Source: Flavobacteriales bacterium (GTDB lineage: Bacteria > Bacteroidota > Bacteroidia > UBA10329). Taken from it: 64,000 nt of DNA. The DNA is taken from NCBI GenBank assembly GCA_016124845.1, contig WGMW01000026.1:1-64000 (forward strand). Reading direction: 5' to 3'. Positions 1 through 64,000 of the stretch are shown one piece after another; position 1 is the stretch's first letter, and each line of letters starts with the position of its first letter. Made by a program: the position numbers and the translations under genes. A model generated the notes under the pieces. That model made no database searches. It saw nothing but the letters and a program-made list of their open reading frames with translations, and had not been told where the DNA came from.

Positions 1-66
1 CACAAAATGTTCCAGACAGCTCTGTTCGTCAGCGAACCGCTCGAAAAAATCCTTGAATGTCATCAT
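1..66 (-). CDS. IS1595-like transposase, N-terminal fragment (runs off window)
   Basis: On the minus strand an ATG-ATG start is followed by 20 further open codons to the window edge, giving MMTFKDFFERFADEQSC and then LEHFV. The pattern FxxRFxxExxCxxxL is the usual start of IS1595/ISXO2-type transposases, in front of their zinc-ribbon and DDE domains. Only 22 residues are visible, so intactness cannot be judged. The terminal inverted repeat should lie in the 96 bases between this start and hutU, but I cannot define it from one end. The element points away from hutU. Confidence 0.6.
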   Translation of the reverse strand, partial: MMTFKDFFERFADEQSCLEHFV

Positions 67-142
67 GTTCTTAGTTTTGACACAAACCAAGAACCATGCA
101 CCGTAACCAATTTACGGGGTCGGATTGCGGATAATCATTTTT

Positions 143-164
143 GCTAATTAGCACATTAGCTAAT
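143..164. promoter_or_regulatory. Two adjacent 10-bp palindromes at the hutU start
   Basis: GCTAATTAGC (143-152) and ATTAGCTAAT (155-164) are both perfect palindromes sharing the half-site TTAGC. The second overlaps the first ATG of hutU. They could be a repressor site, or part of the terminal sequence of the adjacent IS. Function is inferred only. Confidence 0.3.
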
Positions 165-2415
165 GACCATGAGTTTCAAAACCCAAGTGACCGAAGGCAT
201 TCCAAGCCAGCTACCATCGAAAAAAGAGCGTGACCCGAAACTGAGCCACGCACCCAAGCGGAAAGATATTCTCAACGTAGCCGAAAAGAAGCTCGCGCTG
301 CGAAATGCATTGCGCTATTTCCCTGCACAATGGCACAAAGAACTTATTGATGAGTTCAAAGAAGAACTGAAACATTACGGCCGCATTTACATGTACCGCT
401 TCATGCCAGAATATGACATGTACGCACGACCAATTGAGGTATATCCCGCCAAGAGTCAGCAAGCGGCAGCAATTATGCTGATGATCCAGAACAACTTGGA
501 TCCTGCCGTGGCGCAGCATCCGCAAGAACTCATTACTTATGGCGGAAATGGAGCCGTTTTCCAGAACTGGGCGCAGTACCGCCTGACCATGAAATACCTC
601 TCGGAAATGACCGAGGAGCAGACCTTGGCCATGTACAGCGGGCATCCAATGGGGTTGTTTCCAAGCCACAAGGACGCACCCCGCGTGGTGGTTACCAACG
701 GTATGATGATACCGAATTACAGCAAACCCGATGATTGGGAGAAATTCAACGCATTGGGCGTAACGCAATACGGTCAGATGACCGCAGGTTCTTACATGTA
801 CATTGGCCCGCAGGGCATTGTGCATGGAACCACCATTACGGTGCTCAATGCTGTGAGAAAAATAACCTCCCCCGATTCCTCCAAAAGAGAGGAACAAAAT
901 GACCTCCCCCGACCCCTCCTTTCAAAGGAGGGGAGTTTACAAACTACGCAGACATCAGATCAGCGTACCAGCTCTCCCCCTTTGGGGGAGTTAGAGGGGG
1001 TCAAACTTCCTCTGTTCGTTACTTCCGGTCTGGGCGGCATGAGCGGTGCACAGCCCAAGGCCGGGAACATTGCGGGTGTTGTGACCATCTGTGCAGAGAT
1101 CAATCCTGATGCGGCCAATAAGCGTCATTCGCAAGGTTGGGTGGATGAGGTGATTGAAGATGTGGATGCATGCATCGATGCTGCACTTGCTTGGCAAGAG
1201 AAAGGCGAAGCGCATAGCATTGCCTATCTCGGCAACATCGTTGACCTGTGGGAACGTCTGGCGGAACGCAACATCAAAGTGGATCTTGGTTCTGACCAGA
1301 CATCGCTGCACAACCCTTGGGCGGGCGGCTATTATCCTGTCGGGTTGAGCTACGAGGAAAGCAACGCTTTGATGGCTTCTCAGCCTGAGGAATTCAAAAC
1401 ACGAGTGCAGGAAACACTGAAAAGACATGTTGCAGCCGTGAACAAACTCGCCAAAGCAGGCATGTATTTCTTCGATTACGGAAATGCATTTCTGCTGGAG
1501 GCCGGAAGGGCTGGGGCGGATGTGTTTGCCCCCACCAACTCTTCCTTACAAGGAGTGAAACAAAATGACCTCCCCCAACCCCTCCTTTCAAAGGAGGGGA
1601 GTTCAGATACCGCTCAAACTTCAGATCAGCGCACCAGCTCCCCTCCCCTCGGGGGAGGGGCTGGGGGTGGGGTTTTCCGCTACCCAAGTTATGTGCAAGA
1701 CATTATGGGCCCCATGTGTTTTGATTTTGGTTTTGGACCGTTCCGATGGGTGTGTACATCGGGAAAACCAGAAGATCTGGAAGCAACAGACCTGATCGCA
1801 GCGCAAGTAATTGAGGAGATGCTGAAAACCGCACCCGAAGAGATCCACGGACAGTTGAAAGACAACCTGCATTGGGTTCGCGAAGCAGAGAAAAATAAAT
1901 TGGTGGTCGGCTCGCAGGCGCGTATCCTTTATGCTGATGCGGAAGGAAGGATCAAGATCGCGGCAGCATTTAACAAGGCCATCCAAAAAGGAAAGATCGG
2001 GCCTGTTGTGCTTGGTCGCGATCATCACGATGTTTCGGGAACAGATTCTCCGTACCGCGAAACCTCCAACATTTACGATGGCTCGCAGTTTACGGCCGAT
2101 ATGGCGGTTCAGAATTTTGTGGGCGATGGATTCCGTGGTGCCACGTGGATCAGTCTGCACAACGGTGGCGGTGTCGGTTGGGGCGAGGTCATCAACGGTG
2201 GTTTCGGCATGCTGTTGGACGGTTCCGAGGATGCGGACCGCAGATTGAAAATGATGCTTTATTGGGACGTGAACAACGGCATTTCGCGCAGAAGTTGGGC
2301 ACGGAATGAAGGGGCGGTCTCATCCATCAAGCGCGCCATGGAAACAGAGCCTAATCTGAAGGTGACTTTGCCTAACTTCGTTGATGATGCGCTTCTCGCT
2401 GATCTGGATATGTAA
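163..2415 (+). CDS. hutU: Urocanate hydratase (urocanase) carrying two in-frame palindromic-repeat insertions
   Basis: Urocanase converts urocanate to imidazolone propionate in histidine degradation. Family signatures are clear: an NAD-binding stretch GLGGMSGAQPKA near residue 290, YGGNGAVFQNWAQYRL early, and DIMGPMCFDFGFGPFRW near residue 512. At 750 aa it is longer than expected. Residues about 233-281 and about 461-506 are low-complexity peptides (NDLPRPLLSKEG...RTSSPP and NDLPQPLLSKEG...RTSSPP) encoded by two copies of a two-hairpin repeat. Removing them leaves about 660 aa, typical of the long urocanase form. The reading frame is intact through both. ATG at 163 and 169 are both possible starts. 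No other hut gene is present, so the pathway context is missing here. Confidence 0.93.
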   Translation: MTMSFKTQVTEGIPSQLPSKKERDPKLSHAPKRKDILNVAEKKLALRNALRYFPAQWHKELIDEFKEELKHYGRIYMYRFMPEYDMYARPIEVYPAKSQQAAAIMLMIQNNLDPAVAQHPQELITYGGNGAVFQNWAQYRLTMKYLSEMTEEQTLAMYSGHPMGLFPSHKDAPRVVVTNGMMIPNYSKPDDWEKFNALGVTQYGQMTAGSYMYIGPQGIVHGTTITVLNAVRKITSPDSSKREEQNDLPRPLLSKEGSLQTTQTSDQRTSSPPLGELEGVKLPLFVTSGLGGMSGAQPKAGNIAGVVTICAEINPDAANKRHSQGWVDEVIEDVDACIDAALAWQEKGEAHSIAYLGNIVDLWERLAERNIKVDLGSDQTSLHNPWAGGYYPVGLSYEESNALMASQPEEFKTRVQETLKRHVAAVNKLAKAGMYFFDYGNAFLLEAGRAGADVFAPTNSSLQGVKQNDLPQPLLSKEGSSDTAQTSDQRTSSPPLGGGAGGGVFRYPSYVQDIMGPMCFDFGFGPFRWVCTSGKPEDLEATDLIAAQVIEEMLKTAPEEIHGQLKDNLHWVREAEKNKLVVGSQARILYADAEGRIKIAAAFNKAIQKGKIGPVVLGRDHHDVSGTDSPYRETSNIYDGSQFTADMAVQNFVGDGFRGATWISLHNGGGVGWGEVINGGFGMLLDGSEDADRRLKMMLYWDVNNGISRRSWARNEGAVSSIKRAMETEPNLKVTLPNFVDDALLADLDM
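862..1004 (+). repeat. Palindromic coding repeat, copy 1 (inside hutU)
   Basis: It has an extra small hairpin (CCTCC...GAGAGG type), then CAAAATGACCTCCCCC, hairpin A CCCTCCTTT-C-AAAGGAGGG, a linker ending in CAGCGTACCAGCTC, and hairpin B CTCCCCCTTTGGGGGAG followed by a G-rich tail. Translated in frame it reads NDLPRPLLSKEG ... DQRTSSPPLGELEG. Same orientation as the gene. Confidence 0.85.
1558..1676 (+). repeat. Palindromic coding repeat, copy 2 (inside hutU)
   Basis: Same architecture as the copy 0.6 kb upstream: CAAAATGACCTCCCCC, hairpin CCCTCCTTT-C-AAAGGAGGG, linker with CAGATCAGCGCACCAGCT, then CCCCTCCCC-TC-GGGGAGGGG and a G-rich tail. In-frame translation is NDLPQPLLSKEG ... DQRTSSPPLGGGAGGG. 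It interrupts urocanase between GADVFAPTNSS and FRYPSYVQDIMG, normally a short loop. Confidence 0.87.
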
Positions 2416-2953
2416 CCTGTTGCTGGTTTCCCAACTGACGTTCGCGCAGTCGGAAACGGAGGAGATCCCTTTCAACCAACAGGTGGAACACCGCGTTGGT
2501 GTCGGCTTTGCCATCACGGGTTTCAATTCCAATTTCACCTACTTCATATCGCCCCATTATTCGTTCCGCTACCATCGGCATTGGTTCGGGTTCACCCCTT
2601 TTTACGGGCGGTTGGATGCTTTGTCCAAACAGCAGGACATCGGTGTGGGCATCGATTATCGGCTGTACCCGTTCAAGAACCTGAACGCCACGCTGCTCTA
2701 TTTTCCGGTGGGCGCGCACTACAATTACAAATGGACGAACAGTAGCAACAAAACGGCCATGCTCTACAAGGCGGGTTTCGGGGTGGAGGCCTTGCTTGGA
2801 AAGAAATTCGCCATCTCGCTGGACGCTAATTTTGCCCTTGGTCAAACACTAAGTTCGCATACCGATCATCAAGAAAATCCCATTCCTTACTCAAGCAGCA
2901 ACTTGCAATACTACTTTATGCCTGTATTGAGAATTTCGTATTCCGTGTACTAA
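2381..2953 (+). CDS. Outer-membrane beta-barrel-like protein (unknown function)
   Basis: This is a 190-aa protein with a Sec signal peptide (MMMRFSLIWICNLLLVSQ then LTFAQ) and a remainder of alternating aromatic and polar residues, ending YFMPVLRISYSVY with a C-terminal aromatic, as expected for a small outer-membrane barrel. The start overlaps the 3' end of hutU by 35 nt in another frame, so translational coupling is possible. No enzymatic motif is visible. A downstream start is possible, but the signal peptide fits this one. Confidence 0.65.
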   Translation: MMMRFSLIWICNLLLVSQLTFAQSETEEIPFNQQVEHRVGVGFAITGFNSNFTYFISPHYSFRYHRHWFGFTPFYGRLDALSKQQDIGVGIDYRLYPFKNLNATLLYFPVGAHYNYKWTNSSNKTAMLYKAGFGVEALLGKKFAISLDANFALGQTLSSHTDHQENPIPYSSSNLQYYFMPVLRISYSVY

Positions 2954-3005
2954 GTTGCAAATTCAATTGGTCAATACGCTTTCTTTGTCATAAACCAACT
3001 TTCTC

Positions 3006-3926
3006 ATGACAAGGACTTTCCTCACCTACGTACTCATTCTATTATCTGGAACATCGGCCAGCGCACAGTATTTCTCCATCGGAGTTCAATCTGGTTTCGG
3101 TATTGGAATTCCTGATGCAACTCATGGTAACTATTCAACCTTAAGGTATTCCGCTGCTTGGGGTTATGTAGTGGAAAAATACAATGCGACCAATAAAAGC
3201 CTCGGACAAGGCGTACCCGTTGAAATTGAATTCGGATATGCCGGGAAGTCAGGTATCTCATTCGGACTTACCGGAGGGTATCTCTATGGGTTGAAACAGT
3301 CTGTGAATTATGGTATAGAATACTATGCAGACAAGGACGAACGAAAAGCAACTTATCAGGGGCATTGCTTCTATGCTGCGGCTTACCTTGGCATGTACAA
3401 GCGTCTGAAAAATTGGGGTTTTTCTCTAAGGGCCTATCCTCTATTCACGTTTCCTAAATACCTGCGCACCACCGAAATTCAGCTTCCCGACAACCCCAAT
3501 GGAACTGCTGGCGACAATTACATGTTTGTTCGGGAATATAAGGGACCGATGACGGTAGGGTTCAAAGGAAGTTTTGATATTGAGTATCTCCTTGGAAACG
3601 GCACAAAGGCAGTGTTCTTTGGATTCAGCTACACGCACCTGAGTTTTTCGCCAAGCAAATCCGAGGTCACTACGTATGAGAAGAACCGTCATGACGACAT
3701 TTCATCTCTTACCACCAATGAGCGTTATGCCGAATATTCAAATTCTCAAGAGGTTACATACGACCTGAACCCAGATGGTTCGGTCAATTGGACCCAACAC
3801 GCAGATCAACCGTACAAGGATTACAAATTCGATGTTCCTTTCGACAACTTTGCTTTCAATCTCGGTTTCAGATTCTACTTTCATCGGTACGGAAATCATC
3901 CCAAAGACGAAAAGCCCCCGCTTTGA
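3006..3926 (+). CDS. Secreted / outer-membrane protein, unknown function
   Basis: This is a 306-aa protein with a signal peptide (MTRTFLTYVLILLSGTSASA-Q) and many short amphipathic beta-type segments rich in Tyr, Phe and Gly (GISFGLTGGYLYGL, FAFNLGFRFYFHRYG), suggesting an outer-membrane beta barrel. It follows another barrel-like gene by 52 nt and ends in a TTGA junction with the next gene. I do not recognise a specific family. Confidence 0.6.
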   Translation: MTRTFLTYVLILLSGTSASAQYFSIGVQSGFGIGIPDATHGNYSTLRYSAAWGYVVEKYNATNKSLGQGVPVEIEFGYAGKSGISFGLTGGYLYGLKQSVNYGIEYYADKDERKATYQGHCFYAAAYLGMYKRLKNWGFSLRAYPLFTFPKYLRTTEIQLPDNPNGTAGDNYMFVREYKGPMTVGFKGSFDIEYLLGNGTKAVFFGFSYTHLSFSPSKSEVTTYEKNRHDDISSLTTNERYAEYSNSQEVTYDLNPDGSVNWTQHADQPYKDYKFDVPFDNFAFNLGFRFYFHRYGNHPKDEKPPL

Positions 3927-4006
3927 CAAACCACATCTCCAAGAAGAAGCATTTCATTCCGATCATTCCATCGCTTCGGAAGTACCTGAAGAAGGAAGGG
4001 CGGGAA

Positions 4007-4972
4007 ATGAAACTCGGTCTGGATTACACCGACCTGCTGGAGCACAAATTGGCCACGCCATTGCTTGACAAGAAAGGCCAGGACACTCTTTGGGAAACGG
4101 TCTTTTACGAACCCGAACGAACCGAAAGGCTCTACAAATCGCTCACCTTTATTTATGTGATGCTGAAGAATGAGGGCGATTTCAGTTCGCTGGAGCATCT
4201 GAACGTGGACCGCATCGACTATTGCTCGTTCGGAAACTCGAACCCGTTCCGCATCCGCATCATCAACAAATTCAACGACAACTACGATTACTTCTACATC
4301 AAAACAGCCGATGCCTCGCGCGTTTACGGGCTGGAACTGGAGCACCTGCTCTCCCCCAACCGCATCAGCTATTATGTGGATGACAACACGCTGATCGAAG
4401 AGCACATTGCAGGCATCCCTGGCGACATGTTCATCAAGAACATGATGAACAGCAAACAGTTGAACAAGGTGCGTTTGGCCAAGGAGTTCGTGAAGTTCAA
4501 CGAGCGGTGTTTCGTGCGCCTGCTGGGCGATATGCGCAGCTACAATTACGTGCTCGACATTACGCCCGATTTCGATGATGTGCAGTACCGTATCCGCGCC
4601 ATCGATTTCGACCAGCAATGCTACGAGGGGCGCAAGAACCTTTACCTGCCGCAGTTCTTCAAGGAGAATTTTCCGCTGGTGGAACTGGGCATGCAGCTCA
4701 TCAACGAAAACACCGTGAAGCAATATCAGGCCGAGGAACGCTCATTGATAGCGAGAAGATTAATCGCCTCCCGCTACCGCGTGAAAGACCTGATCGATTG
4801 CATGGAGGAAGACGATATTTCCACACCTGAAAAAGTGCGTACGCTGCGCGAAGAGTTGGCCAAACACCATCAGAACGAACATTTCCTGAAATGCGAAAAC
4901 ATGGGAGCTATCCTGAAGCTTCAGCTCAAAGCAACGCTGGCGAAGCATATTAGGAAGGTGAGGAATCTTTGA
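4007..4972 (+). CDS. Kinase-fold-like protein of unknown function
   Basis: A soluble 321-aa protein from ATG 4007, which has the purine-rich stretch GAAGGAAGGG just upstream. An in-frame TTG at 3923 overlaps the previous stop as TTGA and would add 28 residues (TNHISKKKHFIPIIPSLRKY...), so the start is uncertain. Around the C-terminal third, LGDMRSYNYVLD followed by RIRAIDFDQQ resembles the catalytic loop (HxDxxxxN-like) and DFD metal-binding loop of small-molecule kinase or HipA/APH-like folds, although the His is absent. Substrate is unknown. The upstream genes on the same strand are outer-membrane proteins. Confidence 0.6.
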   Translation: MKLGLDYTDLLEHKLATPLLDKKGQDTLWETVFYEPERTERLYKSLTFIYVMLKNEGDFSSLEHLNVDRIDYCSFGNSNPFRIRIINKFNDNYDYFYIKTADASRVYGLELEHLLSPNRISYYVDDNTLIEEHIAGIPGDMFIKNMMNSKQLNKVRLAKEFVKFNERCFVRLLGDMRSYNYVLDITPDFDDVQYRIRAIDFDQQCYEGRKNLYLPQFFKENFPLVELGMQLINENTVKQYQAEERSLIARRLIASRYRVKDLIDCMEEDDISTPEKVRTLREELAKHHQNEHFLKCENMGAILKLQLKATLAKHIRKVRNL

Positions 4973-5000
4973 GAGTTGGCGCTTTCATTAACTTTATGCT

Positions 5001-5192
5001 ATGAAAACCACAGACGTAAAATCCTTACTCTCAGAGGTAATGGCTCGGCTCACTCCAGAAAGTACACTTGAAGATGTTTACGAACAACTCGCCTTGCTTT
5101 CGGACATAGAACTGTCTGAAAAACAGGAACAGAAAGGCCAGGTGTACACGCACAAAGAGGTTGAAAAGCGTTCGCAAGAATGGCTGAAATAG
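5001..5192 (+). CDS. Putative antitoxin of a ParE-type toxin-antitoxin pair
   Basis: This is a 63-aa, acidic, helical protein (MKTTDVKSLLSEVMARL...) ending in a Lys/Glu-rich tail (HKEVEKRSQEWLK). It precedes a ParE/RelE-family toxin and overlaps it by 13 nt, the usual antitoxin-first arrangement. The sequence itself is not a recognisable RelB or ParD family; the call rests on size and context. Confidence 0.6.
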   Translation: MKTTDVKSLLSEVMARLTPESTLEDVYEQLALLSDIELSEKQEQKGQVYTHKEVEKRSQEWLK

Positions 5193-5485
5193 TCTGGACT
5201 CACCGTGCAGAAAGTCAACTCGAAAGGGCTATCAAATACATCCGAGATGAGCAAGGAGTTCATTATGCGAAGATTGTCCTTGAACGCATCCTTTACGATG
5301 TTCAATTATTGTCTGATAATCCAAAAGTGGGAACTGTTGAACCGCTACTGGCTCACAAAAAGTCTGAATATCGGTTTCTGATCATTTGGAGCTACAAGGT
5401 CATTTACCGCTGCGCTAAAAACAAAGTGGTCATTTCACGGGTTTTTCATACTTCAAGAAATCCAAAAAAACTACGCGGAGTTTAA
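5180..5485 (+). CDS. ParE/RelE-family toxin
   Basis: This 101-aa protein has the standard ParE-like pattern: WTHRAESQLERAIKYI at the N-terminus, LSDNPKVGTVEP in the middle, YRFLIIWSYKVIYRC (the R-x-hydrophobic-x-Y core) and VISRVFHTSRNPKKL at the end. Toxins of this family target gyrase or ribosome-bound mRNA; which applies here is not decidable from sequence. It overlaps the antitoxin by 13 nt and the convergent pheT stop by 4 nt. Confidence 0.82.
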   Translation: MAEIVWTHRAESQLERAIKYIRDEQGVHYAKIVLERILYDVQLLSDNPKVGTVEPLLAHKKSEYRFLIIWSYKVIYRCAKNKVVISRVFHTSRNPKKLRGV

Positions 5486-8046
5486 CCCCGCAACTCGGCA
5501 CCAACTTCTCGCTCAAAGCGTTGCTGCAAACGGCCCATGGTCTTATCAATGGTCTTGTCGTTGAGGGTGCTGTTCTCATCTTGTAAGATGAAACTCATGG
5601 CGTAGGAACGTTTTCCTTCAGGAATTCCCTTGCCTTCATACACATCGAACAGGTCAACTTCCTTTAGCAGCTTGCGCTCGGTCTGGTAGGCCAACTCTTC
5701 CAACTTGCCGTATTTGACGGTTTTATCTACGAGAAGGGCCAGGTCTCTTCGTACTGACGGATACTTCGGCAGCTCAGCAACTTCAAATTCATTCAAAGCC
5801 GAAAGTTTGAGAACGAGATCCCAATTGAAATCCGCAAAGAACACCTCCTGCTCAATATCGAATGCTTCCAACAAATTGGAATTCACACTCCCGAAGTTGG
5901 CAAGCAACTTCCCATCTTTCGATACGAATTCCATTCCGTAAGCGTAGGTTGTCTTGTCGGATACGTCCTGAAGCGTGGCCGAAATTCCCAAACGACCGAG
6001 GATTGACCTGACCACACCATGAATGTGATGGAATGTTGCGTTTCCAGATACTGCGTTCCATCGTTCTTTCTGCCATCTTCCAGTGATGAAAAGTCCGAGC
6101 GAGCGGTATTCGTTGTAAGGCCATTCACCAACCCCCTCGGTCTTCGGCCACTCCCCCTTTCCAGGGGGAGAACTGGCGCGTTCTTCAAACGCCTTGCCCC
6201 CCTCCTTTGAAAGGAGGGACTGGGGGAGGTCATTTTGCCCCCCTCCTTTGGAGGAGGTTTCGTAAAGATTTCCGAACTCATAGAATTTGCAGTTCGGATT
6301 CTGGTGGCGGATGTTGCGCGAAACGCTTTCCAAACCACCGAAAAGCAAGGTTTGGCGCATGGCGTTGAGGTCGGTGCTAAGCGGATTCAGTATATCCACT
6401 TTCACCTTGCCCTGCTCCGCGAAATGCTTGTCCATGTAAGCCGCTTTGGTCAACGAATTGTTCATGATCTCGTTGAAGCCTCGGGCCGTCAATGCATCCG
6501 AGACCAGATTGCGCAGCTGCTCTGGGCTCTTCTTATCCGAAGCGATTAGCGGAACGCGTAATTGCCCGCTTCCAACAATTCTGTCGTAACCGTAAACCCG
6601 GAGAATTTCTTCGATGACATCCGCTTCGCGCGTCACGTCATTCTTGAAGGATGGCACGGATAACTTGAGGCCACCATCAACCTTCTTTTCAATGTAAATA
6701 CCAAGGTCTTCCAAGATGGAAATGACCGTTTCCTCTGGAATTTCCTGACCGATCAATCGGTTGATGTTCCCGAACTGCACATCCACCTTCTGGTGCGGGA
6801 TCGGGTTTGGATATACATCGGTGATGACCGACAGCTTTCCGCCCGCCACTTCCTGAATAAGCAATGCCGCACGCTTGGCCGCCAGCACCGTGATCTCTGG
6901 GTCAATACCGCGCTCGAAACGGAACGATGCATCGGTGCTCAATCCGTGGCGCTTGGCGGTTTTACGGATGGAAACAGGATTGAAGTAGGCGCTTTCCAAG
7001 AACACATTCTGGGTCTTGTCTGTCACTCCCGATTTCATCCCTCCGAACACACCCGCGATGCACATGCCGTCTGTGGAATGGCAGATCATCAGATCCTCAT
7101 CGTTCAGGTTGCGCTCCACTTCATCCAACGTAGTGAATTTCTCTCCTGCCTTGGCGGTACGCACCACCACTTTCTTGTCCTTTATCTGATCGGCATCGAA
7201 CGCGTGCAGCGGCTGTCCCATCTCGTGCAGTACGAAATTGGTCACATCCACCACGTTATTGATAGGCCGTGAGCCAATTGCTTTCAGGCGATTCTGCAAC
7301 CAAGCTGGCGATGGTTTCACCTCTACGCCTTCGATGTATAATCCAACATATCGCGGACAGGCTTCCTCATCCTTCACTTCGATGGAAATCGGATTCTTGG
7401 CCATATCAGCCGAGTAGGCCATTACATCCGGCCATTCGAGTTTCAGATCCTCGTAACCGCCTTTCACTTCGCGAAGCACAGCACGCAAATCGCGCGCCAC
7501 ACCGATATGGCTCATGGCATCTGCACGGTTCGGAGTGAGTCCGATTTCAAGTACAAAATCGTTCTCAATTTCGAAATAATCAGCCGCAGGCGTACCAACC
7601 TTTACATCATCAGGCAATACCATGATTCCATCGTGGCTCTCGCCCAGACCGATCTCATCTTCCGCACAGATCATTCCTTCCGAAACGGCCCCGCGGATCT
7701 TCGATTTCTTGATTTCGAACGGTTCTCCATCTGATGGATACAATTTGGCACCAACGGTGGCCACCACCACTTTCTGTCCCGCAGCCACATTGGGCGCACC
7801 GCACACGATATGCAACGGCTCATCACCCCCAACATCAACGGTGGTTACGCTCAAACGGTCAGCATCGGGGTGCTTTTCCTTGGTCAGCACTTCGCCAATG
7901 ACAAGCCCTTGCAACCCACCTTCCACAGAAGAAAACGGAATGACCTTCTCCACCTCCAGCCCGCTGCCCGTGAGCAGGGCGGCCGCTTCGTTCACGTCAA
8001 TATCTACCTTGAGGTATTGCTTCAGCCAGTTGTACGAAATTTCCAT
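5482..8046 (-). CDS. pheT: Phenylalanyl-tRNA synthetase beta subunit with in-frame repeat insertion
   Basis: This is the beta subunit of the (alpha-beta)2 PheRS. Domains in order: a tRNA-binding EMAP-like domain (about 40-150), B3/B4 editing domain (about 210-390), B5 (about 405-475), catalytic-like core (about 490-740) and a C-terminal anticodon-binding FDX-ACB domain (YPSVRRDLALLVDKTVKYG onward). At 854 aa it is about 45 residues longer than usual. The excess is residues about 600-642, NDLPQSLLSKEG ... ERASSPPGKGE, encoded by a palindromic repeat between FYEFGNLYETSS and YNEYRSLGLFITG. As pheT is essential, the insert must be tolerated if this is the only copy. pheS is not in the window. 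Confidence 0.95.
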   Translation of the reverse strand: MEISYNWLKQYLKVDIDVNEAAALLTGSGLEVEKVIPFSSVEGGLQGLVIGEVLTKEKHPDADRLSVTTVDVGGDEPLHIVCGAPNVAAGQKVVVATVGAKLYPSDGEPFEIKKSKIRGAVSEGMICAEDEIGLGESHDGIMVLPDDVKVGTPAADYFEIENDFVLEIGLTPNRADAMSHIGVARDLRAVLREVKGGYEDLKLEWPDVMAYSADMAKNPISIEVKDEEACPRYVGLYIEGVEVKPSPAWLQNRLKAIGSRPINNVVDVTNFVLHEMGQPLHAFDADQIKDKKVVVRTAKAGEKFTTLDEVERNLNDEDLMICHSTDGMCIAGVFGGMKSGVTDKTQNVFLESAYFNPVSIRKTAKRHGLSTDASFRFERGIDPEITVLAAKRAALLIQEVAGGKLSVITDVYPNPIPHQKVDVQFGNINRLIGQEIPEETVISILEDLGIYIEKKVDGGLKLSVPSFKNDVTREADVIEEILRVYGYDRIVGSGQLRVPLIASDKKSPEQLRNLVSDALTARGFNEIMNNSLTKAAYMDKHFAEQGKVKVDILNPLSTDLNAMRQTLLFGGLESVSRNIRHQNPNCKFYEFGNLYETSSKGGGQNDLPQSLLSKEGGKAFEERASSPPGKGEWPKTEGVGEWPYNEYRSLGLFITGRWQKERWNAVSGNATFHHIHGVVRSILGRLGISATLQDVSDKTTYAYGMEFVSKDGKLLANFGSVNSNLLEAFDIEQEVFFADFNWDLVLKLSALNEFEVAELPKYPSVRRDLALLVDKTVKYGKLEELAYQTERKLLKEVDLFDVYEGKGIPEGKRSYAMSFILQDENSTLNDKTIDKTMGRLQQRFEREVGAELRG
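6120..6254 (-). repeat. Palindromic coding repeat, copy 3 (inside pheT)
   Basis: Read on the minus strand (the sense of pheT): a preliminary hairpin CCTCC-TCCAAA-GGAGG, then GCAAAATGACCTCCCCC, hairpin CCCTCCTTT-C-AAAGGAGGG, linker AAGGCGTTTGAAGAACGC, then CCAGTTCTCCCCCTGGG and a G-rich tail. It translates in frame as NDLPQSLLSKEGGKAFEERA followed by SSPP. Same orientation and frame relative to the gene as the two copies in hutU. Confidence 0.87.
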
Positions 8047-8120
8047 GCGTGCGTGTTTGAGGCGCGAATTTACGCTTTTGACCGTGCTGCGGCATGGGTT
8101 GTGGATGTTACATTTGGGGT

Positions 8121-8543
8121 ATGGATCAAGTCACCGACAACGTCATTCGCGTGCCGCATCTCCTATCCGTGGGGCAATACGCCAAGGCCGCGGGCATCCA
8201 GCCGCGCTCGGTGCATCTGCGCATCAAACGCAGGGTGCTGGCGAGTGCCACGGTAGATGGCCTGCATGTGATCGACTCCACCGCATCGGTGCCTGCCAAG
8301 GTTTTGCCCAGAAAAATGGCCAAGGCCGATGCTTTGCAATGGCCTGCCGAACTCCCATCGCCCACGCGGCTTATCCGTGTAAAGAACTTCTGCTGGCAGC
8401 ATAACATACGCACCGATGCCATCTTTACCGACATCCTGCTGGGGCGCCTGCGGGCGTATTGCTTTGCCGATGATGTGTTTGTGGAGAACACGGATGCCAT
8501 GCACGATTATATTACGCATCGCAAACCGCGCTTCCTGCGCTGA
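8121..8543 (+). CDS. Small HTH-like DNA-binding protein (unknown target)
   Basis: This is a 140-aa protein from ATG 8121; an ATG at 8094 in the same frame would add nine unlikely residues. The segment LLSVGQYAKAAGIQPRSVHL plus RIKRRVL and a short DGLHVIDST wing matches the shape of excisionase/MerR-type winged helix-turn-helix domains. The C-terminal half is unknown. It is divergent from pheT (74 nt between starts) and is followed after 46 nt by a 42-bp repeat array that could be a binding site, though this is inference. Confidence 0.55.
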   Translation: MDQVTDNVIRVPHLLSVGQYAKAAGIQPRSVHLRIKRRVLASATVDGLHVIDSTASVPAKVLPRKMAKADALQWPAELPSPTRLIRVKNFCWQHNIRTDAIFTDILLGRLRAYCFADDVFVENTDAMHDYITHRKPRFLR

Positions 8544-8589
8544 TACAGGCCCCGTTCTGCTGAAAAACGGCCACCTGCAAGCCATTTCA

Positions 8590-8701
8590 ATGTCGATAGT
8601 TGTACAAAAAATAACATCGGAACATGTCAGTATGTCGATAGTTGTACAGATAATGACATCGGAACACGTCAGGATGTCGATTCTTGTACAACTATCGACA
8701 T
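8590..8701. repeat. Three 42-bp repeats ending in a 28-bp dyad
   Basis: ATGTCGATAGTTGTACA occurs at 8590 and 8632, and a variant (ATGTCGATTCTTGTACA) at 8674, an exact 42-bp period. The spacers share ACATCGGAACA(T/C)GTCAG. The third unit closes with TTGTACAACTATCGACAT (8684-8701), the exact reverse complement of the first 18 nt of unit 1. The third unit is thereby a 28-bp palindrome with two mismatched positions per arm around TTGTACAA. No gene is evident in 8544-8807 beyond this array. Confidence 0.85.
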
Positions 8702-8807
8702 CATGACCAAGTAAAAACAGGCTCGCGCACTCACTTTCTGCCCCGCCTGACCAATTGGGCAGACTCCGATCGGATAATGACAATATCTTCGTGTCCACGA
8801 TTGAACG

Positions 8808-9764
8808 ATGGCCGAGATAGGTACCGACATACAGAAGGCTGCACAGCTGCTCAAACGGGGCAAGCTGGTGGCCATTCCTACCGAAACGGTCTATGGCCTT
8901 GCGGGAAATGCGTTCGATGAAGAGGCGGTGCTGCGCATTTTCGAGACGAAGGACCGACCGCATTTCGACCCGCTCATTGTTCATAGTTCGGGGATCGAGT
9001 GGATCAAGGAACATGTGGCCGAGATCCCGCCCATGGCAAGAACGCTGATGGATGAGTTCTGGCCTGGGCCGCTCACCTTGGTGCTGCCCAAAAAGCCGAT
9101 CGTTCCCGATGTGGTCACTTCGGGGCTCGATAACGTGGCGGTGCGCGTGCCGCAACACCCCATGACGCAGGAGCTGCTGCGGATGCTCGACTTTCCGCTG
9201 GCCGCACCGAGCGCCAACCCCTTCGGGTATGTTAGCCCGACCACCGCGCAGCATGTGGAGGACCAGTTGGGAGACAAAATAGAATACATTCTGGATGGCG
9301 GTGCGACAACCGTTGGGTTGGAAAGTACCATTGTCGGTTTCGAGGAAGGCAAGCCCATCGTGTACCGTTTGGGCGGACTGAGCATTGATGTGATCGAAGA
9401 TGTGATCGGTCCTGTTGAGGTCGGTCTCAACCAGTCTTCCGACCCGAAGGCACCCGGCATGTTAAAGAGTCATTACGCCCCTGGCAAGCCATTGTACTTT
9501 GGCAATCCAGGCGAGATGATCACGGAGTTTGAGGGAAAGCGAATCGGTTTCTTGGGTTTCATGACGCGGTTGGAATTCCTCCCGCCTGAACGTCAATTGC
9601 TCCTTTCGCCCCATGGCGACCTGCACGAAGCTGCCGTGAACCTCTTCGCCTACATGCGGCAGTTTGAGAAATTTCCTGTGGATGTGATCCTGGCGGAGAA
9701 ACTACCAGATATCGGCCTCGGCAGAGCCATTAATGATCGGTTGAGAAGGGCTGCGGTGAATTAG
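8808..9764 (+). CDS. tsaC: Threonylcarbamoyl-AMP synthase (Sua5/YrdC type)
   Basis: It makes L-threonylcarbamoyladenylate from Thr, bicarbonate and ATP for the t6A37 modification of ANN-decoding tRNAs. It has a YrdC domain (residues 1-200) with KLVAIPTETVYGLAGNA, IFETKDRPHFDPL, EFWPGPLTLVL, RVPQHP and PLAAPSANPFG. The shorter Sua5 C-terminal domain follows (PGMLKSHYAPGKPL to the end). At 318 aa it fits the long Sua5 form rather than the short TsaC form. It is convergent with recG. Confidence 0.94.
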   Translation: MAEIGTDIQKAAQLLKRGKLVAIPTETVYGLAGNAFDEEAVLRIFETKDRPHFDPLIVHSSGIEWIKEHVAEIPPMARTLMDEFWPGPLTLVLPKKPIVPDVVTSGLDNVAVRVPQHPMTQELLRMLDFPLAAPSANPFGYVSPTTAQHVEDQLGDKIEYILDGGATTVGLESTIVGFEEGKPIVYRLGGLSIDVIEDVIGPVEVGLNQSSDPKAPGMLKSHYAPGKPLYFGNPGEMITEFEGKRIGFLGFMTRLEFLPPERQLLLSPHGDLHEAAVNLFAYMRQFEKFPVDVILAEKLPDIGLGRAINDRLRRAAVN

Positions 9765-9779
9765 CAGGTATCCTAACGC

Positions 9780-9835
9780 GTCATGCTGAACTTGTTTCAG
9801 CATCTATCCAGACCCTGAAACAAGTTCAGGGTGAC
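9780..9835. repeat. Imperfect inverted repeat between convergent genes
   Basis: GTCATGCTGAACTTGTTTCAG (arm split here as GTCATGCTGAA + CTTGTTTCAG, 9780-9800) pairs with CTGAAACAAG + TTCAGGGTGAC (9815-9835), with two mismatches in 21 positions and a 14-nt spacer. It lies between the stops of tsaC and recG. There is no T-tract, so it looks like a dispersed palindromic repeat rather than a classic intrinsic terminator. Confidence 0.75.
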
Positions 9836-9846
9836 GAACGAAACAA

Positions 9847-11964
9847 TCACGAAACCCGCGCCCAGTTAGGTCTATCCTTCATTTCCTGGATGAGGTGATG
9901 CTTGGTGAGTGCGTTCTCGCGCTTTTCCAACTCAGGGTCGTCTTTCAGTAGGTCGATGGCGGCATTGCGTGCGGCTGCTAAGATCTGTCCATCCTTGCTC
10001 AGGTTGGTTATCTGGAAGATCGGCTTACCGCTCTGCATCGTTCCCTGAATATCGCCTGGCCCGCGGAGCTTCATGTCCACCTCCGCAATCTCGAAACCAT
10101 CGTTGGTGCGCACCATGGTTTCCATTCTGGTGCGCGCTTCCTGTCCCAATGCATAACCCGTCATCAGGATGCAGTAGCTCTGCTCTGCCCCACGGCCAAC
10201 TCTTCCGCGTAGCTGATGCAACTGCGAAAGCCCAAAGCGTTCGGCACTCTCTATCACCATCACCGAGGCATTGGGCACATCCACGCCCACCTCAATTACC
10301 GTGGTGCTGACCATGATGTGCGTCTTGCCTTCCTTGAACCGCTGCATCTCGTAATCCTTCTGCTCGGCCTTCATCTGCCCATGCAGAATACTCACTTGGT
10401 ACTTCGGCTGCGGGAAATCGCGCACGATGGACTCGTAGCCGTCCTCCAAATGCTTGAAGTCCAGTTTTTCGCTCTCGCTGATGAGCGGATAGACCACATA
10501 GATCTGGCGGCCATGGGCAATTTCCTGCCGCATGAAATCGAACACTTTTTGCCGTGCCGAATCGAACCGATGCAGCGTTTTAATGGGTTTTCTTCCTGGC
10601 GGGAGTTCATCAATTACTGAGGTGTCGAGGTCGCCATAAACCGTCATGGCCAGCGTACGCGGAATGGGCGTTGCCGTCATGATAAGCATGTGCGGCACTT
10701 CATGCTCTGTACTCCCTTTGAGCCACAGTTTGGCGCGTTGCTGCACGCCAAAACGGTGCTGCTCATCAATCACCACCAATCCCAGTTTCCCGAACTGCAC
10801 GGCATCTTCGATCAACGTATGCGTACCGATAAGAAGATGGATTTCACCCGACATCAACCGCTCATGAAGGATTTTCCGTTCGGCTGTTTTGGTAGAACCC
10901 GTAAGCAGCGCGATGTGCAGATTCAGCTTCTCCAAAAACTTACTGATGGTGGCAAAATGCTGCTCGGCCAGAATTTCGGTCGGTGCCATCAGCGCAGCCT
11001 GGTAGCCGTTGTCCACCGCCAGCAGCATGGACATGAGCGCCACAATGGTCTTGCCGCTGCCCACATCGCCTTGCACCAAGCGGCTCATCTGCCTGCCCGA
11101 ACCGAGGTCGTGGCGTATTTCTCGGATAACGCGTTTCTGCGCGTTGGTCAGGTCGAACGGCAAACACTCTGAGTAGAAACGGTTCACCATTTCGCCCACC
11201 TCAGCAAAAACCGCCCCTTTGAATTTGGTCTGGTTGATGAGTTTCAACTTCAGCAACCGCAATTGAATGAAGAACAGCTCATCGAACTTGAGGCGGTAAC
11301 GCGCCTTTCGCAAGGTTTCCGCATCTTGCGGGAAATGCACATTGATGAACGCCTCTTCGCGTGGAACAAGATGATGCGCCTGTCGGAACTCCGCTCCGTA
11401 CAGTTCCGAAATGTGTCCCTGCCCTGGCAATTGGCTCACCAGCGCATTCATCAACCGCGCGATGCCTTTGCTGTCCAAATTCTTGGCTTTGGCCTTTTCG
11501 GTGGAAGGATATACCGCCTGCAAGGCATTGGAAACCCGCTTCTGTTGCGCTTCCAACGTCTCAAACTCAGGATGCGCCATATTGAACTTGCCTTTGTATC
11601 GGGTCGGTTTGCCGAAAACCACATAGTCGATTCCCGACTGAAGTTTCGGCTTTATCCATTTGATGCCTTTGAACCAGACCAGTTCGATCACGCCTGTGCC
11701 ATCGGTAAACTCCGCAACCAACCGCTGGCCTCGGTTCTGCCCCACCATTTTTACCGAATTGATCCTTCCCAGCAATTGAATATCCGCCTCATCGCTCTCA
11801 ATACTATTGATCTGATGAAACTTTGTCCGATCCACATATCGGAATGGGAAATGGTGCAGCAGATCACCGTAAGTGCGAATACCGAACTCCTCGCGCAGCA
11901 ACTTGGCACGTTCGGGCCCAACGCCCGAAAGGAACTCGATGGATGTTTCGAGAAACGGTTTCAC
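9847..11964 (-). CDS. recG: ATP-dependent DNA helicase RecG
   Basis: This 705-aa branch-migrating helicase acts on stalled forks and Holliday junctions. An N-terminal wedge/OB domain (about 1-250) is followed by two RecA-like domains: Walker A GDVGSGKT near residue 299, the DEQH box DEQHRFGV near 403, MTATPIPRT, and motif VI RFGLSQLHQLRGRVGRG. The C-terminal KLRGPGDIQGTMQSG is RecG-typical. Length and all motifs are normal. It is divergent from the Spy-like gene. Confidence 0.96.
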   Translation of the reverse strand: MKPFLETSIEFLSGVGPERAKLLREEFGIRTYGDLLHHFPFRYVDRTKFHQINSIESDEADIQLLGRINSVKMVGQNRGQRLVAEFTDGTGVIELVWFKGIKWIKPKLQSGIDYVVFGKPTRYKGKFNMAHPEFETLEAQQKRVSNALQAVYPSTEKAKAKNLDSKGIARLMNALVSQLPGQGHISELYGAEFRQAHHLVPREEAFINVHFPQDAETLRKARYRLKFDELFFIQLRLLKLKLINQTKFKGAVFAEVGEMVNRFYSECLPFDLTNAQKRVIREIRHDLGSGRQMSRLVQGDVGSGKTIVALMSMLLAVDNGYQAALMAPTEILAEQHFATISKFLEKLNLHIALLTGSTKTAERKILHERLMSGEIHLLIGTHTLIEDAVQFGKLGLVVIDEQHRFGVQQRAKLWLKGSTEHEVPHMLIMTATPIPRTLAMTVYGDLDTSVIDELPPGRKPIKTLHRFDSARQKVFDFMRQEIAHGRQIYVVYPLISESEKLDFKHLEDGYESIVRDFPQPKYQVSILHGQMKAEQKDYEMQRFKEGKTHIMVSTTVIEVGVDVPNASVMVIESAERFGLSQLHQLRGRVGRGAEQSYCILMTGYALGQEARTRMETMVRTNDGFEIAEVDMKLRGPGDIQGTMQSGKPIFQITNLSKDGQILAAARNAAIDLLKDDPELEKRENALTKHHLIQEMKDRPNWARVS

Positions 11965-12123
11965 GGGTTTAAAAGTAAGCGAGCTGTTTCAAAGGCGTTC
12001 CATTAGGCTGTTGATACTTGTTCTCACGCCAATATGGAGCTACGAAACAAAATTTCAGTTATCAATTAAACCTTGGCAGCATTTTTGGAATCAGAGCATC
12101 ACGAATATTAAAAACGAAAGATC

Positions 12124-12606
12124 ATGAAAAAGTTAATGGCAACATTGGGTGTTCTGACCCTTCTGGTAGGCACAGGTTTCGCACAGGACAAGACGCAGGC
12201 GGTGGGTTCGCACCCTCAGCAACGATTTGAGCGAGGTGGAAAACAGGAAAAGATGATGGCGGAGATTCCGAACCTGACCGAGGAACAGAAAACGCAGATC
12301 AAAGCGATTCGCGATGAGAACCGCAAGCGAATGGAACCGCAACGAAAGGAAATGAAGAGCATCCATGAGAAGTTGGCTGAACTGAAAAAGGCAGAACAGC
12401 CCAACATGCAGGAGATCAACCAACTGATTGACAAATCAGCGGTTATCAAGGCTGAAATGGAAAAGTCACGGACCATGTCTGAAATGAAAGTGCGAGGCGT
12501 GCTTACGCCAGAGCAGGTGAAAGTGATGGATCAGAAGATGCAGGAGCGAAAGGACATGCGCGAAAAACAGCACATGGAGCGCAAGCAGATGCAGGCACCG
12601 AAATGA
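12124..12606 (+). CDS. Spy/CpxP-like periplasmic protein
   Basis: This 160-aa protein has a signal peptide (MKKLMATLGVLTLLVGTGFA) and a highly charged, helical, Met/Lys/Glu-rich mature part. LTEEQKTQIKAIRDENRKR and LTPEQVKVMDQKMQERK are the paired LTxxQ-type motifs of the Spy/CpxP family, which are periplasmic chaperones or metal/stress sensors. It probably acts as a dimeric helical cradle. It is followed by an intrinsic terminator. The assignment is by motif and composition. Confidence 0.75.
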   Translation: MKKLMATLGVLTLLVGTGFAQDKTQAVGSHPQQRFERGGKQEKMMAEIPNLTEEQKTQIKAIRDENRKRMEPQRKEMKSIHEKLAELKKAEQPNMQEINQLIDKSAVIKAEMEKSRTMSEMKVRGVLTPEQVKVMDQKMQERKDMREKQHMERKQMQAPK

Positions 12607-12630
12607 TGTGAAGGTGAAGGTTGATGGGTG

Positions 12631-12666
12631 GCCCGCAGTTCAATAGAGCTGCGGGCTTATTTTTAT
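12631..12666 (+). terminator. Intrinsic terminator after the Spy-like gene
   Basis: The stem GCCCGCAG / CTGCGGGC has a 10-nt loop and is followed by TTATTTTTATT. It lies just before the next start at 12670. Confidence 0.8.
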
Positions 12667-12669
12667 TCC

Positions 12670-13089
12670 ATGAAAATCACGTTAGCTCTTCTTCTGTCCT
12701 TGTTCGTCTTCCGTAACGAACCCAACGATTCTGAAAAGCAGATCAGACAGGTGCTTGCCGAACAACAGGATTGCTGGAACCAAGGCGACCTTGAATGTTT
12801 TATGCAAGGTTATTGGAAATCTGATTCCTTGAAATTCATTGGTAGATCAGGCATCAATTATGGGTGGCAGGCTACGCTCGATAACTACAAGAAGTCCTAC
12901 CCCGATAAAGCGGCCATGGGAACTTTGAACTTCGAAATCCTGAGCCTTGAACCACTTGGCAGCGACCATTATCTCGTTACTGGAAAATGGAAATTGACGC
13001 GCCAATCAGACGAACCGCACGGTCTTTTTACCTTGATCTGGCAACGCTTTGGCGATGAATGGAAGATCATTTACGATCATTCGAGTTAG
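12670..13089 (+). CDS. Secreted NTF2-like (SnoaL / DUF4440-type) protein
   Basis: This 139-aa protein has a short hydrophobic leader (MKITLALLLSLFVF) and then the cone-fold pattern of the DUF4440/SnoaL group: EKQIRQVLAEQQDCWNQGDL, ECFMQGYWKSDSLKFIG, YGWQATLDNYKKSYP and LIWQRFGDEWKIIYDHSS. Ligand and reaction are unknown. The ATG at 12670 is preferred over upstream in-frame codons because those would read through the preceding terminator stem. Confidence 0.75.
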   Translation: MKITLALLLSLFVFRNEPNDSEKQIRQVLAEQQDCWNQGDLECFMQGYWKSDSLKFIGRSGINYGWQATLDNYKKSYPDKAAMGTLNFEILSLEPLGSDHYLVTGKWKLTRQSDEPHGLFTLIWQRFGDEWKIIYDHSS

Positions 13090-13111
13090 GGTTTGATGCA
13101 TCAAACCCTAA
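13086..13111. terminator. Perfect 26-bp palindrome at a gene end, terminator-like
   Basis: TTAGGGTTTGATG is directly followed by its reverse complement CATCAAACCCTAA, and includes the stop codon of the NTF2-like gene. CTGAACTCTTTTTC follows. There is no loop beyond the central bases, so it is either a terminator with a late T-run or a protein-binding palindrome. Confidence 0.6.
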
Positions 13112-13136
13112 CTGAACTCTTTTTCACATCCATTGT

Positions 13137-13162
13137 TAAATCAATGTTTAAACATTAATTTA
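13137..13162. promoter_or_regulatory. 26-bp palindromic operator candidate upstream of pirin
   Basis: The core AATGTTTAAACATT (13143-13156) is a perfect 14-bp palindrome. It extends to TAAAT-n-core-n-ATTTA with a single mismatched position pair, and ends 5 nt before the pirin ATG. Its size and position fit a dimeric repressor such as a MarR or TetR protein. No regulator gene is adjacent. Confidence 0.55.
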
Positions 13163-13167
13163 GAGCT

Positions 13168-14040
13168 ATGAAACGCACAATCAATCGAATCATACCCGCT
13201 CAGCGCGTGAACATGGGCGGCATTCTGCTGGATCAACCATTACCGATGCATGGTGTGGAACAGATCGATCCATTCCTTCTGGTACATCATTGGGACGATA
13301 AACTTCCTGGAGGCCAAAACGAGAAAGAACTGGGCGTTGGACCGCATCCGCACCGTGGTTTTTCTCCCGTCACGCTCATTTTCAAAGGGGCAGTTCACCA
13401 CCGCGATTCGTTAGGAACCAAAAGCATTGTAAAAGCTGGCGGTGCGCAGTGGATGAACAGCGGCAGAGGCATCATTCACAGCGAGCGGCCACCGAAACAC
13501 ATGGCCGAAAACGGGGGCGATTTTGAGTTCATCCAATTTTGGGCAAATACACCTGCCGCCAGAAAAATGGAACCCGCCAAGTATCAGCCTTTAACAGCTG
13601 AGAACACACCAACCGTTGTTTCCGAAGATGGAAAAGTAACCGCTGGAATTGTTGCTGGAAAAGCGTTGGGCAAAGAAGGCCCGATAGAATTGATGACACC
13701 GATGTTGGTGATACGATTCGACATTCAGAAAGGTGGTAAAATGGAATTTGATCTTCCGAAGGATTTCAATGCCTTTGTCTACCAATTGGATGGCAAACTG
13801 AGTTTCGATGGAACCACCACCAAGAAGAAAGACCTCACGTGGTTCAAGAATGATGGCGAAAGCGTTGCTTTTGAAGGATTGGAAGACACGCGCGCCATTC
13901 TATTGGCTGGCGAACCGATCAACGAACCATTGGCCACATACGGCCCGTTTGTGATGAACAACCAGACGGAGATCATGCAAGCATTGCGTGACTACCAGAT
14001 GGGCAAAATGGGTATGCTGATCGAGGAGTTTGATTCGTAA
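13168..14040 (+). CDS. Pirin family protein
   Basis: This is a 290-aa bicupin. The metal-binding residues of pirins are visible: HPHRGF near residues 59-61 and IIHSER near 103-105, giving the 3-His/1-Glu set. The signature GGAQWMNSGRGIIHSE is intact. Pirins bind iron, and some act as quercetinases or redox-sensitive cofactors; the substrate here is unknown. A strong palindrome sits immediately upstream, suggesting dedicated repression. Confidence 0.92.
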   Translation: MKRTINRIIPAQRVNMGGILLDQPLPMHGVEQIDPFLLVHHWDDKLPGGQNEKELGVGPHPHRGFSPVTLIFKGAVHHRDSLGTKSIVKAGGAQWMNSGRGIIHSERPPKHMAENGGDFEFIQFWANTPAARKMEPAKYQPLTAENTPTVVSEDGKVTAGIVAGKALGKEGPIELMTPMLVIRFDIQKGGKMEFDLPKDFNAFVYQLDGKLSFDGTTTKKKDLTWFKNDGESVAFEGLEDTRAILLAGEPINEPLATYGPFVMNNQTEIMQALRDYQMGKMGMLIEEFDS

Positions 14041-14045
14041 CTGAC

Positions 14046-14111
14046 TGTCATTCAGACCGAAGTGGAGGAATCTATTGATGTCTCGGCTACGCAAGCTCTG
14101 CTCGACATGAC
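14046..14111. repeat. Dispersed-repeat-like element, weak inverted ends
   Basis: TGTCATTC and GACATGACA mark the ends (inverted TGTCAT / ATGACA) of a stretch with GAGGAATCT and CTCGGCTACGC, resembling dispersed intergenic repeats I associate with Bacteroidota genomes. It fills the gap between pirin and the next gene. Confidence 0.35.
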
Positions 14112-14126
14112 AAAAGGAAAAAGAAC

Positions 14127-14561
14127 ATGAACCGAAAGGAATTTATCAGAAACATCAGTTTGGCAGGAGTGGGAATTTCTCTCGTTCCTGCCCAACTTTT
14201 GGCTTCGCAGCATGCATCTTCGGTCAGGTTACCGAAAGCTGTATTTCATGTTCCGCACGGAAATTTCGCAAACGCGATCATTGAGCGAGTTCAAATTCCA
14301 GAAATGGATGTGGAAGTTTCTGTTCAGCATTTCATGCGAAACGGAATTGAAGCGACCGAAAAAGACATTTCCGTCTTCACTTTCTATCGGGAAAAAGAAA
14401 CGCTGAATGTGTGCTTTGACAATGAAGGCTGCCACTTTTCTGGTGAGATCAATGACTTGGAAGCATGCAAAAAACATGACCGATTCCTCATCAAGAATGC
14501 TCAGTTTGAGGTTGAGTTGAAAAAGGATTCTACCTACCTTTCGCTACGCAGAAAGGCCTAA
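14127..14561 (+). CDS. Small exported protein, unknown function
   Basis: This 144-aa protein begins MNRKEFIRNISLAGVGISLV, which resembles a Tat-type or Sec signal (N-R-K-x-F with a Gly-rich hydrophobic core) but lacks the second Arg. The mature part has no recognised domain; a Cys pair (NVCFDNEGCHFSGE) and a Cys-Lys-Lys-His are visible. It ends 3 nt before a GTG-started DUF1905-like gene, with which it is probably co-transcribed. Confidence 0.6.
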   Translation: MNRKEFIRNISLAGVGISLVPAQLLASQHASSVRLPKAVFHVPHGNFANAIIERVQIPEMDVEVSVQHFMRNGIEATEKDISVFTFYREKETLNVCFDNEGCHFSGEINDLEACKKHDRFLIKNAQFEVELKKDSTYLSLRRKA

Positions 14562-14564
14562 AAC

Positions 14565-15029
14565 GTGTCAGAACCACTTGTGGACAAAGAGTATTTGCTG
14601 GAGAAATTCCCTGGCAAGGGCGGCTGGACGTATGCGGCCATTCCCGAAATCTTGAAAAACCCACACGCGCCATTTGGTTGGGTTCGGGTGAAAGGCAGCG
14701 TTGACGGTTATGAGATAGAACGGTCAAAACTGCAACCGATGAGCAACGGACAATTGTTCTTTCCCGTCAATGCCAAGATCAGAAAAGCCATTGGCAAACA
14801 GGCTGGAGATAATGTCCACATCACGCTTTACGAAGACAAAATCTCGGAACAGATCAGAGAAGAACTGATGGTGTGTTTGCAGAATGAACCGCCAGAACTT
14901 TTGGACAAGTTCAATGGCCTGAGCGAATTCCTTCAGAACAACTATCTCGGTTGGCTTCAGGACGCCAAGACCGAAGACGAAAAAGCCGCTCGCATCCTCA
15001 AACTGATTGAGGAATTGCCGAAGTACTAA
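14565..15029 (+). CDS. DUF1905 / YdeI-like protein
   Basis: This 154-aa soluble protein starts at GTG 14565. The first 95 residues (GGWTYAAIPEILKNPHAPFG, GWVRVKGSVDGYEI, LFFPVNAKIRKAIGKQAGD, VHITLYED) match the DUF1905 barrel. The C-terminal helices (PPELLDKFNGLSEFLQNNYL then GWLQDAKTEDEKAARILKLI) match the YdeI/OmpD-associated tail. Function is unknown. It is convergent with the OsmC gene, overlapping its stop by 4 nt. Confidence 0.78.
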   Translation: MSEPLVDKEYLLEKFPGKGGWTYAAIPEILKNPHAPFGWVRVKGSVDGYEIERSKLQPMSNGQLFFPVNAKIRKAIGKQAGDNVHITLYEDKISEQIREELMVCLQNEPPELLDKFNGLSEFLQNNYLGWLQDAKTEDEKAARILKLIEELPKY

Positions 15030-15445
15030 TCTGCGTATTCGATGCTGTACGTGATCGGCCCGTTCTTCTTGAGCATGGCCGAAACCCCACAATATTTGTC
15101 GTAAGAAAGCGCTATTGCCTTCTCCACTTTGGCCTTGTCCAGATCCTTTCCCGAAACGATGTATTTCATATTGATCTCATCAAAAACCTTCGGATGTTCT
15201 TCGGTCAGTTGCGTTTCAATGCGGATTTCCAATCCTGTAAAATCAACCCGCATCTTACGGAACAGCGAAACCACGTCCATTCCAGTACAGGACGCCAAAC
15301 CTGAAAGCACCAATTCTTTCGGTCCAGGCGCAGAATCCTGCCCTAATTCTGGAAGCGCATCACTCAAAACTACGTGATTGCGCATGTGATTCTCGAAAAC
15401 CATTCCCTCCTTCCAAACTGTCTTAATATCAAAGTGCTTTGCCAT
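15026..15445 (-). CDS. OsmC family peroxiredoxin-like protein
   Basis: This 139-aa protein has the two conserved OsmC cysteines: SGLASCTGMDVVSLFRK (first Cys) and LSYDKYCGVSAMLKK (second Cys). The usual DALPELGQDSAPGPKELVLS and EIRIETQLTEEHPKVF segments are present. The family reduces organic hydroperoxides, though some YhfA-like members have unclear roles. It lies 7 nt downstream of the dipeptidase gene on the same strand, so is likely co-transcribed. Confidence 0.88.
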   Translation of the reverse strand: MAKHFDIKTVWKEGMVFENHMRNHVVLSDALPELGQDSAPGPKELVLSGLASCTGMDVVSLFRKMRVDFTGLEIRIETQLTEEHPKVFDEINMKYIVSGKDLDKAKVEKAIALSYDKYCGVSAMLKKNGPITYSIEYAD

Positions 15446-15452
15446 GGTGCGT

Positions 15453-16730
15453 CTAATTGTTGAACTTTCCTCTATTAACCAAGAAGTGCTCCCAAAGTTG
15501 TAGGAACTTTTCAGACGAGCGCCTGATCGGTGTCAGGTCAACGCCTTCTTTTTCCAGCAACCGCCAATGCGATTCCAGCAAACCTGGATGCGCCAAGCCT
15601 TGCAGTTCAATTTCCTCGTACGTGCTATCTGGGTTGGCCTCATAGCAACCATCTTCACCATATCTTCCATGATGATGGTTCAGCCAACCATTGAAATCGG
15701 TCTGAAAGCCGATGGAAAGGTTCTCAACCTCCTCTGCAGAGAGGTTCTTCTCCAAGAAATCCTTCACTTGCTGATACGTGAATTTATAGCTGTCGATGGA
15801 GCCATCGCAATAGCTTTCCAGCGGATCCAATTTTGCCTGATAATCGGCTCGCGGTCTGTACGGCCTGCAACTTTCGCCACTTATCGGCAGCGAGATGAAA
15901 CCACCGTTCGCATACACTTTCAGCATGTCTTCCTCTTCCATTCCGCGCGGCAGGTTCTGAATCGGTTTGAACATGTCGTGCGTCACCAGCGGTGGAATTC
16001 CCTTTTCCTCCATCCACGCCAACGCATCCTTTCGGGTGTTGTCGCTCATGTGCGTCAGGTCGGTCATGATGCCCGCATTGGCCAACCAAACGATGGCCTG
16101 TTTTCCTTTTTCGGTCAACCTTCGGTTCTTCTCCTTCTTAAAAAGGCTTTTGAAATTCAACACTTTGAGCGCAAAGACGGGCAGGTTGGCCGCTGCTCCA
16201 TATTTGCTGTCCACCAGATGCACCAACGTGATGAACGCCACGCCCTGCTCCGCCCAAAAGTTGGCATCTTCCTGCGAGTTGACGAGCCGTTTCCCTCCTT
16301 CAATGCAATGAATAATAATGGTCTTATCCGTATTGTGAACCAGGTCGCGAACCTCCTGCGGTGTTCTTGCTATCGCGAAATCATCTGAATTCGCAGCCAC
16401 GAAATCGTTCACATACTTGATCTGCTTCAGAATGACCTTTCTACCGCGCTTTGCGGAAGCAATGTTCTCTTGCGTGAGTGCACCAACGCAAAGAATCCGT
16501 GCGCCTTTGTTCTTGCGCAGATAATTGGCGTAATTGACGTTGGTGAACTGATGTTTCCAACTCAGGTCAGGCGGATCCGATTCATCGAAATACTTCAATC
16601 CTTCCCCGAAAAATGAGTACGGAACGTGCATGCATGGATGCAGTTGCAGGTCCATGAACTCACGGATCTCCTGTGCCGAAGCAGGAAAAATGAAAACGGA
16701 GAAAAAGAAAAACGGGAGCCAGCGAATCAT
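15453..16730 (-). CDS. Secreted membrane-dipeptidase-like metallopeptidase (M19)
   Basis: This 425-aa protein has a signal peptide (MIRWLPFFFFSVFIFPASA-Q). Features of the M19 renal dipeptidase fold are MDLQLHPCMHVP (first metal site; canonical HxD altered to LHPCMH), TIIIHCIEGG (bridging Glu), IMTDLTHMSDNT (metal His) and LVTHDM. A helical insert with tandem Lys residues lies mid-protein. M19 enzymes cleave dipeptides or beta-lactams. The changed first motif leaves activity uncertain. It is 3 nt from the upstream epimerase gene. Confidence 0.75.
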   Translation of the reverse strand: MIRWLPFFFFSVFIFPASAQEIREFMDLQLHPCMHVPYSFFGEGLKYFDESDPPDLSWKHQFTNVNYANYLRKNKGARILCVGALTQENIASAKRGRKVILKQIKYVNDFVAANSDDFAIARTPQEVRDLVHNTDKTIIIHCIEGGKRLVNSQEDANFWAEQGVAFITLVHLVDSKYGAAANLPVFALKVLNFKSLFKKEKNRRLTEKGKQAIVWLANAGIMTDLTHMSDNTRKDALAWMEEKGIPPLVTHDMFKPIQNLPRGMEEEDMLKVYANGGFISLPISGESCRPYRPRADYQAKLDPLESYCDGSIDSYKFTYQQVKDFLEKNLSAEEVENLSIGFQTDFNGWLNHHHGRYGEDGCYEANPDSTYEEIELQGLAHPGLLESHWRLLEKEGVDLTPIRRSSEKFLQLWEHFLVNRGKFNN

Positions 16731-16733
16731 AGC

Positions 16734-17717
16734 TTATCGACCCAGCAAATTTTCCTGTTTCAACCACTCGTAAGAATCCTTTATCGACTCTTCCAATGGC
16801 GACATTTTGTAATCCAATTCGGTAACAGCCTTTTGCGAATTCACGTGCTTTGGAATAGTCAGCTCAATGTATTTCTCTGGGGTCAAAACAGGTTCCTTTC
16901 CGTTCAATTTCGATTGCAGCGTGTAGAACGGTATGGACGCTTTCATCAGCCAGTTTGGCACTACAAAGGTCGACTCCTTCTTACCCATGAACCGCTCAAT
17001 GGTGTTGAAGATCTCCTTGAACGTGACGTCCTGTCCACCGAGCAGGTAGCGTTCGCCCGTTCTGCCTTTTTCGAAGGCCGAAATGTGCGCCTTCGCAATA
17101 TCACGAACGTGGCAGATGACCGCGTTTCCGTTCGGAATTCCAGGCACATCATTATTGTAAACCGCCTGAATGATCTGCGCCCAATTGTGCGAATCGTACG
17201 GCCCCATAATGTCACACGGATTCACAATAACCGCATCCAAACCTTCGGCAATGGCCGTGTCCACTTCCAACTCTGCCAAATACTTGGTCCTATTGTAATT
17301 GACGGGGCTGCTCATGGCATCGGACTTTTCCGTCTCATCAATTTCGTGGCGTGGATGGCCCCAGGCAGAAATGGACGAAGTATGCACAAACCGCTTGGCA
17401 TTTTTCTGCAACGCCACTTCCACCATGTTCCGCGTTCCAATCACATTGTCCTGATACTGCTGGTCGTTCCACTTCGACCACATGGACGTGTTGGCCGCCA
17501 CATGGAAAACCGCATCCACATTTTCGGGCATGGCCTGAATCAATGATTCTTTATCAGTAATTGCTCCTTCCGCCAGCGTTACATCAAACCGTTTGAGATA
17601 CGTGAGATTAGAGGTCTTTCTATGAAGCGCAGTGACGTGCCAGCCGTCCTCCAAAAGTTGCTGGACCAGATTGATGCCGAGAAATCCCGTAGCACCCGTA
17701 ACAAAAGCAGTTTTCAT
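16734..17717 (-). CDS. NAD-dependent epimerase/dehydratase (extended SDR)
   Basis: This 327-aa protein has the Rossmann motif GATGFLGINLVQQLL at residues 8-22, a DAVFHVAANTS strand and the catalytic YNRTKYLAE (YxxxK). It resembles dihydroflavonol-4-reductase-like or 3-beta-HSD-like extended SDRs. The substrate is not inferable. It lies 31 nt after hisIE on the same strand, so it may be read through from the his operon. Confidence 0.85.
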   Translation of the reverse strand: MKTAFVTGATGFLGINLVQQLLEDGWHVTALHRKTSNLTYLKRFDVTLAEGAITDKESLIQAMPENVDAVFHVAANTSMWSKWNDQQYQDNVIGTRNMVEVALQKNAKRFVHTSSISAWGHPRHEIDETEKSDAMSSPVNYNRTKYLAELEVDTAIAEGLDAVIVNPCDIMGPYDSHNWAQIIQAVYNNDVPGIPNGNAVICHVRDIAKAHISAFEKGRTGERYLLGGQDVTFKEIFNTIERFMGKKESTFVVPNWLMKASIPFYTLQSKLNGKEPVLTPEKYIELTIPKHVNSQKAVTELDYKMSPLEESIKDSYEWLKQENLLGR

Positions 17718-17748
17718 AGCAAGGATGGTTTCCCTCGAAAGTACAACT

Positions 17749-18339
17749 TCAACCTTGATGTCGTGATCTCAGAACGGTTTCCACATCCTCCAACGATTTC
17801 CCTTTTGCCGTGAGTAGCACGAGATAATGGAAAAGCAGATCGGCAGCTTCATTCAAAAACAGTTCGTCATTGTTGTCTTTGGCCTCAATGACGGTTTCAA
17901 CTGCTTCTTCGCCCACCTTTTGCGCAATCTTGTTGATGCCTTTTTCGAACAGCGAAGTTGTGTATGATTTCTCTGAAGGATTGGCCTTTCGGTCTTCGAT
18001 GATGCGCTGCAATTGATGCGCAAATCCAGCCGCATCAGTATCGCCAAAACAGGTTTCGGTTCCCTTGTGGCACGTTGGTCCAACGGAATCAACCTGAATC
18101 AAAAGCGTATCGTTGTCGCAGTCGACTTCGATAGATTTCAGAAAAAGAAAATTGCCCGATTCTTCACCTTTGGTCCAAAGTCGTTGTTTGCTGCGCGAAT
18201 AGAAGGTCACTTTTCCCAACTCTTGGGTTTTCTGCAATGCCGCTTCATTCATATATCCCAACATCAAAACTGTTTTGGTGGCGTAATGCTGAATGATGGC
18301 TGGCACCAGCCCATCGCCTTTTGAAAAATCTACGTTCAT
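17749..18339 (-). CDS. hisIE: Bifunctional phosphoribosyl-AMP cyclohydrolase / phosphoribosyl-ATP pyrophosphatase
   Basis: This 196-aa fusion catalyses steps 2 and 3 of histidine biosynthesis. The HisI domain (1-100) contains [25 protein letters not shown] and the metal-binding [20 protein letters not shown]. The HisE domain (about 110-196) contains [17 protein letters not shown]. It is the last his gene and overlaps hisF by 4 nt (ATGA). Confidence 0.96.
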
Positions 18340-19088
18340 CTTACAGGAATTCCTTTTGTTCTTAATTCGTTTTTGAGTTGGGGAATCGGCACTTCACCGA
18401 AATGAAAAATGCTGGCAGCCAAGGCGGCATCCACACCCGATTTTTGAAATACATCTACAAAATGCTGTGCATTTCCCGCTCCACCAGAAGCAATGATCGG
18501 AATCGTTGTGATCGCGTCCAATTCCTTCAATAAATCAATGGCGAAACCGCTTTTTGTTCCATCATGCTGCATGGAAGTAACGAGCAGTTCTCCCGCTCCG
18601 CGTTGCTCCGCTTCCTTTGCCCAAGCGAAAACATCAATGTCGGTTGCTGCTCTTCCGCCATGCGTGAATACGCGCCAATTTCCATCAACCATTCCAGCAT
18701 CAATGGCAACCACCACACACTGATTCCCGAATTCGTTCGCTAATTCAGAAATGAGTTCTGGTCGCCTAACGGCAGAAGAGTTAACGCTCACTTTATCAGC
18801 ACCCGCAGCCAGCAGAATCTCTACATCTGCAACGGAACTGATTCCACCACCAACGGTAAACGGAATATTGATCTCTTCGGCAATATGACCGACCAATTCG
18901 GCAAAGGTTTTTCGACCCTCAACCGTGGCTGTGATGTCAAGAAAAACGAGTTCATCGGCACCTTGCTCAACATACGCTTTGGCCAATTCCACCGGGCCGC
19001 CAGCATCGCGAATCTCAACGAAATTCACACCTTTTACGGTACGACCATCTTTGATGTCGAGGCATGGTATGATTCGTTTTTTCAGCAT
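18336..19088 (-). CDS. hisF: Imidazole glycerol phosphate synthase, cyclase subunit
   Basis: This 250-aa TIM barrel contains catalytic aspartates in [15 protein letters not shown] (Asp 11) and VVAIDAGM (Asp 130 equivalent). The phosphate-binding GGGIS, ASGGAG and AASIFHFGE loops are present. It uses ammonia from HisH to form IGP and AICAR. It overlaps hisIE by 4 nt and lies 26 nt from hisA. Confidence 0.97.
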
Positions 19089-19114
19089 TTCATTTCACGC
19101 AGAGGCACAGAGAT

Positions 19115-19828
19115 TTACAATTCGGATAGTTCTTTCAGTGTCACTCGGTTTTCATAGATGGCTTTTCCGAGAATCGTTCCATCGCAGCCGATTTCCTTCA
19201 GTTGGATGAGGTCTTCAATCGAAGAAACGCCACCGCTTGCAATCAATTTCAATTCAGGAGAATTCGCAAGGATTCTTTCGTAGAGTTGAATAGAAGTACC
19301 TTCCAACATTCCATCTTTTGAGATGTCGGTACACACCACATATTCAATTCCTTCTTTTTGATAGTCTGATATGAATTCGATCACATCCAACCCGCTGTCA
19401 TCCAACCAACCGTGTGTAGCGATTCGCCCGTTTTTAGCATCTGCACCGAGAATGATCTTCTCAGATCCGAACTCAGTTATCCATTGCAATACTGTTTCTC
19501 GTTCGTTCACGGCAATGCTTCCGGCCGTGATCTGTTTTGCACCCGAATTAAAGACCGTTTTGAGATTCTCAGTAGTTCGCAATCCTCCGCCAAAATCCAC
19601 TTGAAGATTCGTTTTTGACGTGATGGATTCCAGCACTTTCCAGTTCACCACTTTCTTGGCTTTCGCGCCATCCAGATCCACCAGATGCAAGTACTTCAAA
19701 CCTGCATCCTCGAACTGCTTGGCGACTTCCAACGGATTCTCGTTGTACACCGTTTTCTGGTTGTAATTGCCTTGCGAAAGGCGCACGCATTTTCCGTCAA
19801 TGATGTCGATGGCGGGAATGATTCTCAT
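19115..19828 (-). CDS. hisA: Phosphoribosylformimino-5-aminoimidazole carboxamide ribotide isomerase
   Basis: This 237-aa TIM barrel homologous to HisF carries Asp 8 in [18 protein letters not shown] and the second catalytic Asp in [12 protein letters not shown]. Phosphate loops DFGGGLRT and ASGGVSS are present. Length is normal. The start overlaps the hisH stop by 4 nt (ATGA). Confidence 0.97.
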
Positions 19829-20532
19829 AACTCCAAAAAGTTCTTGATGAGTTGCTGACCGACATCGGCCGACTTCTCTGGATGAAACTGCACTGCGTGG
19901 AAATTATCCTGCTGCAATGCTGCGGAAAACGGCAAGATGTAATCGCATTTCGCTGTGGTCTGCGAACCAATTTCAGCGTAATAACTGTGTACGAAATAGA
20001 AATCAGCATTTTCAAAATAACCACCCCGTCCCTGATGGACACCCCTCCTTTCAGAAGGAGGGGAGCTGGCACGTTGATCCAACGCCTTTTCAGAACCACC
20101 AATCTCCCCCTGCAAGGGGGGAGTGTCCGCAATAAGCGGACGAGGGGGGCAGAAAAGCGGCCCTTTCAGTTCCGTGCAATTGTTCCAACCCATGTGTGGC
20201 ACTTTTTCTTTGGCGGATGGAAAGCGTTTTACATTCTCACTGAAAATACCCAGACATTCCGTATCGCCTTCTTCCGAATGCTTGCACATCAATTGCAACC
20301 CAAGGCAAATGCCTAGAAATGGCTGATTCAGGTTCTTCAGCACTTCGTCCAAACCACGCTCACGCAAATAGCGCATGGCCGAACCTGCCTCTCCCACACC
20401 TGGAAAGATCACTTTATCCGCTTCGCGAAGCAAACTCGGGTCATCGGTAACGGTTGCGTCTGCACCAAGTCGATCCAGCGTATTCATCACCGAGCGGATA
20501 TTGCCCGCATTGTATTTGACAACCGCAATCAT
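19825..20532 (-). CDS. hisH: Imidazole glycerol phosphate synthase, glutaminase subunit, with in-frame repeat insertion
   Basis: This class I glutamine amidotransferase (235 aa from ATG 20532, which overlaps the hisB stop as ATGA) feeds ammonia to HisF. The catalytic triad is visible: Cys in [10 protein letters not shown], and His and Glu in VQFHPEKS. The insertion ([20 protein letters not shown] then [10 protein letters not shown], about 43 residues) lies between [14 protein letters not shown] and [16 protein letters not shown], at a loop near the HisF interface, and makes it longer than the usual 195-205 aa. An upstream in-frame ATG at 20604 would lie inside hisB and is not used. Confidence 0.93.
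20028..20156 (-). repeat. Palindromic coding repeat, copy 4 (inside hisH, variant)
   Basis: Read on the minus strand: CTCCCCCCTTGCAGGGGGAG hairpin, a linker containing AAGGCGTTGGATCAACGTG, CCAGCTCCCC, then hairpin CCCCTCCTT-CTG-AAAGGAGGGG and a G-rich tail. The linker (GGCGTTGGATCAACGTGCC) matches that of the pheT copy (GGCGTTTGAAGAACGCGCC). The frame is again the one giving (D/E)(Q/E)R(A/T)SSPP. The 5' hairpin differs from the other three copies. Confidence 0.82.
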
Positions 20533-21614
20533 AGTACGCCTTTTGTGGATGGCATCGAGCCGTCTGATGTCTGCGAAACAGCCATGCGAATGACCCGTGC
20601 CCAAGCTTTGAAAATCGCCTCGATCTTATGGTGTTCGTTTTGTCCTTCGGCTTTGATATTGAGGTTGCAACGCGCCTTGTCTGAGAACGACTTGAAGAAA
20701 TGTGAGAACATTTCGGTCGGCATTTCGCCAATTTTTTCTCGCTTGAAATCTGCTCCCCAAACGCACCACGGACGACCACCGAAATCGATGGCGACCTGCG
20801 CCAGACAATCATCCATTGGCAAGAGAAAACCGTAACGCTGAATTCCTTTCCGCGAACCCAGCGCATTGTCGAATGCTTCGCCCAACGCCAAGGCCACATC
20901 CTCAATGGTGTGATGCTCGTCAATGTGCAGATCGCCATCCACTTGAACATTCAGATCCATATTTCCGTGCTTGGCCAATTGCTCCAACATGTGATCGAAA
21001 AAACCCAAACCCGTTTGGATGTTCGACTTTCCTGAACCATCCAAATTCAGTTCAATCTGAATATCCGTTTCCGAAGTTTTCCGATGCACGGAACCTAAAC
21101 GCGGTTGCTCTTTCAGAAAGCGATAGATCTCGTTCCATGAAGTCGTTGTAAGTACGCAATCAGCTTTTTCATCAGAAATAAAAATGGCCTTGGCACCGAG
21201 GTTCTTTGCCAGTTCCACATCTGTTTTCCTATCACCAATCACGAACGAATGCCGCAGGTCGTAATTCCCTTTGATGTAATGCGTCAACATCCCCGTTCGC
21301 GGTTTGCGCGTTGGAGCATTATCGGCTGAAAAACTGCGGTCGATGAGCACTTCCGAAAAGCGGATTCCTTCACCTTCCAGCGTTTTCATTATCAGGTTAT
21401 GGGCAGGCCAAAACGTGTCCTCTGGAAATGAATCGGTTCCCAATCCATCCTGATTGGTGACCATCACCAACTCATAGTCCAACTCCGTGGCAATTTTCGC
21501 GAGATTGGAAATCGCGCCCGGATAGAATTCCAATTTCTTGAAACTATCGATCTGCTCGTCCGCAGGTTCCTTGATGATGGTTCCGTCTCTATCAATAAAC
21601 AAGACCTTTTTCAT
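20529..21614 (-). CDS. hisB: Bifunctional histidinol-phosphatase / imidazoleglycerol-phosphate dehydratase
   Basis: This is a 361-aa protein from ATG 21614, which overlaps the hisC stop by 4 nt. The N-terminal HAD phosphatase (about 1-165) has FIDRDGTI and [12 protein letters not shown]. The C-terminal IGPD (about 172-361) has the metal-binding repeats [15 protein letters not shown] and [15 protein letters not shown]. This fusion is known from enterobacteria and some Bacteroidota. It catalyses two non-consecutive steps, before and after HisC. Confidence 0.96.
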
Positions 21615-22645
21615 GATGCTAACTTTTTCAACTCTGCAAGCAGTGTTGTGTTCTCCTCTTCGGTTCCAACAGTAATGCGCAGGCAACCTTCAGCAACTTT
21701 GGAACGGTCGCGGACCACAATTCCTTTATCAGTAAGCGCATCGTAAATCGTCTTCGGCTCGGTGAATTTCACCAACAGAAAATTGGCGTCAGACGGATAA
21801 ATGGTCAACACGTTTTTCAGTTGATCCAATTCAACTTCCAGCCTCTTTCTTTCGGTGAGAATGGTTTTCACTTCCTTATTAAAAGCCGCTACATTCATCA
21901 ATTCCCGCAGCGCAACTTCTTGCGATAGCTGATTGACATTGTAAGGTGGCTTGATGCGATTCAGAACCTCAATCACTTCTTCATTCGCGAACGCCATTCC
22001 CAGACGAATACCCGCCAACCCCCACGCCTTGCTGAGGGTTTGCAGAACCACCAAATTGTTGTGATTTCCGAGCTCTTTTGAAAATGAATCCTGCTCGGAA
22101 AAGTCGATGTACGCTTCATCAATCACCACCAACCCATTGAAATTGGAAGCGAGCTGAAGAACATCACTTCGCTGCATGCAATTTCCTGTTGGATTGTTGG
22201 GCGAACAGATGAACAGCAGTTTGATGTTCGCATCAGAAAACCGCAATTCGATTGCTTCCAGATTCAGTTGCCAATCTGGGGTGAGCGGCACATCAATCAC
22301 CTCCACATCGTTGATGTCTGCACTTACTTGATACATGCCATACGTTGGTGAGCAGATCAGTGCTTTGTCCTTTCCAGATTCGCAGAAAGCGCGGAACAGC
22401 AGGTCGATGGCCTCATCGCTTCCGTTACCGAGGAAAATGTTCTCTTTCGGAACATGCTTGAGTTCAGAAATACGTGCTTTCAGCTTCCATTGCAATGGAT
22501 CCGGATAGCGGTTCAACCCTGTGTTGTTGGGGTTTTCGTTGGCATCCAGCCACACCGAAGCAGAACCTTTGAACTCATCGCGTGCACTGCTGTACGGTTT
22601 CAGATTCCGCACATTCGGTCGTATCAGTTTCTGAATATCAACCAT
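21611..22645 (-). CDS. hisC: Histidinol-phosphate aminotransferase
   Basis: This 344-aa PLP enzyme has the Lys motif [14 protein letters not shown], the ring-stacking [11 protein letters not shown] and [10 protein letters not shown] (Asp/Tyr). It converts imidazole acetol phosphate to histidinol phosphate. It overlaps hisD by 8 nt and hisB by 4 nt. Confidence 0.97.
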
Positions 22646-23921
22646 TGCTCAACTTCTTTAATCGGAGTGAAACCGCATTTCGGTGGGCATCCAATTGTTC
22701 AGCAGCAGCCATCGTTTCGATGCTCGGTCCGATGTTCTGGATTCCTGCAGCCGTCAATTTTTGGAACGTGACTTTCTTCAAGAAGCTGTCCAAGGAAACA
22801 CCGCTGTAGCTTCTTGCATAGCCGTTTGTGGGCAAGGTGTGATTCGTTCCACTGGCATAATCGCCCGCACTTTCGCAGCTGTAGTTACCAAGAAAAACGC
22901 TGCCTGCATTCACCACTTGGTTCGCCAGTTCATCACAGTTCTGAGTTGCAATGATGAGGTGTTCTGGCGCATATCGGTTCGAGAAATCCATGGCTTCTTG
23001 CCATGAACCAAGAACAATGGCCGAACTGTTTTCCAGTGCTTTTTGAGCAATGTCTTTTCGTGGAAGTTGATTCAATTGAGGTTCCAATTCTTCCAGAATC
23101 TCAATTAAAACCTGTTCGCTTCCCACAAAGACAAGAATCACGTGACTGTCCGATCCGTGTTCTGCCTGACTAAGTAGATCGGCCGCAACGAAAGACGGCT
23201 CGCAGGTATCGTCAGCAATTACCAAAACTTCGCTTGGACCAGCTGGCATATCGATGGCCACGCCTTGCTGCTGAACGAGCTGTTTGGCCATGGTCACGTA
23301 CTGATTTCCTGGACCAAAGATCTTGTCCACTTTCGGGATGGATTCCGTTCCCGAAGCCATGGCAGCCACCGCCTGCGCGCCACCAACGGTGTAGATTTGC
23401 TTCAGACCGAGTTTTTGCGCTACGTACATAATGGCCACATCCACCGAACCGTCTTTTCGAGGTGGCGTGCAGACCACAATTTCTTTGCAACCAGCGATCA
23501 TAGCTGGAATTCCGAGCATGAGAAGCGTAGAGAACAGCGGGGCACTTCCTCCTGGAATGTACAGACCGACCTTTTCGATGGCGATGCTTTTTCGCCAGCA
23601 GAAAACGCCTTCTGTGGTCTCAATTTTTTCGGGCAATTGCTGTTGCGCTGAATGGAATTTGTGGATGTTGTTCCAAGCCTCATCAATGGCTGATTTCAAC
23701 TTTTCATCAATTTCAACCGATTCAGGAACTTGTAGCGCCAACGAACTCAGATTCACCTTGTCGAATTGCGAGGTAAGGGCAATCAATGCTTCATCGCCCC
23801 CTTCCCTGACTTCATCCAAAACCTGCTGAACCTTCGGTTGAAGTTCGGAAAGATCCATTGTCGGGCGTTCGCACAACTGAGGCCAATCGCTGCGGGCTGG
23901 GTTTCGAAACACCTTCATCAT
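22638..23921 (-). CDS. hisD: Histidinol dehydrogenase
   Basis: This 427-aa enzyme catalyses the last two steps, histidinol to histidine, with NAD. Characteristic stretches are GLYIPGGSAPLFSTLLMLG, IFGPGNQYVTMAKQLVQ, AGPSEVLVIAD, the Zn-ligand segment DLLSQAEHGSDSHVIL, and ASGTNHTLPTNGYAR. The start overlaps the hisG stop by 4 nt (ATGA). Confidence 0.97.
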   Translation of the reverse strand: MMKVFRNPARSDWPQLCERPTMDLSELQPKVQQVLDEVREGGDEALIALTSQFDKVNLSSLALQVPESVEIDEKLKSAIDEAWNNIHKFHSAQQQLPEKIETTEGVFCWRKSIAIEKVGLYIPGGSAPLFSTLLMLGIPAMIAGCKEIVVCTPPRKDGSVDVAIMYVAQKLGLKQIYTVGGAQAVAAMASGTESIPKVDKIFGPGNQYVTMAKQLVQQQGVAIDMPAGPSEVLVIADDTCEPSFVAADLLSQAEHGSDSHVILVFVGSEQVLIEILEELEPQLNQLPRKDIAQKALENSSAIVLGSWQEAMDFSNRYAPEHLIIATQNCDELANQVVNAGSVFLGNYSCESAGDYASGTNHTLPTNGYARSYSGVSLDSFLKKVTFQKLTAAGIQNIGPSIETMAAAEQLDAHRNAVSLRLKKLSNG

Positions 23922-24772
23922 AGGATCATTTTTTCAATCGGACAAACAAGGATTCCTTCCGCGCCCAGCGATTTCAGCTTATCAATCACTTCCCAGAATT
24001 CATCTTCCTTGACCACGCTGTGCAAACTGCTCCAGCCTTCTTCGGCCAGAGGGAGAATTGTGGGGCTTTTCATTCCCGGCAGCACTACTGTGATCTCCTT
24101 CAATTTGTCGTTCGGTGCGTTGAGCAGAATGTATTTGTTCTCCGAAGCTTTCTGCACGGCATTCATTCTGAAAAGCATGCTTTCGAGCAACGCTTTTTTG
24201 TCTGCGGGAAGGTTCGGGTTGGCAATCAGCACCGCTTGGCTGGTCATTACCTGTTCGACTTCCTTCAACCCATTGGCAAGAAGCGTGCTTCCCGTACTTA
24301 CAATGTCGCAAATGCCTTCTGCCAAGCCGATGCCAGGGGCAATTTCCACGCTTCCGCTGATGACCTCAATCGTTGCATTCACGCCTTTTTGCTTGAAATA
24401 CCGACCAAGAATCTCAGGATAACTGGTGGCCACTTTTTTCCCCTCAAACCAATTGGTTCCGGTATAGTTGACCTCCCTTGAAACGGCCAAAGAAAGTCGG
24501 CATTTGGCAAACCCTAATTGCCGCACGACCTCCACATTCTTTCCCTTCTCGATGACGGTGTTCTCGCCCAACATGCCCACATCGGCCACTCCTTCTTCCA
24601 CGTATTGCGAGATGTCGTCATCGCGCAGAAAAAGCACTTCCAGCGGGAAGTTGGCTGCATCGGCCTTCAGCTTTCCGCCATTGTTTACGCGGATGCCGCA
24701 ATCGGCCAACAGCTTGAGACTCTTCTCGCTCAAGCGCCCACTCTTCTGAATTGCAATTCTCAGTTTTTCCAT
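23918..24772 (-). CDS. hisG: ATP phosphoribosyltransferase, long form
   Basis: This 284-aa committed enzyme of histidine synthesis starts at ATG 24772 (MEKLRIAIQKSGRLSEKSLK). It has the catalytic pair of domains plus a C-terminal ACT-like regulatory domain (about 210-284, ending KSLGAEGILVCPIEKMIL), so it should be feedback-inhibited by histidine and need no HisZ. An upstream in-frame ATG at 24856 would put the start inside the leader repeat and is rejected. The operon is preceded by a leader-peptide attenuator. Confidence 0.96.
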   Translation of the reverse strand: MEKLRIAIQKSGRLSEKSLKLLADCGIRVNNGGKLKADAANFPLEVLFLRDDDISQYVEEGVADVGMLGENTVIEKGKNVEVVRQLGFAKCRLSLAVSREVNYTGTNWFEGKKVATSYPEILGRYFKQKGVNATIEVISGSVEIAPGIGLAEGICDIVSTGSTLLANGLKEVEQVMTSQAVLIANPNLPADKKALLESMLFRMNAVQKASENKYILLNAPNDKLKEITVVLPGMKSPTILPLAEEGWSSLHSVVKEDEFWEVIDKLKSLGAEGILVCPIEKMIL

Positions 24773-24790
24773 TGTTCCTTTTTTCTCATT

Positions 24791-24869
24791 AGACCCTGAA
24801 TCGCTCCGCCTTCGGGGTTCGTTCCACCAACACTTTCCGTTTCGCCTACGGCTCACGCAAAGCGGGTCT
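24791..24869. repeat. Element with inverted AGACCC/GGGTCT ends between attenuator and hisG
   Basis: AGACCC (24791-24796) and GGGTCT (24864-24869) bracket 67 nt containing further short palindromes (CCGCCTTCGGGG, GCCTACGGC). It looks like a dispersed palindromic repeat inserted in the untranslated leader, downstream of the terminator. Confidence 0.4.
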
Positions 24870-24871
24870 CA

Positions 24872-24904
24872 CGAAAAAGCCCCATCGGAGTTCCGATGGG
24901 GCTT
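24872..24904 (-). terminator. Attenuator terminator of the his operon
   Basis: On the minus strand AAGCCCCATCGG and CCGATGGGGCTT form a perfect 12-bp stem with the 4-nt loop AACT, followed by TTTCG so that five T residues close it. It lies 33 nt after the stop codon of the His-rich leader peptide and 100 nt before hisG. Nothing else is encoded between, as expected for transcription attenuation. Confidence 0.9.
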
Positions 24905-24937
24905 GATAAATCCTTTCTATGGCATCAATGCATCAGC

Positions 24938-24991
24938 TTACTCCGGTTTTTCCGAGCAGTTAAGATGATGGTGATGATGCGTTCTTGTCAT
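24938..24991 (-). CDS. hisL: his operon leader peptide (five consecutive His codons)
   Basis: ATG at 24991 opens a 17-codon frame, MTRTHHHHHLNCSEKPE, ending TAA at 24938. The run CAT CAT CAC CAT CAT is the classic signal sensed by a ribosome stalled for charged tRNA-His. The His-codon run can pair (CATCA / TGATG twice) with TGATGCATTGATG just after the stop, and CGGAGT in the last codons can pair with ACTCCG in the terminator loop and 3' arm, so alternative structures exist. It lies 34 nt after the desaturase stop, on the same strand. The attenuator role is inferred from this layout. Confidence 0.9.
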   Translation of the reverse strand: MTRTHHHHHLNCSEKPE

Positions 24992-25024
24992 TACGTCCGC
25001 TAATTAACAAAAGATTTTCTTTTC

Positions 25025-26257
25025 TCAGCTTGCCGGCTGCAAACGGTATTTCAGCAACGCAATGATGTCCTCGCGGCTCATGTCTCCGTTCAGATCCACG
25101 AATTTATCGGCCATCTTTTCGAAATCGTTGAAAAGGATGAGGAAGAAAATCTCAAATGCTTGCGTATCCTGAAAGATCACCGCGCGGTTCTGTTTGTATT
25201 CCTCAATGTGCTTCTCAAAGTTGACGGGATACTCGCGCCAATGCGTTTGCGGACGCTTGTGATGCTCCACATGAAAATCCTCATTGTAAACGTTGTATTG
25301 CCCATCCAAAACCGTGATGCTGTTCTTGTAGATGTTCTTCGGTTCTGACGGGTCGGTCCACGCATGCCACGTGTAGTTGATGGCAGCCAATAGGAAGATA
25401 CAGCTCAGATGCGGAATAAGCAGGTAAGCAAACCCGAACCAGAAGTTGATGCTCATGACCACGGCCATGAATCCATAGAACGCGAGCATGCCGTAAACCA
25501 TCTTTCGGAACTCGGCCATCTTGCCCTTTTTGTAGTGGTAATGCGCCACGGAAATTCCCGTCCAAAACAGCGCAAATTCAAGCAGATAGATCAGGAACCG
25601 CGCTGCGTGCGAGCGGTCGTAGAAAATGGTTGAGGTCACATCATCGGCCGCGTTATCGTGTTTGTGGTGGATGCGCATGTGACCCATTGGGTAACCTTGC
25701 GGCACATGGCCGTAAAGCATGGCCAGAAAATGACCGTGAAAATTATTGAACACCTCAAAGGGTTTCTTGAACATGCCTTTCGGAGTATGTCCTTCCTTAT
25801 GGATCATCGTTGCTACTTGCGAGAAAAACGCGAAGTACGGCCCGTAATTCAGCACGTTATAGGCCAACGCGGCCAACCAGTTTTCCCAGCCCCAATGGTT
25901 GTTGGCATCCAAGTAAACCACCTGGAAGTAGTACGAGCCGATGAACAACAACGGAGCATAGATCCCGATTCCGATGTACGAGAACAGATACGGACTGTCG
26001 CGTTCGTCCTTCATCACTTTTCGCGCCAGCCAAAGTGCGCCTGCATTCAGTTTTTCTGAAAGCCAACGAGCCGGTGCTGTTTTGTACGTCCAACCAATGA
26101 TGCCGACCCAAAGCATGGTCAAAGCAATCACCACAGCCAACCACGGAATGGGCAACAGCAGTATGCTTGTTCCCAGTAGAAAAAGGAAATACTTGAAACG
26201 GAGCGTAAAGGTTTTTCCTTCTGCTGCTTGATTCAGCGTTTGACTTAAATAGGCCAT
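25025..26257 (-). CDS. Fatty acid desaturase family membrane protein
   Basis: This 410-aa integral membrane protein has several hydrophobic helices (YFLFLLGTSILLLPIPWLAV, FLIYLLEFALFWTGISVAH, AVVMSINFWFGFAYLLI). The three di-iron His boxes are visible: HKEGH, HMRIHHKH and HVEHH. These place it with membrane fatty acid desaturases/hydroxylases rather than AlkB. Position and substrate are unknown. Its upstream region carries a perfect dyad (26324-26351) that may be a regulator site. Confidence 0.85.
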   Translation of the reverse strand: MAYLSQTLNQAAEGKTFTLRFKYFLFLLGTSILLLPIPWLAVVIALTMLWVGIIGWTYKTAPARWLSEKLNAGALWLARKVMKDERDSPYLFSYIGIGIYAPLLFIGSYYFQVVYLDANNHWGWENWLAALAYNVLNYGPYFAFFSQVATMIHKEGHTPKGMFKKPFEVFNNFHGHFLAMLYGHVPQGYPMGHMRIHHKHDNAADDVTSTIFYDRSHAARFLIYLLEFALFWTGISVAHYHYKKGKMAEFRKMVYGMLAFYGFMAVVMSINFWFGFAYLLIPHLSCIFLLAAINYTWHAWTDPSEPKNIYKNSITVLDGQYNVYNEDFHVEHHKRPQTHWREYPVNFEKHIEEYKQNRAVIFQDTQAFEIFFLILFNDFEKMADKFVDLNGDMSREDIIALLKYRLQPAS

Positions 26258-26323
26258 TGGTGGAAATAGGATTTAGACGCCCTAAAATAGATGCATGCAT
26301 TGGAATGACAACGGTTTTTGAAC

Positions 26324-26351
26324 GTAATAATTGATTAATGTCAATTATTAC
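26324..26351. promoter_or_regulatory. Perfect 11-bp dyad upstream of the desaturase
   Basis: GTAATAATTGA (26324-26334) is followed after 6 nt by its exact complement TCAATTATTAC (26341-26351), 67 nt upstream of the desaturase start. It is AT-rich without a flanking T-tract, so an operator for a dimeric repressor or activator is more likely than a terminator. Confidence 0.6.
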
Positions 26352-26459
26352 TCAATATTCCCAGATTCAACGGGATAAGCTGCTGTTTTCAAATACCTAC
26401 AAGAGCAGACCGAAGAAGATCGCGCAGGGAATTGATTGTTGCCTATGAATCGGACACAA

Positions 26460-28274
26460 TCATTGCTTCAGAACCACCAAGGTGGAGGTGACTTTCTCAT
26501 TCGACAAACTGAGGATGTATTGACCTGATGGAAAATCGGCCAATGATGCCTGATAGGTGCTTCCTAGAAAAGTTTTATTCATTAGAAGCCTGCCATCCAT
26601 GGCATACAACTGAAGGTTTTTCAGCCCTTCCCAGTCCTGACCTAAAGAAATGTTCAGATAGTCAATTGTAGGATTGGGATATAAACCAACCCCTATCTCT
26701 TCTTTTTCTGAAACGGACGTAAAGCCTTCTAAGCGTGCTATGTAATTGACGGTGGAGTCTTGGAACTCTCCTCCCACATACCATGAATCTTGAAACTTTA
26801 GCACTCTATTAAGTGGAGCCGAAAAAAGTCCATAAGGAGATAACCCATTGGAAATAGCAGAGTAAAGGCCCAGATTTGTTCCGAAATAGAGGCCGAATGG
26901 CTCCATTATGAAATCGCCTGCCAAAAACAATGACTGACCATCAAAGTTTCGAATGTCCCGAACCGATCGAACGGATGAGGTCGCGTTAATTAGGGGTTGA
27001 ACCACTCCATTCAAATAGCGGAACAAAACGGGACCATTGGTTGAGGTTGCCCCATAGTAGCTAATTGAACCGCTTCGATAAACACACTCGATCGTATCGC
27101 AATTGAGATTTGAATAGGTTGTCGGCACATTTGTATAAGGAGATAACTCAAACAGATTTTCTGTAAGATAAGTGGAGTCTCCAAGAACGTAATGGGTTCT
27201 TATTGAATCGAAAGAACCGTAAACCGGGATCGGTAATGAACCGTCACCCATACCGGAAACATGTCCGAAAACCGTTGCCACCAGATTCCAGGAATAGTTG
27301 CCATTATTAATATTGAGTGAATACGACCATATTTCCACGGCTTCATCCAAAGAGTCGGGTTGAACAGCTAAATAATACCGCAAAGGAGCACCGTAACCAG
27401 TAACTCCTATGGCCTTTGGACGGTCCGGAACACCATGGGGAATGAACTGACCATCCGAATCCATACTGATGACCGGACAAGTATCCCCATCAAGTACAAA
27501 ACGTCCGAAGAACGCCAGTTCCCCTGAATAGAAACCAAGCCGCTTCACTCTTCCAGCAAAGGGAACGATAAGAGGCTGTATGGAGGAGCCATCATAAGTG
27601 GCAAGACCCCTGCATAGAACTCCATCAACAGCATCAAAATCTCCCAGAATGTAAATCAATGAATCAGCTGCATTGTCAAATGTTCTGGCAACCACCATTT
27701 CTCTGACCGCTCCGTTAAGATCACCTGTCAACGGTGAAAAAACTGTCTCCACGGGGTAACTTGGCTGTATCCAAGCAAGTTCCTGTTCAGTAAATCCATA
27801 TTGTTTTGCCCATGCTGCCACTCCATCAGTATGGATGTCCACGATATGGTCGTAATTGTATTCTTGCCGAATACGCTGTGCCAACTCTTCGTTTCCGCTT
27901 GCCTGCATCAGGTAACCGACAGCACAATGAGTCTGTTGATGATCAATGAAATAAGGGCGTCTTTCACTATGACCTAAATTCAATGGAAACTTTTCTTCAT
28001 CGGCATAGTGCCACAGTTCGGTCAGAAGCAATTTTTTGGCCTTACTGATGTCAGAGTTCCCTAATGCAAGAATTACATTTTGTAAATGAAATTTAATACG
28101 CTCATTCTCATTCCTGAATCTTATTTGGACATCTGGAACCGCATTCCGGTGATTCGTCCATTGTGAATTAACCTCTAAAAGATGGTCATAGGCAGATGCC
28201 GTTTCTGTGGGTTCCAATGCCTTGACATGTGCTGCAAAAAGGAGCAAGACGAATGTGAAAACAATGCGTGCCAT
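26460..28274 (-). CDS. Secreted protein with T9SS type A sorting domain
   Basis: This 604-aa protein has a signal peptide (MARIVFTFVLLLFAAHVKA) and a C-terminal sorting domain (about 525-604: VGLYPNPTIDYLNISL, LQLYAMDGRLLMNKTF, ADFPSGQYILSLSNE), which directs export by the type IX system and surface attachment. The N-terminal 180 residues are helical with conserved-looking HCAVGYLMQASGNEELAQRI. The middle is a beta-rich repeat region of the propeller type. No catalytic motif is recognised. Confidence 0.82.
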   Translation of the reverse strand: MARIVFTFVLLLFAAHVKALEPTETASAYDHLLEVNSQWTNHRNAVPDVQIRFRNENERIKFHLQNVILALGNSDISKAKKLLLTELWHYADEEKFPLNLGHSERRPYFIDHQQTHCAVGYLMQASGNEELAQRIRQEYNYDHIVDIHTDGVAAWAKQYGFTEQELAWIQPSYPVETVFSPLTGDLNGAVREMVVARTFDNAADSLIYILGDFDAVDGVLCRGLATYDGSSIQPLIVPFAGRVKRLGFYSGELAFFGRFVLDGDTCPVISMDSDGQFIPHGVPDRPKAIGVTGYGAPLRYYLAVQPDSLDEAVEIWSYSLNINNGNYSWNLVATVFGHVSGMGDGSLPIPVYGSFDSIRTHYVLGDSTYLTENLFELSPYTNVPTTYSNLNCDTIECVYRSGSISYYGATSTNGPVLFRYLNGVVQPLINATSSVRSVRDIRNFDGQSLFLAGDFIMEPFGLYFGTNLGLYSAISNGLSPYGLFSAPLNRVLKFQDSWYVGGEFQDSTVNYIARLEGFTSVSEKEEIGVGLYPNPTIDYLNISLGQDWEGLKNLQLYAMDGRLLMNKTFLGSTYQASLADFPSGQYILSLSNEKVTSTLVVLKQ

Positions 28275-28596
28275 GGCTGAGGTTTTGTACGAATTTGGAT
28301 AAAGGACCTTTCAACTCCAAACCAATTATGGCAGGAAAATTACACCTCTAAAACGCATGTTGTTGCTCTATTGCACTTCCAAGGAAACGAGAAATCTCTA
28401 CCTTAAAACCAACCAATGGACTGAACTGATGAGACGCTTCCTATCGTCAGCGAAGCAGGTGGCGAGCAGCGAATGGAAGTGTGAGACCTTGCTTTATGAT
28501 TAGGGTTGGGTGATGGAACGGTTGAATTGACCTGAATAAAGAGACCTCCAAGGCTTTGAAACCTCGGAGGAGATTGCTACTGGTCTCTCGACCCTA
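28275..28596. other. Intergenic region, no gene seen
   Basis: This 322-nt stretch separates the T9SS protein start from the stop of the tail-collar giant. It holds the terminator at 28530-28571 and, near 28430-28490, GC-rich sequence resembling a decayed dispersed repeat. No ORF with coding character was found. Confidence 0.6.
28530..28571 (-). terminator. Intrinsic terminator of the 2521-aa collagen-like gene
   Basis: On the minus strand CCTCCGAGG - TTTCAAAG - CCTTGGAGG forms a nine-base stem with one mismatch, followed by TCTCTTTATT. It lies 26 nt after the stop of the giant gene. Confidence 0.7.
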
Positions 28597-31500
28597 TCAT
28601 CTGGCCTTGATGATAAAATGCACGCCATAGTAGGGAGGCATGTTATTGTGAGCTGCCCCACCACCGGTGGATCCGGTGCTTTCTGTGGTTCCCGTGCCTG
28701 CGAAATCGGAGGCTCCGTTGTTGCTTCCGCTGAATGAGCGCTGTGTATATTCAAGTCCGTGGCTATGTGCGGGCATTTCATTGATGGTAAGCGTTACCTT
28801 CTCCTCACCACCCGTGCTTTTCAACGGCCGTGCAGTTTCACCGATATTGACCACATCCTGCGCTCCGAGCGGGAACCTTCTTCTCAGATCGGGCACGGAG
28901 GTGGCACTAAGAAGCGCGTTCAAGGCCGGATAGGTGGCAGGATCGAAGCTGCTGCCATCGCAGATCAACCAGCCGTCAGGTGGAGTTTCCGTTATCCACA
29001 TCTGAATACAACCGACAGGTACAGCAGGTTGCCAACTGGCATTTCCGTTGGCATCGCTGGTAAGTACGCGACCGTCTGCCTCCGTGCCATCAACATATTG
29101 GAGGGTACCGACCACATCCAGCGTAGCACTTGGCGCAGATATGCCAAGACCCGTGTTGCCATTCTTCAAAACCACCAATGCATCCGATCTGCCAGAATTG
29201 CCTGTTCCATTTCCAACGGTTAAGAGACGGTCAGATGCGTTCCATCCCGTAGAGCTACTCGGAGTGTAGTTTGTATTGTAGCGACCAATGGTGGTTTCGT
29301 ATGCGGACGGGGCCGTTGTTTCACTTCCCATGGCAGTGGAATAGTCTCCACTGGCCGCTGTATGATATCCGGTGGCGGTGGAATATTCACCGCTGGCTGT
29401 TGTTTGTACTCCCATGGCGGTAGATGCCCCCCCACTGGCCGTTGTCTGTCTCCCCATTGCGGTGGATGATCCTCCACTGGCCGTTGCGTCTCTTCCCATG
29501 GCGGTGGAAGCGTATCCACTGGCAATTGTATTGTTGCCCATAGCTGTAGTATAGGTATTACTGGCTGTTGTATAGCCCCCTAAGGCTGTGGAATAGTCTC
29601 CACTGGCCGTTGTCCCAACTCCCAAGGCGGTGGAGATATCACCACTGGCCGTTGCCAGATTCCCCAAAGCGACCGAACCATTTCCAGTAGCCTTGGTATT
29701 CTTTCCCATAGCAATACTGCTGATCCCGAGACTATCGGCATCCCACTTCGCACTTTGAACCTGTCCGGCCCGGAAAGCCCCCTTGCTTTTATCAAAGAAA
29801 AAACGGTTGTCGTGTTGGGTATTCCCGTCATCATCCAGTTGAGTTGAGCCGAAGACAAAATCGTCTGTGGTTGCATCTACCGCATTTCCCGGTAGCACAA
29901 CTCCGCCAAGCGTATCGAAAACCATTGGAGAGGAAGTGGCCGCTTGCCATGTGGCCGTACCGTTGGCATCGCTTGTCATGACATAACCTGCCTGTTGGTT
30001 GCCGTCCACCATGCGGATGTTGCCCACTACATGCAGTTTATCGGCAGGAGTTGTGACACCGATACCCACATTGACCGCAGATGCGCCCGTTCCGCCCAGC
30101 ACCAATGAGTTGCTGGCACCTACCTTGGCATTGGCCCCAATGGCCGTTGCATTGGTCAACTGAGTGGAGGTGGACAGACTGGCACTAAAGCCCAAGAACG
30201 TATTATTGCTTCCTGAAGTGTTGTAGTTGCTTCCTGAATTGTCATAACCGGCCCACACACCGACAGCTGTATTATGGCTTCCCGTAGTGTTCTCCTTAAG
30301 AGCAGACACTCCGACCGAAACATTTTCGAAACCCTCTGTGGTGTTGGTCAATGCCCAGAACCCCACACCCGTATTGCTATTACCTGTGTAAGAGAGTGCA
30401 TTGCTTCCTACCGCGCCCGCACCTATGGCGGTATTGTTCACTGCATTTCCTTTGGATAATGCCTTGCTACCCACAGCTGTATTTGATGTGGCAGTAGTTA
30501 CCTGCTGTCCGGAAGTGTAACCGATAAAGACATTTTCATTATTGGAAAGGTCATCGTTCTGACCGGCCGACTGTCCAATGAATATAGACCTTCCGGTATT
30601 CAATACATTCAACCTGCCTGCATTCATATTGAAGTACTCAACACCTGCCATATCGAACCGGATAATGTCCTCATCTGCACTTTCCTCCACTTGAATTTTG
30701 GTATCGCCATTGGCATCGGAAATAATGCTCATGGTATCGGTAGCAGACGCTTGATATTGTTGCCAACTCGCATTGCCACTGCCATCACTGGTAAGCACAT
30801 AACCCTCAGCTTGTGTGCCATCCTGGTATTTAAACTTACCTACTATATGCAAAGTAGCATCAGGTGTAGAGATTCCAATACCTGTGTTTCCATTTTTCAG
30901 GACGACCAAAGCATCGGAAAGATTTGTAGAAGATGTACCTTTCCCGATGGTGAAGAGGCGGTCGGCTGCGTTCCATAAATTGGAATCAGCCGGAGTGTAG
31001 ATGGTATTAAACCTTCCTATGGTGGTTTCGTATCCGGAAGGAGCCGTTGTTTGGTTTCCCATTGCGGTGGAATAGGCTCCACTGGCTGTTGTTACAGTTC
31101 CCATGGTAGTGGAATTGATACCACTTGCCGTTGTTTGATACCCCATGGCGGTGGAATAGGAGCCACTGGCATTTGAATTAATTCCCATGGCGGTAGAAGT
31201 GCCTCCACTGGCTGTTGTATGAAATCCTATGGCGGTGGAATTGTTTCCAGCAGCCGTTGCTTGATTCCCCGTGGCAAAGGAATTGTTCCCACTGGCCGTT
31301 GTATTATTTCCCAAGGCTGTGGAAGTAGTTCCACTGGAAATTGTATTATTCCCTATTGAGGTGGAATAATGTCCACTGGACATTGCACCTTTCCCCATTG
31401 AGATGGAATAGAGTCCACTGGCGGTTGTTACTGTCCCAATGGCGGTAGAATAGTCTCCATTGGCCGTTGTTTGATACCCTATGGCGGTGGAATAAGTTCC

Positions 31501-34500
31501 AATCGCCTTAGTATTGTATCCCATAGCAATACTGCTGGTTCCGAGACTATCGGCATCCCAATTCACGTTCGTAACCTGTCCGGCCCGAAAAGCTCCCTTG
31601 CTTTTGTCAAAGAAGAAACGGCTGTCGTGGTCCGTATTTCCGTCATCATTCAGTTGGGTGGAGCCGAAAACGAAGTCAGCTGTGGTTTCATTTACCGCAC
31701 TTCCGGGTATGACCACACCACCCACGGTATCGAAAACCATCGGGAAGGAAGGTGTAGTAGCCGCCTGCCAACTTGCATTACCTGCACTATCGCTGGTAAG
31801 AACGTAGCCATCGGCCTGCGTACCATCAGCAATCTGCAAGGAGCCTTCCACTTCCACATCGCCATTGAAACGGAGCAGGTCATTGTCAAACTCTCCATAT
31901 ATCAAGGGGGTGGTAGAGTTTGAGTTTTCGATGTAAAGTTTGTTTGACCCCGTTTCATTCATTGCGGAATAGGTTCCGAGGAAAATGTTGTCTGAGCCAT
32001 TGTTCGCTGCTCCGGACAGCGTTCCAATGAATATGTTGCCCGATCCCTGATTGGAACTGCCACTCAGGCCACCAATGGCCACATTGTACTGCCCTGATGA
32101 GTTGGAATGGAGGGCTTCCCGGCCAACGGCCACGTTGAAATCACCGCTGGACATGCTTTTCAACGACCTCATTCCAATTCCCACATTACTGACACCGACC
32201 CCTATGTCCTTTCCGGCCTCGTAACCGACCAGAACATTGAAAGAGCCATACGTAGGGGTCGACTGGCCAATGGCAACCGATCTGAATATGTTCTTCACCT
32301 GAATTCTGCCCACATCATCTATCACAAGCACTTCTTTTCCGCCCACATCCACACGGATGGTGTCCTCATCCGCAGTTTCCTCTACTTGGATCTTGGTATC
32401 GCCATTGGCATCGGAAATAATGCTCATGGTATCGTTAGCAGACGCTTGATATTGTTGCCATGTGGCATTTCCTGCACTATCGCTGGTAAGGATGTAGCCA
32501 TCGGCCTGCGTGCCATCCTGGTATTTCATTTTACCTACCAAGTGGAAGGTGGTATCAGGTGTTGAGGTGCCAATACCTACATTGGCGTTATAGCCCAGCA
32601 CTATACTGTTGCTTTTGGCGACCGTGGCATTGGCCCCAATGGCGGTGGCATTGGTGAGGTTGCCGCTGGCCACATCTGCAAAGTGTCCCACGGCCGTATT
32701 GTATGTTCCGGTAGTGTTTGAACCCAATGCCCACATTCCAAAACCTGTGTTATTCTCTCCGGTGGTGTTGCTGTAAAGTGATTGGTAGCCAAAAGACGAG
32801 TTGTTGCTTGCAGTACTGTACCTCTGCGATAAATTGCCGAAGGCACTGTTGGCAACACCATTCACATTATCAGCAAGAACCTCCGATCCGAAAGCACTGT
32901 TCTCATACGCGTTGGTGGCATTCTCCATTACTCTGTAACCTACCGCTGTATTATCGTTGGCCAGAGAATTACTCAATGCATTATAACCAATGGCCACACT
33001 TTGATAAGTTGATTCACCTTCCTTTAGCGCATTCTCGCCAACACCCACGTTTTGATTACCGTTGAAATAACTATTCAGGCCTGCATTATTGCCAATAAAT
33101 ACGTTACCTCCTGTATTGACCACTTCCAACCTTCCACTGTCCATCCGGAAGAACTCCGTGCCCGCCATGTCAAAGCGGATGATGTCCTCATCAGGGCTTT
33201 CTTCCACTTGTATCATGGTGTTGCCATCCGCATCCGAAATGATGCTCATGGTATCGGTAGCAGACGCTTGAGATTGTTGCCATGTGGCATTTCCTGCACT
33301 ATCGCTGGTAAGGATGTAGCCATCGGCCTGTGTGCCATCCTGGTATTTCATCTTACCGATCAGGTGGAAGGTCGTGTCGGGTGTGTTTGTGCCAAGTCCT
33401 GCATTACCGTTTTTAAGTATGACCAACGCGTTGGCGCGGATGCTGGGATCTTGCCCGATACCGAATGTAAAGGCTGGGTCGGTGGGCACCCAAGCACTTG
33501 CCGACACCCCGGGTATAGTATCGTTAAAGCTGCCGAATACCATTTCCTGATACGAATTGGCAATCAGCCAATAACCGAGGGCGAAAGTTTGCGTGGCATT
33601 TAAACTGTTTGAGGCGCCCATACCGAACGACCAACCGGAATTATCGGTATTGGTTTCACCGATCACGTATGATTGATATCCACTTACGGTGTTGCCTCTG
33701 CCAAAGGCGTAACTGCGAAAACTGTTGACCGTGTTGCCGGCACCAAAGATGCCGGAACTGCCTTGGGCGTTATTGCCGGCTTCCAACGTGTTGTTGTAGC
33801 CCACAATAGTGGAGAACCGTCCATTGAGCTGATTGACATGCCCCAATACACTGCTGAATATGGAAGTGTAATCGGTCCCGACCGAATTGAACATTCCAAT
33901 TGCAATTCCCGGAGCGGAGTTTACGCTGTCCATCAGACCGATGGCCACCGTTCCACTACCGCTTGCAAAGCTGTTGAGTCCGGCAGCAAAACCGCTACCC
34001 GTGGCGTAGTTGCTGTTGTTCTGATAGATGGCACTTCCGTTCACGATCCAGTCGCTATCGTTAATGGCCGAAATGGTATCGTTGCTGATGGTGATGTTAT
34101 CGCCTGCAATGTATGTACCTGCTGGGCCTGTTGCCCCCGTTGCGCCAGCGGCACCTGTCAAGCCTGTCGGCCCGGTCACTCCTTGAATTCCCTGTGCTCC
34201 CGTTGGACCTGTCGCCCCGTCAGCACCGTTTGAACCGGCCGCTCCGGTCGGACCCTGTGGGCCTGTTGCGCCCGTTGCACCAGCGGCACCCGTCAAACCT
34301 GTCGGCCCGGTCACTCCTTGAATTCCCTGTGCGCCTGTTGGACCTATCGCCCCGTCAGCACCGTTTGAACCGGCCACTCCGGTAGGACCCTGTGGGCCTG
34401 TTGCCCCCGTTGCACCTGCGGCACCTGTCAAGCCTGTCGGCCCGGTCACTCCTTGAATTCCCTGTGCGCCTGTTGGACCTGTTGCCCCGTCAGCACCGTT

Positions 34501-36162
34501 TGAACCTGCCGCTCCGGTCGGACCCTGTGGGCCTGTTGCGCCATCGGCACCCGCCAAGCCTGTCGGTCCGGTCACTCCTTGAATTCCCTGTGCGCCTGTT
34601 GGACCCGTTGCCCCGTCAGCACCGTTTGAACCGGCCGCTCCGGTCGGGCCCTGCGGACCTGTTGGACCTGTTGCGCCACCGGCACCGTTTGAACCTGCCG
34701 CTCCGGTAGGACCCTGTGGACCTGTTGCGCCCGTTGCGCCATCGGCACCCGCCAAGCCTGTCGGCCCGGTCACTCCTTGAATTCCCTGCGCGCCTGTTGG
34801 ACCTATCGCCCCGTCAGCACCGTTTGAACCGGCCACTCCGGTAGGACCCTGTGGGCCTGTCGCGCCTGTTGCGCCATCGGCACCCGCCAAGCCTGTCGGT
34901 CCGGTCACTCCTTGAACACCCTGTGCACCTGTTGGACCTGTCGCACCGTCAGCACCGTTTGAACCTACCGCTCCGGTAGGACCCTGTGGGCCTGTCGCGC
35001 CTGTTGCGCCATCGGCACCCGTCAAACCTGTCGGCCCGGTCACTCCTTGAATTCCCTGCGCGCCTGTTGGACCTGTCGCCCCGTCAGCACCGTTTGAACC
35101 TGCCGATCCGGTCGGACCCTGTGGACCTGTTGCGCCCGTTGCGCCAGCGGCACCTGTCAAGCCTGTCGGTCCGGTCACTCCTTGAATTCCCTGCGCGCCT
35201 GTTGGACCTGTTGCCCCATCAGCACCGTTTGAACCTGCCGCTCCGGTCGGACCCTGCGGGCCTGTTGCGCCCGTTGCACCATCGGCACCCGCCAAACCTG
35301 TTGGCCCGGTCACTCCTTGAATTCCCTGCGCGCCTGTTGGACCTGTTGCCCCGTCAGCACCGTTTGAACCTGCCGCTCCGGTCGGACCCTGTGGGCCTGT
35401 TGCGCCATCGGCACCCGCCAAACCTGTCGGTCCGGTCAGTCCTTGAACACCCTGTGCACCTGTTGGACCTGTTGCCCCGTCAGCACCATTTGAACCTGCC
35501 GCTCCGGTCGGACCCTGTGGGCCTGTTGCGCCCGTTGCGCCATCGGCACCCGTCAAGCCTGTCGGCCCGATCACTCCTTGAACACCCTGCGCGCCCGTTG
35601 GACCTGTCGCACCGTCAGCACCATTTGAACCTGCCGCTCCGGTCGGACCCTGTGGGCCTGTTGCGCCATCGGCACCCGCCAAGCCTGTCGGCCCGGTCAC
35701 TCCTTGAACACCCTGCGCGCCTGTTGGACCAGTTGTCCCACCATTGCCCGAAGTTTCGGCATACAACGCATATGGCACCGAAAGCAATTGTGATACCCCC
35801 ATGCTCTGGTAGTTCGTTCCACCTGAGGGATCCATGCTCACTTCCAGAAAATACGGGCCATTGCTCCAATCCACCGAGTTCAATGTGGATATGAGTGGAG
35901 TACCCGTACCTACGTGAAGATTGAAAAGCCCAAACTGGTTGGTGGTGGCAACATGGCTTTCACTGAAGATAATGATCCCTGTTGCGGTGGTCTGCCGAAG
36001 ATCCATCCGCAAACCGATGTTCTGGTTGGCGAGGATGTTTCCGCCATTGTCTCGGGCAACGCCCTGGTAATTGAATGCCTGAGGCGCTTGCGCCATGGCA
36101 TAATTAATAATTAGGAATGATGAATTGAGAATAAGGATGGTTAGGTAAAGAAGCTTTTTCAT
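28597..36162 (-). CDS. Giant collagen-like fibre protein with YadA-head-like repeats and phage tail-collar tip (2521 aa)
   Basis: Start is ATG 36162 ([20 protein letters not shown], signal peptide). Order: a shared N-terminal domain (about 26-140, [20 protein letters not shown] to [13 protein letters not shown]); a Gly-X-Y collagen-like stalk (about 143-686, with [17 protein letters not shown] and [10 protein letters not shown] units); left-handed-helix/YadA-head-like repeats (STAMGxxTTASG and AIGxxA); three or more copies of a [20 protein letters not shown] module; and finally a Phage Tail Collar domain (about 2385-2521: [45 protein letters not shown]). There is no T9SS domain. It probably forms a trimeric surface fibre; the ligand is unknown. 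It ends in a terminator and is divergent from the 502-aa gene. Confidence 0.88.
32420..32535 (-). repeat. 116-bp internal duplicate (unit 1) in the 2521-aa gene
   Basis: This block matches 33242-33357 with four differences in 116 positions by eye (offset 822 nt). It encodes the [20 protein letters not shown] module and flanks. It is far more similar than the surrounding modules, which points to recent duplication or gene conversion. Confidence 0.85.
33242..33357 (-). repeat. 116-bp internal duplicate (unit 2) in the 2521-aa gene
   Basis: Partner of 32420-32535. A third, more diverged copy of part of the same module lies near 30720-30840, and related ones occur in the other two fibre genes. 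Confidence 0.85.
34105..35740 (-). repeat. Collagen-like Gly-X-Y coding repeat array
   Basis: It has about 180 Gly-X-Y triplets in long units of 15 triplets (135 bp) or 14 triplets (126 bp), differing by one GAT triplet. Within a unit the order is GPTGAQG(I/V)QG, VTGPTGL(A/T)G, A(D/A)[13 protein letters not shown](A/V)AGSNG and ADGAT. Length variation between units indicates slippage or recombination. Confidence 0.9.
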
Positions 36163-36240
36163 GTACGGGTAAGGCTTGATCAAATCGACCCGAAAGGTAG
36201 CCTCCACCTGCTACAACAAAGAGGAAAAAATCTCTCCTGC

Positions 36241-36333
36241 ACCGAACGTTCAAGGTGTTCATTCCTCACAGCATTCCTATTATTACTGAATCGTCTATCT
36301 GTTTAGAAAGGATGAAAAATGACCGAACGTTCA
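36241..36333. promoter_or_regulatory. Two copies of ACCGAACGTTCA in a divergent promoter region
   Basis: ACCGAACGTTCA occurs at 36241-36252 and again at 36322-36333, exact and 81 bp apart (near eight helical turns). Each contains the palindrome GAACGTTC. They lie between the starts of the giant fibre gene (36162) and the 502-aa gene (36385), so a single regulator could control both. Function is inferred. Confidence 0.5.
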
Positions 36334-36384
36334 CAGCAATTCATTAGGGGTGGCCGAAATAACGATTAGGTTACATTTGGTAAC

Positions 36385-37893
36385 ATGAAACAGTCCGTTT
36401 CGCTTGAGACCTGGCAATTGGTGCATGGCATGACCGCTACCGAAAAGGCTTACTTCAAAAAGTCTTTGGTAACGCGGTCTGATGGAAAGTTGCAAACGGT
36501 GTTTGACATCATTAACCGATTGACGGAATTTGATGAAGCCCAGATGCTGGATAAAGTGAAGGCCGCGTACTCAGACACTTCTGCGGCCTATCGGTTGCTG
36601 CGCACCACCATCATGCGTTCTCTGGTGATGTTCCATGCTTCCAGTTCACCCACCTACGAGGTGAACATGTTACTTACCCAAGCGCAGATTGCCAGAAACA
36701 AACGGCTGTTCCCACTTTGTAAACGTTTGATAGACCGTGGTCTGAAACTGGTGGAGGAACAGGAACTGGAAATGCACCGCTACCTGTTCTGGGAACTCCG
36801 CAGCACCCTTCCGGTAACGGACCCTGAAGAAAAAAAGGTCATTTTCAAAAAGGACTACGAAAACAGACTGGCCGCCTCCGAATTTGCGCGTGTCAGTGCG
36901 GAACTGAGCCTAATGAAGTTCCAGCGGGATCAATTCAATCGTTGGCAACGCCTTTCGGTGGAGAGCTATGAAACATACAAGACAAGCATTTCGGAGGAGA
37001 AACTACTGAAGGATGCAGACCAGATGGAAAGCAAGGGTCATATGCGGTTGGCCAGTAGAATAAGGGCCAGCATGATGGCCCAGTACCACGCTTTAGGTTA
37101 CTGGGAAAAATCGCTGGACCTCGGCCTGCAGAGCATGCCCAAGATAGAGGAGCTGGCCAAGACCTCCGATTTTCTATTCCGAACATGGTCCACTAACATG
37201 GGCAACATGATGGGGCTGGCCGTATTGGTCGACAGGCGCAGTACGTTCCTGTCTTTACAGGAAAAGCTCTCGGAAATGTGTACACTCCGTGGAGTTCAGG
37301 ATCTGGAGGCCATGCGTAGCAACGTGTTTTTTCACATATCGGCAGATAAGGTGAAAGGCGGAAAACTGGATGAGGCATTGCGCGAACTGACCGACCTGCT
37401 CTCGCATGCGGCAAAGCCTGAGATGGGTCATTATTACGATGAATCTCTGGTAAGGCAGAACATTCAACTGATCCATTTTCTGAAGCAGGATTTCCATGAG
37501 GTACTGAAACAGTGCAGCGAATTCCTCTCTGACCAACACCTGCGTGCCGATGTGCGTTGCGAATATTCGGTAAGATGGTTGGATCTGGCCGCCACCTTCA
37601 TGCTCAACGACCTGAGGCTTTTTCAAATGAAACATGGGTCGATGGAGCGTTTCATCAAAAAGAACGGTGTCGGGTTCTCATGGGAATCCGACATTCTGCG
37701 AATGCTGAAAAAATCCATGGAATCAACTCAAGAGGACGGAACACAATTATTCCGGCAACTTTTCGAAAACCTCCTCTCTCACAGGGAGGAGCTTCGGGTA
37801 TGCATTCAAGAGTTCGACATTCTCACATGGGTCGAGTCGCTATTGAAGAATAGACCGATGATGGAGTTGGTGAAGGAGCGGTATTTGAAATAA
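36385..37893 (+). CDS. Helical hypothetical protein (502 aa)
   Basis: No signal peptide or membrane segment is seen. The whole protein is helical with repeating amphipathic pairs (LLTQAQIARNKRLFPLCKRL, EELAKTSDFLFRTWSTNMGN, GGKLDEALRELTDLL), suggesting a TPR-like superhelix. I do not recognise a family. TACATTTG at 36372-36379 matches the Bacteroidota -7 element (TAnnTTTG) but would give an almost leaderless transcript. It is the only plus-strand gene between 24.9 and 56 kb and is divergent from the fibre gene. Confidence 0.7.
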   Translation: MKQSVSLETWQLVHGMTATEKAYFKKSLVTRSDGKLQTVFDIINRLTEFDEAQMLDKVKAAYSDTSAAYRLLRTTIMRSLVMFHASSSPTYEVNMLLTQAQIARNKRLFPLCKRLIDRGLKLVEEQELEMHRYLFWELRSTLPVTDPEEKKVIFKKDYENRLAASEFARVSAELSLMKFQRDQFNRWQRLSVESYETYKTSISEEKLLKDADQMESKGHMRLASRIRASMMAQYHALGYWEKSLDLGLQSMPKIEELAKTSDFLFRTWSTNMGNMMGLAVLVDRRSTFLSLQEKLSEMCTLRGVQDLEAMRSNVFFHISADKVKGGKLDEALRELTDLLSHAAKPEMGHYYDESLVRQNIQLIHFLKQDFHEVLKQCSEFLSDQHLRADVRCEYSVRWLDLAATFMLNDLRLFQMKHGSMERFIKKNGVGFSWESDILRMLKKSMESTQEDGTQLFRQLFENLLSHREELRVCIQEFDILTWVESLLKNRPMMELVKERYLK

Positions 37894-37895
37894 AG

Positions 37896-37923
37896 AAAGC
37901 CCCTTCAAAATTGAAGGAGCTTT
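37896..37923. terminator. Bidirectional terminator between convergent genes
   Basis: AAGCCCCTTCAA and TTGAAGGAGCTT form a stem with one mismatch, flanked by A-rich and T-rich sides. It serves the 502-aa gene and the convergent S74 fibre gene. Confidence 0.7.
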
Positions 37924-37951
37924 CCGATTTTCCTTAACCTAAAAGAGGATA

Positions 37952-40384
37952 TTAACGCTGCGCTTTCAACCCAATGCCCAGTTGCTCTTCGATGCGTTGC
38001 AGACGTGCTTCGCTGACGACCTTTTCTGCTTTCAGCGCATCGTTCTCCGCTTTCAATTCCTTAATGGCCTCCACCAACAATGGAATGAAAGTGGAATAGC
38101 TCAAGCCATAATCTCCTCCTTCCGCAATACTCACTGCTTCTGGAACAATCGCTTCCACATCCTGTGCAATGAAACCCAGTTGATGGCGGTTGTCAAACAC
38201 CATGTCTGGAAATTCCTTCGTCTTCCAATCATAACTGACGCCCTGTAGTTTCAATATCTTATCCAAGGCGGATCCGATCGGTGCAATATTGGTCTTATAC
38301 TTCCTGTCTGATGCATTGACATAGGCACCGTTTCCGGCCACCTGACCATTTACCCGTAACCTGTAACCAGGACCATAATATCCCAAACCGACATTGCCGG
38401 CACTTGTGATCACCATCCGTTGCGCACCTGCTGTATTATCGTAAATGTGAAACTCCCCGGAATTCGGGTCACCGGTTCCTTGCACGCCCATAAAGAACTG
38501 GCCATTGGTGTTCTCGGCCACAAACCCCGCGTAACTACCGTCAGTTGCTTCTGCCCGATACCGCACCGAGGTGCCCGATGCGTGTACCAGATCGCTCGGT
38601 GAGCTGGTCCCTATACCAACATTCCCGTCCTGCTGGATATGAAAGATCCCATCCTCCGTGTAACTCTGACCGATAAAGAAGTCTGATTCGCTTGAAGTTG
38701 ACTCATTCTGGACCGCCATGTACCAATTTTGAGACTGTGAACGGATCGTCAGATTTTCTGAGTCACCATCATAATCGGTACTTCCTCCTCCCACCTCAGC
38801 GTCTCCGTTGACATTTAGCGGAGCAGAATAGGTTGAAGTGTTTATGCCCACATATCCATTATCGCCTATATAGATGCCCTGATCGTTACCGTTGTTGGTG
38901 ATCCAGTGATAGTTTGTAGTGATATTTCCCTCGACATCCAACTCACCATTGACACGGACAAGGTCATTATCGAACTCCCCGTAGATCAATGGACTGGTTG
39001 ATGCACTATTCTCGATGTAAAGTTTATTGTCGCCACTCTCATTCCTTCCTGCTCTGTACCCCATGAATACATTGCTGGACCCCGTGGCATTCTCTCCTGC
39101 CTGAAGCCCCATCACGGTATTGTTACTTCCGGTCAGATTGTTCTCAAAGGCCTGTGCTCCAACCGCTGTATTTCCACTACCGGTGGTGTTCAGGTTCATG
39201 GAAAGGTCACCAAATGCCGAGTTGTTGTCACCCGTTGTATTTGCTTCAAGGGCCTCGCTTCCGAAAGCATTGTTGTAGTTGGCCCCAGAGGTTTGGGTTT
39301 TCAGCGTATTCAAGCCAACCGCATTGTTGTAAGCACCTGTTGTGTTATTTGTCAGTGAAGCAGCACCGATAGCAATATTGTCATTCGCTGTGGTATTGTG
39401 ATACAATGCCTGATAACCCAACGCGACATTGAAACTACCTGTCGTATTGGAAAGCAATGTTCCGGTACCTACGGCAGTATTGGGTGATCCGCTCGTATTG
39501 TTCGTTCCTGAATTATTACCGATGAAAACATTCTGGTTGTTGCTTAGATCATCACTGGCTCCGGCACCGCTTCCAATAAACACGGAGGCACCTGAATTCA
39601 AAACTTCAAATCGAGGCCCGTTCATTACAAAGTACTCGGTACCTGCCATGTCGAACCGGATCATGTCCTCATCGGTACTTTCCTCTACCTGAATCTTGGT
39701 GTCGTTGTCTGCATCGGAAATGATGTTCATGGTGTCCGATAAAAAGGTTGCGGAAATCGTATCGTTGCTGATGGAAATGTTATCTCCGGCAATGTAGGTT
39801 CCTGCCGACCCGGTCGGACCGGTTGCGCCCGTGACCCCATCTGCCCCATCATTTCCATTCGCACCTGCGGGGCCTGTCGGACCTGTTGCTCCTGTGACAC
39901 CATCCGCCCCATCATTTCCATTCGCACCTGCGGGGCCGGTCGGACCTGTTGGACCCTGAGAACCACCACCCGAATTTTCCGCATAAAGTGCATAGGGAAC
40001 CGAAAGCAACTGCGATACGCCCATGCTCTGGTAGTTGGTTCCGCCAGTCGCATCCATACCCACTTCCACGAAATATGGACCTGCCGACCAATCAATGGCA
40101 CCGATGGTTCCGGTAACCGGAGTTCCGTTCCCTAATTTGATGTTGAAGATTCCGAGTGCATTTGTGGTGGTGGTGTGGGTTTCGCTGTAAACAACTGTGC
40201 CCGTTGAGGTCGTTTGACGGATATCCATCTGCAACCCGATGTTCTGATTGGCAAGGACGTTCCCGCCATTGTCGCGCGCAACACCTTGATAGTTGAACAT
40301 TTCGGGCGATTGCGCTTGCGCTGAACCAAAAATCAAGAATGATGAACTAAGAATAAGGGTTGAAAGGAATAGGAACTTTTTCAT
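37952..40384 (-). CDS. Collagen-like fibre protein with C-terminal S74 intramolecular chaperone domain (810 aa)
   Basis: It has a signal peptide (MKKFLFLSTLILSSSFLIFG then SAQA), the shared N-terminal domain (to about 140), a short collagen-like stretch (about 144-194), a module [20 protein letters not shown] also found in the 2521-aa protein, YadA-like NNTTGxxNTAVG repeats, and a tail-spike chaperone domain of the S74 type (about 695-810: DRKYKTNIAPIG, GFIAQDVEAIVPEAV, YSTFIPLLVEAIKELKAE). S74 domains trimerise fibres and then self-cleave at a Ser. The tail [14 protein letters not shown] is nearly identical to that of the 2874-aa protein. Confidence 0.88.
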   Translation of the reverse strand: MKKFLFLSTLILSSSFLIFGSAQAQSPEMFNYQGVARDNGGNVLANQNIGLQMDIRQTTSTGTVVYSETHTTTTNALGIFNIKLGNGTPVTGTIGAIDWSAGPYFVEVGMDATGGTNYQSMGVSQLLSVPYALYAENSGGGSQGPTGPTGPAGANGNDGADGVTGATGPTGPAGANGNDGADGVTGATGPTGSAGTYIAGDNISISNDTISATFLSDTMNIISDADNDTKIQVEESTDEDMIRFDMAGTEYFVMNGPRFEVLNSGASVFIGSGAGASDDLSNNQNVFIGNNSGTNNTSGSPNTAVGTGTLLSNTTGSFNVALGYQALYHNTTANDNIAIGAASLTNNTTGAYNNAVGLNTLKTQTSGANYNNAFGSEALEANTTGDNNSAFGDLSMNLNTTGSGNTAVGAQAFENNLTGSNNTVMGLQAGENATGSSNVFMGYRAGRNESGDNKLYIENSASTSPLIYGEFDNDLVRVNGELDVEGNITTNYHWITNNGNDQGIYIGDNGYVGINTSTYSAPLNVNGDAEVGGGSTDYDGDSENLTIRSQSQNWYMAVQNESTSSESDFFIGQSYTEDGIFHIQQDGNVGIGTSSPSDLVHASGTSVRYRAEATDGSYAGFVAENTNGQFFMGVQGTGDPNSGEFHIYDNTAGAQRMVITSAGNVGLGYYGPGYRLRVNGQVAGNGAYVNASDRKYKTNIAPIGSALDKILKLQGVSYDWKTKEFPDMVFDNRHQLGFIAQDVEAIVPEAVSIAEGGDYGLSYSTFIPLLVEAIKELKAENDALKAEKVVSEARLQRIEEQLGIGLKAQR
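39805..39960 (-). repeat. Short collagen-like repeat in the S74 fibre gene
   Basis: About 17 Gly-X-Y triplets, including a 63-bp direct repeat encoding [21 protein letters not shown] twice. Confidence 0.8.
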
Positions 40385-40411
40385 GGCAGATGTATTTGGG
40401 TGGGGAATGAA

Positions 40412-41692
40412 TTATCTGATCACAACTTGGCGCGTGTTAAGAATTTTCTGGTCTGAGCTGAACACAACTGTATATGCACCTTTAGCGAAACTACTCAAAT
40501 CGAAGGCGGCAACCGTTGTTTGAATATTATCTCTCAAGATCTCGCGTCCCTGCGCATCGAAGATCGCCACACCAACGGTTTCGGGCCGTTCTGAAGTGAC
40601 CTGGAAAACCCCATCTGTAGGGTTGGGATAGATCGCAAACAGGTTTTGGGATTCATCCTCTACCGAAGTGACCACATACTGGCAATTGCCATTATCAACA
40701 TTTGCGTTTGCATCATAGTTGGTGGCAAAGGGATCCATGCAGCCATATACTGCAGCCGCACAACTGGTGCTGGCCGTGGAATTGGGACATGATGGTCCGG
40801 GACCGACCCGGAACGAATGATCCACATACGTTCCTTTGAAACAGCGTGGGATGTACGGATAATTGTCGGTAAGCACATAGTAATACGTTCCGTAAGGATA
40901 ATCGGGCGTTACGCCATAGCGGCCATTGCACTCGTCCAAGTCAGTAAGCGTGTACTCGTAATCCTCATAGTAGTTGCCATCGTAAGCTCCATCGGGCGCA
41001 GAAACGCCATCGCCTGGCCGCTGGCCTGATTTGAGGCTGTAACCCGAACTGAGCGCAACAACGGTTCCTGCATTTTCCGGGTCTTGATACACGTATTTGT
41101 AATAGATGGGAAAACCATCGGCCGCATAACCTACAATGGGCGAATGCGAACTACCATCTATACCAAGATCGTTCACAAAATAATCTGTCGGGATGGCGTG
41201 GTAGTGATATTCCCCGAACGGATTCAAATGGCCACCGTTCAGCGTTCCCATGTTCTGTCCGATCTGGTTGGTGGTGGAGGCGGCCTCCTCATGCCAATTG
41301 ACATTGTTTTCGCCTGTGGACGTGTTCTGAAAAGTGACGGCCGAATTCGGGTCGTACTTCACGCCATTGATAGAGACACCGAACTTGTAGTTGTACGTGC
41401 AGCCGACCGTGGTCTCCACCTCTTCATAAAGTGGCGTGAAATCAGCAGCCGTGTCAGGATGCGCGCACATGTAATACGTGTAATCGCCTGCTGTGGTGGT
41501 GAACTGTGGCTGATTGTAGTTGTCCGAGTGATCGGGGTAGTTGTTCGAATAGGCATAACGAACAGCACCTGCCGTATCGATACATACCGCGTTGGAACTT
41601 TCGTTGGCGAAGATGGCGGTGGTGTTGCACGTGGTCTGCGCCTTCGCGAGAAACACATTCAACACAAGTGTAAGTACAAGTAACTTTTTCAT
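40412..41692 (-). CDS. YHYH-domain protein with T9SS type A sorting domain
   Basis: This 426-aa protein has a signal peptide (MKKLLVLTLVLNVFLAKA). The YHYH domain is recognised by GEYHYHAIPTDYFVNDLG, HSPIVGYAADGFPIYYKYVY, GQRPGDGVSAPDGAYDGNYY, YEYTLTDLDECNGRYGVTPD and YPYIPRCFKG. A GCMDPFATNYDANANVDNG calcium-binding-like loop follows, then a C-terminal sorting domain (LFAIYPNPTDGVFQV to the end). The biochemical role of YHYH proteins is not established. It is 27 nt from the S74 fibre gene on the same strand. Confidence 0.88.
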   Translation of the reverse strand: MKKLLVLTLVLNVFLAKAQTTCNTTAIFANESSNAVCIDTAGAVRYAYSNNYPDHSDNYNQPQFTTTAGDYTYYMCAHPDTAADFTPLYEEVETTVGCTYNYKFGVSINGVKYDPNSAVTFQNTSTGENNVNWHEEAASTTNQIGQNMGTLNGGHLNPFGEYHYHAIPTDYFVNDLGIDGSSHSPIVGYAADGFPIYYKYVYQDPENAGTVVALSSGYSLKSGQRPGDGVSAPDGAYDGNYYEDYEYTLTDLDECNGRYGVTPDYPYGTYYYVLTDNYPYIPRCFKGTYVDHSFRVGPGPSCPNSTASTSCAAAVYGCMDPFATNYDANANVDNGNCQYVVTSVEDESQNLFAIYPNPTDGVFQVTSERPETVGVAIFDAQGREILRDNIQTTVAAFDLSSFAKGAYTVVFSSDQKILNTRQVVIR

Positions 41693-41702
41693 GATGGTGG
41701 GT

Positions 41703-42173
41703 TTAGAAGTTGGCTGTAATAGATGGTTTGGATGTATTTAGCTGATAGTGTTTTATCGCACCATCAACTGACAGTTGCAGTCTTATCAATGCGTGACTGT
41801 TCAAATGGAACAGGTATGAACTCATGACATCCAATTTCTTGATGGTTTCCTTCATTGAGGTCTGGTAGGTGATCACCACGGAGCTTTGCTCCAACCGCTG
41901 ATCGACCTTCTTTAGTTCGATGGATTTTCCATCAGCGGTCAATTGCAGGTTCTGCAGAAAATACTCGCCCGCACATACCGACATCATTTCCTGCGGCCGG
42001 CAATCGGCATCCTTCTTCAGTCCGAGCGCCAGATAGCGTTTGTCGAGCACCGCGATAACGGTGAGTGTTTTCCCTGTCTGATCGATCTGAACATCACCCA
42101 CCACCTCATTGTGAAAATTGGGATTGGCAGCAAGAATCGTGAGCGAAAAAGCAAACAGGAATCCGTGTATCAT
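41703..42173 (-). CDS. Secreted DUF6702-like protein
   Basis: This 156-aa protein has a hydrophobic leader (MIHGFLFAFSLTILA). The mature part has the strand pattern EVVGDVQIDQTGKTLTVIAV, AGEYFLQNLQLTADGKSIEL and YLFHLNSHALIRLQLSVDG that I associate with DUF6702 proteins of Bacteroidota. Function is unknown. It lies between two YHYH genes with gaps of 10 and 18 nt, so the three form an operon. Confidence 0.65.
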   Translation of the reverse strand: MIHGFLFAFSLTILAANPNFHNEVVGDVQIDQTGKTLTVIAVLDKRYLALGLKKDADCRPQEMMSVCAGEYFLQNLQLTADGKSIELKKVDQRLEQSSVVITYQTSMKETIKKLDVMSSYLFHLNSHALIRLQLSVDGAIKHYQLNTSKPSITANF

Positions 42174-42191
42174 GTCATTGGAATTAACTTT

Positions 42192-43112
42192 TTACAACCC
42201 GACCTTGAAATTCTCCGAAGGCGTTCCCACGAAACATCTCGGCACCGAAGGAAACTCATCCGTAATGTAGTACACGTATGTTCCGTTCGGGTAATTAGGT
42301 GTCTTGCTCCAGCGGCCATTGCATTCGTCCAGATCGCCCGTGCCTTCCACATATTCGTAATCGGCCACGTACGTACCGTCATAGCCGCCATCAGGCGCAG
42401 AAACACCGTTGCCAGGTCTGCAACCTTCCTTGATGGAATAGCTGGATGTGAGAGCCACAATGGAGCTGGTGGTGTCATTCGGGTCTGAATAGCCGTACTT
42501 GTAGTAGATGGGAAAGCCATCGGCCGCATAACCGAGCAAAGCGGAATGGCTGGTTCCGTGTTCAATGGTATTGATGTATTGCTCAGGTGTGCCGTGATAA
42601 TGATAACGGTTCGGGTCGTGCGCATTATTGCAGTCGTAGATCAGGTCGGTGTTTTCGCTCAGCACCTCCAAGTTCCACTCGTAATTGAGCGCTCCTGTTG
42701 AGGTGTTCTCCCACGGTTCATTGGCCACAGGATCGAACGGAACACCCGTGACGGCAATGCCGAAAATGTAACCCAGATAACCTGAACTGCCCGTGTAAGA
42801 AGTATTGGCCACCTGCGTTACCGAACCGGACTGCACGGGAACTGCAGGAACAGTGAATGTTTTCTCATTGGCAATGGGATTCCCAAGCACTTCGTGCGGA
42901 GGAATGTAGTTGAAGGTGATGGACCGATCGGCCCCGCTCACCGATGTTTCGAACACACTGGTGGTGGTTGGCGTGTTATTGCAGGCCATGCCGTTATTGA
43001 TGTTGTACGTGTCATCGTTGGTGCAATCTGCAGAATTGTTCTTGTTGCACGATAGAAGTCCGATGGATGACAGCAGAACCCCGACCGTCATTCTTTTGAG
43101 TAGTGTTCCCAT
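42192..43112 (-). CDS. YHYH-domain lipoprotein
   Basis: This 306-aa protein has a lipoprotein signal (MGTLLKRMTVGVLLSSIGLL-SC). The YHYH domain is complete: NRYHYHGTPEQYINTIEHG, HSALLGYAADGFPIYYKYGY, GCRPGNGVSAPDGGYDGTYV and DLDECNGRWSKTPNYPNGTY, ending FPSVPRCFVGTPSENFKVGL. It is paralogous to the YHYH-T9SS protein two genes downstream. One copy is lipid-anchored and the other T9SS-exported, so the domain is probably placed on two faces of the cell surface. Confidence 0.88.
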   Translation of the reverse strand: MGTLLKRMTVGVLLSSIGLLSCNKNNSADCTNDDTYNINNGMACNNTPTTTSVFETSVSGADRSITFNYIPPHEVLGNPIANEKTFTVPAVPVQSGSVTQVANTSYTGSSGYLGYIFGIAVTGVPFDPVANEPWENTSTGALNYEWNLEVLSENTDLIYDCNNAHDPNRYHYHGTPEQYINTIEHGTSHSALLGYAADGFPIYYKYGYSDPNDTTSSIVALTSSYSIKEGCRPGNGVSAPDGGYDGTYVADYEYVEGTGDLDECNGRWSKTPNYPNGTYVYYITDEFPSVPRCFVGTPSENFKVGL

Positions 43113-43194
43113 GATGATTTGGTTTTAGATAGTTCATCAAAGTAAACAATGACCGGTTCGGAAATTTTTACACTATTCCAATCGATCGTTATAA

Positions 43195-43243
43195 AATGAA
43201 AAGCCCCGCCTCCCTTCAATTTCGCTCAGGGTACAGGCGGGGC
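43195..43243 (-). terminator. Terminator of the 2874-aa fibre gene
   Basis: On the minus strand AGCCCCGCC complement pairs: GGCCCCGCCT ... AGGCGGGGCTTTTCATTTT, a nine-base stem with a 23-nt loop and a T-rich end, 26 nt after the stop at 43269. Confidence 0.75.
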
Positions 43244-43268
43244 CATCTTCACAACAGATCGTTTACTG

Positions 43269-46200
43269 CTATTTTTCGGCTTTCAGCCCGATCCCAAGCT
43301 GTTCCTCAATGCGCGCAAGTCGATCGGCATTCTTCGATCTTTCTGTTCGCAGTTCAGCTTCCAATCTGGCAATGCGGTCTGCTTGCACAAGCGACATGTC
43401 CATAGGCGTTATGCCCACCTTCACCAATCGCAGTTCGGTTTTTTCCGATGTCTGCCATGCCTGACCGACCACCCGTTTCATATCATCCGAGGTCAGTTCA
43501 TCGATGGAACGGGCTACGCCAATTCCCGCTTCATCCGAAGCCACGATATACTGGCCGGAGATAACGGGTCCGCGCACCATTACGTAGACCTGACCTACAA
43601 ATGCCACGAGTTCAAATTCATCCTTTGCATCAGACGGCATGTTTCCGATAACCACCGGTTTGGCGCTTACCGACATGACGCGGTCAACATCTCCATTGCT
43701 ATCCACCAGCTTGCCATTCTTCACACCTACCAGTTCTCCCGGTCTGTAGCATTTCGCAGGGTCATACTTCTGAATGTATTCCGCATAGTCTGCACCCGAA
43801 GACTCCAGTACAATTCCATCCTTGTTCATGAAACCGTAGGAATCGTCATCCCAGTCAACTTCATCGTATGCATACTGCGTAGCTCCACCGCCATCACCAT
43901 GAATGCTTCCTATTTCGCCAGAACCATCGTTGAAGGAAATAAACTTGTTAGATGATCCCGCAACGGCTGCACCAACAGTCAATGACAGAACATCCGCATC
44001 AGAGCCCGTATTTGAATTGGAAAAACCTGCCACACCGCCAGTTGCGCTGCTGTTGGCTGCCAACAGTCCCTTGGCCAATACAGATCCCTGATAATTGGAG
44101 GTAACTATGGTAGCATCCAATTTCTGGTATCCGATGCTACCATCTGCTAATTTATATCCGGTGATCGTGCCATCATCTATCTTGTCTCCGGTAACGGCAT
44201 AATCGGCCAACTTGGCGGTTGTGATGGAACCATTGTCGATGTTGACGCTTGTAAGACCTGAGCCATCACCTACAAAAGCATTGGCGGTGACCGTTCCCAT
44301 GTAATTATTGGTCACCACGGTATTGTCAATACTGAAGGTTGTGCCACTCAAATTCAATCCCGTTCCATTACTGTAGGTGGTATCATCATTGTCATCAGCG
44401 GCAGGTGCCCAAGCAGAACCGTTCCATTTGAGTACCTGACCGGATGTTGCACTTGCCTGCGTAAGTGCAGAGGGTGAAAGGTTGGTCAATGCTGCGCCAT
44501 TGCCGGAAAACGCAATCGCCACAATGGTCGAAGTGTAGTTACTTGTAACCACCGTGCTTGCAATAGAGAATTCGTTCGAAGTAAGGTTCAGACCAGTACC
44601 GGCCGTGTAGGTAGGACCAGAAGGTCCGGTCGGGCCTGTTGCTCCAGTAAGACCTGCGGGGCCAGTTGGACCGGTTGCTCCGGTCAATCCATTGCTTCCA
44701 GCGGCACCCGTTGGGCCGGTTGGACCCGTGGGACCGGTAGCCCCGTCATTTCCGGTTGCTCCTGTCGGGCCGGTCGCTCCCGGGCTAATCGAGACCCAAG
44801 TGGCCGCAGCTCCCTCAGAAACAACCTTGACATGCGTGTGGAAAGATATGCCGGAATTACAACTTCCCATCATTCCAAACAGCGATCCGGGAAGTGCCGC
44901 AAAATTGTAGGTGCTGCTCTGATACGTGTAAGTGCCCAGGCAACCTGAAGAACTGCTGGTTGAAATATAGTACGTGTTGCCCGCTGTAACTGCCACGGGC
45001 GTGCTGAAGGTCCACGTGTTCCAACCAGCGGAAGTAGTAATAGAATTACTGGTTCCAAATGTGTTCGGGCTATCATTGCAATCGCTCAATGTTCTACCGT
45101 CATAAACGGAAAGGGAAGCAGTTGCGGAGTTGTAATTCCAAAGTTCTATCTCTGTGATCACTCCTGATACATCAGGTACAAACACTTGAAGCCAACTACT
45201 GTTATTGACACACTGTCCGGAACTCCACAGTCCATCGCTCACACCCTGACCATAAACGGTCGTATCGTTCGGTGCGGCTTCGGCCGTACACACTTGCATC
45301 AGGCCATCGCTAACGTTGAATACCTGCATCCCGGCCTCCGCAGTCAAAGCATCCCGCTGTGCAGTTGTTAAGCGTGGAGGCAAGAACGCACCATCCGTAC
45401 CGCTCAACTCAAGAATAGCATTGTCATTCACGGTAGATGTGCCGATGGCAGCATGGTTCGTGGTCTTATCATACACGAACTCCGCATCTGCGCCTGCACT
45501 GCCTCCATCGTTGAAGTTGACCTGCATATCTGAACCGGCAATTGGGCCTGTAGCACCAGTGGCTCCCGTTGCTCCGGTAGGACCGGTCGCTCCATCTGAC
45601 CCGTTAATTCCTGCCGTACCTTGAGGTCCTGTTGGACCAGTTGCACCAGTTGCTCCATTGCTTCCGTTTGAACCTGCGGCTCCTGTAGGTCCTGTTGGGC
45701 CGGTGGCTCCAGCTACTCCGGTGGGTCCTGTGGGACCAACTGCGGAACTGAGTGACTCATTGGAAAAGGTACCCGTGGAAGGGTCCATGGTCAGCACATA
45801 CTGTTCCGAACAGAACAATTGAAATATCTGAAGTGTCCTGCTGGCCGGGGCTCCGTTATTCACCGTATAGGCATAGTTGCCCGAAACAGTGATGTTTTCC
45901 CCCCAACCTGCGCTGATGTTGTTGACAAGACTCGGAGTTGTCGGGTCTGTATTTATATCATAGATGAGCAACTTGTTGAAAGAGGTGACAAATGCGTAGT
46001 TGCCCGAAACCGCAATACTGCCCAGACTCGTATAGCTCGGTGTCAATGTGGTCGTAACACTGAGCGAAGCCGGATTGCTTATGTCAACCACTTTAATTCC
46101 GGCAGGTCCATCTGAACCGTCAAATGAAACATAGGCATAGTTGCCTTTTACACCAAGATCCGGGTAATGCACGGGTGGAGCTCCAGTATTGGTTCCGAGT

Positions 46201-49200
46201 ACCAAGCTGCCCGATACAGATGGTGATGCTGGGTTACTTACGTCAACAGCCCATATCTTATACTCACTGTCCGTGTCAAAATAGCTGGTGGTGATGTATG
46301 CATAGCCGTCCGAAACCGCAATTCGTGGTTTTTCCCAATAATTGAAACCATCAAGGTTGAGTGCACCGACCTGGGTGATTGAGCTTGGCGTGCTGATATC
46401 AAAGATGGTAATGGCATACTGCCCGATCGTATATAAGTAGTTGCCGGAAACGGTCAGATCAAAACTGAATACGCTTTTGGATGCCACTTGAACTGGCGAT
46501 GCCGGGTTTGAGAGGTCAAATACCTTCACCGAGCCGTTTATGGACACATAAGCATAACCGTCAGCCGCAGTGATATTCCAAGGCAAACTTCCGGTTGAGA
46601 CCGTTGTCACAAAGGAAGGTGAGGACCTGTCTGACACGTCATACACCCTCATATTGGCAGAGTTCTGGTCTGTTGTGTAAGCGTAGTCGCCAGATACCGC
46701 AACTGACACAGGCAAAGTACCGGCAGCTATCGAGCCAACCGATGTGGCACAGGATGGATCAGGCTGAGGGCCATTCCCTGTTCCGAACAGTGCGTCAAAA
46801 TCAAACGCCTGCCACGTAGCATTTCCGTCAGCGTCTGATGTCAAGATCTTCGAATCTCCTTCCGTTCCATCCTTCAGTCTAAGCGTTCCCTCCACGTGCA
46901 ACTTGGCACTTGGGCTTGTGGTTCCTACGCCAATATTGGTTCCATCATTGTGCAGATTGCTAACCGCTACCCAATCCGTTCCATTATGCCTTAATGTCTG
47001 CCCATCCGTTCCGGCCACCAAAGGACCGGTGGCCCCTGTTGGACCAGTTGGGCCATCTGCACCTGTGGCTCCCTGAGCTCCTGTTGCTCCATCTGACCCG
47101 TTAATTCCTGCTGTACCTTGAGGTCCTGTTGGACCTGTTGATCCGTCTGATCCGTTGCTTCCGGCCGCACCCGTGGCTCCCGTTGGACCAGTGGCGCCTG
47201 TTGCTCCATCAACTCCGTTCGATCCTGCTGCTCCGGTCGGACCCTGCGGACCTGTGACCCCGTCAGCACCTGTGACCCCTTGGATGCCTGTTGCCCCCTG
47301 TGGGCCTGTGGCTCCCGTAATTCCCTGTGCCCCAGTTGGACCCTGAGCCCCTGTTGGTCCGGTAACCCCTTGAATCCCTTGGGTTCCTGCGGATCCCTGT
47401 GGGCCAGTTGCCCCAGCGGGACCTGTGGGACCTACGAGCGAAGAGGTCGATTGCCATGAGGCCATGCCGTTGGCATCGCTGGTCAGCACATAGCCGTCCG
47501 CCTCGGTTCCATCCTGATATTTCATTTTTCCCACCAAATGGAATGTAGTGTCGGGTGAATCTGTTCCTATACCCAACTCTCCGCTCTTCAAAATGGTAAG
47601 CGCATTGGAACGTACAGAAGTGGAGGTACCATTGCCCACCACAAATATCCTGTCGGCAGCATTCCACCCGAGACTATCATTCGGAGTATAATCCGTATTG
47701 AATACACCCAAAGCCGTTTCTCCGAAAGATCTGGCCAAGGTATTTCCGCCCATTGCCGAAGACATTAAACCTCTTGCCGCAGTTTGGTATCCCATTGAAG
47801 TGGCGTAGGTGCCACGAGCTACTGTAGAACTACCCATTGCCGTGGAAAATGTCCCGCTGGCAATGGTGTTGTCTCCCATCGCTGTAGCGTACGTCCCACT
47901 GGCAGTTGTGCTGCTTCCCAAGGCTGTTGAAAATGCCCCGCTGGCCGTTGTTCCATTTCCCATTGCGGTGGTCGAGAATGAACTTGCAGTAGTTTGATAG
48001 CCGAAGGCGGTACTGGCTGTTCCTCCTGCTGTGTTGTTGTAGCCCATTGAAATAGCAAATGTTGAACTTGCCGTGCTGCTGGCCCCCATAGCTATGGAAT
48101 ACGGACCACTTGCCGTGGTTCCAGCCCCCGTAGCAATGGAATAAGTTGCACTTGCTGTGGATCCAGAACCCATTGCCACAGAAAAAACACCACTCGCTGT
48201 AGTTCCATAACCCATAGCGGTAGAGAATATGCCAGTTGCCACGGTCTGATATCCTGTTGCAACAGAATATGTTCCGCTTGCTTTTGTGTCAAGGCCAGTA
48301 GCAAAGGAATAATCTCCCAAATTGCCTGAATCCCAGACATTGCCGCTTGCCGCACCAGCCCGGAATGCACCTGAAGATTTATCGAAGAACATGCGTTTGT
48401 CATGGCCCGCATCACCATCATCATTCAATTGCGGAGAGCCGAACACAAAGTTGGTGGTAAGCATGTTTGCCATACTGGTATCCAGTCTTACTGTGTCTCC
48501 ATAAAGTTCAAATATGGATGCCGTAGAATGTGGCCCGGCCACGTAACCGAGAGCAGCTATCCCTGCCGAGTCTATCTGTGTATCTTCCACAGATGCCAAC
48601 CAACTTGCATTGCCATCAGCATCGCTGGTAAGCACGTAGCCATTGGCCTGAGTTCCATCCTGATACTTCAGCTTGCCTACTAAGTGAAATGTAGTATCTG
48701 GTACAGACGTACCGATACCAATATTGATTCCATCATTAAAGAGGTTTCCAACGGCTTCCCAATCGCCACCATTGTTTCTTAAGGTCTGCCCATCTGTACC
48801 TGCTACCAATGGGCCTGTTGCACCTGTCACACCTTGAAGTCCCTGCGGACCCGTGGCTCCTGTTGCTCCGTCTGCTCCTGTCGGTCCTTGAACACCTTGT
48901 ATTCCTTGTGAACCTGTGGCTCCCGTTACTCCATCAACTCCGTTCGTACCTGCTGCACCTGTTGGGCCTTGAATACCTTGAAGTCCTTGCGGACCTGTTG
49001 CTCCTGTTGCTCCTGTTGCTCCGTCAGCACCAGTCGGTCCTTGAATGCCTTGGATTCCCTGGGGACCTGTGGCGCCTGTTGCTCCATCTGCACCTGTCGG
49101 TCCCTGAACACCTTGTATTCCTTGCGGACCTGTGGCGCCTGTTGCTCCATCTGCACCTGTCGGGCCCTGAACACCTTGTGTTCCCTGCGGGCCAGTAGCA

Positions 49201-51893
49201 CCAATTGCTCCATCTGCACCAGTCGGGCCTTGAATACCTTGAAGTCCCTGTAGACCTGTCGCGCCTGTTGCTCCATCTGCTCCCGTTGGTCCTTGAATAC
49301 CTTGAAGTCCCTGCGGACCTGTGGCTCCTGTTGCTCCGTCTATTCCATTTGTACCAGCGGCTCCTGTTGGGCCTTGGATTCCTTGAAGTCCCTGTGGGCC
49401 TGTTGCTCCTGTTGCTCCGTCAGCACCAGTCGGTCCCTGAACACCTTGCATTCCTTGTGGACCTGTTGCTCCTGTTGCTCCATCTGCTCCTGTCGGACCC
49501 TGAATGCCTTGGATTCCCTGTGGGCCTGTAGCACCAATTGCTCCATCCGCTCCCGTTGGTCCTTGAATACCTTGAACTCCTTGTGGGCCTGTAGCACCTG
49601 TTGCCCCGTCTGCGCCTGTCAGACCTTGAACACCTTGAATGCCTTGCGGACCTGTCGCACCCGTTGCACCGTCTGCTCCTGTCGGTCCCTGGATTCCTTG
49701 AATTCCCTGCGGACCTGTAGCGCCCGTTGCTCCGTCTGCTCCAGTCGGTCCCTGAACACCTTGGATTCCTTGCGGACCTGTTGCTCCTGTTGCTCCGTCA
49801 ACTCCGTTCGTACCTGCTGCACCTGTTGGACCTTGAATACCCTGAATTCCCTGCGGGCCTGTGGCACCTGTTGCCCCATCAGCACCTGTCGGTCCCTGGA
49901 TTCCTTGGATTCCTTGTGGGCCTGTGGCGCCCGTTGCTCCGTCTGCACCAGTCGGTCCTTGGATGCCTTGAGGTCCCTGTGGACCTGTTGCACCAATTGC
50001 TCCATCAGCACCTGTCGGCCCTTGAATACCTTGGATTCCTTGTGGACCTGTGGCACCTGTTGGGCCATCCGCTCCTGTCGGACCCTGAACACCTTGAAGT
50101 CCCTGTGGACCTGTAGCTCCTGTTGCTCCATCTGCTCCTGTCAGGCCCTGAACACCTTGGATTCCCTGCGGACCTGTTGCTCCTGTTGCTCCGTCAACTC
50201 CGTTCGTACCTGCGGCACCCGTTGGACCTTGAATACCCTGCGGGCCTGTAGCACCAATTGCTCCATCAGCACCCGTTGGGCCTTGAATACCTTGGATTCC
50301 TTGTGGACCTGTTGCACCTGTTGCCCCGTCTGCGCCTGTCAGACCTTGAATGCCTTGCGGGCCTGTGGCTCCTGTTGCTCCATCTGCTCCTGTCGGTCCC
50401 TGAACACCTTGGATTCCTTGCGGACCTGTTGCTCCTGTTGCTCCGTCAGCACCTGTCGGTCCTTGAACACCTTGAATGCCTTGCGGGCCTGTGGCTCCTG
50501 TTGCTCCGTCTGCCCCTGTCGGTCCTTGAACACCTTGAGGTCCTTGTGGACCCGTGGCGCCTGTTGCTCCATCTGCACCTGTCGGTCCTTGAATACCTTG
50601 GATTCCTTGTGGACCTGTTGCACCTGTTGCTCCTGTTGCTCCATCTGCTCCTGTCGGTCCTTGAATACCCTGAGGTCCCTGCGGACCTGAGGCACCTGTT
50701 GCTCCATCAGCACCAGTCGGCCCCTGAACACCTTGGATTCCCTGTGGGCCTGTGGCGCCCGTTGCACCATCTGCCCCTGTCGGACCCTGAACACCTTGAA
50801 GTCCCTGCGGACCTGAGGCACCTGTTGCTCCATCAGCACCAGTCGGCCCCTGAACACCTTGGATTCCCTGTGGGCCTGTGGCGCCCGTTGCTCCGTCTGC
50901 CCCTGTCGGGCCTTGGATTCCTTGAAGTCCTTGGATTCCCTGTGGGCCTGTTGCTCCCGTTGCACCTGTTGCTCCATCAGCACCTGTCGGGCCCTGAACA
51001 CCTTGAATGCCTTGCGGACCTGTTGCTCCTATTACTCCATCTGCACCCGTTGGTCCTTGAATACCTTGGATTCCTTGCGGACCTGTGGCTCCTATTGCTC
51101 CATCTGCACCCGTTGGTCCTTGAATACCTTGAAGTCCCTGCGGACCTGTGGCACCTGTGGCACCTGTTGCTCCGTTAGCGCCCGTTGGTCCCTGAATACC
51201 TTGCGGACCGGTAGCGCCCATTGCTCCATCAGCACCCGCTGGGCCTTGAACACCTTGGATTCCTTGCGGACCTGTGGCACCTGTTGCTCCTGTTGCTCCG
51301 TCAACTCCGTTCGTACCTGCTGCACCCGTTGGTCCCTGTGGACCAGTTGCACCTGTTGCTCCATCAGCACCCGTTGTACCTTGGATTCCTTGAACGCCCT
51401 GTGGACCTGTGGCTCCCGTTGCTCCATCCACTCCTGTTGGGCCTTGGATGCCTTGTGGGCCTGTGGCGCCTGTTGGACCGGAAACCACATCTCCCGTTGA
51501 CTTGGCGTAAAGTGCATAAGGCACACTCAGCAACTGACTGGTTCCAAGAATGGTGAAGTTGGTCCCTCCAGACAAATCGGCCTTGGTCAATATATAATGT
51601 GATCCCGCACCCCAATCAATCGTAGAAAAGTCTCCCAGAAAGACATCCCCAGCACCGATCTCCAATGATGCCAAACCGTTGGCATTGGTGGTAACGGTAT
51701 GCGTTTCTATATAGACCGCTGGGCCAGTACTGCTTCCCTCAAGAATACGGACCTCCATTCCAATCGGCTGATTGGTGACCAGATTATTGTTCTGATCGCG
51801 GACAACCGCTTGGTAGCTCATTTTTTCGGGAGCTTGGGCAAATGCGCCCGTTGAAATCAGAAGAACTACAAAGAGTGCGTAGAGTTTTCTCAT
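43269..51893 (-). CDS. Giant collagen-like fibre protein with embedded beta-propeller and G2-like C-terminus (2874 aa)
   Basis: It has a signal peptide ([19 protein letters not shown]) and the shared N-terminal domain (20-133). Then come a long Gly-X-Y stalk (about 136-1027), the [19 protein letters not shown] module, YadA-head-like repeats (about 1198-1388), a second collagen stretch (about 1488-1625), an LVIVD-type beta-propeller (about 1718-2021: [35 protein letters not shown]), a third collagen stretch (2053-2118), a beta-sandwich-like region with Cys pairs (2198-2355), a fourth collagen stretch (2368-2425), tail-fibre-like repeats, and a C-terminal ADYAEYIQK domain resembling Peptidase G2 / IMC autoproteolytic domains (about 2700 on). 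The end is a coiled coil, [14 protein letters not shown]. It lies 3 nt after the small T9SS gene. The ligand is unknown. Confidence 0.88.
48815..51490 (-). repeat. Main collagen-like Gly-X-Y array of the 2874-aa gene
   Basis: About 295 consecutive Gly-X-Y triplets, built mainly from a seven-triplet (63-bp) unit [19 protein letters not shown](V/I)Q, with occasional [10 protein letters not shown] insertions at several points. Pro in X position is sparse, Thr and Ala are abundant and Lys/Arg are absent, as in other bacterial collagen-like stalks. Three short arrays of the same kind lie at 47020-47430, 45540-45735 and 44620-44790. Confidence 0.92.
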
Positions 51894-51896
51894 AGG

Positions 51897-52373
51897 TCAG
51901 GTTTTGATGATCTTGAAGGTTTTGATAGGCTTCTGCCTGTCGGTGATGGTGAGGTAATAGGTGGCCATGGCGAACGGGCCCATGTTTATCTGTGTGTTGG
52001 ACGCAACGATCGCATCTGTCAGCACCAATTTTCCAGCTACATCGAACAGCTGAAATGATAGTTCTTCCTGATTGTAATTCCCAATGCTCAGATTGAGCAC
52101 ATCTATCGTTGGGTTGGGATAGGCTGAGAGTTGAAGTACAATCTCAGGACGGTCAATGCCGCTGACCGTGTAGATCTCGTAGGGCTGTTGAACGCCTTCA
52201 GAAAAAGAAGCGTCCGAATTTGCTGTGGTATGATAGACCACCTGACCGATGGAATAGCTGATGGTGCCTGTGTTGCCCGAAAGCTCCGCTCCGGAAGCAT
52301 TCACGGATTCCTGAGACCGTGCTTCCGCAGTAATGAACAGCAGAAACACGATGCTGATGCATGTGTATTTCAT
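51897..52373 (-). CDS. Small T9SS type A sorting-domain protein
   Basis: It is 158 aa from ATG 52373 (MKYTCISIVFLLFITAEA, signal peptide). The middle SVNASGAELSGNTGTISYSI then GQVVYHTT and FSEGVQQPYEI is a short strand-rich module often found alone before a sorting domain. The sorting domain (LSAYPNPTIDVLNLSI ... LFDVAGKLVLTDA ... TYYLTITDRQKPIKTFKIIK) occupies the second half. It is first in a minus-strand run with the 2874-aa fibre gene (3-nt gap), so it may be an accessory of that fibre. Confidence 0.82.
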   Translation of the reverse strand: MKYTCISIVFLLFITAEARSQESVNASGAELSGNTGTISYSIGQVVYHTTANSDASFSEGVQQPYEIYTVSGIDRPEIVLQLSAYPNPTIDVLNLSIGNYNQEELSFQLFDVAGKLVLTDAIVASNTQINMGPFAMATYYLTITDRQKPIKTFKIIKT

Positions 52374-52545
52374 AGGGGTTGGGCAAGGTGTAGGTTTCCT
52401 GGTCTGGTAATCTAAACCATTACCCACTCAAAAGATATGGGTTACACAATTTAGACGAACATCTACCAAATGCATGATGAGCATGGCTTTCGGAGAGATT
52501 GAAGCGAACAAATCTCAGTTCGAATTCCCCCTTTCTGTGAAGTCA

Positions 52546-53781
52546 TCACGAAAGTGGATAAATGACCAGTCCGCTGAGCAACTTGGGTACCACATAGGTG
52601 CTTTTTGGAGGCATGGTCTTGCCTTGGTCGGCTATGGTGTAAAATTCTTTTCCTGATACTGGATAGAGTGAGAATGCCACCGAATATTTCCCGGTATTCA
52701 CCAATCTGTCGAGTTCCTGCGGCCCCTTTGTACCTGGAACAAAACCAATTCGGTCATCATTCCGAAGGTCTCGGATCCCAAGGAGTGGAGAAAGAATCTT
52801 ATCTGAGAGAATGCTCACATCAAGTGCCGCCACCACTTCCGTACTTTTCCGATGGCGGTAAACCAATTTATACCAATTGCCTCCCAAGCACATCCCGAAA
52901 TGACCTGGTTGTTCTGGTTTAATAGGAATCTGTTCTTTGAAATGAACCTCAAAATCAGCTGAAAGCTCCTGTAAGAATTGGGCCACTCCCAAATTTCCGA
53001 GGTCTTTAACAACCCTATTGAATTCCAATATCTTCAACTGGTCGTCTGCAAAGAAAATTCCGAGGAAAAAGTTCCAAGGCTCCTCCCCTGTCACTTTTCC
53101 CAACTCCAACCATTTATCGTGCGCAAGCAGCACAGACGAGGCCGAACGATGATGGCCGTCCGCAATATAAATGTGTTCGAGCAGTGAGAATTTCTCCGAG
53201 AACTTGGATGTCCATTCCGAATCGCTCACGCGCCACAGTTGATGGCGTTTGTCGCTTTCCTCAAACTCCAACATGGGCGGATTCTGCTTGACGATCTCGG
53301 TCAGCAATTCCAAGCTTCCGTTTCTGGGATAGGTGAAACAGACAGGCTCCGCATTGATGTCGCAAACTGCGAGATAGTCGCGTAGGACCTTCTCTCGACT
53401 GGCAATGGTCTGCTCATGAATTCGGATGGTTCCGTTATCGTAGTCCTCCACCGAGGCACAGCCCAGAATCCCCGTAAAGGAAAGCTTGCCGATATGCTGC
53501 GTGTAAACGTAAAAACTCGGCTCCGCATCCTGTTCAAAAACACCTTTTTCACGAAGCATTTCATACACCTGCTTGCTGAGTTTGAACAACTGCTGCGAAT
53601 TGGCCGCAGCTTTCTTGCCCGTAAGAAATTCAGGTCGGATGATATTGAGAAATGACTCTTGATTTGAAAGCAGGATGTTCTTAACCTCCTTCTTGGGATA
53701 CGACTCATACGAACGGCTTACAACCCGAGCAACATTGTCGGGCCGAGGATGAATACCGCGAAATGGACGTACGCGAGCCAT
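52546..53781 (-). CDS. DUF1015 family protein
   Basis: This 411-aa soluble protein starts MARVRPFRGIHPRPDNVARV and contains the family motifs SFYVYTQHIGKLSFTGILGC, RIHEQTIASREK, YIADGHHRSASSVLL and GFVPGTKGPQELDRLV. The DGHHR segment looks like a catalytic or nucleotide-binding site. DUF1015 genes often accompany serA and serC, as here; published work on this family is outside what I can verify. It is 107 nt from serA, same strand. Confidence 0.88.
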   Translation of the reverse strand: MARVRPFRGIHPRPDNVARVVSRSYESYPKKEVKNILLSNQESFLNIIRPEFLTGKKAAANSQQLFKLSKQVYEMLREKGVFEQDAEPSFYVYTQHIGKLSFTGILGCASVEDYDNGTIRIHEQTIASREKVLRDYLAVCDINAEPVCFTYPRNGSLELLTEIVKQNPPMLEFEESDKRHQLWRVSDSEWTSKFSEKFSLLEHIYIADGHHRSASSVLLAHDKWLELGKVTGEEPWNFFLGIFFADDQLKILEFNRVVKDLGNLGVAQFLQELSADFEVHFKEQIPIKPEQPGHFGMCLGGNWYKLVYRHRKSTEVVAALDVSILSDKILSPLLGIRDLRNDDRIGFVPGTKGPQELDRLVNTGKYSVAFSLYPVSGKEFYTIADQGKTMPPKSTYVVPKLLSGLVIYPLS

Positions 53782-53888
53782 GCTTCGAAAGTATTTACAA
53801 TTGACCGTTTGCGATCTGCAATTTCAAAATTGACCCGAACATCAATTGTCTGTCGAAAATTGCAAATAGTAGATTGAAATAAGAACGG

Positions 53889-54842
53889 TCAGCCAACGGC
53901 TTCAATGACCTTCTCTGCCAGTTCGATGCCGATGCGCGCCTGTGCCTCGTTTGTCGAAGCCCCGATATGAGGCGTTATAGAAACTCTTGGATGCTCGAGA
54001 AGCTCTGGTTTCGGAGTCGGTTCGTTCTCAAAAACATCCAGACCGGCCGCCAAAACCTTTCCAGAATCCAATGCATGCAAAAGTGAAACTTCATCAATTA
54101 CACCACCGCGTGCGGCATTGATGAGCATCACGCCATCTTTCATTTTCTCAAATTCCGCGGAAGCGACCATCGCCCCATCCTTTGGTTTGGGAACATGGAA
54201 TGAGATGACATCCGACTGCTGCAATAGCTCATCCAACGAAACGGTTTTCAGCGTCACGTTCACTTCACCATATATATGTATGTGAAATGCAATTTCAACC
54301 TCTTGGATGAATGGATCATGCGCCACCACTTTCATTCCCAGGCCTAAAGCCATTTTGGCCAATGCCTGGCCGATGCGGCCGATACCGACAATTCCGAGCG
54401 TTTTGCCCTGAAGTTCAGAACCTTTGGAATAGCTTTTTTTCAGCTTCGCGAAATCGGTTGTTCCCGAAACTGGCATTTCCCTATTGGAAAGTTGAAGGAA
54501 ACGAGAAACAGAGAACAGATGCGCCAGCACCAACTCCGCCACCGACTGCGATGATGCCGCAGGCGTGTTCACTACTTTAATTCCATTCGCTTCGGCAGTT
54601 TTCAGATCGATATTGTCGAGACCTACTCCTGCTCTTCCGATGACCTTGAGGCCATCCCAAGCACCAAGTTCCTTGGCCGTGATCTGCGTGGCGCTTCGCA
54701 CCAACACACCCACAACTTCATTTTCCTTCATAAAAGTGGCCAGTCGGTCCTGAGCCACCTTTTCGGTCTGAACCCGAAAACCTGCTTCCTCTAACAATCG
54801 CTTGCCTTCGGGATGAATTCCATCGTTCGCTAAAATGAGCAT
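53889..54842 (-). CDS. serA: D-3-phosphoglycerate dehydrogenase (short form)
   Basis: This 317-aa D-2-hydroxyacid dehydrogenase performs the first step of serine synthesis. The NAD motif is [15 protein letters not shown]. The catalytic triad is visible as Arg in [10 protein letters not shown], Glu in [13 protein letters not shown] and His in [12 protein letters not shown]. No ACT or intervening domain is present, so it lacks the usual serine-inhibition module. It lies 3 nt after serC, which supports the assignment. Confidence 0.92.
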
Positions 54843-54845
54843 AAA

Positions 54846-55937
54846 CTATCCTTTTGTTCGTTCGAGTTCCTGCATCACATCTACCAGCACCTGCACACTC
54901 TCCACAGGCAATGCGTTGTACATGCTTGCGCGGAAACCACCCACGGAGCGGTGTCCTTTCAAACCGCTGATGTTCGCTTCTTTCAGCATGGCATTGAACG
55001 AATCGGTCAACTCCTCGTTCTCCAGCACAAATGTGGCGTTCATGCGCGAGCGGTCTTCCTTGTCTGCCGTTCCTTTGAACAGCAGGTTGCGATCGATCTC
55101 ACCATAAAGCAGATCGGCCTTCTGTTGATTGCGTTTGTCGATCCAATCAATTCCACCGTTCTTCTTCAGCCACTCCAAGGTCAGCATCGACACATAGATG
55201 GAAAATACTGGAGGTGTATTGAACATGCTCTCCCCCGCCACATGCACCGAATAATCGAGCATGGAAGGAAGGTCGCGGTTGGTCTTGCCAAGAAGTTCTT
55301 CCTTGACAATAGCAAGCGTAACTCCCGCTGGACCAAGATTCTTCTGTGCGCCAGCGTAGATCAGTCCGTAATCGGCCACATCGATCGGGCGGCTGAAAAT
55401 ATCGGACGACATATCCGATATCAACACGGAATCTGTTTTTGGTGTGTAAAAGAACTCGGTACCGTAGATGGTATTATTTGTTGTGTAATGAAGAAAATCC
55501 AGGTCTGAAGGAACATGGAAGTTTTTGGGAACGTAGCAATAATTGCGATCCTTGGAGGAAATGACCACATTGATGTCACCGATCTTCTTTGCTTCCTTGA
55601 TGGCCTTGGAAGACCAGACGCCCGTATCAATATAACCTCCTTTTCCTCCCAAAGAGAGAAAGTTCAGAGCACTCATATAAAACTGCAGGCTCGCTCCTCC
55701 CTGCAAAAAAAGCACGGCATAGCCAGTTGGTACGTTCAATATTTCCTTGACCAACGCAGTGGCATTTTCGGTCATCGCCACGATCTCTTTACTGCGATGA
55801 GACATCTCCAAAATGGAAAGTCCCGTTCCGTTATACTCCAAAACGGCCTGACTTGCCTGTTGAAAAACCTCCTGTGGCAGGATGCAAGGACCTGCGCTGT
55901 AATTATGAACCTTGGTTGTGCTGAGTGTGTCTGACAT
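54846..55937 (-). CDS. serC: Phosphoserine aminotransferase
   Basis: This 363-aa PLP enzyme starts at ATG 55937 (MSDTLSTTKVHNYSAGPCIL). The Lys motif YAGAQKNLGPAG and the substrate loops SHRSKEI, LFLQGGASLQFYM and GGFRASMYNALPVE are present. It makes phosphoserine from 3-phosphohydroxypyruvate supplied by SerA. A longer in-frame extension to 56057 lacks homologous character and is not used. Confidence 0.96.
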   Translation of the reverse strand: MSDTLSTTKVHNYSAGPCILPQEVFQQASQAVLEYNGTGLSILEMSHRSKEIVAMTENATALVKEILNVPTGYAVLFLQGGASLQFYMSALNFLSLGGKGGYIDTGVWSSKAIKEAKKIGDINVVISSKDRNYCYVPKNFHVPSDLDFLHYTTNNTIYGTEFFYTPKTDSVLISDMSSDIFSRPIDVADYGLIYAGAQKNLGPAGVTLAIVKEELLGKTNRDLPSMLDYSVHVAGESMFNTPPVFSIYVSMLTLEWLKKNGGIDWIDKRNQQKADLLYGEIDRNLLFKGTADKEDRSRMNATFVLENEELTDSFNAMLKEANISGLKGHRSVGGFRASMYNALPVESVQVLVDVMQELERTKG

Positions 55938-56184
55938 GGGATTGTTTTGTTTGGGTGCGAAAGTCTTAAAATATTGGGAACTAACGAGTAAGACCCAGAT
56001 TATCTGTTCTTGAAGCTTGATTTCGGGACAAGAAAATGACGCTGAACTGGAGACCACAATGTTCCAAGTTCAGTTGTTCGGGGGCAATCGTTGATAACTT
56101 ATGCTCAGAAATATTTGATTTATTCAGCAGTTCGTGTTCATTTGTTCTTACATTTAAACAATTGTTAACCAAAAACTATTTAAA

Positions 56185-56331
56185 ATGGCTGAAGCTTATT
56201 GTGTAAAGTGCAAAGCAAAAAGAGAAATGAAAGATGCTAAAGAGGTTACTATGAAGAACTCTCGTAAGGCATTGAAAGGTGTTTGCCCAACTTGCGGAAC
56301 TGGAATGTTCAAGATTTTGGGTAAGGCCTAA
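56185..56331 (+). CDS. DUF5679-type small zinc-ribbon protein (48 aa)
   Basis: The translation starts MAEAYCVKCKAKREMKDAKE and ends GVCPTCGTGMFKILGKA. Two CxxC knuckles (Cys 6/9 and 34/37) form a zinc ribbon. The rest is Lys-rich, consistent with nucleic-acid or ribosome association. It is divergent from serC and ends before a strong terminator, so is probably a monocistronic, well-expressed gene. Function is unknown. Confidence 0.88.
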   Translation: MAEAYCVKCKAKREMKDAKEVTMKNSRKALKGVCPTCGTGMFKILGKA

Positions 56332-56430
56332 TTCGCCTTCTCTTTTTTGACAGGGAATCGGGTCGTAAGACCTGTGGAATGTCAAAGAGCTTTGTAGGTT
56401 TTCGGTGAAACTCCGAAAGCTTCGAAAAAG

Positions 56431-56464
56431 AAAGCCCCACACGTGTTGCACGTGTGGGGCTTTT
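56431..56464. terminator. Strong bidirectional terminator
   Basis: GCCCCACACGTG - TTG - CACGTGTGGGGC is a perfect 12-bp stem flanked by AAAGAAA and TTTT. Confidence 0.92.
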
Positions 56465-56498
56465 GATTTGCACTTATTTTCTCCGAATCGAAAGCCAG

Positions 56499-56515
56499 AT
56501 TTTCATTTTGAAAAT
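56499..56515. promoter_or_regulatory. Enhancer-like dyad ATTTTCA-TTT-TGAAAAT
   Basis: A perfect 7-bp dyad with spacer TTT, about 110 nt upstream of the -24 GG of the sigma-54-like site at 56616. The same dyad recurs at 62573 at a similar distance from another such site. The position fits the upstream activator site of an NtrC-family regulator. Confidence 0.55.
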
Positions 56516-56615
56516 CAGCACACAACGACCCGAAGAGCTTCAAACCCCATCCTTGAGGCACATCGTACTGAAAAACAGTCCATTAGAAATGTATTGACCC
56601 AAACCCGTCTTGCAT

Positions 56616-56631
56616 TGGCATAGCGTTGGCA
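56616..56631 (+). promoter_or_regulatory. Sigma-54-type promoter candidate (TGGCATAGCGTTGGCA)
   Basis: GG-N10-GC spacing is exact. The -24 TGGCA matches; the -12 is TGGCA instead of TTGCA. Transcription would start near 56642, 35 nt before the DUF4382 lipoprotein. Confidence 0.55.
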
Positions 56632-56676
56632 ATTAGACCCGAGAACTAATCGAAGTCTAACTAAAAACAAAAAGCT

Positions 56677-57525
56677 ATGAAGACGCTAAGATCAATTTCA
56701 ACAACAGCGATGATCGCGGCAGTTCTGTTTGCCTTTTCATCGTGCGAGAAAGAAGACATGAACCCAGACCCTGACGGTCCTGCGGCAGGCTCGTTTGCAG
56801 TAAAGATGACCGATGCGCCAGGCGATTATGACGCCTTGGATGTGGAGATCACCAACGTAGAGGCCTACTTGGAAGGTTCTGGTTGGATCTCGTTGAACAA
56901 CGAGGTGCAGGCCGTAAGTGTGCTGGACCTGACAAACGGTGCTGAAACCCAATTGGCCTACCAAGGAGATGCGGACGCAGGCGTTTATTCCAAAGTCCGA
57001 ATCACCTTCGGCAACGACAATTCCCTGTCGTTTGACAGTGGCACCGATCTGGGTTTCGACCTCGGTGGTATGACCGGAGGTGCCAACGCCACCATCGACC
57101 TCAACTGGGCCAATTCTGGTTCACATCAGGTCATCATCGACATTGACAAGGAAGTTTCTGCCGATGTGGGTGCTGAAATCCTGCTCGATTTCCACGTAAT
57201 GGAATCGGTTATCCAGAACGGACAGCAGTTCGTGCTCAACCCGACCATCTCACTTATCGAAGATGCCTCTACAGGCGTACACGGTAAGATAGAAGGTGCC
57301 GAGAGCGCGGCCGTACAGGTGACCGATGGCAACAACAGTTTCAGCAGTTACACCGATGCTTCGGGTCAGTTTCTGGTGCGCGGCATGCAAGATGGCACGT
57401 ACACCGTAACGCTGATGCCAAGCCAGCAGGGACATGGGATGCTGGACCACTTGCAGGATCAGACCATTGAAGGTGTGGTCGTGGCGCAAGGTCGCATCAC
57501 GCAAATGGGCACCATCCAGTTCTAA
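56677..57525 (+). CDS. DUF4382 lipoprotein with carboxypeptidase-regulatory-like domain
   Basis: This 282-aa protein has a lipobox ending at Cys 23 (VLFAFSSC). DUF4382 (about 38-190: SFAVKMTDAPGDYDALDVEI, VLDLTNGAETQLA, GVYSKVRITFG) is followed by a short carboxypeptidase-regulatory-like beta-sandwich (HGKIEGAESAAVQV, SSYTDASGQFLVRGMQDGTY). It is a cell-surface or periplasmic lipoprotein of unknown ligand. It lies downstream of a sigma-54-like promoter and upstream of the signalling operon, separated by a hairpin at 57540-57566. Confidence 0.9.
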   Translation: MKTLRSISTTAMIAAVLFAFSSCEKEDMNPDPDGPAAGSFAVKMTDAPGDYDALDVEITNVEAYLEGSGWISLNNEVQAVSVLDLTNGAETQLAYQGDADAGVYSKVRITFGNDNSLSFDSGTDLGFDLGGMTGGANATIDLNWANSGSHQVIIDIDKEVSADVGAEILLDFHVMESVIQNGQQFVLNPTISLIEDASTGVHGKIEGAESAAVQVTDGNNSFSSYTDASGQFLVRGMQDGTYTVTLMPSQQGHGMLDHLQDQTIEGVVVAQGRITQMGTIQF

Positions 57526-57539
57526 ACTTAGGTTAGACT

Positions 57540-57566
57540 CGGGGAAGGAGTTCCGACTCCTTCCTC
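57540..57566 (+). terminator. Hairpin between DUF4382 gene and response regulator
   Basis: GGGGAAGGAGT and ACTCCTTCCTC form a nine-base stem with a short TCCG-type loop. No T-run follows, so it may only partly terminate or may protect or process the mRNA, allowing read-through into the signalling genes. Confidence 0.55.
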
Positions 57567-57605
57567 GATCTTCCATGTTCACATACATCATCCAAACAGA
57601 ATACG

Positions 57606-58027
57606 ATGAAAACAGAAAACCACAACATCCGAATAGTCGTGCTTGACGACAGCGACTTTTACAATCGTTTGCTCACACGGCAGCTTCAGAGCTACACGCG
57701 TGCCATTGCACAGGCCACCGATTTCAGGTTCGATATCGAATCGTATGTGCATGCCGATGACTGCATCCGCAATCTCAAATCAGACACGGACATTGCCTTC
57801 CTCGATTATTATCTCGGTAACGGGATAACGGCCCAGGATGTGATCCGCGAGATCCGAAGAAACTGCAACAAGTGCAAAGTGGTGGTCGTTTCCAAAACAC
57901 GGAATGCCTTTACCGAAGGGAAAAGTCTGGAGCAGGGCGCTTCGGCATTTCTTTACAAATTGGACAGATACACCTTGCAGAAATCCTGCTTTTTTGTGGA
58001 TGAACTGGTGGAAGACCTCTTCCATTG

Positions 58028-58028
<1 letters not shown>
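57606..58028 (+). CDS. Stand-alone receiver-domain response regulator
   Basis: This 140-aa protein is a single REC domain: acidic pocket VVLDDSD (Asp 14-15), phosphoacceptor Asp 67 in IAFLDYYLG, Ser 96 in VVVVSKT and Lys 118 in AFLYKLD. There is no output domain, so it should act by phospho-relay or by protein contact with the adjacent kinase. The stop overlaps the next ATG (TGATG). Confidence 0.9.
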
Positions 58029-60390
<2,362 letters not shown>

Positions 60391-60394
<4 letters not shown>

Positions 60395-61743
60395 GCGAGA
60401 AGCCGTTTACGATCTTTGTGGTGGAGGATGATGAGTGGTACAATAAACTGCTGGTTCACAACCTGTCGTTGAACCCCGATTTTGTGGTCAGGTCGTTCAC
60501 TTCGGGCAAGGAAGTTCTTGATGCGCTTTCCGAAAACCCAGATGTGATCACGGTGGATTATCGCCTGCCCGACATGGACGGTGAAACGCTTCTCAAACGC
60601 ATCAAAGACCGCAACCCGAACATTGAAGTGGTGGTCATTTCTGAGCAGGAACAGATCGAGACCGCAGTTGAGCTGCTGAAGTCTGGTGCGTACGATTATC
60701 TGGTGAAGGCCAAAGACATCCGCGACCGCTTGCTGAACTGCGTAAACAACATCCGCCAAAATGCGGGATTGAAAGAACGCATCATCACCCTGCAACAGGA
60801 GGTGCAGGGCAAGTACAGCTTCGAGAAGACCATTGTTGGCAACAGCCCCGCGCTGAAAAAGGTGTTCGGGCTGATGGAAAAGGCCATCACCAACAACATT
60901 ACGGTTACCATTACGGGCGAAACGGGAACGGGAAAGGAAGTGGTGGCGAAGGCCATTCATTACAACTCATCGCGCAAGGACAAGCCGTTCGTTCCAGTAA
61001 ACATGGCGGCCATTCCTGCCGAGTTGATCGAGAGCGAACTCTTCGGACATGAGAAAGGCGCGTTCACAGGTGCCGCTTCGCGCAGAAAAGGAAAGTTTGA
61101 AGAGGCCGATGGCGGAACGCTTTTCTTGGATGAGATCGGGGAAATGGACATGAGTTTTCAAGCCAAGTTGCTGCGTGCCTTACAGGAAAAGGAAGTGGTG
61201 AGAATTGGAAGCAACACACCTGTGAAAACCGATTGCCGCATTATCGTGGCCACCAATCGCAACCTTCAGGAAGAAGTGAAAAAGGGCAACTTCCGCGAAG
61301 ATCTTTACTACCGCCTTTTCGGACTGCCGATCCATTTGCCGCCTCTGCGCGAGCGCGAAAAAGACGTGCTCATTCTCTCCAAGTTCTTCATGGAACGCTT
61401 TTGCAAGGAAAATCAGATGGAGACAAAATCACTTTCTGAAGACGCCAAGCAAAAGCTGTTGGGTTATCTGTGGCCAGGAAACATCCGCGAATTGAAATCC
61501 ATTGTGGAACTGGCGGTTGTGATGGCTTCTGGAGATGAGATCCAGGCCAACGACATCACGCTCAGTACTTCGGATGCGCTGCCCGATGTGCTGACGCAGG
61601 ACATGACCATGCGGGAATACAACCGCAGGATCGTTGCCATTTACATGCAGCGTTGCCATAACGACACCGCTCTGGTGGCCGAAAAACTCGGCATTGGCCA
61701 AACCACCGTTTACCGTTTTCTGAAAGAGATTGAGGAAAAATGA
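60391..61743 (+). CDS. Sigma-54-dependent response regulator (NtrC family)
   Basis: This 450-aa protein has REC (1-120; acidic VVEDDE, phosphoacceptor Asp 56 in VITVDYRLPDMDG, Lys in GAYDYLVKAK). The AAA+ domain (about 140-375) has Walker A GETGTGKE near 175, the sigma-54 contact loop GAFTGA near 223, Walker B GTLFLDEIGE and RLFGLPIHLPPLRER. A Fis-type HTH (about 405-450: NDTALVAEKLGIGQTTVYRF) completes it. It activates RNA polymerase-sigma-54 from distant enhancers. Candidate sites flank this locus. It overlaps both neighbours by 4 nt (ATGA). Confidence 0.96.
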
Positions 61744-62534
61744 AATATGATGTTGAACCATTTATAAGGGTTCAAATGCCCAGCTTTATTAAGCTAATCG
61801 GTAGTCAGCCAATTTCTTGGACTAGAGCAAATCGTCTTTTATATAATTCTGTTGAACGGTCTAGAAAGCGAATCAAGAGTGAAGGTCAAGGATTCATTCA
61901 AGACGCAACATTCTACTCGGTCCTGGTAGGCAAGTTCCGTGGTGATGGTAAATCAGTTGCCTTGTTTGATTATTTCAATCGTTTGTTTTCCAACCTGAAT
62001 TCAATATTGTCCGATGAAGAAAAGAAGCAAATTCAGTCTACTGTTTCAAAGATTTTAACTGAATTGAGCAGGAACTATTTGAATTACATTGGAGAGTTAT
62101 CGGTTCTCTACTGGTTTAAGTCATCAGAACAATTTGAACTCTGTAAGGTTGAAGGAATCGTAAGCGCCAAGGAGAGTAACCAATCGGTGGATTTTCTTCT
62201 CCGCAAAATTAATAGTGATGAATTTGTTACTGTTGAAGTGCTCAATTTGCACTTGGAGTTGACGGGGTTTGAGAATATAGGTCATCTCAGATACTGGCTT
62301 AATTCAAAGTATTGCAAAAAGAAGGAAGAAAAGTCCATTAGCTTAAATTCGAATATAATGCTTCAGCCAGTCGTTTGGGTAAATTCGGTGAAGCAGCTTG
62401 AGACTTTGAAAACGCTTTACGCGGATATGAATTTTATCAACGAGAGTGTAAATATTCCAATGGTCTATATGTTCTCTCGGAATGATTCAGGAGAATTTGA
62501 ACATTACTTCGGCCCAGTAGATACTATCCTTTAA
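61740..62534 (+). CDS. Orphan AT-rich hypothetical protein (264 aa)
   Basis: There is no signal peptide, membrane helix or recognised domain. Segments such as NQSVDFLLRKINSDEFVTVE and VLNLHLELTGFENIGHLRYW with mixed alpha/beta character (VDF...VEVLN) loosely recall restriction-endonuclease-like folds, but a catalytic motif is not convincing. It is visibly more AT-rich, with different codon choices (many AAT, TTT, ATA), than the genes before and after it, yet it is coupled to the NtrC gene by an ATGA overlap. Likely acquired; function unknown. Confidence 0.7.
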   Translation: MKYDVEPFIRVQMPSFIKLIGSQPISWTRANRLLYNSVERSRKRIKSEGQGFIQDATFYSVLVGKFRGDGKSVALFDYFNRLFSNLNSILSDEEKKQIQSTVSKILTELSRNYLNYIGELSVLYWFKSSEQFELCKVEGIVSAKESNQSVDFLLRKINSDEFVTVEVLNLHLELTGFENIGHLRYWLNSKYCKKKEEKSISLNSNIMLQPVVWVNSVKQLETLKTLYADMNFINESVNIPMVYMFSRNDSGEFEHYFGPVDTIL

Positions 62535-62572
62535 TAGCTCCTGGCTATTTACCTATCCATTCTGAAACCCAC

Positions 62573-62589
62573 TTTTTCATTTTGAAAAT
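62573..62589. promoter_or_regulatory. Enhancer-like dyad TTTTCA-TTT-TGAAAA
   Basis: The same dyad as at 56499-56515 (TTTTCATTTTGAAAAT in both, followed within a few bases by GCACAC). It lies about 75 nt upstream of the -24 GG of the sigma-54-type promoter at 62655. Confidence 0.55.
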
Positions 62590-62654
62590 GGCACACCTGT
62601 AGGCGAAAATTCTAACTGACTGATTCTCAGTTGAAAAACATTTTTCTGGCACGC

Positions 62655-62670
62655 TGGCGTGTGGTTTGCA
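62655..62670 (+). promoter_or_regulatory. Sigma-54 promoter candidate (TGGCGTGTGGTTTGCA)
   Basis: TGGC-N7-TTGCA, with exact GG-N10-GC spacing and a full -12 TTGCA. Transcription would start near 62681, 23 nt before the 122-aa gene. It is the best of the three candidate sites. Confidence 0.75.
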
Positions 62671-62703
62671 AATACAGGAGCAACCACAGATCAACAAGAA
62701 ATA

Positions 62704-63072
62704 ATGAAAGGAAAAACAAAGATCAGAATCATGTTAAGCGTTTCGGAACAGAAATACAGCCATAACTTTTTAGACTGGATAAAGAATGTGCAAGCAAACG
62801 GATTGACAGCGCTTGAATTGGATGTCCAGAACTGTGAAACCGCTGCCGACTGCCTGAAATTACTGACCGAAGATGCACACCTGATACTGATGAACTTCTC
62901 GGAGTTGATGAGCAACGAAGAGAAACTGGTGATCGGTAAGATCAGAGAATTCTGCCAGCGGCACCAGATCATCAATGTAAAATCGGAAAAAGAACTTCAG
63001 TTGGCGCTGGGAATGATGCAGAAAGGATTCTGGGATTACATCAGACCCGAAGAAAAACAACTGAGAGCATAA
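62704..63072 (+). CDS. Small receiver-like protein (possible pseudo-receiver, 122 aa)
   Basis: Start is ATG 62704 (MKGKTKIRIMLSVSEQKYSH). The order of predicted elements follows a REC fold: IRIMLSV, a helix, LTALELDV, a helix, HLILMNFSEL, a helix, and a final QLALGMMQKGFWDYIRPEEK that echoes GAYDYLVKAK of the NtrC receiver. The phosphoacceptor position would be Asn instead of Asp and the acidic pocket is missing, so it should not be phosphorylated. Family membership is inferred from pattern only. It lies under a sigma-54 promoter. Confidence 0.6.
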   Translation: MKGKTKIRIMLSVSEQKYSHNFLDWIKNVQANGLTALELDVQNCETAADCLKLLTEDAHLILMNFSELMSNEEKLVIGKIREFCQRHQIINVKSEKELQLALGMMQKGFWDYIRPEEKQLRA

Positions 63073-63093
63073 CCAAAAAGAGTAAGAACCCGC

Positions 63094-63109
63094 TGGCCCA
63101 CGGCTGGCA
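63094..63109 (+). promoter_or_regulatory. Weaker sigma-54-type site (TGGCCCACGGCTGGCA)
   Basis: GG-N10-GC spacing is kept, but both elements deviate from consensus. Transcription would start near 63120, only a few bases before the ATG at 63125, so it may be fortuitous. Confidence 0.3.
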
Positions 63110-63124
63110 CAAAACACAAAAGTC

Positions 63125-64000
63125 ATGGAAACGAAAGCAAAAAACAGTTCAAGCGCAGCTAAGAATGTTGCCATTGCACTTTTCGGAGTTGCTACGCTGG
63201 CCGCAGGATATTATGCCTACGATCAGTACAACAAGAACACCGAACTCAACGAACAACTGGTGGAAATGCAGACCAAGCTCGATTACAACGCCTTGGAGGC
63301 ACAATACGCCAACGAGCAATTTGCAGAGATCGAGTCCAATCTGGCCTCCATTCGCGAGAAGGAAGGTTACGTGTTGAATAACCTGAACACTGGCGAGTTC
63401 CAAGGCGATGCAAGCCCAGAGGAGCGCATCAGAATGGAGATCGATGCGATAGAGCATCTCATTGGAGAGAACAACAATCTGATCGATGGTCTGAAAGGCC
63501 AGATCGGTGAGAAGGACAGCCGACTGAAAAAATACAAGCATTCGGTTGCCAACTTGGAGAAACGCGTTGCCGAGTACAAGTCAAAAACAGACGAGTTGGT
63601 AGCACATGCCGAACAGTTGAAGCAGGATCTTGCGTCTGCCAAGGATGAGAATCAGGATATAACCAAAGAGCTGGCACAGAAGGAATTTGTGGTGGCGATG
63701 CAGACCCAACAGATCAATTACGAGGAAGAGCAGAGACGAACCGCATACTATGCGGTCGGAACCTTCAAAGAGCTGAAAGAAAGCGATGTGGTTGAGAAAG
63801 AAGGCGGTTTCCTTGGAATTGCCTCGGCCAAAACCATCAAAGACGACTTCAACCAGAAACGTTTCAACAGAATTGACATGTATGACGACACCACCATCCC
63901 CGTTTTCGGGAAAGATGCCGAGCTGGTTTCGAACCACAGTACAGACAGCTACGACATGGTCGAAGACCAGAACGGTGAGGTGAAATGGCTACAGATCAAA
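63125..64000 (+). CDS. Membrane-anchored coiled-coil protein (3' end beyond window)
   Basis: The frame is open from ATG 63125 (METKAKNSSSAAKNVAIALF) to the window end, 292 codons. One N-terminal membrane segment (about residues 14-32, VAIALFGVATLAAGYYAY) is followed by about 170 residues of heptad-rich coiled coil (RIRMEIDAIEHLIGENNNLI, KKYKHSVANLEKRVAEYKSK), then a globular end beginning RRTAYYAVGTFKELKESDVV. Such proteins act as envelope tethers or scaffolds; the exact role is unknown. It is 52 nt after the receiver-like gene and probably in the same transcript. Confidence 0.85.
   Translation, partial: METKAKNSSSAAKNVAIALFGVATLAAGYYAYDQYNKNTELNEQLVEMQTKLDYNALEAQYANEQFAEIESNLASIREKEGYVLNNLNTGEFQGDASPEERIRMEIDAIEHLIGENNNLIDGLKGQIGEKDSRLKKYKHSVANLEKRVAEYKSKTDELVAHAEQLKQDLASAKDENQDITKELAQKEFVVAMQTQQINYEEEQRRTAYYAVGTFKELKESDVVEKEGGFLGIASAKTIKDDFNQKRFNRIDMYDDTTIPVFGKDAELVSNHSTDSYDMVEDQNGEVKWLQIK

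Follow-up and report, generated by a model that had tools for sequence, protein, structure and literature searches.

A candidate histidine attenuator upstream of hisG in a Flavobacteriales bacterium, with equivalent elements across Bacteroidota

Results

A predicted his attenuator in the window

We are highly confident that the region ahead of hisG in the 64,000-nucleotide stretch of Flavobacteriales DNA analyzed here (the window) controls the his operon by ribosome-mediated transcription attenuation. It combines a short leader open reading frame (ORF) carrying a run of His codons, an intrinsic terminator, and an antiterminator that is mutually exclusive with that terminator. All three are kept in the genus of the window, and counterparts that differ in sequence recur across Bacteroidota. 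The first-pass annotation had proposed a complete his attenuator working by enterobacterial logic; the conserved elements and exclusive pairings support this proposal, and from them we infer its function. The features are listed below.

25025..26257, minus strand: fatty acid desaturase (PF00487)
25008..25015, minus strand: likely -7 promoter element ATCTTTTG for the leader transcript, a degenerate TAnnTTTG, putatively assigned
24938..24991, minus strand: his leader peptide ORF, MTRTHHHHHLNCSEKPE and stop, from the sequence; kept in congeners L001, L002, L004, and L091
24965..24979, minus strand: five tandem His codons, putative regulatory codons, from the sequence and the phylum count
24922..24980, minus strand: leader (protector) hairpin, His codons paired with GATGCATTGATGC after the stop, from folding
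24931..24945, minus strand: antiterminator 5' side, CGGAGT AAG CTGATG, pairing with 24886-24898
24886..24898, minus strand: antiterminator 3' side, CATCGG A ACTCCG, from the MFE with the ribosome at His codon 5
24874..24904, minus strand: intrinsic terminator, 12-bp stem and T-run, from the sequence and the comparison of leaders with shuffles
24790..24873, minus strand: extra segment between terminator and hisG, absent from sisters L001, L002, and L091
23918..24772, minus strand: hisG, first structural gene (NCBIfam TIGR00070)
17749..23921, minus strand: hisD, hisC, hisB, hisH, hisA, hisF, and hisIE (NCBIfam matches and ORFs)

The leader ORF has 17 sense codons and runs on the minus strand from an ATG at 24991 to a TAA stop at 24940-24938. 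Its His codons, CAT CAT CAC CAT CAT, occupy 24979-24965 without interruption, and the minus-strand sequence thus bears out the 17-codon frame with five consecutive His codons described earlier. It is a short predicted leader whose codons are enriched for the amino acid that the operon produces. As a check on how common the His-codon pattern is, we searched the source genome for CAYx5 and found it in 15 places. We rejected the idea that it is a common leader-like feature genome-wide: the five other sites examined fall inside long frames, none of them in a leader-like ORF. Downstream lies a complete and compact his operon of eight genes, hisGDCBHAFI(E), in enterobacterial order and with a bifunctional hisB; because of this, it is the operon that a leader of His codons would be expected to control.

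The terminator, AAGCCCCATCGG-AACT-CCGATGGGGCTT at 24904-24877, forms 12 perfect pairs between the leader and the first structural gene, and its T-run extends to 24874, just as the perfect 12-bp stem with a T-run had been noted. The stretch from leader through terminator folds at -43.5 kcal/mol (z = -5.5 versus dinucleotide shuffles). The terminator was said to be followed by hisG; the gene is indeed downstream but not immediately adjacent, with about 100 nt from the T-run to its ATG (24772). Most of this gap is a segment missing in the sister genomes, where the T-run lies only about 20 to 30 nt from hisG. The segment is about 85 nt long, begins with AGACCC, and ends with GGGTCT. A full-length search of its own genome found no second full copy, and we therefore rejected the idea that it is a repeated element.

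Some other features of the window and genome deserve mention. HisH (window 20000-20190, minus strand) carries an in-frame insert of about 40 residues that the sister species lack. The DNA of this insert is a dispersed repeat, found in 11 further partial copies elsewhere in the genome. A 2,536-residue ORF at 28597-36207 on the minus strand encodes collagen-like GATGPTG repeats and, after them, long repeats resembling those of trimeric adhesins. Searches of genome G000, which is about 99% complete, gave no match to Anth_synt_I_N (trpE) or PDT (pheA). Sister attenuators of trpE and pheA were dropped as candidates, neither gene having been found there. The gene content makes tryptophan and phenylalanine auxotrophy possible in G000, despite its complete his operon.

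His-rich leaders and terminators across Bacteroidota

We assembled 152 hisG upstream regions: 80 contig loci, the window, and 71 regions from same-genus and phylum-wide whole genomes. Searches at the level of the taxonomic order and family yielded nine genomes, all from one genus. We counted a short ORF as His rich if it had three or more His codons in a row, or four within a stretch of eight codons, and lay no more than 260 nt from hisG. Such an ORF is present in 127 of the 152 regions, a non-random set in which most loci were found via hisG similarity and some are near-duplicates. None was found in antisense or in 150 stretches taken 300 to 560 nt upstream, and only 4 of 760 dinucleotide shuffles (0.5%) had one. 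Given these counts, the His-rich leader ahead of hisG is not due to chance. Conservation of the His run in relatives, which the first-pass annotation had suggested checking, is thus found both in the congeners and phylum-wide. One congener locus, L096 (genome G003), has a divergent hisG with 59% identity and no His leader; it is possibly a different or mis-binned copy.

For terminators, we looked between the leader stop and hisG for a T-run preceded by a hairpin with an energy of at most -7 kcal/mol. This combination occurs in 85 of the 127 His leaders versus 7 of 254 shuffles (3%).

The predicted antiterminator is conserved and covaries at one column

For each terminator-bearing leader, we compared how well the terminator 5' arm pairs with the sequence following the His codons and with shuffles of that sequence. 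Complementarity reached p <= 0.05 in 69 of the 85, with a mean z of -2.8. In the window genus, the test was negative when limited to the terminator 5' arm and loop (p = 0.79). This exception is only apparent, because the pairing in this genus extends into the beginning of the 3' arm; when those bases are included, five genomes gave -16.6 to -19.4 kcal/mol (p = 0.005 to 0.018), and the more distant congener L004 gave p = 0.068. In a swap of leaders among terminator families, support came from 12 of the 17, a weaker outcome than that of the shuffle test.

Covariation was followed in an alignment (A1) of 30 relatives with the CCCGTCTGAG-type terminator. Paired cells make up 91.3% for the terminator and 91.8% for the antiterminator, versus mostly 23 to 57% when the partners are slid by 1 to 3 columns. 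At column 103, in the terminator 5' arm, C changes to T jointly with column 116, its terminator partner, in 8 cells and jointly with column 39, its antiterminator partner in the leader, in 6 cells; these counts ignore the relatedness of the sequences. Therefore, both alternative partners follow the same arm. The stem covariation that had been named as a check is thus found at one column, and for both partners.

Alternative pairings in the window

In the window, the antiterminator duplex (24931-24945 with 24886-24898) has an energy of -16.6 kcal/mol (p = 0.018), and it is the same in the congeners. Its 3' side overlaps the terminator 5' arm, the loop, and the start of the 3' arm. Pairing of CGGAGT (24945-24940) with ACTCCG (24891-24886), seen in the first reading of the sequence, holds up, and it is extended by CTGATG (24936-24931) with CATCGG (24898-24893). 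That reading also had the His run pair with the segment after the leader stop. This hairpin is predicted to form in the window, at -19.9 kcal/mol (z = -2.1; 3% of shuffles reach an energy this low), but phylum-wide it is the weakest of the three structures and is significant in only 27 of the 85 leaders.

We then simulated ribosome states by folding the window leader with its 5' part masked and its 3' end grown stepwise, using ribosome footprint sizes assumed from general knowledge. With no ribosome, the protector hairpin with the His codons forms, followed by the terminator. With a ribosome placed at the fifth His codon, CGGAGT-AAG-CTGATG pairs with CATCGG-A-ACTCCG at -19.7 kcal/mol, and this antiterminator persists until most of the terminator 3' arm is transcribed; a slightly shorter fragment gave -18.5 kcal/mol, and none of 300 shuffles was as low. 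With a ribosome on the stop codon, the terminator alone forms. In silico, then, the antiterminator excludes the terminator and is free only when the ribosome is stalled at the regulatory codons; the three simulated states reproduce the classical logic of an attenuator.

A promoter element upstream of the leader

The first-pass annotation had remarked that the element sits right behind a desaturase gene, with little room for a promoter. The desaturase is there, its end about 34 nt before the leader ATG, but most leaders have a candidate promoter element close by: of 126 leaders, 91 have an exact TAnnTTTG, the Bacteroidota -7 box, in the 60 nt preceding them, versus 5.2 expected. The box is mostly found 7 to 10 or 16 to 21 nt before the leader start codon, and these distances suggest a very short 5' stretch ahead of the leader. 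In the window genus, the box is degenerate (ATCTTTTG, AACTTTTG) and matches TAnnTTTG poorly; TTTTG is kept at its position in L001, L002, and L004. Because of this degeneracy, we consider a promoter directly upstream of the window leader to be likely and no more. The closest sisters, L001, L002, and L091, share the upstream desaturase, but L003 and L004, two less closely related congeners, have none at that place, which makes the leader independent of it.

Leaders without a terminator

By the hairpin and T-run test, 42 of the 127 His leaders have no intrinsic terminator, a count that includes L117, where a hairpin and T-run are present and were missed. From the last His codon to the stop, these leaders have a median of 2 codons versus 7 in those with a terminator (p about 1e-17). 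Their stop-to-hisG stretch is C rich and G poor (median skew, 0.13 versus -0.045; p about 7e-10). Both p values overstate independence, since most terminator-less leaders come from one clade (Algoriphagus, Cecembia, Lunatimonas, and Marivirga); the same make-up also occurs in other families (L156 and L160-L162). His codons abutting the stop (HHFHHSS* and similar) with no intrinsic terminator are seen in L014, L020, L033, L037, L041, and L042, as well as in L051, L062, L156, and L160-L162. In the Cecembia group, a small conserved hairpin spans the stop codon. Leaders of this Cyclobacteriaceae type probably work differently from that of the window. The His codons at the stop, the lack of a terminator, and the C-rich, G-poor stretch suggest possible Rho-dependent attenuation: a ribosome stalling at these stop-proximal His codons would shield a Rho loading site. 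That Bacteroidota have two his leader machines, the classical one of the window and a terminator-less, possibly Rho-dependent one, is a tentative idea that we consider rather doubtful.

Discussion

The elements described here suggest the following sequence of events. Transcription would begin just upstream of the leader. When His-tRNA is scarce, the ribosome would stall in the five His codons, leaving CGGAGTAAGCTGATG free to pair with the emerging CATCGGAACTCCG; with this antiterminator formed, there would be no terminator, and hisGDCBHAFIE would be transcribed. When His-tRNA is plentiful, a ribosome at the stop codon would cover CGGAGTAAGCTGATG, the 12-bp terminator would form, and transcription would end near 24874. 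Without translation of the leader, its hairpin would hide CGGAGTAAGCTGATG, and the terminator would form as well.

Could the stem simply be the 3' terminator of the desaturase, with a coincidental His run and a hisG that has its own downstream promoter? The desaturase ends close to the leader ATG, and the gap from terminator to hisG would accommodate such an arrangement. However, L003 and L004 keep the leader end and the terminator without a desaturase upstream, the sisters have hisG shortly after the T-run, and His runs are absent from all control stretches; we consider this account very improbable. It is also hard to credit that the leader acts mainly on hisG translation or mRNA stability rather than on transcription termination. 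Attenuators of this sort exist, and among Bacteroidota leaders of another type, many have no intrinsic terminator. In the window, however, the stem has a T-run at its end, its distance from the hisG start is about 100 nt, and its arms leave this start uncovered; covariation shows the antiterminator to be conserved in relatives.

The extra segment between terminator and hisG, along with the in-frame repeat insert in hisH, might point to decay, leaving a constitutive partial terminator and a non-regulatory peptide that are no longer used in this species. Yet nothing in the leader, the terminator, or either alternative pairing is broken, and all of them agree with the sister species; we give this explanation very little credence. 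Attenuation by a translating ribosome is the reading that we favor.

The enterobacterial his leader has seven His codons. The window leader has five, but like hisL it has tandem His codons, a putative leader hairpin, an antiterminator, and an intrinsic terminator, arranged in that order before hisGDCBHAFI. The stem sequences are different, and the -7 box is of the Bacteroidota type. The Rfam His_leader family (RF00514) is the top match over the whole element (full model 1-126, same strand), with a score of 32.2 bits (E = 0.0016) that is below the curated gathering cutoff of 49 bits and does not place the element in the family; no Rfam family reaches its threshold in the window.

The first-pass annotation could not say whether such an element had been described for this lineage. 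A related one is known from another lineage: a study of Flavobacterium psychrophilum (PMC9723704) reports clues to leader-peptide attenuation upstream of amino-acid operons and a structured 5' transcribed region of hisG that is conserved in other Flavobacteriaceae and has no Rfam hit. Phylum and gene are the same as for the window leader, and our analysis adds an explicit antiterminator and a distribution across much of Bacteroidota. His-leader attenuators are also known in Firmicutes, including the Bacillus cereus group, Clostridioides, and others (PMC9413887, PMC2965389). They have three to five His codons, a terminator, and an antiterminator before his genes or hisZ/hisS; they belong to another phylum, a resemblance in leader sequence would not be expected, and their likeness to the window leader is probably convergent. 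Several surveys and reviews name only Proteobacteria, Actinobacteria, and Firmicutes (PMC2965389, PMC9413887), and a paper on his genes in the Bacteroidota superphylum (PMC8305728), when searched, yielded no mention of leaders.

The mechanism is thus textbook, and the F. psychrophilum element partly anticipates the attenuator of the window. What emerges is that a predicted amino-acid attenuator of the classical kind is the rule before hisG in Bacteroidota rather than the exception. The elements of the textbook enterobacterial switch are present in a distant phylum, in the window and in most of the relatives checked, and the window element offers a readily testable example of transcription-translation coupling from a phylum whose promoters and translation starts are unusual.
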